This document shows positions 1 to 64,000 of a stretch of 64,000 nucleotides of DNA, piece by piece. Under the pieces are notes generated by a model. It saw only the letters and a list, made by a program, of their open reading frames with translations, searched no databases and had not been told where the DNA came from. The stretch lies in the NCBI GenBank assembly GCA_019096065.1, contig JAGUCH010000008.1, positions 3,353,001 through 3,417,000 of the forward strand, given 5' to 3'. Position 1 is the stretch's first letter. The number at the start of each line of letters is the position of its first letter. The DNA comes from Paracyclopina nana. Taxonomy: Eukaryota; Arthropoda; Copepoda; Cyclopoida; Cyclopettidae. A program made the translations under genes and the position numbers.

Positions 1-666
1 TCTCACTTTTACGATTAGCCATAAAACTCGGCCAATATATGACTGCTATATGGTACCTTTAAGTGTTCGATATGCACGTACCTTGCAGATATGGTGATCG
101 CGTTGCATTCGTTTTCCATCTTCTTTATGGTCACACCACAGCAAGTTGTGCAAATTTTATTTGACAGGCGCAATTAAGGATTTCACGACTCTTGAAGCGA
201 TAAAGAGTCACGTAAAAGTGCATTCGCACGATAAAAACGAGTTAGACGACGTCATTTGTTTGATTTAGCCGAGAGTGGAGCTCGAAAAGGGAAAATTCAG
301 GCATGAAATTGTTCGCCAGTTTCATTAATCGAAGGCAAATGCCTGGTAAATAGCTAGAAAGAAAACTGAAACGGCCGAGGAATTTAAGAATGCCATAAAA
401 GATTCCAAAGAGTAGCTGTTGAGAGCATAAAATTGATGGCGTTCTCGTCATACTGATACGATCGGGCCATTTTTTCGACGTGCCATCATCTTCCAGCTGC
501 CGATTACAAACGTAAACAAAAACAATAATAAAAAAAATGTCGCGAAAACGCGCGGGAGAAACCTTGAAAATTGGAATAAAAGCTTTTGGCCGTGTGCAGT
601 AAAAAAAGGATTATGTGTATTCTTGTTTTTTGCTCGAATTCAACTCGCATTCTTGTCATTTTTCAG
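1..666. other. Upstream intron of the klg-like gene (no gene seen)
   Basis: This is non-coding sequence ending in a pyrimidine-rich acceptor (TTTTTCAG at 659-666) directly before the first recognisable immunoglobulin exon. The following exon needs one base from an earlier exon, so the stretch is probably the 3' end of an intron whose 5' exons (signal peptide and first half of Ig1) lie outside the window. I see no convincing coding or RNA feature in it. Confidence 0.6.
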
Positions 667-3600
667 AGGGATTTGTGCTGCTTTGGAAAAAAGGCGACGA
701 TTTCGTGGCTGTTGGAGGTCGCATCGTCAACCCCGGAGATTCGCGGCTCCAATTAGTCAAGGAAGCAAACGGCAACACCCTGGTGATTTCTTTGGCCGAA
801 GAATCCGATGCTGGCGACTACACTTGCCAAGTGTCCACCTATAAGCCCATTGAGATCAAGCACTCCGTCAAGATTAGAGGTATGTGTGTGTCTTGTCTAA
901 CAGGTCATAAATTGAGGAATGCACTACTACTACTTCTAAGACACCCCCAATGACTGATGGACAAACTTTAAATGGCTTTCTACCCTAAAAGGCATATATA
1001 GTATAGCTGTCCGGAATTAGTTTTGCCCAAAGACTACATAGAACAACTACTTCCCCTCCTCAATGAAAGTTTTTCGCTTTAATTGGACCCACCCGAATCG
1101 CTGGCTACTTTTGTTGTTTCTGTTGCTGATATACAGGGTGTGTCTGAGATCTCGGGGCTGACCGAAATATGAGGAATACTGAGTAGATTGCCGTGAAATG
1201 AGCATGACTAGGAGCGTTTTGCATAATAGTCCTGAATAATTACAACCTCTGAAGTGGAAGTTTCTACCTTGTGTAGCTTCTGGATATTGGAATTAGCTAA
1301 ACGACCTAGTACTACTATGTTGTGTAATCCAATTCAGGGAACAGCAAAAGTTTGGCAGTTTTGTTGCGCGAGTTTTCTTCATTTTAGATACTACAAAAGC
1401 TGCAGGGGGAAATTCGTGTCACCGCGGCGCGGCGCCCCTAACTCAATAGAAAACAGCCCACAATGCAGAAATGAAAAGCAGGAAAATGAGACAGAGAACA
1501 TTGCCACCAATTTTTTTCCAAGGAAAAAGACAACTCTTTGTATCATGGAAAATCTTGGCTGGCGGAGAAAAGCTCATTTTTATGGCCTAGAAGCTATCTT
1601 TGCCCTCAATCGATCCTGAAGTCTGAATAGCACTGATAAAGGCTTTTACAAGCCATAAAAGCCGTGCATATAGTGTGTCCACCATTTTTGCTGGAGACAA
1701 ACGCTTCCCAAGGATCAGTCATTGCAGCAGAGGTCGATTTTTCCAAATCATGGATGAGTGGGCTGCTTACACGAGATAAGACGGGGATTCTTCCTGCTAG
1801 TCAAATTTACTTAGCATTGTGGTGGAATCGTTTCTTGTGCACTATTTTCTCCCTAACAAGAATACTGGGGGGAAGTAGAAGCTCTTCCCACTGTAGCAGC
1901 ACATCCCCACCGAATTCACTGTTGTGTACATAATTTGCTCAAAAAGTCCCCAACCCCATGATGGAAGTCTATGTTGCATATAAAGTTTTCTTCCAGTATT
2001 GCTCTGTGCTCTGGAATTAGCATGCAAATTTGAAAGGAGCCTCCCCTTCCTCCTCGAAGAAGCCCCATCTCATATTCGAAAATGGTGTTGTGGATGATGT
2101 TAAGATTCACACTTCATCAAATTCAAAAAAGTTCCTCTTCCTTCCGGAATTAGTTGTGTTCTTACTCGACCGAGGCAAATCTCTCCCAAGTACAAGAAAT
2201 AACAAAGGGTGCATTGAGAAAACTAGGGCTTGAACGAGTTGACAGGGTGGAACTAATCGTGTTAGACACTTCAATCGTCCATGTGACACTTTTTGAACTT
2301 TCGAGACAGTTTAAATTGGCATTATTTGCATTTTGGGCTAGAGTTTACTTTGCGCTCCACCTGTCATCATGGTCCCGTCAATTACTCGCGACCAGTTTCC
2401 ATTAATTCTGCTCGTGTAGCAGACGATTGACTACAGAGACAAAAAGATGGTGAAAAATTATTGAGTGTTGAAAGAGCTGGAGCATTTGCTGCGAACAGCA
2501 GCCCCAATAGTGAAAAAATCCAAGCAGTCAGCTAGAGAACGATAAATATCAGTCTTTTGTTCGTTTCCAATGCTGTTGGTAACGAACTCGTAGGTTGTGT
2601 TTTTTCATATTTCTTGGTGATAGCAATAGAAACATTGGATTTTTTATTTAAGAGCCATAAGTGAAATTGGACTTGGCCATATTTGACTATTGGAGGAAAC
2701 GAACTTTTTTGTGATTCTTTATTTAACTAATAGATTTTCTCTCAGCGACTAGACTCGTACGAAATAAGCAATTGTGTATTCCAGCTGCAGCAGAAATCTA
2801 GGGGAATTTCATTATAATGGCTGGTCTCACTAATTAGTGAACCCTTGCCCGCTCATCTCAAAGTTTGATCTGCGCACTGTCACTCGTCTAGTCCCTTTGT
2901 TCCAGATTTGCTGGCCTGTCAAGTCATCGACTGAATTCAAATATGTCGTTTTATTTGCTCTCGAATCCACTGCAGTAGTGGTAGTACATTTACGAGTCTG
3001 GTGGCCTAGCTGTCGTCATGTTTTCCTCTAATCCACTTAAGTATTCTCCCCCTTTTGACGAGCACGTCGCATAAACCCTTTTCATTCATTATGGATTGTG
3101 GGAACGTTTTTCGCTCGTATTTTGGTCAAAATAGGCTCATCCTCGTCGTCGTCCGTCCCATGGATTATAATGATTTTTCTGGTGTGGCAGTATTATTGCA
3201 GTATCGAGTGTCACGTGCGATGATGGATGGAGATGCCGGGACACAATGGAGTTTTGATTGGCAATTCGAGACTACTTCCATTGGAAGTGCTCCGTAACAG
3301 CAGCATATTCTTTAGATAATTGGATGCGCTCTCCTGTTTCACTTCGGGGGCCAAACAGCCTGAAAATGGCTGGTGATGATTCATAAGATTGATCTCATCG
3401 AGGGTGCGTTTGTCACACGAGCAAAATGCCACCTTTCACGACAACGCGCATTCATATCAAATTACTCGAATTGCTTTCACCAATAGATGCAAAATTAGAT
3501 ACGACAATTCCCATGTGGGCTCCCTTTTTTCAGCAGCCATTTCAAACATTATCGTTATCGATTACTTGGAAATATTTGACCGGCTCATTTTTCACTGTCA

Positions 3601-6600
3601 GCAACTTGTCAACATAAAGAACGTTTAATGGTGCTCAGTATGTAACACCTGTTTTTGTTAGCTGCCTCTTCATCTGTTGTTGCTCAAGATTTTCTCCCCT
3701 CGCCATGCATCTTCTTCTTCTTCCACTGTCTGTATTTTGGCTGGATGCTCTGGGATATTTCATATTAGTAATGTCCACTTCATTTCTCGAGTCACTTTCT
3801 GGCTTCTATTGAGGGGTGGAACTTGTGGAGCTTTCTCTCCTGGGGTCAAGCTTCATACTAATTTGTGTAACACAACACCCTCGGAATTTCTTGCAAGCTA
3901 AGCATGGCAGTGATGGCATCCGAGCAATGCTCCGATTTATTCAGAAATTCAGTTTCGGAAGTGAAGCTCGTCAAATAAAACCAGTCTGGTAACCTAAGAG
4001 GGTGCTTCCGAAATCAGAGCATGAAATGGCCTCATTAAATGGCTTATTCGGTCAGGTTTCATTAACAGCTTCTGTGTGTGCTTTGCTCAGGTAGAAAAAA
4101 CAGTCGCGTGCTGTTGTTGCTCAAAACAACTGCTGACAGAGGGTCGGTTTTCTGCTTCTTTTGGTGGGATTTGGTCAAAATCTAATTTCCTCTGGAGAGC
4201 ACCTCCGGTTTTCTCCTACAGTAATGTGGCCACATTATTTTGTAATAACAACATTGTCAGTTTTGATAAATACTAATAGGTAGTTTACATTTGGGGTGGA
4301 TGGTGGTTGTTGCGGTGTGCGGAAAGGGGGCGGGTAGATAATGCATATAAATAGCGCCATAAGCAACTAATATGAGGGTGAGTTCTACTCTGCAGCCATT
4401 TCAGCTCGTTTCACCTGTAATGATTCAGCTTTTTCCTTTTTTTAACCTTCTATTAAGGAAGGATGCATCGGCTTTGTTAATTAGTCGCAGGATCGATGTA
4501 TCAGCAGAAAATTATGTCAAATCATCAAGCTGCTTGCTGGCATCATCCTCAATTTTTAATTAGAACTTCTCCTTATAGTAGTAAATACTAGCGCACATAA
4601 AGCAAGACCAGCTAATCCCGAAAGAAAAGCTGCTACAATAAGGCTTTGTTTTTCCAAGAATTACCTCATAGCTGTTCTTTTCTTGGGAGGGTGGAAATAA
4701 TTCCATTTTTCAATGAAAATGTATATAAATTGTCACAGTTATACGTATATAAAACAATTATTTATTGGAGCAAAGAAGCAACAAGCATAGGAACAAAAAA
4801 AAGTGAAAAATGTTGGTAAAACAATTATGGTCTAGTGAGCATGCTCGGCTAACGGAGAAAAGTTTTACTATATACTTGCTCCCCCCCTAAATATAGGGCT
4901 GCTTCCTCCAGCCAGGAGATTTTGGAGCAACTTTATATTCCAATTCGGAACTAGACCTTCATTTCGTCTGAGAGTAGAAGAAGAAGTTATTTGGCATGAC
5001 CAAGAATGCAACAGCTGTAATAGAACTCATTCCATGCAACAAAAAGCTTTTAGCCCGAGCCTTGATGGAAAAGCAGTTTTGCGTGTTTTCCATTCAAGAC
5101 AAAAATGTAGCCAGGGAAGCAGAACAAGTTCTCTTGATTGGCGATGCTGCTTTAAGCACCAACACCTGGAGTCAAAGCTAAACTCTCTCTTGGAACATTA
5201 TATGAGCTTGAAAAATAGTATCTTGTTCTTTTTTCATTTTGAAAATCTTCTCAATTGTCAGTGGCAGGATGATGGCACTCGTGATAACAACAACAAGTCT
5301 GAAAAATGATGACCTTTGTCAATTGCCAGCATGAAGGGTGCTAAAGAGTTGGTGGCTGTTGTTAAATAAGTAGAGGGCGGATGTGAAATCATTGTCATTG
5401 CTGCTGCTGTAGTAGTAAAAAGCAGAATTTTGCTGTAAACAATGGAAGGAACCATGGTTGCCTGAGCAAAACAAAGAGATCATCGAGTTTTGCTCCATAG
5501 CAGCAGCACCTGCTCCCCTTTACTCTTGACCAAGCCTTATTAATGCTCCAGCGTGAATTGGCAAGTTTCTCATATGTGCTAGCATATACTAAAGTTGGTG
5601 ATAAATGATGCTTGCTGAATCTTGACAAACAACAGCGTTAGTAGAACAATCCTTTGATATCATCCGTCAATTACACTTTCCTCCCCCACAATGATAAATG
5701 GACGATTCCACTCTTGGGAAATAACAAAATGGCGCAGCCTACTTTAAGAAGTCGATTTTGCCAATTACACCCCTTTCTGACTCGCTTTGTACTGCTATAA
5801 CGTACAAGGTTCACATTTCAATCTGGAATAAAAAGCCAGCTCGTTTGGATTGAATTTCCCTGAGGAGGAGAGGAAGTGAACAAGATCATAAAAAGCTACA
5901 ATGTGGAAGCAAGCAAAGCTAGGTCTAGCTGAATTTGAAAAGCTCGGAAATGATAGGATCAGATTACAGCATTCGTGCATACACCGTCCTGGCATAAACG
6001 TCTAATTGTAATCAAAATGTGTCTTGGCCCGAGTTTGCAACAAAGAGCTAGAAAAGGTACAATAGACATATTTTGCCACTCGTTGGCATGAAATGCGAAG
6101 CCAGTACACATCAGTCGTCCATGCTGGAATTCTTATCTCAATTAGATCATCGAGATAACATTTGCCATATGCTAAGCACTGCAAAAAAGGTTTTGCATGC
6201 AAAGGTCAACAAACCTTTTGCATATTGCGAAAATGCTGGCTATATGATAGGAAGTTGCGGGTTTCCCAAGCTCATTTGGAAGAAAGTCATTCATTTGATG
6301 TTCAGCATCATCATTAGCTGGCAACCAATCTCGTCTATCGATTTTCTGACAAAATCTGGCCGAAATCCAGCGTGGGACGACGACGACGACGGTGATGACA
6401 CTTTCTAATTACTTTTCCAGTTTGCCTTTTCAGTTCGCCATGGATCATTGGCTGAATTAATTTTCGAAAAGGCTTGCTTTGCCTGCTTTGTCATTGCGTT
6501 GATTCAGTAATAAAAGGTCGGTTTTCTGCATTCATCCTATATAGTGAAGGGAAAAGTTGTCAGATCATTACAGCTCCAATCTAGAATGATGATGCCAAAG

Positions 6601-9564
6601 ACTGGCACGTGAAATTGGTGAAGCGTTAGCGACTAATGACATTAATAGCAAGCTAAAAGGAAGTTGCAAATCATAACAACAACTTTATTTGGTGGTGCCA
6701 AAACCACCCAAGTCATCCTTGTTTTCACTGTTGGGGGCGTGGTCGCCCTAATAGGGTCAAAAGCATCATAATCACTATAAATTGGAGGATGATTTGGAGC
6801 ATTTTCCAGATCCTTATCATTCATGTCCTCTTTCGTATTTTTTCAGTTAAACCTGAGGTGAGGCCTGTCCCCGATAATGGCATTATTGTGGCGGTGACCG
6901 GAGACTCGGTGACCCTTGCTTGCGAGGTCACCAGAGGATCGCCAACGCCTGAAATGACCTGGCATAGGAAAGAGAGGAAAATGCCCACTGGTGAAGACTC
7001 GATTCGGGGCCTCTCCTTGACTTACACAGCTGTGACTCGTCACCACTCTGGAATTTACATTTGTGCTGGCGATAACGGATTCGGTGAACCCACCACAGCA
7101 AATTTGAAATTGGACGTTCAACGTGAGTTGCTAATTATCTGATTGCCAATTAGCAAGGTGGCTTTAATGTCCGAGGAATGCCAAAAATGATAGATGGGAT
7201 TGTTGGAAGACAAAAAGAATGTTTTTCAACAGAGATTTACAATGTAGATAGATTTTTAAATGCTCTTTGCTCAGACTTTCAATTAGAGATAATTACAAGC
7301 TGGGAAAATTCATCAGTCTACATAAACGTGATTCCAATTGAAAAGTAGCTGAGGATTTGACTTCTCTAAGTACCACATATGAAAAGGTGTCATTAATGAT
7401 ACATTTTTGAGCCTTGTTGAATTAATTTCCTACTTTAGAAGGAGGTAGAAAATTGGATTAGGCCACAAAAAGTCAGCATAACTTTTCGCAGTATTTTGAG
7501 GCTGGTCAAAACTTTCCTGGCTGCCGCCAGGAAAAACCATCACTCAGAACTTCTTTTTTTTTGGGCTTAGCCAACATATGGAATTTTTATCATGTCCACA
7601 CTTCTTATTTGAGGGAACTCTCGTCAGCACTTTTAGCCCACAAAACTGGGAACCCAGCAAAAAAGAGAGAAAGAGGAAGAAGACCTTAGGGCCATAGTAT
7701 ATGTACCATAGGATTAAGCACACCAGCTTGACCATTTTTATTGTTGCAGATAAGCCCGAAATTGAGCAAGAGGAGACCTTTATTCATACTGGTGAGGGCG
7801 ACCAAACCGAGGTGATTTGCATCGTTCACTCCTCACCACGTGCAGAAGTGACATGGTATAAGGACAGTGCTCCTGTGGACGAAAACAGTGGCTCTTTCTT
7901 GATGAATCAGCATGGAAACAGACATACCCTCACCATTCCCGCGGTGGACAGCTCCAAGTTTGGAAAGTACTCTTGCAGAGCTCAAAATCAGTATGGAGAG
8001 GACCAGAAAACAACCGAAGTGTCAGGTAACAACGCCCCTCCAATTTATTTGTTGGTTGCTCATAAATTAAGACTTTGCACCTAGCTACACAGCAACAGTT
8101 ACAACACCCCCTTCCTTCCTCTTTTTAATAGCCATTACACCTCATTGCTAAGCTCCTATAGAACGTACAACTGGAAGGAAAAATACCAGCTTTTACAAGT
8201 TGTCAATTTCCTCATGTATGTAGAGAATTGGGTAAGAGTTTTACTTCAGGAGGTTCTTCAGAGCTATTTTGAGCTTTGAGGGGAAGCGAGTGGGTTTATG
8301 TACTAATGCGCTGCAAATTTCTGCTGTATTTTGTACAAAATTGGAGATAAAGCGTGAATTTCTAGCTAGCAAAGATATAAATCTCCTAGCTAAAACTAGA
8401 GGTATAGAATGTATAGAACAAGAAGGAGAAATGAGAGAGATGCAGTTGTCATCAAGCAACCGAGAACCTCTTTGTGCTAATGTCTTGCCATAAATCCTGG
8501 CTGCCTACCAAAGGCCATAAAATGCAGACTTCCCCATCACATAAAGTGGGCAAAATTGACCTCCTTTTTTTCAATTGTTTTTGACGCATGTGCTAAAAAA
8601 GGTTTTCCTTTCCACTTGCAGGCAAAGCTGAGCCAGCTCTGATCAAGTCGGATCCAAAGGGAGTGGAATATGACCGATTCTCGTTGGAATGGACAGCTCG
8701 CAGTCTCTCCCCCGTGTCCAGCTTCAGAGTTGAATACAAAATGATGAGCGATGAGGAATGGAAAGATGTCGAGGTGGAAGCTTACCAATTGCCCACCGAG
8801 GAAAGCACCTACGCAGGAACTGCAATGATCTCTGGTCTCAATCCTGCCACAGTCTACTTGACCAAAGTCTCGAGTCGCAATGCTTATGGCTACAGTAATC
8901 CCAGCCAGGTCTTTAAATTTGCCACCAGGGGTGCAGGTAATGAGTCATAATGGAAAAGCTGTCAGCACTTCTCAGAATTTGTGCTGCATTATGCATAATC
9001 TTGTAACTTAAGCTTTTTTCTCGGGTTTTTTCCCTTTTTGCTAGCATAATGATAATGGAGAAACAAAGCAAGAATTATTGCCTTGTTCAAAGATGGCCCT
9101 TTCCCCCCTTTGTATTTTTTAATTACAGGGTAGTGTCTTTAGCAAAAAACGACAGCAAAATTAATATGAGGATGATGGCCCCAGAGGCTATTGACCCTTG
9201 AGTCCATAAAAGTTTTGAGGGGTCCAATTTTAGGCCCATTTGCCAAGGTTTAACGCGCGCGTACACAAATGGGATCTCACATGCCAAGCCTTTTTTTCTA
9301 CTCAAGTTTTTATTTTCAAATGGGGTCCACCACTCAACACTTTTTGCCGCCAACCATCAATAAAGTGCGAAGCAATTGGATTAAGTGTAGTATTAAAGTA
9401 TGCTAATGGCTTAGCTGGAAAAAACCTCAACATGCTTTTTTGCTTCCTTTACAGATCCAGTGCAAAAACCCATTACTGGCAGTGGGGCTGTGCCAATCAA
9501 TCACTGTGTCAGTGTAGTATTAGCTCTCTGCTCAACCTGGCTAACTTTGTATTTGTTGCACTAG
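667..9564 (+). CDS. klg: Klingon-like Ig/fibronectin-III cell adhesion protein, 3' part
   Basis: Five exons are visible: 667-879, 6847-7122, 7750-8025, 8622-8936 and 9455-9564 (stop TAG 9562-9564). All junctions are phase 1, as is typical of Ig-superfamily genes. Exon 1 holds the second half of Ig1, with the C-strand Trp (LLWKKG) and DAGDYTC. Exon 2 is a full Ig domain (LACEV, MTWHRK, SGIYICAG). Exon 3 is a third Ig domain (VICIV, VTWYKD, FGKYSCRA). Exon 4 is one fibronectin type III domain (FSLEWTA, FRVEYK, LNPATVY). Exon 5 encodes a short linker and a hydrophobic C-terminus (VSVVLALCSTWLTLYLLH) with no cytoplasmic tail, which looks like a GPI-attachment signal. Three Ig domains plus one FnIII and GPI anchoring match Drosophila Klingon and its relatives, which act in neuronal differentiation and adhesion. 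The visible part is 395 aa; the signal peptide and the first Cys of Ig1 lie upstream of the window. Orthology to klg itself rather than a paralogue is my inference. Confidence 0.85.
880..6846 (+). other. Large intron of the klg-like gene
   Basis: This 6-kb intron runs from the donor GTATGT at 880 to the acceptor TTTTTTCAG ending at 6846. I see no coding exon that fits the phase-1 pattern. It contains an ACAGGGTGTG motif near 1132 of the kind found at the ends of some arthropod transposons, with no partner that I could find, and a short GAC run near 6375. Confidence 0.6.
7123..7749 (+). other. Intron between Ig2 and Ig3 of the klg-like gene
   Basis: The donor is GTGAGT at 7123 and the acceptor is TTGTTGCAG ending at 7749. 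I see nothing else in it. Confidence 0.7.
8026..8621 (+). other. Intron between Ig3 and FnIII of the klg-like gene
   Basis: The donor is GTAACA at 8026 and the acceptor is CCACTTGCAG ending at 8621. I see no other feature. Confidence 0.7.
8937..9454 (+). other. Last intron of the klg-like gene
   Basis: The donor is GTAATG at 8937 and the acceptor is TTCCTTTACAG ending at 9454. It separates the FnIII exon from the terminal exon carrying the hydrophobic tail. No other feature is seen. Confidence 0.7.
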
Positions 9565-12500
9565 TAGCCCTGATTGCCCACAAGATGCATCAGACTCTAT
9601 GGTCTCCAGAAGGAAAGACACATCAAAAAAGTCCTGTGTTCATTCAGTGCAACAATGCAATTCCTGCTACTACTTGTGTGTACGTACTACTTCAGAAGGA
9701 GCAACAGCAATTTATACAGTGCTGTTGTTGCAAGACACTTGGAATTAAGTGCAGTGATACATTTTCATGAGTGGAAGATAAAAATGACGAGATGAAGCCC
9801 TCCCCGGCCCCGAAAAAATAATTACTATTGTGTGAGCTTACTACTACAGTTTTTAACCATTATTTCACTAGCTCGTCTCTTCTGATGTGTAGCCATTTGT
9901 CTTCATCATAACCTCAGAGAGTAACTCTGGAATTTATGAAATTTACCTTAGAGGCTTTTTGGTTGATTAGCATACTGTGCAAATAAGTGCTGCTGCTACT
10001 GCTGCCACCAACATCGTTTGATTTCCCCCCTCCATCCTAGCTAGCTGCTTCTGAAAGAAATTGTATGCAAATTGGAAAAATTGTGACAAAACCGCCGCGG
10101 CCATCAAGAAGATGAAAAAGCAACCGAAGAAGACTGAGATGAGTTATTCATCACAGCTAAATAAGTAATCAAACGTGTGTACCTCTTTCCCGTCATCATA
10201 CGAAGAGACTAAAAACAGTGTTGTACCATAGCCCCATTTTTGACATAATTTATAGTCAGCAGACATCATTAGCAGACACGAGAATTGAGCCACGTGGTGT
10301 TGCTCTTACGTAAGATACGCATATACGTAAGCAACCCCAATCGCTCGCGCAGTTACGATTATGATTATTGCCCTTTTCAACAAGAAAATAAATGTGCTTC
10401 TTCAGACATACTACAGCAAAAAAACATGAATTCACCACTCGTCTCTCTCTCTCTGCTGCAATATAATGAAAAAAATCCACGCGAAGGAATGCCGAGCATG
10501 AAAATATGATCCTGAGGTTTTTTAATGACCAAAAGTCACTGGGTCGTTTTCAACATAACAAAAGAGAAGCTTGGCCATTTTTTCCACTTCAAAGCATTTT
10601 ATCAGCAGCCAGCTTTTGTCCACTGTGGAGTCGTGAGTTGCCGATAATGGTGTTTAGTTTATGGCATCTCAAAGCAGAAGAAGGTGAGCCCTGTCGAATA
10701 GAGCAAATTGGCTTGGAAACGAAGACCTAGGCTGCATTGTTTCTTATCTTAAGTTTATCGCTACTAGCCTCTTAGCATGCTCCACATGGTTGGAAAGAAA
10801 ACGCTTTAGGCCCGCTTTTTCTAGCACTTTTTTCGCCGAGCCCCACAATAATACACTAGTAGGTCCTAAGCACGAAAATCAAAGCATTTCGACGAAGATG
10901 AAGTTCATCCATTTTCTTTTGGGGCTCCCCCGCTGCTGCAAGCCTCCGGTCAACACGTAAGCACAAAGGGAGAAAATTAAGGTAATCAAAAGGCCAACTT
11001 AAATACATATATTCTGCCAGAATTTGGTGTTTGATTCTGACTTCTGAATGGAATATTGTGCCAGAGTGGGAATAAGTGGGAAAATCCCCAGAGTGAAATG
11101 GCCTTCTTATTTTAGTGCAGGCGGGCCTCATTTATTCCGAAAGGCCCCCTGCTTGAGTTCTCTGTTCACAATATTGTTTGGTGAATCCCCTCAGGCCCGC
11201 AGAAATGTAATACAAACATCATATGATAAATCCACTCGAATTGATCGTGCAGCTTTTCAGCATCAAGACCATTTTTAGCACTTACTTGCGAACCTTTTAT
11301 GAGTAAGACGCCAAATGTGAACAGCCCATTAACTAACATATCAAAAACTGCATTCCAAACTGTTAATATACAAGAATAAAAAATTGTTTTCATTTATAGC
11401 AGCTTGGCAACAGAACAAAACAGTTTTTGGCTCTGATAATCATCGATTTCTGGAGTCATTTTTAAGACAGCTTCAAATAGTAATGGTAGGCCATTTTCAT
11501 CATGAAATCACTGTTGCGTTCATTCGAATTTGCATACGTATATTGGATGAAAATGCTCGCCAGCCAAACAAAGCAACTCAAGATTTGACAGACACAAAAT
11601 CAGATTTGGCTATGCAAAAAAAGTCTTCATGATACTACAAGAAGAGGTCAATGATCCCTCATAATAAAGACACTTAAAAGTTTATGCAAAGTGCACATTA
11701 GAGGCTTTTACGATTCGAGCATGGATCATTTAAGAAATCAAGGCAAATATGCACACGAGTGGTTAAAAAAATGGCGGAAAAGGGGCACGTTTTGCCCAAT
11801 GTGCATCTCATATATAATTGTCGTCTTTTAAAGGTCACAGCTGAAAACATGCATGTATACAACGAATGTAGCGTTTGTCATTTTCAATTCATCTATTCAG
11901 TTAGCAAATGCAAAAAGCTGCTGCTACATGCACATACACAATAGAGGGTGTTTCAAATGCATGTCACATACTCAAATATGTATGGGAAACTTGTAATAAA
12001 CAAGTAAACATTCATATACGAGATATTATTGGGTAGAAGAAAGCCCATAGAGGAAATGGCAGAAAAAAACTGATCGATTGTGCACTGCACTAAAACATGC
12101 CCAGCCAAAACTTTCACATATAGCATACCCAAGCTTGATAAATCGGTAACAACTTTTAATTGCAGAAAAAAGTCAATTAACTCCACTGACAGTTGCAATA
12201 ATTGATTGTTGCTGAAACGAAAAAGAAATTGGGTAATAATAATGGTCGAAAAAAAATGGCTCAAGAAGCCCCAGGAATATATTGCCCTTTAGGTAATTTA
12301 TACAGAATCCAAAAAGTGAAAATAGAGCCATTTTCCTGATACCAAAATGCATTTATTTCAACGCTCGCCTTGATCATCATCATTACAGAAAACCTGTGAT
12401 GAAGGCATATTTTGTATCCACTACAGAAGTGTCGGCAAAAAATAATAAGTGATACCCATGCTAACACGAAAGAAAACGTGAAGTAGTCATCTCGTATTAT

Positions 12501-15500
12501 CATAGATGAAAAGAGCTTTTACACATAATTCCATGATTGAGTGTGCAGGTCTACAGGAAAAAAAACATGGACGACCTTTCATGTTCTGCTCAAGATGCCA
12601 AGAAAAAAATTGACCCAGATGAATTGTGAAAACCCACAATTGGACACTTTTGTTTTTGGCTAAGTAAAAAGCATCATCTTGTTAAAAGAAAACGCCCTGT
12701 GGGTGAAGCATTGCAATCAATTTATGGCTTCAATGCTCCGATTTCTTATCTGCTCCAAAATCCATCTTGCTACCGTAGTAGCATTTTATGATGGACAACC
12801 GTTATCAGAAATTGTTTTTTTTTTTTTTGCTCTTGATAAGTGCACACAACAAAAGTAGTCTTCATGCAAGCCACATGATTAATGGCTATGTGCAGATAGA
12901 GCAACTTGCAAACGGATTGCAAAAGGCGATGAAAAATCGTGTGTGGTCTGTTGCTGAAAATGACCGAAAGGTTTACTTACTTGCAGTGACGTGAGGTTAT
13001 AGAAAGTGGTGCGCCTCTTCGTTTTTGATAAATCAATCAGGCCTGTCACAATTGAAATGATAATTATAACTGCGTCAAGAGATGAGTTACACACGTACAT
13101 ACTGCACTAATTATTTACGGCCAAATAGAGTTCAGGCACGCAATGAAAAAAAAAATTGGGAAATAGCAGGAAAACGTAAACAACAACAGCGCTGGTTGAA
13201 AAAAGCACAAACATGACATTTGAGCTAGGTAAACTGATACGTGTCAACGACTCTCTTTTTTTCAGGTCACACGCATTTATTTATGCATTTATTTATGCAC
13301 AGTGGACTTGAAGCTGCGATATTTTAGCGGAAATCGTGCGAAATGTCCAAGTTATGAAAGAGAGAGCTTCATAGGAGATCGATGCATTTATTTTTCCTAT
13401 ACTTGTTAGGCCAATGTGGACGTGCTTCGCAGTAAGCTGAGTCGTCTGGTCATAAATCCAAATGTTGAGCCCCCACAACAAAACAGAACAACAAGGGCAG
13501 AAAAAACTTGGAGGTTCTTCCCAATAGATTTAAGTGGCAATATATTAGGCTAAAAGATCAGTGGATTGACACAGTGATTGAACACACTTATTTTGTTGTC
13601 CATATGTCTTGGCTCATTCAAACTGAGCTGTGTAGAAAAAAGGAGGAATTTGTCAAGCTCCCCACAAAAAACTGGCTGGCCTGGGCTGAAATTTGAGTAA
13701 ATATTGTCTATAAAGCGTCATGCCTTCAACATGTCAAAAAACGAGCTGCAGCATCATCACCATATTTTTTGTGGGCTCGCGCACAAAATTCAGTCGGAGA
13801 AGGTGAATTTTTTGAGCTTCCTGCTCATCACCACGAGCTGCTGCTGTTAATACTGACTCATCAAAAATAACAATCTATTTTTGACAGGAAGATTGCATCT
13901 CTTATGGAGATTTGTGTGGCTTGTGTCATCACCTCCTCGGACATTGAAAATCAGTGGAACGTGGAGATTTTGGCTCATTTCGTTTTCACATTTCCTACCA
14001 AGATAGATATGCATATATCATCTCACAAGGAGATTTTTCCATCATTCAAGTAGGAAAGCTGCTTTTGGCACAAGCCGAGCTTCTAATTATTGGCATATCT
14101 TCCATTGAATCCCAATTAGACAATATGATTCCTACAAGTGCAAACACTTCAGTTAAAGGTAGTTATTTTTTAGAACGCTTTTAAGGTTTCCCCATATCAT
14201 GATGCTTGATAAGGCCTAAAAATGTGTGAAGCTCTCTGGGCATTATTCAATTGGCCGTGAGTGCATCCGATTATGTCGTGATATCGTGAATTAATGAGAC
14301 ACACAATGTTCGACGCGAGCAAGATGCTGCTCGCATTTCTGTAAAAATGGTATGTATACCATAGGCTATGAATAGATATCTTCCACACATTGTTTGCATT
14401 GTTCGTATGCAATGAATATAGCAAAATTGCGGACTATTTGGCTGTGCCCATCTGTCTCACTGAATGATTTATGGCACGCCTTTATTGCATTAATTCAATT
14501 ATACGCGGTTAATTTTTCTTTCTCCTCCACGATTACTAAACTCTTTTTGTGTGTGCCAAATTATGGCTTTTGGGAAAATTGCAAAATGCAATCGGGAGGC
14601 AAACCTTTTCAATTGATCGTCTCTTTGACCCAAAGTGCAAGAATGCTAGGAATCATGGTGATTACAGGCAAGAAAGTTGGTTAGTTCGTGGGAGGAGAGC
14701 GCGGGTATATTGGTAATTAGTGAATTTTCTCCTTTGTTAAATGGCGCCTCTTTATCTTGGTGGATTGATGGTCCGGAAAAGTAGTTAGGATAAATTGCAA
14801 GGCGTGAGAGACAATTGGATTAGGCTCACGTTCCAAAGGAAGAAGCCATCAAAAGTTGGAAAAAGTAAAAAAAGAGCACGTTAAAATAGTGAACTGAAAA
14901 TTGTCCCCCGCAAAGCCAAGGGATTATCTAAATAACTCTGCAGCTATTAGCAGTCCTGCCCTCGACTCTTCATCAAAATTATGAGAAGAGGGGAATTTAA
15001 AAAATATTCCCAAGCAGCTTTAAGCAACCGGAAATCTCGATCACCACTTCGTAAAAATTATATAGTAACCATTCATTAAAATCAAACGCCTTTAAACAAA
15101 GCAATGTGGATTGATGCGGTTAGCCCCATTAAGCTTCGTAGAAACCAGCTAAAAAAGCAGCACAGGAAATCACAAATTTTACACCATATCCACCTCGATC
15201 GCGGGATGCTCAACGATGCGTTGAAAACGCCGAAAATTCTCTCGTTTTCTTCGCTTATTTTTTTTAGTTGCGCCTACGGCTACGTAACTTGATAATTAAT
15301 TTTTGGAACTCCCAAAGAAGCAAACACAATATCCACCGGCCTCTCATCACGGCATAAATTGACTTGTGTGATATTTTCGGCTCATTTACAGCAAACTTCT
15401 CACATTATGTACTATATATATATTGGTGCTGTCGATCATGCCATCAACATTTTCAAATTGAGGGTGCCCATTACTGTCATGGAATTTCCCACTTTTCAAA

Positions 15501-17242
15501 AATGCTCGCCAGTTTTTACTGGGGTCTACTTTTACTATAGCACAAATAATCAAGTTTGAGTGCTAGAGCACACTGTCGCGTTGGGCTGAAAAAAAGGCTC
15601 TCGCGTTGTAAAAGGGGTATGTGGGCGGTAGATCCCACAGTGGTCATATGATATGGTGGCTCACGCATTTTTCATTCAAATGCTAATCCCTCATCGTGGC
15701 ATTGTCACTCATCCCAATATTGAGCCAGTATTGAAAAGTTTTCACTCGCCCTTTACAGCACTATGGATGATCTGAAAAACGGCTGTATTTAATCAAATAA
15801 TGCAGTTCCAGGGGGATTTCCACTAAGTAAGTATACTACACTTTGCATGCTAGCCTAGAGTTGCTCCTTTGTGGGTGGTATTTGCAGCAACTCGAGATCG
15901 AATGAAAACCACAGCGTGGCTTCCCAGCAAAAAATGCAAGGCTGCCAAGAAATTTTACTATAAGTGCTTTACAACTTGATTATTTGTCAAGAAAGGAAGC
16001 AATTGTTGCCATAGAATTTTGGTGCCAGTGTGTGCTGTTGTGCTAAGGGCCACAGTATCACTGGCTAATTAAGAAAGTGACCTTCATTCATACTACAGTA
16101 CAGTGAAGTAGGCCAGAAACAGGGCTGCATGCAGCTGCAATTTGCTTAAGTGCTCGCATTTTTGCATGGGATGCATTAATCCCAGATGTTGCTATAGCAT
16201 AATTAATTTCATCTCAGTAATCTGCCCCTGTGCCTCAAAATTAGCCCTTTTACCCAAACTAATGTAAAATGGCAGTAAGAGACTGTAATCTGAAGCATTG
16301 CCCTCAGGATCACCCAACCTACTTTCTTGAGAATTCAACACAAAAGAAACCTTTTATCTTATTAGAGGGAAATGAGAAAATAACCTCATTTTGAAATGGC
16401 TTTCCACATTTGAATTGCGCCGTGGTTGTAATAAAGCCAAGCTAGTGGGGTGAGGAACGCGGATGGCTTCTATGAGGGTGAAAGCCCTTTATTGATGCAC
16501 AAGGTGTTGTCCTGAGTCCCTGGAAGAATGACCAGGAAAGGCGAATTCAACAGTTATGCCAGCCCTCTCGCGAGACACCCCTTTTATGTAGCTGATATTA
16601 CTCCAATTTGGAGGAGCTCATGCATAAAGAGGCTCCAATTTGTTTGGATCAACTTTGTGCCGCAGTGTCATGAGCAGCTAACTTCCACACACTAGCACAC
16701 TGCCACAAATCCTTTATTAACTTTGTGGCGGGACACTTCCACGATGCAATTTGCATTAAAATTAATTGCCTGCCACGGCAGAAGCTAAGGAAAAAGCATA
16801 AAATATATATATTTCTATCTAAATTCATTGTCATTGTGCAGGCAGGCACAAAACACGTCACATTATGCATTTGAGCGTGAACTGGATATTTAACCCTAGC
16901 TAATGGGCATTAATTGTTAGCTTGTCTCCGCCAAACGGGAAATGGATGTCAGATCGGTTTTTTGTCACCTGCAGCTAGCGCTGTATTTTTTATCCCAAAG
17001 CACCAATTCCCCTTTCCTAACACAGCCAGAAGCTCGAAACAAATATTGGAAAATTGCATGGTATTAGCCGTTAAAGACTCAGTCATTTACGGATCGATAG
17101 TGAGTGGTGCTGAAAGTCAAACAGCTTTTTCGGTTCCACGGAAATTTATGCCCCCCTATAGCTCATTATTCTTTAGGGAAACGAGACCAATTATTAGGCA
17201 AATTACCCATGCGCAGATCAGCTTAAAGTCGTTGTTCCTCTT
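9565..17242. other. Intergenic region with 3' UTR of the klg-like gene; no further gene supported
   Basis: About 7.7 kb separates the klg-like stop codon from the poly(A) signal of the convergent formaldehyde-pathway gene. Open frames here are short, low in complexity, and lack splice-linked partners or recognisable domains. Short CT and AT runs occur (for example 10439-10455). I see no rRNA, tRNA or transposase. Regulatory elements may be present but cannot be identified by reading alone. Confidence 0.5.
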
Positions 17243-17247
17243 TTTAT

Positions 17248-17248
<1 letters not shown>
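17243..17248 (-). terminator. Poly(A) signal AATAAA of the ADH-FGH fusion gene
   Basis: The minus strand reads TGAATAAA at the end of the coding sequence, so the canonical AATAAA hexamer overlaps the stop codon by one base. The 3' UTR is therefore likely very short. Confidence 0.65.
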
Positions 17249-19729
<2,481 letters not shown>

Positions 19730-22700
19730 AATACCACACTGGCCCGAGATATTATGCAACTGTACTGGCCAGCCAAAGATACACAGCTCTTTGCTGGCGA
19801 TAGCTGAGTCAATAAAAGCTGGCTTCAGATAAAAATATTATCTTGGGTCAAATAGTTGAGCAGTTTCACTGGGAGGGTCAACAAACAAGAAAAACTTGAA
19901 TTCAGCCATGTTGCTGAGTAAACACGCGTCTCCTTTTTTTCGAATCAATATTTCAACTCGAGAACCTGACAGGCTCATCCGGATTATTGCATGCTGCATG
20001 AATGCTCTGCGTTATTTAGAGAGATCATTTTCCCAAGCCAATGGTATATACATGCAGGTCCATTCATCTATTACCCTTTGGTGGAAAACAGGGGAATGCT
20101 AGGGATGAACTCGCCATCCCCTTTTTCACCTCCATTACAATGAATGCATGCTTCCTTTTTCAGCCACGTGGCTTTTCAGGTTAAATCGACATTTACTTTT
20201 TGTTGACCCTACGCACATTCGTATTTCTGGCTTACGTTAGATAGAAGCTGAAGCCATTATTATTATTTTTATCGCGAGCCAACAGACTTCACCTGCTTTG
20301 AAATGCATTAGTGTGCTCCTCTAGAGTGAATCTAGGAAAATCCTTTATGCAACAATGGACGAAAAAGCTGCTTTTTCACAATTTCAATGCCGCCTTTTGA
20401 CGCACGTACGGCGTCTCAAAAGGAAGTTTTGCTATATTAAATGGCCTCTAAATTAAATGGCGCGACTTTCTTCCTGCCAAATATTTCAAATATGGCACAA
20501 TATTTCTTGTTCAAGGCTAGAGGCTGTTGTGGCTTTCATCGCCAGCTCTTCTTCCATCGATCAGGATTTTATCAGCCAATCTCAAATACATGACCTGGAA
20601 AAAGATTCCACATTCTCTTTTGAGGTTAACAGGAGAAAGATGCTGTACTAAAACCCTACTGAACACACTGACGAAGCTTTCAATAAAATGAACACCTTGT
20701 CTGACCTAGATTTTCCCATGAAAACTTTTTATCTTTTGCCACTTTTTTCAGCAAAAAAATGACTTCATGTAACGTTCTTGCAAGGCTTTTGGCCAATCTT
20801 AAAAGTCGACTCTATCAAGGGAAAACTTATAGTGTGCTTCAGAATATATTGGAAACTTCCTTCGTGTCGTTATTGGGTGGAACGAACTCATCCGAGGCAA
20901 ATCCTGTAGGTTATATACGCAGCATTTACCTTAAAGCTTTTTATAGTATTTATGGCTGGCTAGTGGCACTCTACAAGCTTCAACGGAAGCCTCTGGAGCT
21001 CCTGTTGGCCTCACTGGTTGAGTGAGTACATTTCCCTGTAAAACCCATCTTTCTTCTAAGGCCACACAACAATCTAGCTTTTGTAGGTCAGCGCAAAGAG
21101 TGGCTTGCTATTTGGAAAGGTTCTCCAAAGCAATGTCTCTGCAACTATGCTGTGATGATGAGAGATGCAGCCAATATAACCTTTCTGACCAGTCAACCCA
21201 AAAACTATTTTTCTTCTTCTGCCAAATGATGGCACCCTTGGCAAAATGGGGAAATCGCATTTGCGGTGATCCATCAAGGAATTCTCTGCATGGTTTTGAT
21301 TTGCTTCCGCAAAAAGCTGATGGGCTGCTTTTGTATTCATGAGAGATAAACTGAATTAGGGGAACTTGACAAAGTATTAGTAGCACAATGATTGATGGGA
21401 TTAATCTTGGATTTGACTTTCATCGCCAGAGCTGAGCACAGTGCTCTCAATGTGGATGCAAAAACTGATCAAGTGTGCGTGCAACGAGCAGATGGGGTCT
21501 TTATCTATGCCGACCAACCAACCAAAGATAAGCATCTGTCTCATTTGAGATTAATTTGGCCAAAAAGCCATACAGAACTCGTCATGCAGAAGTGTCAACG
21601 TATCCAATTTGTTCAATGAAATCCAGAAGAGGAGCATTCGAACTGGCTTTCCCATGATGTCATTAGTCATATGTAGAAAAAGTGCTGACACATTTACGAG
21701 ATTAATTGATGCGCAGCAAAAAAAACCTCAAAAGAGTAGCAATTCTCCACTTTTTAGCAAGGGCATTATTTTCTTGCATAATTTCTGGCCAAGGCCTACT
21801 ACTATCTTCCATTTATGAGATATCCAGTATAGAAAGATTCTCATAATTCCCACAGGGATTGGCAATAACAGTTCCTTATAGATATACTTGGCCTAGATGC
21901 AAATGTGAGCCTGATGCACTTGCACTATACTATCATCATCATTATTATCCTTCACATAGTCGCTACATGAAGAGGACATTTTTGTCACAAGGAATCCAGT
22001 GAATGAGAGATGATTTTGCTTCGCAAATCCCACAAGCTCGGGCTGTTGCAGCAGTAGGGGGTACATTTTTTTCTGCAGAGCTAGACATTTATTGAGATAT
22101 GGCATTGGCTGCTACAGTTTAGCATAATGGAGCTTCACCTCCGTGAAGACATCACTTCATCACCAGGCGTAATATAAATGTCGTGGAATTTCACTACCCT
22201 CGTTAGTCAAAACCAAAGCTACTGTCAAGGGGCTTTTTCTGCTGGAATGCACCGCGGAACAAAGTTAAGTTTTAATAAAAGCTTTTTGGTTGAAAAGTTG
22301 GTAACAATGTGCTGCGGAAGCAGGCTAGACGGGGTGGCTACATCTAGGGCAGAAAATCAGTACAACAAGGGCTTTCACCTTTTTATTAGCGCAAGCAGCC
22401 GCAGACTTTTTGTTGGTTAAAGGCACTTTCAATGGAACTTTCACCCGTAATGGACACAGGAGATCAAAAGACCTGTTTTTGCACCCTACAAGATGATGCC
22501 ATAAAAAGGCTGCTCACTATACCAGTTTCTAACCTGATGTGGAAAAAACAGAGTCTCATTTTTTATGAAAGCTCTCCGCATGGTTTTTGTTGCACCCCAT
22601 TTCTTCTTCAACTATGCTAGAGCATAAAACAACTTTGGCTACCAATTTTTGATCAAAAAATCTTTGAAGTTGCAAACATATCAAAGTTTTTTAATGGAAA

Positions 22701-25700
22701 ACTTTTCCCGCCATTTTCGACTTCTAAGGAGCGTTGGCTTTCTTTTTTAGGGAATCAAGGATCTAATTACTGCCATTGAAGCCTATCAAGGGAGTCCTAA
22801 AACAAAAGTATACATTTTACCATCTTCCCTTCGTTTTCCCTTTCCCCCAAAAGTGCAGCTCCAGCACAAAGCTTTTAACAAGGGTCCTTTTTAGGACCAA
22901 TACCGAGTGCTTTCACCCCTAAAAGGTGCCATGACTGAGACAGATTTGCCAATTCGAAAACTTTGTGCCGCGATGCCATACATCTAGAGAAACTTGGACA
23001 TTCCTCGGTAGCATCTCAATTTCTGTGTTGCTATAGTTCGTCTCTTTCCCAGCTGCTTTCCCGTATAAAGCATCCCCTTGCAATATGCTATTGGGTTGCC
23101 ACCAAAGCCCCTTCTCTACCACAGTGGGGAAAGCAAAAAATGCTACAAAGCACGTAGTTCGCATAGTCAGCTTTAACTGAGCTCTTTTGCATGGGATGGT
23201 CAAATAAAAGTTGGTATTTGAATTTCTACTGTAGATAACGGGGAGCTTTACTTTGGAGTGCGTAACGTTATTTTCAATACCAATTATTTTGATATTTTGA
23301 GGATTTGAGGGTCCATATTGCTTAACAAGAGGACAATGCGGAAATGGAAAAGTTTAATTTTGGACATCGCTTGAGGAAAATTGCTGCTATTTCATTAGGA
23401 TGAGGGAAGATCATTTTCATCGTTGGCTTTTGGCACAAACTTGTCTCTATCAATATATGAATAATTCGATAAGGTGCCACTTCTGCTAGCATGCATTATA
23501 TGCAAATTGTTTCCATTCAACCTAGTGACATCATTTCGCTCCTTTGCACACATATGTGCTCGCATCTTAAGGAGTTGTGAACTCTTTTGGATATACTACA
23601 GTTTTAGCTTTCTTGGTGCGTTGCAGGTGCTGCGGTGGCAATATTGCTTTTTCGTTTTTTGCCAAGAGTCTCAAACTTTGACAAGGCGAGAAAAGTTTAG
23701 GCCCAGCCAAATATACTTCTATGTAGTATAGGGTTTCATTTTTATTGCCACCACAAAAGGAGCCTGCTGACAAGAAGGCCACAAAAGAAAACTTCCGCCA
23801 TATTTGCTCGTGGAGTTTAAGGCAATTTTTTTTCTAAAGCTTTCTCTTATCCAAAAGCTGCAGACTTTCCTGGAGCCTAATAGTATAAGTGAACTCAATA
23901 AGGCATAAACAGTATCAACGACGTTTATATGCTACTATTGATTGATCTGCAATCAAAGCCAATCTCGCACAAAAAGAAAGGGGTTGCTGTTCTCCAGCAT
24001 GAGAAGTAACCTCGATAAGTCATATCCGAGAGGAATAGGAAATGCAATTTTCCCCCTGCTACTTACAACCAGAAATAGGTATAACGTATGTGATCTTGCT
24101 GCATGCCTGGGGAATACGGATTCTTACAGTTGCAAACGTAAACAAAACTTGACCCTAATTAACAAGGAAGAAAGTTGCGATTACCGAATAAGAGAAAGCC
24201 CTTCAATGGATGCGAAGGAGGACTTTTTAAGTTGTAGCTTTTGAAGTTTATTTTAGCCCTCAGCATAGCAGAAATGATACTATTTCTACTCTGAAGAATT
24301 TTTGAGGCTGAGCAAATAGAAAACTTTCTTGGTTGGTTTCTCGCTCACAACCCCTCAAAACCTCCTTTTTCAGTCGCAAACTTCGTCATCGTCCTCTTCA
24401 TTGTTTTTCAAGTTTTATGAGATCCCTCCTTCATCTTCTACTAGCAGACCAATTCAATATTGAAGCCGTCGTCGTTATCAAAAAATTGCCTTTCCAAACG
24501 AGGGGGAAACGTTGTCGTTTTCCTTTCACCGGAAACAGCAAGACAAAACGGTGGAAAACGTAAGTGCGCAATATGAAATCGTGAGAGCTTTTTTTACAAA
24601 TTAGCTCTTTCGGTGAAAAAACGATCTGGAAGATTTGGATCAGACCAACTTTTTGTCCTCAAAAGTCAATGGGAACGTCGATATGTGTCCTTGTTCTACT
24701 TTTATGGTTAATCTAGTTAGCTGCTTTATACCAGAAACGCTTCTGCTGCACAAGTAATATAGCAATTATTGCTACCACGCTATATAAGCATACAATTGTC
24801 TTGTGGAAGCAGTTAGCATTGCAACAGTTCACCAAGGACATGCGAAAGTGGTGTAACCAGAAACACGAGAGCATTTAAAGTGTATTGTGCTGCTTGGCAA
24901 ACTGATAAAGCCGAGTAATTGCTTTCTAATGTAGTTAAGTCCATGTGTAATCTCCCCTTTTCAAAGTTGGGTCAAGGGTCAATTTTCAGAGAAAGGAGAA
25001 AGCAATTCCGCTAAATCCTTCTGATCTGCGAGTCTATTTTTTTGCCCTGTTGTTGATAGCAAAAGACAATTTAGTGACAAAGTCCCCATTATTTTTGTCG
25101 TTCTCTCGTTTTTTGTCAATTCCCTCCTGGAAGATAACAATCTTGCTTTTGGGATGGGGAAAGAGTGAGTTTTTTCACAGACTGTGAGCACGGGATTTTC
25201 ACAGCCTAGTTGATCTTCTCCACTATCTCAGAGGGTTAATGAGCTGAATCATTTTCAGCGAACTACTACAGTAAAAGTATAAAAGGGGTGAGCACACTTT
25301 TCGACGTGTGAAGAAGGCTGGCTTATCTGATTCATCAGTCACACTGCTTTGCCAAAAGATTACATTCTTGCTAAAAGGTCAATTAGGTGCAGTTTAAATC
25401 AGCCATGAGTAGCATATATAAATGTCATTTTCAGCCCTTTTTTAACAAGTAGACTCTTTCAAAATGAGATGACAAGTGAAGATGAATAGTTGGAGGGAAG
25501 ACCCCTGAGAAACAGCAGTTCTTCATGGACATTTGCTTTTTATTGTAGCTTGCACCCATAGCTTAGTGTCTAGACAGCATTTATCCCTGAAAAAAGGAAG
25601 ATGGCAACTTCTGATATATTGCAAAAGTCTCCAGAGAATCTCCACAGGAAAAAGATTGTGGTCATTTTCACCCCTCTCTCTCTATTTCCTAATGATATGT

Positions 25701-28700
25701 TCTACTATGTATGCCAAGCTTGGTGAAAATTCACAATGAGGCCAAACTAGCTACATAATCACTCAAAGTCAAAGTTTTAATGAAGATCTTGGCAATTCCA
25801 ACTTTAATTGATGTATATCGCGAGCTAATTCACTGCACTTTGAAGCACCGCGTTATCCCTCTGTGTTGGGAGTGTGACACCGAATATGGAAGCAACTACT
25901 GAGAGATAGCTGAATTGCTGAACCTTCCTTCTTTTCCAAAAGTGAGACAGCGTGAAATTGGATTCGAACAAGCTGCAGCAGGGTGGAGTAAAAGATGTCA
26001 CTGCTATAGAGGATGGGTAAAGCAGTAAAAAAATGCGCTTCACGATCCCCGTTGATTTGTCTCGCTGTTTTGTTTCAGAATTAAAACGCTTTTACCATAC
26101 TGCTCCGCAACGCCCAGTGTTGTGACAAAAGATAGCAGCAGAATTGACAGATGCGCCAAAATCGATACTCAAGAAATACTACATAACTGTACAGAGAGCA
26201 TAATGAGCTTTGGCCAAGCTGATTTAGCCAAGCATAAAGCGCCCCAAAATTGGGGCAAAATCATGCTATATAACGTAGCTATTGGTATATTGCGATATTT
26301 GACCGATTAGTGCTCGTTTCCGGTTTGCTACATATCTTAAGTGCATAACAAGGCTTTTCTTCCCTGCTCTAATTCCCGCCAGGCTTATAATAAAGTATAT
26401 GCCATAGAGTGTGCGAATAATGCAACTGTACTCTAATGAGATTGCATGACCCAGAGATGAATTAACCAATTTACTCAGCCAACTGGACCGACTCGCCGCT
26501 AATGGCAAAGCTGCATTGCATTGCAGCCCCAGACCGAAGGCTTGACAAATTAAACCGAAGCCATGCATAGAGTACAACTGCACTCAAAAATGCATGTGTG
26601 CTTGGATGTCAACATCATTTACTCTTTAATAATCCCCATTCAATGTAAATATACTGGCATTGATGGGAAACGGCGGCCATGATCATTAGGGGGCAGTTTT
26701 TGATAAGAAGGCAGTAACTACAACTATAAATGTGGGCTGTGTGGCTGGCAATATATAAGTGATCATCATTTCCTCATACTGTAGTATTTGTGGACACAAC
26801 AAGACAGATGAATGCTTTGGCGGAATTGAGCAGGCATCCACACCATGATTGAGAAACTCGCGGCTTCATGCATCATTGGCCAAATAACCCCACCAACTTG
26901 TTTTTCTATCAAAAAACAGCTACTACTACGTTTTTAATAGAGTTAGGCTACATATCACATTAGTGATCTGCTCCAAATGAGCCATGAACAAAAATACGGA
27001 AAAATGAGGGTTTTTTCCCGAGAAATAAATAATTCTTAGGCAGAGCATGAATCTGACAGAATAGCCATATTTAAGCGGTTATACGCGTGTACTAATATGG
27101 AAAGTTATATTTAGTGACCCACCCTTTTTAGCGTTATGCGTATCCCAGACGCGGTTGACAGTTGAAGGATGAAAAGTGAGTGCATAATGCAGGGTTTTTA
27201 CAAGATTACGAAGATGACGAATCCGGATCATATTTCAGTTCCCAATGCATACATAAAAAAGCTTTTGCAGAAGCCGGATCGAAAGAATGAACAAACCTCG
27301 AGGGCTCAGATCATGCAATTTTCATCAGATCCAAATTGCTGTAAAGAATGAACTGCATTGCAGTGATATGCTTCGTATTTTTTTTGTGTGGGTATTTTTC
27401 CCCAAGTTGGCTAATTTTTTGTTGTGCAGATGAACGCGGCAATTGGGAGATCCAGTGAGTCATCTTTTTTACCAGGGAGGAAAACGTACGTACGTTTTCT
27501 ACATAGGAAAGGGTATGTCAATCTAGCATGGCATTAGGAATGTTTGGGTACAACAACTTTTCGTGTCAAACCGCTATTACCATTTTGCGTATCCACGCAC
27601 ACCCTCATATAAGTGTAGTATATACGTATTATGCAGATATGCAATTGTATTTTTTCTGTGTGTCCCAACTACTAATGCAATAATGCAGTCATTCAACTAA
27701 ATGTGTTGAGCTAGTAAAAGCAGTTAAATTATGCAAAGTCCTTGTCAAATAGACTGCATCATCATCAAAAGAACTGGAAGTAAACACAGCAATGAGCCAT
27801 GAAAACTTCCATTTTTCCAACCCTTTTTCTCTATGAAAAATTGTGCCAATATGGCATAAACAGTCAGAAATGATGAATAAAAAAAAGATCAGCATCAAGA
27901 TAGTTTCAAAAATGGCATTAAGGAAGCCGTAAAAGTTAGAGCCAAATATTTTCGTTTCCGAATCTCTCTCAAAGTGTCGTTTAAACGAGAAAACAAAAGC
28001 TGTTTGGAAGCAGCAAGCCAAGTAGGGGCTTTCATACAATTTCCGACACATGGGGACTGGCTGCTGGTGTATTCGAAAAAAATCGACAAGATTGAGATAA
28101 ATCCAATTTCCGTGAAAGCAGTAATTTCGGACCCTAGACTGGGCCATAAATTACCGAAAACATGCATCTGCCACGCGATTGCATTGTCATTGAGACCGAA
28201 ATTATGAAGCTGCAGCTATTGGGTGTACTAAGTGCAGCACACTCATTGTTACACACGAGTTTCTTTGCAGACTTTCCTAGTGTGAATGATTGTAAGCTAG
28301 GGGTGCGGTAAAAAATGGGTGTAGTAGTGTACATATCACTTTCATTATAGGGCAATTGTCCAAAACCAACACATTTTTTTCGCTTACGCCAACGGCGACC
28401 ACTTTTGTCATGTTAATCATACCAATTAGAGATTATTCCCCGTGAAAATAGACTTCATGATAATTTATGGCCAAGAGTGGAGTGAAAAGGTTAATACACT
28501 CAAGTTGATTTGGAGCACAGACTGAAAAACTCACATCCATTCTGTAAAATGATCTTTGAAATGTCCTCAAAATAAAGTTCATCAAGGAAATGGAAAAAAA
28601 ATCCCTGTATCTGAACTGACAGCATTTGCTACTGCACCGCTTACAAGAATGATCAAATCAGCTTTCTTTGAGGAAAAACTTGCAAAATGTGCAAAAATTA

Positions 28701-29507
28701 CGACTTTGGGACATTCGGTCATTTGGATCCCTCGTGGAAATGACATAGACACATGTGTTGCAAGAAGAAAGTTTCTTTTGTGACTCCTGGTCATCAATTT
28801 AGGGTGGGTAAACTTTGATTTTCCCCTTGATTTTCGAGCATTGATGCTGAATAGGAGCAATCAAAGACAGCTTGATTGCTTTCGACTTACCACTATCCGA
28901 GAAAGTGTATTAATTTAGGATGCAATAAATGAAAGAGAGAAAAGACTGGATCTTTATAGGTGTTAAACAGACGTTTTCTTCAGCTGCTTGGGCCGGGGTT
29001 TTAAGGGGAGCTCTTGACCCACTGTGAAAGATGGCCAAAACTACTAATTTGAAGTCTAGACACTTGTGTTGCGGAAAAAAAGCCAAGAAAACCAGGATCA
29101 ACTTGGTTTTCTTGGGTTCGTTTGCGAAAAATGCTTGGCTGAGCTTTTGACTTCTTCCCATGAGAGGAAAAATAGTACTATGAGGGAGATCTGGCATTCT
29201 ATGTGACTGGAATAAATAGATATATGGTACTGGAAAGACAAAAATCCATCTCTTGAAACAAAACTATATCCACCCACAGTGGGGGTGAATGAGCAAAAAA
29301 GTGGTATTTAGGTCAGAGTTACTAGACTGGATAAAGCCCATTCTGCTATTTATTTCAATGTTAGTGGCAAAAAATGGCAGATGGCTGACCTTATTCTTCA
29401 CGAGGAAGGAAGCCTCGTACCCAAAAGCTCATCGAAGGTTGACCCTGTCTTCACTGCTTCTGGTGCATAAAATGTTCTACTTTGCTTTCTAATATTTCTC
29501 ACAGCTT
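19730..29507. other. Intergenic region, 9.8 kb, no gene supported
   Basis: This lies between the 5' end of the fusion gene and the stop codon of COX20 (both on the minus strand). The promoter of the fusion gene should lie just right of 19730, but I see no clear TATA box. All open frames are short, without domains, codon bias or splice partners. The sequence is AT-rich with many short homopurine and polyT runs. I see no RNA gene or transposase. Confidence 0.5.
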
Positions 29508-32434
29508 TCAATCATTTCTGAAATCTTTGGGCTTTGTAGCTTTGAGATTTGCAGCCCACTCTTCATCCAGTTTTCTCTTTTCTGCCTCTGAAAGTTTTGA
29601 GTAATCCGAAAGCTTTCCACTTCCCACGATTTCGCGCATTTTCTTATGGTGCATCTCGAGAATTCTGTAATTTATTCGGCAGTAAAACCTGAAACGCAAA
29701 CAGAGAAGGGTTTTAAACGAAGTGAAACGAGTGATATTGAGTAGTGTACCAAGTGCCTACGAAGACCAGGGGAGAAATGACAGCACACAATTTGAGTGGA
29801 TTTCGACTCGTGATCAGGTTGTAAGCGACTCCAGTCACTGATGTGGTGCCAATCGTGTACATCCAGGTTTCTTTGAAGCAGGGCACTTGTGCCATATCCG
29901 TCCCACGAAAGTAAAAGGTCTGAAAAAAATTTAAATGCTTTCTGAATCCAAAATTAGACAACAAAAATAATTCAGGAAAGTACAATGGTTAAGTTCCTGG
30001 TGTAACTTTCCACTGTTATTTTTAATCAAATCTAAGCAAGGTAGACGTCAGAGTTTAGCATAATGGCTTTATTTTTAGAAGTCTCGATAAAGTAGATTTT
30101 TCCATGACATTATGATTTTCTCTTCAAGCAGCCGCGTCGAAAAAGCTGTCAATTTGCGAGGAAACCTCGGCCGGAGTGTACTTGACGTATTTCTCTGGGT
30201 GCTTTGAAAAAGGCAGATGCGAGTATTTGTCGTAGAAGCTGCTGTATTTTGGACAAATGAACTCCTTGTTATCCCTCTTAAGGCTCTCTCGTAATTCTAC
30301 ATCCGGAATGGAATACATCCGCTGGGTATTGGAAATGTCTTTGAACTCTTTGTTGAATCCTTCAAACTTCTCCTTGATGATTCGAGCGTACTTCTCATTA
30401 AGCTTTCCGGGCGCCATCAACACGGAATTGGGGATGTCAGTCTCGGCATTCCAAATATTGAACAGGACTCGGGCCCATGATTGAGAATAGAGCATTTTCT
30501 GCTCGCGAATCATGTCGTTGTAGTTGCTTTCGCAATCCGGCTCAGCGAGGCTGACAATGGCCAAAAGGCCGGATCTCTGCAGAGATTTCAGGATGTATTG
30601 GTTGTTGTTCAGCCGGAAGACAGCCTTGAGGAACTGATCGCTGTAGTAGTCGCTCTTGTTCACCAGCGTCAAGTTGAGCTGAACGAGGACCTTCTTGATG
30701 TAGAGTCCAACCAGGGCGGGATTACGCTCGGACACGCTGATTTTCCGCGGAAGTCTCAGCAGCGTTTGGTTGTACGACGTATCCTGAGTTGTCAGAATCA
30801 TGGCCAGAGTTTCGATGAACTCGATGATTTGCTCAAGGAAAAGGATGACGTTGGACGTGAGCTGGAACACGGTGCCATCCTTGGGCATTTTCTCACGAGT
30901 CGTGCTGTCAGCTCGCACGCCATCGACAAAGCTGTCCAAAGCGTTGGAGCCAGTGATGAAAAAGGACTGAACCATATTATTGTATTTGGCACGTATGCCC
31001 GGATCAGCCATCTCCAGGGTTCGATCCATGCTTGGCTTCAGCGCTTGCAAATGCTTCACCACGTGAAAAATGGAGATGATGGAGAGAAAGTCGTTGCTTG
31101 AGGAGGCCTTTTTCACGCGTCCAATGATTGCGTCCGCATCACGGATGACCATCTCGAGGCTGTCCCTGGAGACCTTTTCAAAAATGCCCTTTTGGTACTG
31201 ATGTGGAATGATGCCAGCCATCAATTGCTGCTCGGATTGCATCAAGTACTGCAGGCCCGACAAGATGAGCAAGAAAGCATCGACCTCCATTTCTTGCATG
31301 GCGTGCTCACGATCGTGCTCGTGATGAGCTCCCAAGGGCGTGCCCAGCGTTTTCCTCGCAATGCCAATCTCCAACTTGTTCGTCACATTTGAGACCTTTT
31401 TGCTGATTGACTTCATGTAGTTTTTGTTGGCGCTCGTGGGCGTGCCCTCGTTGGCCACGATTGGACTGCTGAACTTGCGCAGCATTGACGGCGAGGATGT
31501 GGAGGCTCTGGAGCGGCCTCCAGACATGGCTTTGGCATGGTCTCTGAGGCTGTCAAGGCTCTTCTTCTCGCACTGGCCTCTGACCACAGCATACAAATTC
31601 ATGAACTCGTCCCTGTTGTTGAAGTTGAGCCACTCGGCAATGGAGCTCAGGCTGGACTGCACCTCTTCCGGAAAGTGCTGAATTGAGACAACCTCAGAGG
31701 TCTCGTCAGGCATGGCGATGGCATTGAGTAGTTCCACAGGAGGAGTTGGCACGCTGTGCTTCTTGAGCAGCTCTCCAAACTCCCGACTGAGTGCGTCCCC
31801 ACCAGTCTCGTAAAGGGCCTTGATGTTCTCCAATTCTATGCTCTGGGGATTGCTCTTTTCAAAGTAGTCCAGACTGGACCGCAAGCGAGACATGGTCTGC
31901 AGAAACTCATCCAGGCTGTTGGCAGATCCGGGGCCAGCCTTGACAATCGACTCGACTTCCTTGCTGACATTGTAGAAATCGATCACGTGGTCCAGAGCCT
32001 CCAGCGTTTTGTCAATGTTCTCCTGCCGCCGCTGCAAGTTTTCAGTCTCTTGGTAGACTGGCAAAATCGTCGCCTCCAATTTGGTCAATCGCTCTTCAAA
32101 AGATGTCAAAACTGACGACATGGTCGCTGTCAAATCGGAGCTTTTTTGAATTCGCTCAGCGAGCCAATTCACCGACTCTTCTTCGACTTGGAGCCGATGC
32201 TCGACTTCGAGCTTGGCCTCGGTGGGATCAGAATTGATGATCATGCTTTAAAAAGCAAACCCACTTTCACTCCCACGAAAATTGTTTGCTGATTTGACTC
32301 TCAACTACTTGCGCCCCCTCGTGAATTTTTCCAGAAATGTTCTCGCTAGCAGAGCTTATTTTACTCACCCTTTTTTTCGGTTCAGGCTCTTGACTGGCCA
32401 TGGTGGCCTCTGTGGATTCCGTGGAGCTTGACAT
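29508..32434 (-). CDS. COX20: Cytochrome c oxidase assembly protein COX20
   Basis: Three exons: 32434-32369, 29919-29750 and 29688-29508 (417 nt, 138 aa; human COX20 is 118 aa). Exon 1 encodes a 22-aa hydrophilic start ending EPEPKKR and closes on GTGAGT in phase 0. Exon 2 (phase 0 after TTTTTTTCAG) carries the family hallmark VPCFKETWMYTIG followed by a membrane segment and LITSR. Exon 3 starts by completing the Trp codon of WFYCRINY, another hallmark, followed by a charged C-terminal helix. COX20 is an inner-mitochondrial-membrane chaperone that stabilises newly made COX2 during copper insertion. The 2.4-kb first intron contains the entire EXOC7 gene. Exons 2-3 are secure. Exon 1 is inferred from phase, donor quality and the expected N-terminal character; the alternative is initiation at the ATG of MAQVPC (29895) with a 5' UTR upstream. 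Confidence 0.8.
30068..30073 (-). terminator. Poly(A) signal AATAAA of EXOC7
   Basis: An AATAAA hexamer on the minus strand lies about 50 bases downstream of the EXOC7 stop codon and upstream of COX20 exon 2. It would end EXOC7 transcripts inside the COX20 intron. Confidence 0.55.
30124..32244 (-). CDS. EXOC7: Exocyst complex component 7 (Exo70)
   Basis: This is a single uninterrupted 706-aa ORF; human EXOC7 has a similar start (a short tail, then heptads) and length. The N-terminal ~90 residues form coiled coil (SFEERLTKLEATILPVYQET, ENLQRRQENIDKTL, LDHVIDFYNV). The C-terminal two thirds are the helical-rod Exo70 domain, including MEVDAFLLILSGLQYL, VFQLTSNVILFLEQI, FRLNNNQYILKSLQRSGL and FNKEFKDISNTQRMYSIPD. 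The C-terminus is basic and aromatic (KYVKYTPAEV), the region that in the family binds PI(4,5)P2. Exo70 tethers secretory vesicles to the plasma membrane within the eight-subunit exocyst. The gene is intronless in its coding part and lies inside intron 1 of COX20 on the same strand. Its start ATG (32242-32244) follows a possible acceptor TTTTTAAAG, so a 5' exon shared with COX20 is possible. Confidence 0.97.
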   Translation of the reverse strand: MIINSDPTEAKLEVEHRLQVEEESVNWLAERIQKSSDLTATMSSVLTSFEERLTKLEATILPVYQETENLQRRQENIDKTLEALDHVIDFYNVSKEVESIVKAGPGSANSLDEFLQTMSRLRSSLDYFEKSNPQSIELENIKALYETGGDALSREFGELLKKHSVPTPPVELLNAIAMPDETSEVVSIQHFPEEVQSSLSSIAEWLNFNNRDEFMNLYAVVRGQCEKKSLDSLRDHAKAMSGGRSRASTSSPSMLRKFSSPIVANEGTPTSANKNYMKSISKKVSNVTNKLEIGIARKTLGTPLGAHHEHDREHAMQEMEVDAFLLILSGLQYLMQSEQQLMAGIIPHQYQKGIFEKVSRDSLEMVIRDADAIIGRVKKASSSNDFLSIISIFHVVKHLQALKPSMDRTLEMADPGIRAKYNNMVQSFFITGSNALDSFVDGVRADSTTREKMPKDGTVFQLTSNVILFLEQIIEFIETLAMILTTQDTSYNQTLLRLPRKISVSERNPALVGLYIKKVLVQLNLTLVNKSDYYSDQFLKAVFRLNNNQYILKSLQRSGLLAIVSLAEPDCESNYNDMIREQKMLYSQSWARVLFNIWNAETDIPNSVLMAPGKLNEKYARIIKEKFEGFNKEFKDISNTQRMYSIPDVELRESLKRDNKEFICPKYSSFYDKYSHLPFSKHPEKYVKYTPAEVSSQIDSFFDAAA

Positions 32435-33235
32435 GACTGAACTGCTTTCAAAACGCCGACCAAAGAAGTTTCAAAAGTAATTTCTGATATTTTATAACAA
32501 TAAACATCAGTTGGGGCCAAGAGTGATTGAATTGCCTTATTTGCTTTGATTTATTTTGTTCACCTAATACTTTAATGTAATATTTCACTTTTTGAGGTAT
32601 TTTTTTATATTTATAAAGGATATATATTGCATTCTTGTGCAAAGTTTCTTTTTTGTTTTGCGGAATTAATAAATGTTGATCTAAGAAAATTCTTGAGCCC
32701 CCGGCCTCTCGATTACAGCTTTGAGCTTTAGAGTCACCTACAATTCGATGAAATAACGATGTAGTTTAATCCATCTTATTTTAAATAAACTCAAATGAAT
32801 TATAAGTTAACAAATTAATAATGTGTTTTTAGCATTATTTTTTGTTACCTATAAAAATATACTTCATTGTGGGTTAAAAAATTTTGTAGGTGGCGCTAAT
32901 ACAAAATGTTTTTCGCCAAATCAAGGCTGCTGCATGACGTGGCCCATTAGTGATTTGACAGAAACGAGCTGTCTCTTTTGAGGCATTTTTTATTTAAACT
33001 ATTACTGCAAAATAGGCTTGTAAGAGCATATTAAATATAATAACTCTTTATTTGAATTGATATTTTAATTATTGATAAACTAATTCTTTCATTTTATCAA
33101 AAATGAAAAGTTGTTGTGATACGGATTTTAAAAAGATTGGTCTCGCCCTCCGACTCGATCCCATTTTCTTGCTGACATTTCTCGAGACTGTAAAGTAAAG
33201 CAGAAGAAATAAAATTTTCTCGTCTAAATGTCATC
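32435..33235. promoter_or_regulatory. Divergent promoter region between COX20/EXOC7 and Tango1
   Basis: An 800-bp AT-rich interval separates the COX20 start (minus strand) from the Tango1 start (plus strand). It has no coding feature. It presumably holds both promoters, but I see no clear TATA/Inr pair, which fits housekeeping genes. This assignment comes from the head-to-head layout only. Confidence 0.45.
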
Positions 33236-33966
33236 ATGATTGGTATGAAAGGCCTTCGGGGGAGCCTTATCCTCCTGGTGATCGCCGCAGTTTTGACCTC
33301 CGTCCCGGCCCAGCTGGTCAATGTTCAGAAATGCGGAGATCCTCAATGCCAAGGTATGGCCAAAAAAACCGAGGAAGTAACTATCTTGACCTTCATTCGA
33401 ATTCAATCTTTTTGCAGGACCGATTTCTGAAGGCCGGACGCTGCTTCGGTATCATGCCAATTCCAACCAGATGCTCAGCTTTAACAATGCCCAGCCCGTG
33501 GTCATTTTCAGCAAAGGCGACGGCTCCCAAATCGATATTTGGGGTGTTGAGGTAAAAGTCATTTTTTTTGGGAGGAAGCCTTAAAATTCAGTCGCGTTTT
33601 CAGATCAACGGCAAGAGGGGATTCGTTAATAGGCGGCACATTCAGGAGACGAGAACGTACAACCGGGACTTGATGTACATTGCTCCTCCTCACGCTACTT
33701 ATTACGAAGTTCAGATGGGAGGACCTGATGCAGCCGCCCAAATGCATCATCAGCAAATGCCTCAGCAGCAGCAGCTACCTCCTGTCCTTCCATCCGCTCC
33801 CCCTCCTGTTCAGCAGTTCCAACAAGCTCCTCCAGATCAGGCTCAGTTCCAGCAGCAGCAGCCTCCATTTGAGCAGGCTCAGCAGGCTCCTCCTGATCAG
33901 GATCATCTCCAGCAGCCTCCATCTGAGCAGGCTCAGCAGGCTCCTCCTGATCAGGATCATCTCCAA

Positions 33967-34036
<70 letters not shown>

Positions 34037-37000
34037 CTCCAATCGATCAAAGCCAGCAGCAGCAGGCTCCTCCTGATCAGGTGCCAAGCCAACAGCAACC
34101 TCCATTTGACCAGGCTCAGAATCAGCCACATGAGGCTCAGCCTGCTGAAAAGGTTGAACGTCAGGAGCAACAACATAAACCAGCTGAGGTGAATCATGCT
34201 GAGCCCGAGCATTTGGAGGCTCACAAAATGCCTGAACAGCCTGAAGCTCCTTCCCTGCCTGTTGCTACTCATCAAGAGGCTCCTGGAGAAGCGTCGACTG
34301 AAATGCCCCAAAATGTGCCAAGCCCGAATCCTGTCAGCAGCGAAGAAACTGCAGATGAGAGCAATACAGACCAGCTTGACGTCGTCGAGGAAGTCATCTC
34401 CAGCCAAGAGGTGATTGTGGACAAGGAGCCCGAACCTGTTCAGGAGGAGTCTGGAGCTGAGCCTCAGGAGAATCCAGGTGAGTCCCCTACTTCCCTTTAT
34501 TCTGCTACCCATTCGATCCCCCAAAACTCCGACACCCTCGACTTAAGTAGCGCAGTAGAACAAGTGCTAGCCTCAGCGACCTCGATTTCCTCATTAGCTG
34601 GCGCTCACGCGACCCAAGTTAACACGTCTCCAGAAGATATGGAGTATAATCGTATAAGATCTACTTACTCTGATTCTAAAGGCGAGCCAGCCCTCGAAAG
34701 TCTGCCAATGGTGGCCTCAGAAGCTTTTATGTCAGTGACAACCCCGGTCTTGGCTGAAATGAGTAGCGCAACTTCGGCCATTTTGTCTACTTTTGCTGAA
34801 TCGCAAGACGATTTTGAGATCATTAACGAGACGAAAATCTACCATAACGGATCGATTGAAATTGTTGACAATTCTGCTGACGAAGAAGTTTTGCCTTCGA
34901 AAACGCTTGACCAGGATCAAATGATGACCGAAATCGTGTCATCGCCTGTTTATGAGCAGCCACCTGAAATTCAGAGCTCTGTAGTTGAATTAAGCCCTCT
35001 AAGCTCAAACAATGGCCTGGTAAACGCTGAGCCAACTGAGGAGCTCAATCCCATTGTAATGAAGTCCGAAATTCCAGACTCCCAAATATCTACCTCTGTT
35101 CCTGAAGTAATGAAAACTGCTGAAGCAATTAGTAATGACAGCCTAGACAGCTCCATTACTGAGCCCCACAGTACTTTTGAGCAACAATCTGTCGTACCCA
35201 CTGAATTGCCCAATTCTGAATTGGGTATCGAATCGGAAAACCATGCTATTGATATTGATGATACCGAAGAAGATGATGACCATGATGAACTTCCGGAAGA
35301 GGAGCAAGATGCTGAAACTACTGCGCGAAAGAAAGCATTTATCAAAGAGCAACTAGAAAGGGAAAATGCTCTCAAGGAAGCATCAGAAAAAGCTCTAAAC
35401 GAAGAATTAGGTAACGAATACGAGCTTGTGGGAGCATTGGAAAAAGAATTTGCTCTTGACGAAAAATTTGAAAAAGAAAGTGAACTCGAGGACACTTTAG
35501 AGAAAGAAATTCAATTGAATGAGGAGTTGAAAGAGAATGATGTTGCTAATAAAGCTGAAGAGGATAATTCCGCAACTGCCGCTAGTACAATAGTTGATGA
35601 AATCAACATTGACTCTGCAGTCACTGATGCGCCTGTTGTTGACACTTCGGCAGAGAATGACGAAAAACAAAGTGATGAGTCTCAAGGCTTTTTTGGGTCC
35701 ATCTTTGGAGGCGCAGGAGAGCCAACTGAGGAAAATCAGGTGGAAGTGACGACTGAACCTGCCGACTATAAGTTTTACGAGCCCGGCGAAGCTCCGGAGT
35801 ACCACGAGTCTGCTACTCAATTTCCATACAGTGATGACCTCACTGATCCATTCAATAGCGGCGAAAAAGATCTTAACGACCAAAAGCTGGGTAAGAAGGG
35901 ATTTCAACGAAAGCCTTGCTCACGCTATGCTATGGTTTTTTCTTGTTTCCACTATATTTCGCCCGCATTTTATGATTCAAAACTATACTGACTTTCTTAT
36001 TTCTGCGATATTTTAATAGCACGTTTGACTTTTTCTTCTTTAGTTAATTAAAATCTTAATGATATCTTCTATTTTCAGAACCTGATCAGCCAATTGATGA
36101 TGTGCCTGGAAACGAAGCCTTACCTGAGCAAAATCCTGAGCCGGTGACCGAAGCATCGAATGACGTACCTGTTGAAAATTCGCAACCACCTGTTAGCGCG
36201 TCAGAGTTGGATCAGCAGCAGCAGCAGGATATTCAGCAGCCTGTTCAAGCTGAGTTGCCTCCAAAGCCTCAACACGGAGGAGGATTTCTCTACGATCGTG
36301 GTCATGGTCATAGTCACGGGCATTCTCACGGACACAGTCACGATCACGGACATAGTCATGATCAAGGACATAGTCACGATCACGGGCATAGCCACGATCA
36401 CGGACATAGTCACGATCACGGACATAGTTACGATCACGGACATAGTCACGATCATATTCCTGACCAACAGGTTGATCATCATCCACAGGAAGAAGCTCCT
36501 TCCCAAAATGAAGCAGAATTAAGTGACCATCAGCATTCCCATGAAAACGTTGATCCTCCCCAAAATCTTGAAGACGAGCAACAACCTGTGAGCCAAGAAA
36601 ATCTAGATAATGCTGATCCTTCGATAGTTCACCAGGCTAGTGAAGAAGGGCACACGAATGAGGCCGCAGTCCAAGAACAAATTCCTTATGAAGAAACAAG
36701 TACCGAAACTTACCACCAGGTCTATGAAGAAGTGCAAGTCCACCAAGAAGAATTAAGTCATGATCAGTCGTCTCAAAACGGTCATCTCTCTGCTGGGCCA
36801 ATTGATGAGACAATTCTTCATTACGTAGAATCTTCAAGAGACTTTGTAAGTTTCTTAATAACACTGAAGCCCATTGGTTTTCTTTTAATTGCGTTTTTTT
36901 CTAGCTTCCTGAGTGGCTGCACAAGTCTTTTCATTGGGAATCAGTCGACTCGATTTCGCCCAGTTTCGCCATCTTTCTGTTCATCGTGGCCCTCACTTTG

Positions 37001-39995
37001 ATACTGATTCATCTGATCCACCTCGTGATGGATAAGCTGTCACGCGAAAAGCCTCTGATTGCCAAAGTAGCCGAATTGGACCGAGCTAGATTCAAGGCTG
37101 AAAACGAACTACTCATAATGAAGAGAGAAATTGAAGAAGGCAAATTTGGCCCGTTGAATAATGGGCCCATGATAAAAACAGTGGAGTCTCCTCCTCCGCC
37201 ACCCGTTATAAAAGAAGTCCCATCCAAGGCAATGTTGGTCGAGCTTGAAAAGTTGAAGAAAACCAACGAAACAGCAATTCATGAACGCGATGTGATAACT
37301 GCGGAATGTGAGAATTTGAAGGTGCACCAGGGCCAATTGGAGGTCCAAGTCAGCAATCTTAGTCAGGAGTTGAATGAAGTCAAAGGCCAATTATACCAGG
37401 CTCAGCAGGAATTGGCGGAGGCTGAGTCCGTTGTGCAAGAATGCGTTGAAGAAAAGAAGAAGCTCAACAATATTAACAGCAACGATCTTGTGAAAGCCAT
37501 CGATACTCTTCGCGAGCAACTGAACAATCAAAAGGAGGCCGTACTAAAATACGAGGGCAAGATCAAGCGACGCGAGGCAGAATTGAAGGAAAAAACTCAA
37601 GAGCTGCGCAAGTTGCGCGCAGAAACTGCAAATGCCAAATTGCAGGTTGACAAAGTGGCCTCTGAGCGTGATGGTCTAAAGTCCAAGGTTGAGGCTCTTG
37701 AAGCCATGGAAAATGAGTTGACCGACCAGAATTCGGAGCTCAGGGTGCAAGTGACTATTTTGGAAGGCCTCAAAGCTGACCTCGCCGCTGCTCAAGAAAA
37801 GCTGGACGAAAAAGAGGCAGAATTGGAGGCAGCCAATACTGAGGTGTTGGTCCTCAAGGAAACCATCAATGGTCTCAAGGCCAGCATGGGCAGTGGTGTG
37901 AACGGTGGTAAGGCAAAGGCTAATGGCAACGAAGCCGAGTTCGAAAATGGCGACGGTTGGGAGGTCGAGGATGATGTCGAGATTCCGGACGGAAACGAGG
38001 TTGACTTCGAGAACATCGCCGACCTCGCTAGGCTCAAAGTCGATCTTCAGAAGGCTCAATCAGCATGCGAACAGCTATCTGAACAACTGATGGCAGCCGA
38101 AGCAGCCAAGGAGCAATTTGAGGCCGAATCAAAGTCCCTGAGGACCGAGGCTGATAATGCCAGAAAGGCCAAGGAAGCTGCTTTGGAAGAGAAGAACGAG
38201 CTGTCCAAGAAACACGAGGTTTTGTCATCCTATTTCAATCAACGCGAGTCAGAGCTTCAGAAGCAATTAGGCCTTCAAACCCAGCGGTTGGGGGAGGTCG
38301 AGGTCGACTCTGAGTCGGTGAGCAAAAAGCTCACCATGTTGTATGATGAACTCGAGTCGTACAAGGCTCAATGCAAGAGCTTAAAGCAAGAGATGGAGGA
38401 ACAGGTACGTCATAACTTAGCCTTTTTTGATTCCATTCAATTATAATTTTTTTTATAGGAGCGAAGCTTGAAGGCTCAGAATGCGGCCTTGGAGAAGAAA
38501 CAGCACGAATCGTGGGTAACTGTGAGGCAAGAAACCCGAAAGCTCACGGAGACCCAAAATGAGATGCAAACCTTGCGAAGCAGACTGACACTCTCAGAGA
38601 GCAAATTAGCTGAAAAAACTGTGGAAATTGAAAAGCTACTGGAGGAAAATCGTGCCATGAAGGAAACCATGGACCGCATTAACAATCACCAAATTTTGAT
38701 CAAACCTGACGCCAGTAAGTGGACTTTTCTTTAGTTACTTTTGGGTAGTTTCATAGTATATATTTGCTTTTGTACAATAACCTCAATTGTAACAACAATC
38801 TTCTCTCTTTCTCCTCCTACTCATCAAAGGCTCAAAGACAAAAGTAGTTTCATTCGCTCCCGAGCCAGAATCCAATAATAAATTCGAGGATGCCGACGAG
38901 GCCAATCATGGTAAAAATGGACAGCACACATTCACACACTAGTTCATTTTCCCACAATTTTTTACTATTGTGTGCTGTGATCTCTCGATTTTTTTTTCAC
39001 GACTTGAGCATGGTTGATTTTGGTTTTGGCTTTTCAGGATTTTGAAAATCTTTCATTTCAGCGTGAAACTCCTATAATTTTTAATGATTATCCACAAGAC
39101 CTCATTTGCTGTTACATTTATGTTAATGCCTCATGCACGTGAAGGGAAAATTTCTATGCTTCAAATTCCAATGCAAATTTCCCCATCATATGCATTATTT
39201 TATTCACTTTCTTGCTTTCTTCGCACAAACCTCTAACCATTTAATTTAATTTTTACCCTACAGTTTACGCCAACGGCGGCCACGATTTGCCCTCGATTTC
39301 AAGCTCGGGTCCAGGATCAATAACTGATGAGCCTCCTCCGGAGCTTCCTCCTTTGCCTTTCCTTCCTATGATGGCTGCTCCGCCTCCTCCTCCGATGATG
39401 TATGCCGCGGACAGCCGCCACGCCCCTCTCGGCCGCCGGTCTCCGCCCCAAGGAGGTCGGGGAGGTCGCTACTCAAGGTCGCCATCCCCTTATGAGGCGA
39501 ATAGGCGTGGCAGCTATCATCGGGATCCAGTGTCACCCACTCCGTCGGACAGGTCGGATCGAAGCTCACGATACGCGAGCAGCTCCTATGATTATCGCGA
39601 TGATAGCCGATATTCTCCTCCTTACCCACCAAGGCATCGACGAAGGCATTCTCGCGATGATCGTTCGCCCGACAGGTCAGTGCTGCTCAGCTGAATCAGT
39701 TGAAGTCATTATCATACTATTTTTATTGCAGATATTCGTCGAGAGGTGATCGAAGTGACCGAAGTGATTACGAGCCAGACTATGGCAATACGCCCCCTCC
39801 TGAGCTTCGCACCAGGATTTCAAGAGATGGAGGCTTTCCAGGAACCGGACAAGATTATGACTACCGTAGAAGTAAACGCAATGACCGAGGCAAAGATAGG
39901 CACGGTAAGTGTTAATTTGTTATATTGCATCTCTAGAGCCAGTCTTCACATTCTTTTCCAAATCAGGTCCTAAAACGTCATCACCCATGATTTGA
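33236..39995 (+). CDS. Tango1: Tango1/MIA3, ER exit site cargo receptor
   Basis: Ten exons: 33236-33353, 33418-33551, 33604-35890, 36079-36845, 36905-38404, 38459-38714, 38830-38910, 39264-39675, 39732-39904 and 39967-39995 (5757 nt, 1918 aa). A signal peptide is followed by the MIA/SH3-like luminal domain ([31 protein letters not shown]). A very long luminal arm is first Gln/Pro-rich, with a run of 24 Gln, then acidic, then carries a His-rich repeat. A membrane segment at about residues 1122-1144 ([20 protein letters not shown]) is followed by ~500 residues of coiled coil and a Pro/Arg/Ser-rich tail ([19 protein letters not shown]), the COPII Sec23-binding region of the family. Tango1 loads bulky cargo such as collagen at ER exit sites. 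A good in-phase donor at 34478 (GTGAGT) would give a 1447-aa short form lacking residues encoded at 34478-35890. Confidence 0.93.
33866..33967 (+). repeat. Two tandem copies of a 51-bp coding repeat in Tango1
   Basis: The unit encodes [17 protein letters not shown] and is repeated with one changed residue (SEQ for FEQ), immediately before the polyglutamine run. A shorter related form ([12 protein letters not shown]) precedes it, and [12 protein letters not shown] follows the Gln run. This indicates local expansion of a Q-A-P-P-D-Q motif. Confidence 0.75.
33964..34035 (+). repeat. CAG/CAA trinucleotide repeat (24 codons) in Tango1
   Basis: The run starts CAA CAA, continues with CAG codons and ends with CAA, coding for 24 consecutive glutamines in the luminal arm. 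It is likely length-variable between individuals. The minus strand reads as polyalanine or polyleucine in other frames, which produces spurious open frames. Confidence 0.9.
36297..36456 (+). repeat. 18-bp tandem repeat coding for GHSHDH units in Tango1
   Basis: About nine imperfect copies of a GGACATAGTCACGATCAC-like unit encode GHSHGH and GHSHDH with variants GHSHDQ and GHSYDH. The result is a stretch of roughly 50 residues in the lumen with His at about every second position. Such His/Gly/Asp runs resemble the metal-binding loops of zinc transporters; metal binding here is inference. Confidence 0.85.
38911..39263 (+). other. Intron of Tango1
   Basis: The donor is GTAAAA at 38911 and the acceptor is CCCTACAG ending at 39263. 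It joins the acidic end of the coiled-coil region to the proline-rich tail. No other feature is seen. Confidence 0.75.
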
Positions 39996-40138
39996 AACGG
40001 ATAGTTAATTCATTCAGTAATTTAATGTATTGGTCGTCTCGTGCCACGTTTTCAGATCATATCAGCCAATATTTGTAATTTTATGTGTCTATCACTACTG
40101 TCGCCATTATTCTTTGAAATATAAGAAGTGCATTTTAT

Positions 40139-40480
40139 TCAATTGCATTGTTGAAATGGATATCCTGGGCATTTCAGAGGGTCCACTCCTGGTGGAAAAG
40201 AAAGATCTGGTCCTGCTGCATTAAGCGCTGCGACATTATCACAAATTGGGTAGCCAGGGCACAGCTCTTGAACGGTACTTGCTGGTTGATTGCGAGCTAG
40301 CAAGTAAAATGGGCAGTTGGGATATCCTGGGCAGTCTTCAGGGTTGATGCCTGCTGGAACCTGTACTGAAGCCCCACTAGAAAGTGCCAGCATTGCTCCA
40401 ATAAAGACAATGAGCTGCAAATCAACTATTCTTAAAAGCTATGCCTTCTAAAATGAATGTCTTACCATTCGCAACGCCAT
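40139..40480 (-). CDS. CPxYPxC-repeat secreted cuticle-type protein
   Basis: Two exons: 40480-40466 (MALRM) and 40414-40139. The product is a 95-aa secreted protein with a signal peptide (LIVFIGAMLALSSGA). It has three cysteine-pair modules, each with CPGYP: PAGINPEDCPGYPNCP, LCPGYPIC and PPGVDPLKCPGYPFQQC. Short secreted arthropod proteins of this sort are usually structural cuticle proteins, and the paralogue at 42554 carries the same PAGVxPxxCPxYPxC module three times. The minimal first coding exon and TATA promoter resemble neighbouring cuticle genes. A poly(A) hexamer (AATAAA within 40131-40138, minus strand) lies right after the stop. The gene converges on Tango1, with only 143 bp between their stop codons. 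Assignment to cuticle is by family style and context. Confidence 0.85.
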
Positions 40481-40525
40481 GATATCTCAACCTGAACTAC
40501 TAGCTAACAAAGTCAAAGCCAAGTC

Positions 40526-40533
40526 TATTTAAA
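40526..40533 (-). promoter_or_regulatory. TATA box of the 40.1-kb cuticle-type gene
   Basis: TTTAAATA on the minus strand lies about 40 bases upstream of an arthropod initiator-like TTCAGG (40496-40491), itself a few bases before the start codon at 40480. Confidence 0.6.
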
Positions 40534-40788
40534 GGTGACAAAGGGTGTGGCCAGTGAAATAGTCTCGTTCTTTGGCTATAATGAAATGTTCGAAAAATGG
40601 CATTGCTAATAATAATGCTTATGCTAATTTTTCTGTGATATCTAAGAATATATGCAGCAGCCAAAAAAATTCAAATAGTAAACGCTCAACTAAATAATTG
40701 TTTTACGAGCATTTTGAATTTTAGCGCCACTAGAAGTTTAAGAATGAGGTTGCGTTGCAACTGACCCGTGCGCGCGCACTTTCACAAG

Positions 40789-42269
40789 ATGTCAGCTGAC
40801 GTGACTGCTGATGCAGCGTGCAGGTCAAACAGAAACATCGCAGGTCAAAATGGAGGCGTCAAAAGAAGTTACGCCTCCTGTTGTACCAACTTCGAGCGTA
40901 ATAGACAAAGAAAACAAGGAAAAGAGGAAAAGTTTGACCCCTTAGAGTATTTCAAGTTGGCAGTGTTCAACGCTCGTGCAAATCGAATAAGACTTGAACG
41001 CCAGGAGCAAGCAGCTAGGGAAAATTTGAGGAGAGTCAAAGCCACTTCAACCAGAGGATTCACATTTTACTACACTGTCAGAGATTCTGATGGAGTGCAT
41101 CCAGGAACTTGGGATACTGAGTCGGACTCTGAAACGTCAGATTCTGAGTCCGAGTCCGAAGATGAAGTATTCCTCCACAGCCTACTAAAGTTGGAAAATA
41201 GAACAAAGGAAAAAATGTTGAAGGTGCTCAGCTTTTGGAACCATCCCTGGTGAACGATCTCAGCTTGCTGACTATACGTGCTGAGCGGATTGATGGTGCT
41301 GAAGATTTATCAAATGGTTCTGAGCATATATTGAATTATGCTGAGCAATCATCAAATGGTGCTGAGTTGATGTCAAATAGCGCTGAGCTAATGTCAAAAG
41401 GTGCTGAGCTGATGTCAAATGGTGCTGAGTACTTATCTGATGGTGCGAAGCTGATTTTAAATAGTACTGAGCATTTATCAAGCGGTGCTGAGCTGATCTT
41501 AAATGGTGCTGATCAAATCATAAACGGTGCAGATGAAATATCTAATAGTGCTGAGCATTTATCAGCTAACCAGGTTTCACATGGAGCTGAGCATGTTTCA
41601 AATGGAGCTGAGCAAATTTCTAGTGGAAATGAGCTTACATCGAATGGAGCTGAGCATGTCTCAAATGGAGCTGAGCAAATTTCTAATGGAATTGAGCTAA
41701 TATTGAATGGAGCTGAGCAAATTTCTACTAGAACTGAGCCAATATCGAATGGAGCTGAGCGAACTTCTTATGGAACTGAGCTAATATCGAATGGAGCTGA
41801 GATATTTTCTAATGGAACTGAGCTAATATCTAATGGAGCTAAGCATGCGTCAAATGGTGCTTTGCATATTTTTAGGAGTGTTGATCATGCAGCAAGTTGT
41901 GTCAAAATGCCCACAAACAATCCACAGAAAATTTGTCAATTTCGACGCATCGAGACAATCTCAGCTTCTACTCAGCATCTTCATATAGACTACAACTACT
42001 CAAATATCCCTTGCACGAATTATGAGCGAAACTCATCAGACCTGAGCGAGCTATTGAAATGTGCAAATGTCGTGAAGAGAAACAATGACTTTCCAGAAAT
42101 TCAATTTGCGATCCCTGCCAGCGCAGTAAATGAGCAGAATGAAGAACCGTTGCTAAATTATGCTGAAATTGAAGAATTGTTGGATTCAGCTGAGAAATCG
42201 GTGACAGATTGGACTTCTTTTGACGACTTTATCCGAAGCTTTGACGCCTCTCTCAAGCTTGAAAAGTAG
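40789..42269 (+). CDS. Unrecognised protein with a long heptapeptide (xSNGAEL) repeat
   Basis: I do not recognise this gene. Two overlapping frames can be joined by a candidate 62-bp intron (donor AAG|GTGCTC at 41224, acceptor TGCTGAG ending 41285). This gives exons 40789-41223 and 41286-42269, 472 aa. The first part is basic (KRSYASCC, RQRKQGKEEKFDPLEYFKL, RANRIRLERQEQAARENLRR), then a Ser/Glu/Asp run (SDSETSDSESESEDE). The second part has about 28 tandem heptads of the form [IVLM]-S-N-G-A-E-x, followed by a non-repetitive acidic C-terminus (IEELLDSAEKS, FDDFIRSFDASLKLEK). There is no signal peptide or membrane segment. The same GTGCTN donor type is used in the fusion gene. The alternative is a one-base indel at the A6 run near 41212, or two separate ORFs, the second opening near 41219. 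Confidence 0.55.
41289..41860 (+). repeat. 21-bp tandem repeat coding for SNGAE(L/H/Q) heptads
   Basis: About 28 imperfect 21-bp units such as TCAAATGGTGCTGAGCTGATG encode S-N-G-A-E-x-hydrophobic heptads. A subset forms higher-order pairs (GAEHVSNGAEQIS occurs twice), indicating segmental expansion. Ala and the Ile/Leu/Met are spaced 3/4, as in a heptad, but the Asn-Gly in each unit argues against a simple coiled coil. Confidence 0.85.
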
Positions 42270-42489
42270 AACCAATTGTTGTTACACAATAGAATGATGT
42301 CTTGTTGTCTACTAAAACGAGTTTGTTGTTTTGCCAAATTCTTTGTTAAAGAAGCCTTTCTTCAGATTGTTGCCCTGCAAGTTTTAACGCGAGACTCGCC
42401 CTATTTTTCTCATTGCGTAGCATCGCAAACTTGTGCGTGTATTCTTACTGAAATGGAGCAAAAAACGCATCGTTATGCATTGATGGCCT

Positions 42490-42497
42490 TATAAATA
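42490..42497 (+). promoter_or_regulatory. TATA box of the 42.6-kb cuticle-type gene
   Basis: TATAAATA lies about 31 bases before an initiator-like TTCACT (42519-42524) and 64 bases before the start codon at 42554. Confidence 0.65.
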
Positions 42498-42553
42498 TGG
42501 CGTGGCGTTGCCAACGCTTCACTCCCATCTTAGTCACAAAAGCAAAAAGAGCA

Positions 42554-42932
42554 ATGTTCACCAAAATAGTGAGTAGCATAAAAACCAAAATTTATCTTGC
42601 TTGAAAATCTAAGAATATTATTTGTGCTACTAAAGGTCTGCCTTTTCGGCCTTTTGGCTGCGGCCTTGGGACAACAGTGGCCTGCTGGTGTTTCGCCTGC
42701 TGCCTGCCCCAACTACCCCGATTGCAGCTCTGACATTGACCCCACTTTGGGCGTGCCAAGGGCTGGCCTTCATGGCCTGCAATATCCAGCTGGCGTGAGT
42801 GCAGCTATCTGCCCCGATTACCCCAACTGTGCTCAGGCTGGCCTCTATAATTTGCCTGCTGGTGTCCCCAATGTGGTTCAGTACCCTGCTGGAGTGGCCC
42901 CTGCCCTCTGCCCTAATTACCCTTACTGCTAG
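42554..42932 (+). CDS. CPxYPxC-repeat secreted cuticle-type protein
   Basis: Two exons: 42554-42568 (MFTKI) and 42636-42932, 103 aa. A signal peptide (VCLFGLLAAALGQQ) is followed by three copies of PAGVxxAxCPxYPxC: PAGVSPAACPNYPDC, PAGVSAAICPDYPNC and PAGVAPALCPNYPYC. These are separated by Gly/Leu/Pro spacers (LHGLQY, LYNLPAGVPNVVQY). The protein ends on the last Cys. It is the better-preserved paralogue of the minus-strand gene at 40139; the two flank the heptad-repeat gene. Both split off the first five codons in a mini-exon. A structural cuticle role is inferred from size, secretion, repeats and the VGPSG cuticle gene 3 kb away. Confidence 0.88.
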
Positions 42933-43037
42933 AAATTATAGTCTGCCTGTTTTTTTGCTGTGAAGTTGGATGGGATTCATCAGATGTTTGCTATATTAGC
43001 CTGAAAGTCATTAGAACATAATACACTCAAATATGTG

Positions 43038-43381
43038 TCATTGTTCGTAGTACTCCTCAATGGATTTCTCTCTGGATGAGCCATACTCTACTGGGGAATT
43101 AATCAATTACTAAGAGCACAAAAGCTTCGATTTATTAATACCTGAGCTGCCTTCATAATCATCCTAGAAAGGAAAAAAGCTCATTTTATCATCATATCCC
43201 GATAGGCTAATGAAATTTTGCGGGCATTTACCAATATCTCGTTGGTTTCGATTGGCTGCAAATCGGTTTGGTGGAAGTATTTGAATTTGATGATATCGGT
43301 CCTGCAAGCGATTGCGCAGCACACAATGAAAGAAAGCACGAGCAATACTTGAAAAGCTCCTTCCGCTCTCATGCTGACCAA
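43038..43381 (-). CDS. Small secreted protein of unknown function (74 aa)
   Basis: I do not recognise this family. Three exons, 43381-43232, 43163-43142 (22 nt) and 43090-43038, join in frame to 225 nt. The signal peptide (AFQVLLVLSFIVCCAIA) is followed by about 48 residues: a basic-aromatic start CRTDIIKFKYFHQ, then an acidic tail with DDYEGSSVEYGSS and the end EEYYEQ. Only one Cys remains after the signal peptide and there is no dibasic cleavage site, so a classical neuropeptide precursor is not supported. The start could also be the second Met (43372). Each splice site is GT-AG, and only this joining removes all stops. Confidence 0.7.
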
Positions 43382-43640
43382 TAATTCAAGACTACTGAAT
43401 TGTATCAGGTCTCAAACAAAGGCAATGAATACTTTGCAACAATGGCCATCATTCGCCTCGAGGCTCTTGCTATTATTGTTGACTCGATTTTAAAAGGATG
43501 CGTCGACGTCGAAAAAATATGTTTTCGCGAGAAATTCGTGAGCCCCGCAGCCATTTAATTTCACCTGTTGTTGTTTGCGGGAGATCCCAAAACAACCACC
43601 GACCCTTTTTGACCACGTCCCACTAACCCTGAAAAACACC

Positions 43641-43648
43641 TATAAAAG
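43641..43648 (+). promoter_or_regulatory. TATA box with matching Inr upstream of the 43.7-kb gene
   Basis: TATAAAAG is followed at the expected distance (about 35 bases from the TATA start to the Inr A) by an arthropod initiator TCAGT at 43674-43678. The start codon is at 43732. Confidence 0.75.
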
Positions 43649-43731
43649 CTACCGGGTCGGTCAACGCTTGTCCTCAGTCAGAAAGATTTCACGGTCAAGT
43701 CCACTCGGAAATAATTGGAAGATTCAGTAAC

Positions 43732-44290
43732 ATGTTGCGATTTTGCGTTTTGGCTGTGATTCTGGCCCTGGCCAGCGCTGACATCAACGCTCGGCCTCAG
43801 GAGAACATCAACAACTTTGAGCAGGCCGCACCTAGGGATGGCACCTTCGATTCATACTCTGCACCTTTGGGGGATGTGATCTCCTCAGGTGCAAGCCAAT
43901 CCTGGGATCATGGCTCGGTCTTCACCAGCCCCTCAGCCCAATCTTTCGGTATTTAATATGCGTATAAATGAGAATAACGAGCAACTTTTGAGCATTTTTC
44001 CGTTTGTAGATACCGCTTACTATCCTGCGCCCTCGTACTCCACATATCACACTGGAGGTAGCTTGGCTGGTCTGGACTTTGGAGCTGAGGTCGGGTTTGG
44101 AGGGTTCTTGAGGACGGCCCTCTATGGAATCATGGTCGTTTTGGGCCTCACAGCCCTGGCCCAGCTGTTTGCCAAGGTGAAGAACTTGGCCTTTTTTGAC
44201 AACCTCTTCGAGGGGCGCAACATCGATCCCGACACTGTGGTCAGCGTGTTCAACGCAATCAAGAAATTCCAGGAGAAGTTTGAGGAGTAA
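43732..44290 (+). CDS. Secretory-pathway protein with one hydrophobic segment, function unknown
   Basis: Two exons, 43732-43948 and 44010-44290, joined in phase 1: 165 aa. The product has a signal peptide (FCVLAVILALASA), then a Ser/Tyr/Gly/Pro-rich stretch (FDSYSAPLGDVISSGASQSW, YYPAPSYSTYHTGG), a glycine-rich turn (LDFGAEVGFGGFL), a hydrophobic helix (LYGIMVVLGLTALAQLFA) and an amphipathic charged C-terminus (VFNAIKKFQEKFEE). The strong TATA/Inr promoter and the position in a cuticle cluster suggest epidermal expression. I know of no family that matches. It would be a type I membrane protein if the second helix spans the bilayer, or a secreted protein with an internal hydrophobic helix. Confidence 0.75.
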
Positions 44291-45763
44291 TGATAATTAA
44301 CGGCCATTTTGGGCAGGCGTTGCATGAATGAGTGATGGATGAGTGATGATTTCTACTTAATGCTTCTACTACTACTACTATGAGAGCTTTCACGCAAAAG
44401 TGAATTAAATGTTGATTTTTCTGATCGATGAAGCCTCGATGTTGTACTAATTTCGTGTTGTTTAATCCCCCCGCTGCAGTAGCAGCAGCAGCAAAATAAT
44501 ATATGTGATCTTTCATGCTGGTTGGGGATCATCGAGGATGAAAACCAAACATTGGAAGCGGGGAAGGCACGTGGCCTCAAAGATGAGCGGAAAATTGGCT
44601 CAAATTGTCAACATTTTGCTTCCCAGGATCTCAAGTTTCTCCACCCTTCATGCATTGTTGCTGCATCCGAATTTACATTTATATGCAGACTTCTTTGGCA
44701 TTATTGAAAAGCAGGTGCTCGCCATTCCAATCATAATAATTCTTTTGAGCCGCATTTTTTTCGACTCTCATTATGGGATTACCTACAATTTTCCGATTCA
44801 TCTATACACGACGAGCACCCTGGAGATCATAATGACTACCTCACAAAAAATAGATACTTCCATATACTTATACGCGAGCAGTAGTAAAAGCAGCTGTTTT
44901 TCATGACAACGCCCAATATTGGTTACTAATTTGCAGTACCATGCACACTGGGGAAAACCCACTCAAAAAAGCTCCAATTTTTACCGAGCCCCTAATTTAA
45001 TACAAGGTAATTTCAATAGCGTTTTAGTCTATGCAGAAAATTACTTATTTGTGTTTTTTAATTTTTGAGCTGCACCTTTCGACCCCTTAGGGCAATAATT
45101 GAAAAAAAGCATATGCACAGAAGGTTTCATTTGCTCAAGGTGGGGTCGTCGGTATGATTATTTTGAAATATCGACAGTTTCCCTCAATAAGCTAAAGCTT
45201 GCAGTCAATAGGTAGTTGTAGTAAATTCCTGGATGTTTACGAGCTAAATTTAGCTTTGAAAAACACCACACAATTCGCCCTCTCCAACTCTTGAAGTGGC
45301 CAACAATTCAGCAAACAATTTATGTGGTGAATTCTCTTGTGGGTGAAGTTGATGTTTGCATTTCCTAGATTTACATGGCTAAAAACAAATATGGCGCGGA
45401 GGACAAAGTTATGAGTAGTTTTATCCCCTTCATTGGTTCTTGTCATCTGCTTCATTCATGATGTTGATGGTCGGCCACCAAACATAAAAGGAACCATTTT
45501 GCCAGAGCTGCTGTTCTCTGTCATGTGTTCCTCTTGTTAATGTGATTTGCACCCTTTCAACCAAAGATCCTACTATGAATATTGTAGCACGCAGTCAAAG
45601 CTCTCTCTGCTGCTATAGCTCTGATCCCTTAACTGACGTGGCAGTTTTATGGACTGAAAATTCATCCACATAGTTAACTCCATTCGTGACTAATACACTT
45701 GTAATTGTCTACGACGCAGAATATCATCCACTTAGTTTTGTTTTCTGGTCTTGGCGCAAAATC
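44291..45763. other. Intergenic region, no gene supported
   Basis: This lies between the stop of the 43.7-kb gene and the poly(A) signal of the convergent VGPSG cuticle gene. It contains a short CTA triplet run (44366-44381) and a CAG-type run (44476-44494). Open frames are short and unconvincing. Confidence 0.5.
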
Positions 45764-45769
45764 TTTATT
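45764..45769 (-). terminator. Poly(A) signal AATAAA of the VGPSG cuticle gene
   Basis: An AATAAA hexamer on the minus strand lies about 42 bases downstream of the stop codon at 45811-45813. Confidence 0.65.
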
Positions 45770-45810
45770 GTATTAAGGTACTTTTGGTGCTTGCAAAATT
45801 AGGGCAGATT

Positions 45811-46680
45811 TTAAAAGGCAATGGATCCAGAAGGTCCCACAAGGCCAGAAGGCCCAATGTTGCCTGACGGTCCAACGAGGCCAACAAAGGCCGTGTTGGA
45901 GGCTGCTTGCTGCTCTTGAAGGGCCAAAAGTTGAGCCTCGGCTTGGGCATGTCTGGCCTCAGCCAGGGCATGAACTGTTGATCCAGGATTGCGTCCTTGA
46001 AGGGCCAACACTTGGTCCAGAGCAGCCTGATGTTCGGCAAGACCGGGGACGGCAGGGAGAAGGGGCTGAGAAAGGTCAAATTGCTGTTGCTTGATTAAAG
46101 CTTCTGCAGCCTCGTGGCTGAGTTGGGGGAAGGGAGCACCAGCTGCCAAGGCCAAAAGGCCACTGAACACAATAAATCTCATCTGAAAGAAATTAATTAT
46201 TAACATACTTTTTAAAGGCTTAATTTAAAAACACCTTGACAGTACAATTCAAAAGCAATTTGAAAGTGTAATTTTAAAAAACTTCTTAAGTTTACTTTTT
46301 AACAACACTTCGATCTGAAGTATATTTAAGAAAAAATACTTGGTAAGTGTATTTTTAACAACTTCTTAAGTGTAGTATTTTTAACAACTTCTTAAGTGCA
46401 TTTTTAACAACTTCTTATGTGTATCTTTAACAACTTCTTAAGTGTTTTTTTTATTCTAAAGTGTATTAAAACCCATTAATTAATGTTTAGTGTTAGAAAC
46501 ACTTTTAAGCGTATTTAAAAAAATATTATTAAAACTGTATTAATCACACACTTTCAAAGGCTATATTAATGAAAACACTCCTCATGGATATTATCTCAAT
46601 AACTTTTTAAATGTATTTCTTGAAAAGGAATACCTAAATGTACTTTTAAATCATTTTTGAAGAAAAACTTTCCTCACCAT
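45811..46680 (-). CDS. Crustacean-type cuticle protein with VGPSG repeat
   Basis: Exon 1 contributes only the start ATG (46680-46678), immediately followed by the donor GTGAGG. Exon 2 (46182-45811) begins with a second ATG and encodes the rest, about 124 aa. The signal peptide (RFIVFSGLLALAAGA) is followed by an Ala/Gln/Glu/Leu-rich helical region (AEARHAQAEAQLLALQEQ). The C-terminal module FVGLVGPSGNIGPSGLVGPSG carries three GPSG motifs. That G-x-V-G-P-S-G signature is the crustacean cuticle repeat (Pfam Cuticle_1) of calcified exoskeleton proteins, and is the best lineage marker in the window. The 495-bp intron contains an AT-rich minisatellite. The TATA/Inr pair upstream is well spaced. 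If exon 1 is not used, the Met of exon 2 would serve as the start. Confidence 0.88.
46183..46677 (-). repeat. Intron of the cuticle gene with AT-rich minisatellite
   Basis: Within this intron, about 46290-46450 contains several imperfect copies (period about 24-32 bases) of a unit with core TTAACAACTTCTTAAGTGTA (plus strand). Degenerate echoes such as ACTTTTTAA extend to about 46650. Confidence 0.7.
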
Positions 46681-46785
46681 TTTTGATTAAGGTAGGGTTC
46701 TTTTTGAGCTCAGTCAATCCAAAGTTTGGACTCTACTGCCACAAGTGTGAGGGATAACTGAAGACGTTGCAGGTCGATGGTCCCA

Positions 46786-46793
46786 TATTTATA
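46786..46793 (-). promoter_or_regulatory. TATA box with matching Inr of the VGPSG cuticle gene
   Basis: TATAAATA on the minus strand is followed, about 34 bases from its start to the initiator A, by TCAGTT (46761-46756). This places the transcript start about 80 bases before the ATG. Confidence 0.75.
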
Positions 46794-46799
46794 CTACTA

Positions 46800-49700
46800 C
46801 ACGCATGTGTCCTTTACTCAAGTGCATTCAAGTTTTTTTAGCTTAGCACGTTTCAGGCCAGCAATTTGCGAGCGGACAAGAATTTGACAAAAGAGCCCTT
46901 TGTGTCACCCAAAAATGCATTCCTTGTACGGCAGATAATTTCAATGGTCAATGTGATGCTAAAACATCCAAACAGGAAGAAGATGCTGGATTCCATTTAA
47001 AAAATCACCCAAATAAAAGCATTGCAGTAACCATTTCGCAGCGCATTAGCCTCGTGGCTAATCAATTAAAAATACAACTGATCGACTCTCATTCACACCA
47101 TTTCACGTGACAAATGAAGTCTGCAATGAGCTCGCATTCGAAAAGAAGATTCATTCGCATCGCTGCTTTTTCATAGTGGACCTATCATGAATATTATGAT
47201 GGAGAGTCGCGCGAGCGGAGCGGCAAAAAGCATCAGCGGAAGTCAGCTTTCTATTTACGTTAATTGTTTTCGGCAGATGCCTATTTTTTATACACATATA
47301 GAGAGTGGAAAAAGTGTAGTTTTTCCCCAATATGCTCCACTCATGTTAAAAAGTTTCCCCGTTCTTCTTCTCATGGTTTTTGGGACGTCCAAGTTTGAGT
47401 TAGTCAATTCAATTTATGCGATACGGGGCCATATGTGAGTGTGAGTGAGCTGCAGAGACAGACAACGCCCCATAAATGGATCGAGAGTTGTTGCAAACAC
47501 TGATCGGGCTTCTGAAAAGATCGGTGTAGCCATTATTGCTAAAGTCCCTTCGGGACATCTGCCACATAACTTCGCAGCCATGAATGATACCCACGCCTAT
47601 TTACCATGCCAAAAACAAATAATAATCCCCTACGCACGAGGCATAAAAAGAAACTTGCTGAATCACTCAAAATTGGAGCGATAAAAGGGCGAGCCTAATC
47701 CGAGATATGGCGGTACATTACCGTGACTAAAATCTGGATTCACGACAGCTTTTAACCAATCCACTGCAGAAATATTGAAATACGCTCGAATTGGAGGCTG
47801 CCTTATCGAGATTTTTGTGGATATTAAAAACTCCCCATTATTGCTGCTGATAAGAAGCTGAAAAAGCCTTGGACGTCCGCTCGCCTTTAAATGCTGATTG
47901 GAATCCGATATTTGGCGGATAGGCCAATTGCAAAAATAACCACTAATTGATATCCAGTAGGATACCGTTTGTAGCATATTGGCCAGGCTTTTAAATTCTA
48001 TTTTTGAACTGGAGAATTGAGCACAATCGCCCTTGATCACAGCAATTGCTGCTGCGTCGCACAATGTGTAGTATATAGCCAAAAAAGCGAGGATACTTTT
48101 CACGCATATTAGCGGCTATATTTATTGCTCGGAAAAAGGGTTGAAATGGGGTGAGCAAAATTGGAAAAATTGGACCTTTGTTGTTGGCAGTTTTTTTCCC
48201 TGCTGCTCCACTCCCTAATAAACGCATTTTAGCACTATGTTTGATCAAAGCAGAGCTGACAATATAATAATCAATCGTGAAGGAAGTCAAGAAAGCAAAA
48301 TACATAACAACAAATGAGCGAGCCATATGTTACCACTGCTACTACTACTACTCTGACTGGTGCACAGTACAACATCCATGGTAATTCCGTAATTCCTATT
48401 TATTGCTTTCTCTCTATTGTGCTAAAGAGACTCTTCCATTATGATAGCCAAGTGGCTCAAAAAATTTGCCAATTGCCAGGGGAGCAATTCTTTGCTAAAC
48501 TCATTAAAGTGGAAATAATTCAGGATGATGCTGATTGCCATCTTATCTGAAGAAATCTCCACTTTGGCACAGCCTGCTTTTTTCATGGTATATCAGCTAT
48601 AGTGTAACCTTTTAAAATGTAGCAGGTGTCACCCTTCCAAAGCTAAAAGCCCCTTTGCCATTACATGAAGTGTGAAATTGTCTGATAAAGTTCCTCTTGG
48701 CCAATTGATCATGATCATCATATTTATTCTGGTCCGAGAGACGGCAAAAAGGGGCTGCCATTTTGATATGTCATCACAGGGATTATTGTCAAGTTTTGAC
48801 GAGTTAAATCCTCGCCATGCCCAGCCATGATTTAATCCCATCATCACATTTCCTGAAAAACCGCACGCACACTGGGAAACTGGGCTCGCAGCCCAGCCTC
48901 ATATTCTGAACTTTTTACGCCAAGCTAGTCCAACTGTGCGGTGTTTCCTGTATGTTTGATCTTGTTCTTGTGTGGCCAGAAAAAAAGGAAGGGATCAATA
49001 TTTGTAATAGGGATGATGTTTTTGAGCATGACAGGAGAGAAAGTGAATTTCAAAGTGGCCAATCCGTCCGATGGGACCTTTTTTTCATGGGTTAAACTCG
49101 AGGGGACGAGGGTCTCACAATGACTTTTTTACAATATGTTGTTGTTGTTGCTGCTATCTATCTTTGTTGTCACCATGAATAAATGGGATGACGTTGCAGA
49201 GTTTTGGCCATGATCGATTTTGGGCTGCGATTCCTGAGAAAGTGGCAAAAAATTGCTGGTAAGCGTGACCGGGTCTCAATATCAGAATTGTTTAAACATC
49301 GGTAATATGCACTGGCAAAACGAGTTCTCACGTCGCTTCTGGCAACTCTTGCAGCCAAACAAAATTCCCTTTGTTGGGTGGGGACGACGTGATCGCTAAT
49401 TTGGTTATAGAATCAACATCAGATCCGTCTGTCGACTTCAATTATAAGAGCAATAGAAAGCCCCCTTTGACAATACGGTTTAATGTTTTTGCTTTCCCTT
49501 AATCTCTCCCAAAAACTTAACAAACCAACTGAAGGCAAATTGGGCTGGCATAAAAAGAAAGTTTCTTAAATGCAGCCTCAGTTGAAGCTAGTTTATTTAG
49601 CAGCGGCCGAATTCATAGAAGTTGCAGCTATAATTATGTGAGACTGCACACAGCATAAATCAAATGCAAGAGGATTCATATCAAGCCACGTTTACAGTGC

Positions 49701-50042
49701 ACTGCTAGCATGTATAGTGTAGCTATGTGCTATGCACTCACAGCTGTAGAGTTGAAATTGACGAATGTTCGAGGTTGCGTGCATGTCCTTCTTGTCAAAA
49801 GAAGAGTGCGTGCAACTCAGGTATGCAAAGCATCGAGCAAAAACAGGCCTGGTTTTGCTTCAATGGCCTTTCACAGTTTTGCATGTTCAGAAAATAGGAA
49901 TTTATTCTTATGCTCCAAAGAGGCTTTTTTGCTTGATGCCTTGCCTGGTTGAAAGAGCTTCTGTTTTTTAACTCTTGTGATTGATCAAAGCTACATTTTT
50001 GCCATATGGCTTTAGAAAGCTGAGATAGTGCCTATTAGAGTC
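46800..50042. other. Intergenic region, no gene supported
   Basis: I find 3.2 kb with no recognisable protein domain, splice-linked ORF or RNA fold. A GTT triplet run (49140-49152) is present. The last ~60 bases should contain the snRNA promoter (PSE) for the U1 gene, but I cannot assign a motif with confidence. Confidence 0.5.
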
Positions 50043-50205
50043 ATACTTACTTGGTGTGGAGACAACCGTGATCAACGAGGCGGTTGCTCCAAGGTGACGC
50101 TAACCCATTGCACCTCGGGCAGGCCGATCCTTGCGATGTTTCCAAAGTGGGAACAGTCGGACACGTAATTTCTGTTAGTGGGGATTTGCGTTCGCGCTGT
50201 CCCTG
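50043..50205 (+). ncRNA. U1: U1 spliceosomal snRNA gene (divergent variant)
   Basis: The sequence starts ATACTTACTTGG, close to the universal U1 5' end ATACTTACCTGG. It then follows the U1 layout in order. Stem-loop I has AACCG/CGGTT arms. Stem-loop II has the U1A-binding loop CATTGCACCTCGG. Stem-loop III has GCGATG and GGGAA. The Sm site is AATTTCTG, and stem-loop IV is the tetraloop hairpin GCGTTCGCGC closed by GGGA/TCCC. About 163 nt is the normal length. A GTTTCAAAGTGAA element at 50213 resembles the snRNA 3' box. Oddities are C9 changed to T in the 5'-splice-site recognition region, and loop I reading GATCAACGAG rather than GATCACGAAG, where U1-70K binds. It is either an expressed variant U1 or an early pseudogene; no other U1 copy is in the window. 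Confidence 0.88.
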
Positions 50206-50464
50206 TTTCAATGTTTCAAAGTGAATAATAAAAAAACCAATGAAGAGCAGGTTTAATTCTGAAATGTTGCAAATTGCAATTTAGTATTAATTTTAAAAAA
50301 TGAGCCCCAACATAATATCATTTAATAATTAACATAATAAATAGCTAGTTGGTACTTTGTTCTCCAAGAGTTAAGCTTAACCTAGCCATAAATAATGCCA
50401 AACAAAGCTGTTTTTTCGTGTTTACCTGGTGACCGTTATTTAAATACTGTATGGTATTTAAGGT
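50206..50464. other. Spacer between U1 and the duplicated repeat
   Basis: It contains the putative snRNA 3' box and then AT-rich sequence with ATTTAAATAC-like motifs. A weakly similar inverted stretch lies right of the duplication (52075-52105). Confidence 0.4.
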
Positions 50465-50675
50465 ATTTTATATACTGTAATACGATTTCCTCGTGTTATA
50501 ATTCAGTTTACCGATCCGACTCAGCTCTTTTATATCACAGTCCTTTCTAAGCAATTTGGGGGATATTAAATACTTAACAGCCCTTGAATCAAATTTGAGG
50601 GATTTTAAGTAATTTAATGCCCTCATATTCCATGGAAGTAATCCAAATTCCAAAGAAGTTGGAAAAAGAGAGGAT

Positions 50676-50748
50676 CATCCAAGATTCGAACCTCAGACAG
50701 TTAAAGTAGCAACACAACGCTCTAACCACTGAGATATGAAAACATCAT
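50676..50748 (-). repeat. tRNA-like module, copy 1a
   Basis: The minus strand reads ATCTCAGTGGTTAGAGC (box A-like) and, about 30 bases later, GAGGTTCGAATCTTG (box B-like). It has the spacing of a tRNA but no acceptor stem, so it is a tRNA-derived element rather than a gene. The equivalent in copy 2 lies at about 51475-51545. Confidence 0.6.
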
Positions 50749-50823
50749 GAAAATTGCATGCTATGTATAGGACTTTAACCATAATTTAAGCCAGATAAAG
50801 AAATAAAAAAAGTTAAGGAATGA

Positions 50824-50886
50824 CCGGGGTTTGAACCCTAGACTCCTGAATCAAGAGCCTAGCACTCTAACCATTGTGCCACAGGA
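50824..50886 (-). repeat. tRNA-like module, copy 1b
   Basis: The minus strand reads GTGGCACAATGGTTAGAGTGC, with a perfect GCAC/GTGC D-stem. An anticodon-like hairpin and GGGTTCAAACCCC (a T-arm-like box B) follow. The sequences where an acceptor stem should be do not pair, so this is a pseudo-tRNA. It is repeated unchanged at about 51624-51686. Confidence 0.65.
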
Positions 50887-51075
50887 ACACATCTGAAGAA
50901 TTGGATTTTAAAAGTCTATTTAATTGCTCCCAACCCTCTGGATGCTAGCTAATGAGAGCCAGTGATATTCACATAGCAACTAAAAACCGAGCAGTATTTT
51001 CTAGGGCACGGGGCAGCCCGGTAACTTCATTAAAACACTCATAAATCGTATTACAGAATATAAAATTGTATATTC

Positions 51076-51252
51076 CGAGCTGGGGCACGTAAAATAGGGT
51101 CATTAAATAGCTGACCTCGGATTTTAAAATGGAAAAACACTCGTACAATTACAGCCCTCGCAGGCTCGGGCTAGTAAAGCTGTACTCGAGTTTTCCCATT
51201 TTAAAATCCTCGCTCAGCTATTTAATGACCCTACTTTACGTGCCCCAGCTCG
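51076..51252. repeat. Large inverted repeat (foldback), copy 1
   Basis: A left arm at 51076-51145 (CGAGCTGGGGCACGTAAA...) pairs with a right arm at 51182-51252 (...TTTACGTGCCCCAGCTCG) with few mismatches, leaving a ~36-base GC-rich loop. Copy 2 is at 51876-52052. Confidence 0.88.
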
Positions 51253-51875
51253 AAATAAATAACTATTATATACTGTAATACGATTTCCTCGTGTTATAAT
51301 TCAGTTTACCGATCCGACTCAGCTCTTTTATATCACAGTTCTTTCTAAGCAATTTGGGGGATATTAAATACTTAACGGCCCTGGAATCAAATTTGAGGGA
51401 TTTTAAGTAATTTAATGCCCCTCATATTCCATGGAAGTAATTCAAGTTCCAAAAAAGTTGGAAAAAAGAGAGGAACAACCCAGAATCGAAACTCCGACAG
51501 TTAAATTAACATCCCCAAGCTCTAACCAATGAGCTAAGGAAAAATCAAGAAAATTGCAAGGTAAGTAAAGGACTTTAACCATAATTTAAGCCAGATAAAG
51601 AAATAAAAAAAGTTAAGGAATGACCGGGGTTTGAACCCTAGACTCCTGAATCAAGAGCCTAGCACTCTAACCATTGTGCCACAGGAACACATCTGAAGAA
51701 TTGGATTTTAAAAGTCTATTTAATTGCTCCCAACCCTCTGGATGCTAGCTAATGAGAGCCAGTGATATTCACATAGCAACTAAAAACCGAGCAGTATTTT
51801 CTAGGGCACGGGGCAGCCCGGTAACTTCATTAAAACACTCATAAATCGTATTACAGAATATAAAATTGTATATTC

Positions 51876-52052
51876 CGAGCTGGGGCACGTAAAATAGGGT
51901 CATTAAATAGCTGACCTCGGATTTTAAAATGGAAAAACACTCGTACAATTACAGCCCTCGCAGGCTCGGGCTAGTAAAGCTGTACTCGAGTTTTCCCATT
52001 TTAAAATCCTCGCTCAGCTATTTAATGACCCTACTTTACGTGCCCCAGCTCG
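51876..52052. repeat. Large inverted repeat (foldback), copy 2
   Basis: This is the second copy of the 70-bp-arm foldback, apparently identical to the one at 51076-51252, including the loop. Confidence 0.88.
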
Positions 52053-52068
52053 AAATAAATAACTATAT

Positions 52069-52535
52069 TTAAGTACCTTTTTACAAAATACGGTTTTTAA
52101 ATACCTGTGCTCCAGAAATGACGCGAAAAATTCCAGATAAGTAAAAACTTTTCAACCACCACGTATTAAAAGTTTTTAATTTTATTGACAGAATGGCTCA
52201 CTCTTATATTGCAAATCACTCTGAGCTGATAAAGCCACATTTTCGAAATTGCCATACATTTGTCTATAATTCACCCTTTACTCAAACAACTTGACATGCA
52301 GCACTTGAAATCGAGGGATAATCTTCTGTGAACAAGATCACGTATTACAACTCTCTCTCTCTCGATTTGTTTACCGTAGAGATTAAAAATTGTGAAGTTT
52401 GAAACCTTTCAAGCTATGGGGAAATGCACGCGTGTCGAGCGGTTTGGCGCGCCAGATAATCCGCGCACGTGGCGGATCATCATCATCGACTTCGACAGCC
52501 GGGAGAAAGCAATTTTCAGTTCACTACCAACCATC
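52069..52535 (+). promoter_or_regulatory. Upstream region and probable 5' UTR of the bHLH gene
   Basis: AT-rich sequence gives way to a CT-rich run at 52350-52364 and a GC-rich stretch. An in-frame upstream ATG at 52416 would extend the protein by 40 residues, but that segment lacks family features. I see no TATA box. Confidence 0.4.
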
Positions 52536-53214
52536 ATGGACTCGTGCAACTCTACGACGATTCACGAGTCAGAAATTTTCGACTTGCTTTTTGGCAAGCA
52601 AGGCCACAACAACAATGACTTGGAATCCGCCCCTCTACCCAACTCACCGGTCTATAGCAGCTCCATGTCTGAGCCTGGAGGCTGCAGCAGCAGCTCAGCA
52701 TATCATGGCATGATCGAGCGTTGGGAGCCTGGAGAAATCCTGGATCATGACATGGAAGTTGGCTCTTGCTCGTCGACATCTTCGCTCACAAATTCACCTG
52801 TTAGGCCATACCCATTGGTGAGGCATCAACAAAGGCCCATACGCATTTCGGTAAGAAAAGAGAGATAATTGGGCAAAAAAACCTCAGTTCACCGTTTATG
52901 TGCAATTCTAGTCTGCTGACACTTGCTTTATGGGCGGGGACATGCGGCGGCCGATTACCGGGAAAAAACGAGGCCCGAGGCCGAAACAGCTGACAGCTGA
53001 GGAAAGAAGGCAGAAACGGATGGATGCTAATGACCGCGAACGCCAGAGAATGGGCCAACTCAACGTCGCTTTCAACCACCTCAGAAACGTCCTTCCCAAG
53101 CATGGGAACGATCGGGAATTGTCCAAGTTCGAAACTATCCACCTTGCCAAAAACTACATCCGAGCCTTGAACGAAATGCTCTCCCAAGCCGAATCGAGCT
53201 CAAGCATGGGGTGA
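52536..53214 (+). CDS. Proneural-type bHLH transcription factor (Atonal superfamily)
   Basis: Two exons, 52536-52850 and 52912-53214, joined in phase 0: 205 aa. The N-terminal half is acidic and Ser-rich ([29 protein letters not shown]). The bHLH domain is near the C-terminus at about residues 137-195. Its basic region is [13 protein letters not shown] with the E-box-reading Glu and Arg residues. Helix 1 is [13 protein letters not shown], the loop is KHGNDRE, and helix 2 is [20 protein letters not shown]. Asn-Asp-Arg plus LSK-ET in the loop and helix 2 is the Atonal/Neurogenin style, distinct from achaete-scute; I cannot name the subfamily. Such factors bind E-boxes as heterodimers with Daughterless to specify neural or sensory precursors. 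The gene converges on trithorax, with 98 bp between stop codons. Confidence 0.88.
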
Positions 53215-53312
53215 CCCGAGAATCATCCTGCTACTCAAAATTGTGATAACTGGCTGTATATCTTTCGTAATTCGTTCTAATTTGACCTTTTGTACAATAG
53301 AATAGTAATAGC

Positions 53313-56300
53313 TTAGTTCATATACTTTCGGCACTTGCGAGCAGAGCACGAGCAGGGGATTTTCACATCCTCAATGGGGAATTTGTAGTCATAGGTCAAC
53401 TCCTCGCCGGGAAGAATTTTCCGCATTGCAAATATAATGATGTGCTTCTTGCCAAAAATGTCCACGATCTTGGAGTAGCAATTGGGCTGCAAAAAAGGGG
53501 AAATTGAGATTCAGCTCAAGTTAACATAATTAAGTCAAGAATCAGCTTACATCACAAGAGTGGTTGATAAAACGAGCAGCATTTCCCTTCATCGTGGCGT
53601 CAACCACGGTGTCATCGTCAATCTTGAACATGTAGCAGCCGATGCCTCGGCTCTCGTAGTATTTTTCTCGTTTATCAGTCAGCATGGCTCGGATCTCTTC
53701 GCCAGCATACTCTATGACCATTTCTCCAGATTGGATTTCACGCTTGCAAAACAGCCCTCGGCCGTGAATTCCAGAGCTGTAGACCCCGACGGCCTCTTTG
53801 GCATTCTTGGCCAAGTGCCTGAACCTCATGGCCATGGGCAAGTCGAGCGAGGTTGCTCGCCTCGCAGCCGCAATTTGTACTTCTGTATCAGGATTTTGCC
53901 CACTGTTGTAGAAATCCGGCCTTTGCCGGTGTCTGGATGCCAGCCACGAAAACATGTCGAGAGGCTTGCGATTTTTGAAGGCCTCTCCCCTTGAACATCC
54001 CGATGGATTGTTGGCCAACTTGTCCTCAGGTTCACTCTTGACATGGTGATGCTTGAAGCTGTAGTTGGAAGCCTCGCTCGCTCCAGGTAGTTGCTCAATC
54101 AGGTAGGACACAGCTGCATGCGTGAGGCCCAGCATTTGAAGGCCAATTTCACCAATGGGATTTCTAGATGGAATGGTTTTCAGTCCATGCAGCGAACGAG
54201 CCTCTTGAACAGCCTCAAAAACTTGAAGCCATAATTTGTTAATGTCACTCGAGGCCGCGCGGAAGCCACCGTCCTCAGAGGTCAATTCATAGATAACTTG
54301 CTCATCGTCAGAGTCGTCAGTCTCATCGTCGGCTTCCTCCTTCTTAACCTCAAGTTTGGGCAACTGATCCTCTGGCAACACCTCATTGACAAACTGCTCT
54401 TGAGACTGTTGAACCTGGCCATTCCCATCAAGTGGCACAACAAGAGCTGGCTCCTTGTTGACCCTGGGCTTGTACTTTCTCTTGGTTTTGGCCTTCAAGG
54501 CAGCAATAGCTTCTTTGGGAGGAAAAGCTTCCGGATTCTTGCCCCCGTCCTCAATAGTCATTTCTTGGATTTTGTACTCGTCATTATGCAGGTTTTTCTG
54601 CAGCACAAACTTGATGGCATTTTTCGTGCTCTGCTTGGTCTTCACCCGTATCTTGTCGACGACTTTATCATCGTAAACGAGGGCGTCGTCATTGACATCG
54701 GGACTGGAGCAATAATAGGAATGGTCCTCCTCAATGGCTTTGACGCAAGGTGAGCCATGAGAATTTGGCCTAGAGCTTGTGACACTTACACCAGAACTCA
54801 AGGTGTGGAAAATGGGCTCAGCTGAGGTCGTCGGCGTATACGAGGTGGAACCTTTCCAGGGCCTCGGGGAGATTATTTTCAAGGGCGCTCCAATTTTGGC
54901 TTGAGTTCCAACAGACCTTTGTTTATCTGACTTGGACGTCGAGGGCGAATCATCGACATAGGTGACGTCAATGTTACTTTCGGGAATATTATGCGATATT
55001 GATAGCGTAGCATCTTGAGCAGCATTCATCGGTTGGCTGGCCATACTTTGCATGGCTTTTATTGGATCCACTTTCTTGCTGGGTCTGATATTCTGCGGTT
55101 GCGGCTGAACTCGAGCCACTTTCCGAGGAGGCTGGAATTGCGGAGACTCGGAGCTCAATGAGCGAGGCATCATCGATGATGAGCCAGGCGCTGCTGACAT
55201 TAGATTGGCAGTAGACGAGACGAATTGACTTGGGGATCCAAAGTAACTTTGTGGCTGCTGAAAGGATGCGCCTGGCGTGAACAGGGGCTGAGGGGCCTGA
55301 TTAATGATGATCCCTTGCGGAGTTAAGTAACTTATCTGAGGCTGAGGCTGGTATATGTTTTGGTATTGAAAAGGCTGGTATGGGATGCTAGTGACATAAT
55401 GCAAAGTTCGGCCAGTCTGCTGCTGAAAGCTCTGAGCAAAATTGGGTGCCATTGCAGGATTTGGCAAGTGGTGCAAGTAGACGGGAGGTTGAGCCATTCG
55501 AGGCTGCAATTGGGGGAATCCAAAATTAACTTGAGGCTGATGAACGATAGGCTGAGGAGCAGATGTTGCAATGTAGACAACATCGTCGTCGGATGGTCTT
55601 CTTAAAGGTGCATTCGCAGCTCCATGTACTAATTGAGGCTGGGTCACCATGGGACTTTGCACCGAGACGACTCCTTGAACTTGGCTAGGATTGGGAGGTG
55701 GTGAAAGAAGGCCAGCGATGGAAAAGTCCTTTCTGGGGCTGGCCTCTTGCTTCACCTCGACATTTTCATCACCGGCCCCGTCAAATTGAGGAATTGAGGT
55801 AAGGTCCGGCAGGAGCAGTTTATCCGGAGAAGCCTCATTGGACAAGCAGACAAAGTCATTGTTGTTTTCAGCCTCTTCGTTCGGTTCGTTGGGCAGGTCC
55901 AAGAGTTGCTTCAGAATGTCCATGTTATCAGTCTCTTCAGCTTGCTTGGAAAGCTGCTCCACAACCAAACTGAGAATGTCAGCGGATTCTTCATTGCCGG
56001 CATTATTCATGTCGTAATCCTCAACAAAATCCTCGTACGACTCGTCAGACTCGTAATTTTCTTCCTCATGCATTTTCTCGTATAGCTCGTCCATCTCGAA
56101 ATTCGTCCTCGTAAAGGGCAAATTGACTTGAATGGCAACCTCGGTGACTTTGACCTTTTTCTTTTGATTAAACCAAGTCTGTATTACGTCAACGCTAGGA
56201 TCTTTCTTGGATTCCTCTCTTAAAATCGAGTCAATTAAGTCAGACCCAGGGAAATCTCGACTAAATGCTGCCAAAAGATCGGATCCATCCTCGAGAATTT

Positions 56301-59300
56301 TGCTCGGAGTCCTTTTCAGCAAAACATTGCTCACAGCCTTATTCAAAGGCCTCGCCGGGCTTGATCCAGTCGAGCTCAATATGGTCGATAATCTATCAGA
56401 GTTGTCCATCGAAGCCTGCCGTATCAGATTGTACCTAGGCCTCTTGCTTGGGCTTTCGTAAGCATCATCGGTTCTGTGCAAATCGCCATATTTCAGAGTG
56501 GTCCAAATCGAAGAGACAGCATATGGTGGCAGAATGTTGGTCTTTTGAGCCTCTCTCACTTCAATTCTTCGAATGGCGAGCTTGGCCAGCCTCAGCTGAT
56601 TTTCGGCCTCTTGGAATCCAACTTGGGAATGATCGATGGTGACTTCAGCTCCATTTTGGGAGCGATTATCGGGCTTCTTAGCAGTTTTGACGGTACAAGT
56701 ATATCTGACTTTGCGAGTGGGATCCAAAGTTGACCAAAACCACCTGGAGCATCGAAATCCTATAGGGATGAGGGCTTCTTCCGAGGAATCGGCTATTTGA
56801 GTTGAAAGCTGCCAATCTGACAAAGACTCCACAGCCAGGGATCCAATGTAGACTTTGACTTGCCTCAAATCGACGCATTTCGACGACTTCTTTTTCATGT
56901 CAGATTCCACTTCCACGTGGATGGTGCGGGCAGACTTGAAGTTTTGCTGCTCCGGAATAGGAACGTAGTAGTGCTTGTGAGATTTGCAGTAAACAGTCTT
57001 GTCCTCTTTAAAGGACGATCCAGCGGAATTGAACCGTCCACACTCGAAGTGTACGTTCTCTTTGCAGTACTCATGGCAGCATCCAATGGTGGCTCCTTTT
57101 CTGTTGCAAATCGTACACGTCAATTTAGAGCCTCTGTTCAAAGCTTGGCCAACATTCTGCAAGGATCCATCGATTTCTTCGTAGACCTCAGAAGACCAAA
57201 GTGCGCAGTTTACGTGGACCCAATCTGAATAGCGGAAGTGAATGAGCCTTCCGGCGGCTTCTGGGCTGCGGTCACCGAAAAGCCCACAAAATTGACAAAT
57301 CCTCGTGTCCAGTCTGCAAAAGAGCATATTACAATGCATGCACATGCATGGGGAAGTTTCATAACAAAAGTTTTCTACCTTGTTCGTTTTGAAGCTAATT
57401 CGGACTCCTCTTTGGGCTCCTTTGGGCTCTTCTTTTCATTAGTGCTCACGTACTGGTGGTCATCACCCAAGGGAGGCAGAAAGATGTTTTCGTCGGTTTC
57501 AAAGTAGCTCCAAGGTTGGTTAGGGTCAAACCATGGGAAAATTTCTCGCGCTATCCCCTCATAGGCCTGGAAAAATGCTCGTTTCTGCTCCTCTGTAACT
57601 TGGGGCACAGAATTGATGAGCCTTTTGAGCTCGAAGTGGCACTCCAGCACTCCGGAAAATGCATCGGACTCTATTCTCTCCAAAAATTTGGAGAAGTTCA
57701 CTAATGGCTGCTGTGGTGGCGGCGGCTCCCTCTTAAGGATTTTCGGCTTGATGACAGTGTTTTCGGTCTCGCCACTCAGCTGCCTCACTTTGGGTCCCCA
57801 CCAGGGATGCTTGCGAATGTCGTTGACTACCACGGAACAGGTGGGCTTTGCATTGCTGCCGAAATCTAATTTTCTCTTGGCGTGCTCCAGATCCTCTCCC
57901 CTTTTCGTGGTGATTGGAGAAGGCTCAATGTATGGCATCGAGGAGGGATCTTTTGTCAGCGTGTCAACAATCGACAAGAAGCCCTTTTTCATCATTTCTA
58001 ATACTGCTCGTTTCCACACGGGGATATCCTCTTGACTACTAGTGTTGCATTTCCTGAAACGACGAGTCACTGTGAGTCAACTGTTATGCGAAAAAGAGGC
58101 CTTACATAGCATCATATCTGAAAATTTGTGCATAAGATGAAAGATAGCATATGGGAAGAGTTTAAAAAGTAAGCTGTAATACTTCCTTCATTCATTATGA
58201 CGCAATTTTCAGATACAACGCTTCAACGGAAATAAAGGTAGTAAGTGTAGTTGCTGAATCTCACTTCGGACGCTACAGCAGCATTAGGAAGTACCACAGC
58301 TTACCTCAATGGGATGCACGTCAGTGGGCACATCAACAAATTGCTCCTCCTCCACTTCCATGGAATCGATTTCAGGATTCTCTGACAACATTTGGAACTC
58401 TTTGGCATGCATGGGACTACTATTGCAGGGCGAATCTGAGCCCATTGTGACCGCAGTGGCCAGTGATTGCCCCATCAACCCCGAAGACTCGGAGGATCCG
58501 TCTTTCGGCACAGGCTTTTTGCACCTAAATTGGGTTCGGACATTTTACTAAATGGGATAGCACCAGGCGGGAAGGAGGACTCGCGATGCTATACAAAGCA
58601 CATAAGGCAGAAAAGACGTATCTATATGCTTACTTGCACACATATTCTATTGTGTTGGGAAGGTAGCTCAGCACTTGGTATTTTTCAGCGTCCACTCCTT
58701 CGCACTTGGCATGAATCCATCCTCCACAGTTGGCGCATTCCATCATTCTCGTCTCGTAGTCATTGTCGTCATAGCAAGCCTCGCACAGAGGGCAATAGCT
58801 GCCCTTTTTCCGCTGCAGACAACACTGATCGCAGAGCGGCCTATTATCTTCCTCGTCGAAGTGGAGGACATTAGCCACATCACAACTGCTGCAGCGGAGA
58901 CATTGCCCACAGAGCCAACTTTGCTGCGAGGCCTGTTGCTCGATCATTTTTTGCTGACTTGGCAGCAAACATCCAGAATGGAAGCCCAAAGTGCACTTGG
59001 CGCACCGCATTCGCTCACCCTCATTCAACCCACATATTTGGCACTGGATGCATTTTCTGCAAGCGCACAATAACACAATATAGCGCACAACATATGGCGC
59101 AGCTAAATTATCATTTTACCTGCAAATCCAGTCGGCCTCAGCCTCAGAAGTTTGCGGGAGCTCCTCGGGATTCAGGCAAAATGGATGATAAGGCTCACAG
59201 CAAGCTTTGCAATAGAGCAAATCTTCTTCCCCTGCAGAGCCACAAAGGAAGCACAAAGCATCAACGGGCAGAGGCTCTGTGGTGACAACTGCTTGGCCGG

Positions 59301-62300
59301 CCACCTCGACTTGATCAGGATCATAGGGCTCGTAGAAATCCACTGAGCCACTGAAGGGAGCCGACTTTTTGGCCACTTTGAGGCTGCTGCTCTTCAATTG
59401 GTCAATATTTCCCACTTTGATGGCGATTTTCTTGCCCACGTGAACTGGTGGAATTGGAATTTGCTCCAAGTCTACATCTTGCAAAAATACTTTGACGGGG
59501 CTGGACCCAGGATTGGCTAGGCCCATCTCGATGAACTCCTCAATGCTTTGCCTACGTTGCTCCCTCTCATCAGGATTCTCGGGAATTTCTTTGCGAGGCG
59601 TGACAACGGGCGTGGTCATGGGTTGACTAATCGAAACGCTAAGAGAGGAGTCTTTGTAGGAGTCATTGTCGGGCTCCCAGAAGGACTCGTCCGGTTTCAC
59701 AATCTTTGGCCTATTGACTGACTTTTTCACCTTCTTGAAGGCTCCAATCGACACCTTGGGATCAATTCGCCAAATCCCACCTCCCTTGCGAGCCGGATTA
59801 TCCGTTTTGGTTCTGTAGAAGGCCTTGTTGAGGCTCAAGTTGTGGCGAATCGAGTTTTGCCAGCCCGCTTTGTCGATGCGACTGAAGTAGGGGAAAGCGT
59901 CATTGATCCACTCGTAGATCTCATTGAGAGTTCCCTGCTTTTCTGGCATATTTTGAATGGCCATGGCTATTAACGAGCTGTAGGACATGTTTGGCCTCTC
60001 CTGAGACCTCGGGGGAACAGGAATTCTCTCTACGTTTGGCGTTGCTTCACTCTTTGGCGTGAATCGAACCTTGATCACTTTGTGGTTCCTCACTTCAGCC
60101 TCTCTTTTGTTGGCATACTCTTTGGTGCCAGGGTTGGAGCACTTTCGCAGTACGCAAGCTTGCTTGAGCTGTCCTTGACCACCATATTTTAGCATATCCT
60201 TGCAGGGTATGCAGTCTCGACAGTTTCTCGTTTTGCACCCAGTGCATTTCCCACAGCGTTTGATCTTGATTCTCTTGACGAATTTACCCGAGGCGAGACC
60301 TTTGGCCGTGTCCGCATCAATGCTGAAAGTACCCACACCTAGGGAAGGCGTTTTCTGCCGACTCGGCGGCACTGACTTCTTGGCAACCATGGCGGATTCT
60401 TGCTCGATTGCTGCCTTAATATCAAAGTCATCTTTGACTTCATCCACACTCACCTCAGGGCTGGATTCTTTCTCCGGAGTTGGAGGAGTGGGTGGCCTTT
60501 TTTCTGGGGACTTTTTCAGCACCAGCACTGCCGCACTTTTTTGCTCGGGCTCTCTAAACTTGGCAGGAACTTTGACTTCTCTACGCGAACTTTTCGGCAA
60601 GATGATCATTATGCCAGAATTTGGTGTACTTTTGGGAGTACTTTTTGGTGTCGTGGCACTACCAGAGTCTGCGCTTTTGGGAGCACTGCGTGGAATGTCA
60701 GCATTCTTGGGCGTTACAGGAGTTTTTTTCACCAAAGTCTCTTTTTCTGTTGATGCCTTTTGAGGAGTAGAAGAAGTAGTCGCCTTCTTTTCGTCATCTT
60801 CTTGCATTTGCAGAAGCTTGTCAGCCTTCACTACCTTTTTCGGCAGCGAAAAGTTCACTATATTGGCATCGATCACCGCACCTGATTTGGCCACGTAGAT
60901 TTTCAGCTCTTTGGCCGATCTGATGGTCTTCCTATCGGGCGTTATTAAGAACATATCCCATTTGCCTTTGAGCGATCCTGTCAGCCTTTTCACAGCCTTC
61001 TTCGACCAGCCATTGGGGAGCCTTTCAGTCACCTCATTTGCTCTTTTACCCGAGGACTCCGAGATCACTGGCGCAGCCTTTTCTTCTGTATCGACACCGA
61101 ATCCGTCAAACAGAGGCCGCGAGAGGGGAACTTGTCGATTAAACTCTAGAATTTCGCCTCGATTGGGCAAGAGATCAAAAGCGGCCTTTTCTCGTTCCGC
61201 AGCCTCCGGCAGCAGATCGTGAAACACAATGGGCAAACGAGATCGAAGCTTGTCGTACAGGCTGGCCTCCAATTTGTAGCCTATGAGGCACAACTTCAGC
61301 CAGCACGCTTGGCACCTCCCAGATTGAGCTAGATCACAGGTTTTCCTCTCGGATTTCTTCGACTTGACACCGCTCACAGACCTTATTGAAAGCTCAAATA
61401 AATGCCTCCATTTTATGTAAATCAAGAACAAAAGTACCTAAGAACCGGAGGGACGACGCAAAGACCCGTGCCTGAAACGCAGGGGAAAAGCTCCTCGTCC
61501 TCATCAGTGGCCTTGGATTGCTGGCTCATTTTGATCGTCTTCGATATGAATTTTCGACAAGGTTCGCAGCTGAAGGTGCCGAACTTTTTCGCCTGCAGGA
61601 TAAATGCATAGTAGCGGACAGCGCCGCAGATGCCACAGACAATATTTCCAGGCATTCGGTTGTTGGTCGCAGACGACAAGGCCGACTTTTTCGAGGTAGA
61701 TGCCTGTGTCTGGTCATTGTTTAAAAGTCCTGAAGCAGCCGACTCCTCCACCAAAGCAGTTCCAGCTGAAATGGCATTTTAAAGGTGATTTGTTAGCCAG
61801 CTTTCTACGGAACGTGACAGCCAAAATAGCTTTATCAGAACAAAGCCACGAGTGTACGTACACCTAATCTATGATAATCAGGACGAAACAAAAGAAAAAA
61901 GGCCGTGGCGTGGTGTTCCCTATGTTTTTGATGACCACGTCAATAGCACGTATTTCACTTAGTAAATAATGCCAGTTGTCGTAGGGAAAAAACGTGACTG
62001 ATTGCTTATAGAGCCAATGCTAAGACTCATTAGCCCAATCAAAATTAACAAGGCATAATAATGACGCATTTATGCAATTGATGTACTACGTTACCTGGGT
62101 TGATAAAATCTGGCCCTTGCACCAATTTGGGAGGAACTTTGTCCGCACTTTGCATCGATCTTTGGATGGCTTGGTAAAACTCGACTTGTTGGCTCGGTTT
62201 TCGCAGCCTTTCCAGTAGCTTTTGATTCAAAACCAACTTCGACTCTCTCAATAAGGGCTTAGCTGAACTCGGTTTCCTTTCTTCATCGTCTTTTTTGGTG

Positions 62301-63739
62301 GCATTTGGAGACGGCGAAATTCTGCTGCTGCTTTTGACAAACTTATTCTCCACCTTTCGCAACCTTGATGGGCTCCATTGAGATGCTAAGTCGGAATTCA
62401 TTTCGGAGGAGCCGACTTTTTCTTCTGCGGTTGTAGTTAACTTCACAGGGCTTTTGAAATGGTCTGATGCCTCTTTGAGCTTGAAGGATGGCTTGATTGC
62501 TCTTTTGCCGAAGCCGCGTGAGAAAGGACTGCTGCTGGTATCAGAGTTTTCTTCATATGTGTTCGAAATATGGCCCAGTTTCGAGGGTCTGATCAACACC
62601 TTCTTGGGAGGACATGAAATATCACCTCCGCCTTTTTTTGACTGAAAAATGAGAATTCATTTCCGTGGAGGAGCACCAAAATTGTGGAGAGAGAGAGATA
62701 ATGCAGTGCGAGATTAAAGTCTTACTTCGTGGGCTCAAGAAACTTTAAAAGATGAAAATTCTTAATCTCGCTCGGCAATTTAAGCCATTCTCTACTTAAG
62801 CGCAAAAATACATTTTGAAAAAAAGAAGATGTTCAATAGTTTGTATACCTTGGAAGCGAGGCTGCTGTCATCCAAAGCACGTTTCCACGAATCGGCTTTT
62901 TCTTGACACGCTCGCAGCTCTTCGTCGGTGTACCCATAAAATTCGGCCTCTTCATCCTGAGAAGAAAAGAAATCCACGTCTGGTTAAAAAGAAGAGAATT
63001 CAGGTCTCTCGGCTTTTGTATTTCTCAGGCCTTGCTGCAGTAAATCCCAGGTGAAGGATAAAAGCCTGACAGGAATACTTAATTTTTCCCCGACGACGTA
63101 ATGCTACTTGTTCATTGCACCGCAGCTGCCAAGATGTGCATTCGTTTGATGATTGTCGAGATCCCAATCGTGAGCATGGTAATTCAATGGAAAATAGCTT
63201 TGACACACGTGTTGGCTATCGACTTTTTTGGCCTTTTGCCTTCTTTCTTGGTATGTAAAAAAGCTCTATGAAGCCTCTTTTTTGTGGAGATTGTGTCATA
63301 TCGCAAGAGCAACAGAATTTCAAAGAATTTTCTTTTACGGGCTTTTACGAAAACAGCAAGCGCACGAAAAAAATAACGTGATAACTGACGCAGTGACGCG
63401 ACGTCAATTGACGAGAAATTCAAAAATCAACATTTTTTTTAATTGTTGACGTCTAGTTGTTTACTTTTCGATACGTCAAATCCCCGTTGAAGTTGACGCA
63501 AGAATTTCGGAAAATAGTGTAAAAAAGAATGGGCCTTTGGGGGGAAAATCACTTACTTCTGAGTCACCAAAGGCTTTATTGAACATTTTGAATCCCTGCT
63601 CAATATTTTTGGCGGCTTTCAATCCACTGTTCTCTTCTTCGGCAACCAAAGTTTGACGCCTACTCGACCGTCTAGTTTTTGTATGGCCACTTTTCGCCAT
63701 TTTGCGGCCAGGAAATTTCGACTTTGCACTATTTGACAT
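53313..63739 (-). CDS. trx: Trithorax / KMT2A-B histone H3K4 methyltransferase with an inserted forkhead domain
   Basis: Nine exons: 63739-63557, 62956-62849, 62641-62095, 61765-61438, 61381-59120, 59056-58634, 58053-57379, 57313-53551 and 53486-53313 (8463 nt, 2820 aa). In order: a basic N-terminus with the MLL-like FNKAFGDSEDEEAEFYGYTDEE and VLIRPSKLG; the nuclear-receptor-like zinc finger typical of Trithorax (CGICGAVRYYAF, CEPCRKF); a CXXC zinc finger (about 754-806, CGKCTGC, KYGG); a complete forkhead domain (about 849-937); PHD1-3 (about 1098-1283); a degenerate bromodomain region; the extended PHD (ICQFCGLFGDRS); FYRN; a Taspase-1-like site QFDGAGDE; FYRC; a WDR5-binding Win-like motif (GCSRGEAF); and a SET domain with INHSCDPNCYS, ELTYDY and post-SET CSCSARKCRKYMN. 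It deposits H3K4 methylation to keep Hox and other genes active. The forkhead domain is not part of any Trithorax/MLL I know. Confidence 0.96.
58284..58524 (-). CDS. trx: Alternative (truncating) exon of trithorax
   Basis: A good acceptor (CCAATTTAG) and donor (GAG|GTAAGC, exon end 58305) bracket a 220-nt open segment in phase with the preceding PHD3 exon, coding for CKKPVPKDGSSESSG...DVHPIE. Including it shifts the next exon out of frame (GAA ATG CAA CAC TAG). If the donor is not used, the frame stops at 58284. Skipping it rebuilds the final PHD3 Cys pair as CKKC, matching other KMT2 proteins. It is therefore probably an alternative terminal or poison exon producing a protein that ends after PHD3 without SET. 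Whether it is transcribed cannot be seen. Confidence 0.5.
59735..60000 (-). other. Forkhead (winged-helix) domain coding segment within trx exon 5
   Basis: This part of the 2262-nt exon encodes a full-length forkhead fold. It starts ERPNMSYSSLIAMAIQNMP and TLNEIYEWINDAFPYF, then the recognition helix GWQNSIRHNLSLNKAF, then the wing GGGIWRIDP and a basic end KKVKKSVNRPK. The recognition-helix residues N, R, H and S that read DNA bases in FOX proteins are all present. The reading frame is open on both sides into CXXC and PHD1, with no splice junction between. Confidence 0.95.
61766..62094 (-). other. Intron of trithorax
   Basis: The donor is GTAACG (62094 leftwards) and the acceptor is CCATTTCAG ending at 61766. 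No other feature is seen. Confidence 0.75.
62957..63556 (-). other. First coding intron of trithorax
   Basis: The donor is GTAAGT at 63556 and the acceptor is TTTTCTTCTCAG ending at 62957. The joined exons restore the conserved acidic motif GDSE|DEEAEF. No other feature is seen. Confidence 0.75.
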
Positions 63740-64000
63740 TTTGCCCTCACTGTCGTGATCACAATTGGGCACCAAGCTTAATTTTGACTTCACATTGAAA
63801 TGAGTCTTTTCATGTCTCTCATTTTTCTTTCGTCAATAGTATAAAGTTGCATGGAGAGTATATACGAAATACAGCCTTAATTTTACGAAAAAAGCCAAAA
63901 GTACCGAGAATATTCGGCAATTGTGCTTTATTGATAACGCTGTAAACTCAAAGCGTGTGGCGCCAACGTTTTGTTGTTTACTTTTAACGGTGCACCATTT
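63740..64000 (-). promoter_or_regulatory. 5' UTR and probable promoter region of trithorax
   Basis: Sequence upstream of the first in-frame ATG (63739). An in-frame open segment extends to 63793 without an ATG. No TATA box is clear. The right end of the window cuts the region. Confidence 0.35.

Follow-up and report, generated by a model that had tools for sequence, protein, structure and literature searches.

A forkhead domain between the CXXC and PHD fingers of the predicted Trithorax protein of the copepod Paracyclopina nana

The window, a 64,000-nt stretch of Paracyclopina nana DNA (contig JAGUCH010000008.1), contains a predicted complete trithorax gene of the KMT2A/B type (53313..63739, minus strand; 10 exons, 2,895 aa, start to stop codon) whose product carries a forkhead (FH) domain. 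This fused forkhead is probably a built-in, sequence-specific recruiter of the single recognized KMT2A/B H3K4 methyltransferase of this copepod. The introns of the model end in GT and AG, except that the exon 8 acceptor is one base off. Apart from the exon carrying the forkhead and a methyl-CpG-binding domain (MBD), the predicted gene is an otherwise ordinary, SET-terminated Trithorax, with the following features:

63557..63739, minus strand: exon 1, encoding the N terminus and its SKFPG motif
61438..61765, minus strand: exon 4, bulk of the nuclear-receptor-like (NR-like) cysteine finger
59120..61381, minus strand: exon 5 (2,262 nt), end of the NR-like finger, MBD, CXXC, forkhead and PHD1
60826..61041, minus strand: MBD (PF01429), Pfam E 7.6e-11, MeCP2 structures E 1.3e-8
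60139..60273, minus strand: CXXC zinc finger (PF02008), Pfam E 1.5e-10
59719..59997, minus strand: forkhead (PF00250), RPNM...KKVKKS, Pfam E 3e-30 (Pfam bounds 59752-60000)
59818..59862, minus strand: recognition helix WQNSIRHNLSLNKAF, from the sequence
59120..59253, minus strand: PHD finger 1, Pfam (PHD E 1.4e-6); the end of PHD1 is in exon 6
58634..59056, minus strand: exon 6, PHD fingers 2-3, Pfam and model
56974..57216, minus strand: extended PHD (zf-HC5HC2H), Pfam
56686..56790, minus strand: FYRN, Pfam
54046..54276, minus strand: FYRC, Pfam
53551..53763, minus strand: first part of the SET domain, exon 9, Pfam
53313..53486, minus strand: last part of the SET domain and post-SET, exon 10, model and protein comparison

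The SKFPG motif is also found near the start of the Trithorax proteins P0006 and P0011, and RFPG in P0005. The model further contains the sequence QFDGAGD, corresponding to QLDGSDE in the Tigriopus protein P0002 and to a similar pattern in both barnacles, which we take to be a possible Taspase1-like cleavage site. Elsewhere in the window, positions 50500-51751 hold a direct duplication with a spacing of ~800 nt (similarity of 91% and 98% over two stretches), and positions 41202-42269 a 355-aa frame consisting largely of short degenerate repeats, with no Pfam match.

Exon 5 is a single open frame throughout, preceded by AG and followed by GT, and it has the in-frame order of NR-like finger end, CXXC, forkhead and PHD1 that had been proposed in the first-pass annotation; the domains named there were all detected, and the MBD in the same exon, located between the NR-like finger and the CXXC, had been overlooked. 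The MBD scores 41.9 bits (cut-off 21), the CXXC 41.4 bits (cut-off 26.5) and the forkhead 104.6 bits (cut-off 27), the last covering profile positions 1-83 of 88 and thus near full length, with the recognition helix (WQNSIRHNLSLNKAF) intact as originally described. Chance similarity is ruled out by the E value of the forkhead and by the recurrence of the same domain order in other species, and a separate FOX gene overlapping trithorax is ruled out by the continuous reading frame. It is extremely unlikely that an assembly or gene-model artefact joins a FOX gene to trithorax, given that the domains share one open exon of the DNA itself and that the CXXC-FH-PHD order recurs in independent species with separate records; misassembly, a concern raised at first pass, is contradicted by the forkheads in the Trithorax proteins of Tigriopus californicus and Lepeophtheirus salmonis. 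Codon composition was uninformative as a sign of recent insertion, as the GC3 of the forkhead (0.656, vs. 0.533 elsewhere in the exon) falls inside the sliding range of 0.368-0.695.

The solved forkheads closest to the exon 5 domain are FKH-14 and FoxC2 (E ~1e-22), and both FoxC2 and FoxK, among the solved forkheads matched, also have the recognition helix WQNSIRHNLSL. The signature of the forkhead recognition helix is NxxRHxxS. The form WQN(S/A)(I/V)RHNLSL is present in 13/13 sequences compared (the window, P0002, P0057-P0066 and P0068; nine Trithorax-type and four without PHD), a set retrieved via exact words in common with the query and hence biased towards conserved homologs. AlphaFold2 modeling of the stretch from CXXC to FH placed the helices and strands of the forkhead in the expected winged-helix order, with block pLDDT values of 88-92 for the forkhead helices, 66-78 for the wing, falling to low values beyond the domain.

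Assignment of the gene to the KMT2A/B type is based on several features. Residues 2640-2895 (SET and post-SET) match Tigriopus trx along their entire length at 78% identity, and among the best 120 of 1,431 matches to the SET region those with names are mostly Trithorax, KMT2A or KMT2B, the rest being hypothetical or oddly named. PHD1-3 and zf-HC5HC2H were both detected by Pfam. FYRN and FYRC adjoin in KMT2C/D; here FYRN (216-250) is far from FYRC (1054-1130) in a 1,297-aa frame. Like KMT2A/KMT2B (MLL1/MLL2) and Drosophila Trithorax, the copepod protein has PHD1-3, an extended PHD, separated FYRN and FYRC, and SET; the KMT2A/KMT2B-type CXXC is also labeled in vertebrate, mollusc and tick proteins, and the NR-like finger is alike by eye. 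To this common plan the copepod adds the forkhead between CXXC and PHD1 and the MBD between the NR-like finger and CXXC. A search for FYRC in the 92-Mb genome returned two loci, the forkhead-bearing trithorax and a gene on contig 5 classed by eye as KMT2C/D; within the reach of this search, the forkhead-bearing gene is the sole predicted KMT2A/B-type locus among the FYRC matches of the genome. Its product would presumably be active as an H3K4 methyltransferase in a WDR5/RbBP5/ASH2L complex.

A search with the region from CXXC to PHD3 matched 55 proteins, three of them fungal forkhead proteins; among the other 52, a forkhead label is found only on P0002, Tigriopus californicus TCALIF_01684. Similarly, only P0002 carries a PF00250 label among 120 of 1,431 SET-region matches listed. 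When the forkhead profile was run against the 168 KMT2-type proteins listed, P0002 alone scored, the next best reaching 0.1 bits; this set includes partial proteins, some perhaps from copepods (P0177, P0178, P0185), so that absence is not proven protein by protein. Together with a further search, this places Trithorax forkheads in Tigriopus, Lepeophtheirus and six further partial proteins. Among 120 of 1,269 matches listed in the further search, seven (P0057-P0061, P0065 and P0066, Lepeophtheirus salmonis KMT2A among them) have FH and PHD together, all shorter than a whole Trithorax, and P0062-P0064 have CXXC and FH with no PHD; P0068 has FH plus C2H2 fingers. Domain order and coordinates were confirmed by hmmscan for P0002, P0058, P0063, P0066, P0003 and P0068. 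The CXXC-FH-PHD order of the window is shared by Tigriopus (FH at residues 1053-1128 of 3,483 aa; the CXXC of P0002, at 26.4 bits, is just below the 26.5 cut-off), by Lepeophtheirus salmonis (FH at 883-967 of a 1,267-aa record, no SET), in both of which the forkhead is more diverged, and by P0058. The MBD of P0066 went unreported at E 0.001, yet is alignable (45% identity over 76 residues). The Trithorax proteins of barnacles (Pollicipes, Amphibalanus) and a decapod (Palaemon) have the same MBD-CXXC-PHD order but, unlike the window, lack the forkhead, and the Trithorax proteins P0003 and P0004 have an MBD, C2H2 fingers, two CXXC and no FH. The idea of a natural germline Trithorax-forkhead chimera is thus borne out by the same domain order in independent species; the first-pass view that it belongs to a lineage holds, with the correction that this lineage is wider than was thought and not private to one species, as Tigriopus and Lepeophtheirus represent two different orders of podoplean copepods.

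The time at which the forkhead was gained was addressed with a tree of 23 Trithorax proteins from which the CXXC and FH columns were left out, several of its rows being long or gappy. The window, the FH-bearing proteins and P0003 and P0004 form one group (support 100/100), to which barnacles plus decapod (89/84) are sister, the whole group of 14 having support of 87/89. Because the FH-less P0003 and P0004, which we guess to be calanoids, fall inside the copepod-type group, the forkhead requires two changes on this tree, and one change suffices in 4% of 200 bootstrap trees. Gain of the forkhead in copepods is the simplest reading; the two FH-less sequences may instead reflect loss of the domain, an early divergence or a repeated gain. 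It is unlikely that the forkhead was gained repeatedly, or was exchanged between Trithorax and zinc-finger genes that stand on their own, and was not fixed a single time in an ancestral copepod. The two changes would fit such a history, as would P0062-P0064, which have CXXC, FH and C2H2-like stretches with no PHD or SET, and P0068 with its FH and C2H2 fingers. However, the window-type forkheads form one clade (88/82, or 92/79 with five rows left out, including the members Tigriopus and P0068), a single clade of FH-bearing Trithorax is not rejected when imposed as a constraint (p 0.305), and P0063 and P0064 group, as derived branches, with P0058, which lies within the Trithorax set. Of P0062-P0064 and P0068, which have no PHD or SET, three were included in the tree, and their forkheads nest within the Trithorax FH clade. 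It looks as if a CXXC-FH module had budded off Trithorax into proteins of this kind.

The FOX-family tree suggested at first pass recovered the window-type forkheads as one clade and did not single out a donor family. The first tree gave no supported sister to them; after five rows were dropped, FoxO and FoxP grouped with the Trithorax forkheads (90/77). AU tests rejected joining them to FoxK (0.005), FoxT (0.010) and, barely, FoxJ1 (0.04), and did not reject FoxJ2/3 (0.15), FoxO (0.27), FoxI (0.12) or FoxC (0.20). The Trithorax forkhead appears to lie within none of the FOX subfamilies sampled in the trees. FoxJ2/3 is listed in the ancestral arthropod set in a panarthropod Fox study (PMC8918179). 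A free-standing FoxJ2/3 was not recognized by eye among the forkhead matches of the P. nana genome; a relocated FoxJ2/3 was considered as the donor, and nothing supports it. Subfamily labels within the genome were assigned by eye, from what we take to be the signatures of each subfamily. The same genome contains a cluster of forkhead exon copies, FoxP-like by eye (G000 C6:3340734-3422485), and a degenerate forkhead-like relic with an altered recognition helix (L057, G000 C7:5402789-5402902). Capture of a FOX exon, the route suggested by the first-pass annotation, is not borne out: the exon is large and there is no splice site at the edges of the forkhead, therefore the present structure gives no sign of exon capture.

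Conservation was compared along exon 5. Between the window and P0058, identity is 79% in the FH, 73% in the CXXC, 88% in PHD1 and 64% in the MBD, vs. 29% in the linker before the FH and 52% in that after it; the corresponding values for P0057 are 74%, 73%, 84% and 65%, with linkers of 43% and 55%. With Lepeophtheirus the FH is 51% identical and the linkers 14% and 31%, and with Tigriopus the FH is 40% identical and the linkers 31% before and 33% after. The same forced alignment over the FH yields 30% with the forkhead-less Palaemon. The Tigriopus forkhead has a shortened wing and an identity barely above that of its linkers, yet scores 89.4 bits in Pfam. These values bear on the possibility of a vestigial passenger, a domain with a complete or partial fold that is tolerated in a linker and has no function. 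The narrow difference between FH and linkers in Tigriopus and the lack of FH in P0003 and P0004 would suit a passenger, but in the nearer relatives P0058 and P0057 the FH stands well above the preceding linker and also above the following one, and the recognition helix is kept in the 13 sequences compared; we regard this explanation as very unlikely. By pattern, a motif following the FH (e.g., SIEEFIEMG) is present in the window, P0002-P0004, P0057-P0061 and P0065, that is, even in the FH-less P0003 and P0004, and was not found in P0066 or in eleven other Trithorax proteins scanned.

The MBD aligns to MeCP2 with the counterparts of R111, D121 and R133 kept and that of Y123 changed to F; these four residues are, in what we take to be the usual numbering, the methyl-CpG contacts of MeCP2. 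The mean AlphaFold2 pLDDT of the MBD stretch is 73.5. Four Trithorax proteins among the best 120 of 1,431 SET-region matches have an MBD label (P0002, Palaemon, Pollicipes and Amphibalanus). The MBD looks older than the forkhead because it is common to barnacle and decapod Trithorax; in the NCBI lineage, copepods and barnacles belong to different clades of Altocrustacea, so that this age of the MBD is tentative. The P. nana genome has 15 MBD matches and three loci matching DNA methyltransferases, two of which have a CXXC 1.3-1.6 kb upstream and appear DNMT1-like in arrangement. With these methyltransferase loci and MBD matches, methyl-CpG reading is possible, not proven. The window as a whole has a CpG observed/expected ratio of 0.70, and the trithorax gene one of 0.78.

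An own recruitment module for Trithorax, as envisaged at first pass, is plausible: the recognition helix and the predicted fold are kept, and DNA binding and targeting would follow from them. A winged-helix domain of the FOX type would have been fixed, in an ancestral copepod, between the CXXC and PHD1 of a protein with an MBD next to its CXXC. The forkhead has most likely kept its ability to bind DNA sites of the forkhead type, and once bound would tether the methyltransferase complex there, with the MBD and CXXC reading the nearby CpG state and tuning the tethering. Targeting and catalysis would thereby reside in one polypeptide, whereas in other animals a DNA-binding factor does the targeting and a cofactor the catalysis, and the forkhead-bearing Trithorax may find its own target genes with no separate recruiting factor. 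Catalytic activity, binding to DNA and the sequence preferred, recruitment, and cooperation of MBD and CXXC with the forkhead are here predicted from sequence.

In a study of human FOXQ1, this forkhead protein recruits the MLL core complex in trans and directs KMT2 to promoters, its forkhead box directly binding RbBP5 (PMC9626503); what is fused in the copepod is two proteins there. A forkhead can therefore direct a KMT2 enzyme, and conservation of the copepod forkhead could reflect protein binding. The forkhead might thus be a module that docks RbBP5 or another partner, its DNA binding lost or incidental, as could also be suggested by the diverged FH and shortened wing of Tigriopus. We consider this a serious alternative but rather improbable, as the recognition-helix motif retained in 13/13 sequences is not obviously required for pure protein binding, and as co-precipitation of MLL-complex members was not seen with FOXC2 in the same study, so that such binding is not general to forkheads (PMC9626503). 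The recruiter reading, which we prefer, has to accommodate both the Tigriopus forkhead, at 40% hardly above its linkers and with a shorter wing, and the FH-less copepod-type P0003 and P0004, which indicate that Trithorax can do without the domain.

We tentatively suggest a broader reading, in which copepod Trithorax is self-addressing: one polypeptide would read CpG in both its methylated (MBD) and unmethylated (CXXC) forms along with a forkhead sequence, the stretch from NR-like finger to PHD1 would be a plug-in site for exchanged DNA-reading domains (the forkhead, or C2H2 fingers and a second CXXC), and the CXXC-forkhead module would have budded into new zinc-finger transcription factors. 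If so, the target choice of Trithorax would evolve through domain swapping.

The public records of the Tigriopus and Lepeophtheirus proteins already have Pfam forkhead labels, and their source names do not mention a forkhead. No description of a Trithorax forkhead was recognized among the matches listed from the open-license full-text literature. The panarthropod Fox study includes the copepod Eurytemora affinis, and the words "trithorax" and "fusion" are absent from its main text (PMC8918179); an arthropod SET-gene paper does not cover a Trithorax forkhead in the passages searched (PMC5459927), and the sole match in the passages searched of a Tigriopus paper is Trithorax-like, a different gene (PMC12962235). 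The Trithorax forkhead is thus apparently present in databases but not discussed in the literature.

The winged helix is held in common with FOX factors (FoxC, FoxO, FoxP, FoxJ), and here is part of a histone methyltransferase. In the MLL-FOXO3 and MLL-FOXO4 fusions of human leukemias, which arise by somatic translocation, the N-terminal part of MLL is preserved and the SET domain lost. Those fusions likewise join MLL and FOX in one polypeptide, whereas the copepod Trithorax retains the whole enzyme, and the copepod chimera can be regarded as their germline counterpart. It has long been asked how Trithorax/MLL proteins find their targets; the general view is that, in flies and mammals, separate factors and the reading of CpG bring them to genes. 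A transcription-factor DNA-binding domain made permanent in the only recognized KMT2A/B protein would be a natural test of Trithorax targeting, as the forkhead would allow a target sequence to be predicted and then sought at H3K4me3 promoters. Copepod Trithorax would also represent a highly conserved regulator rewired via domain gain.
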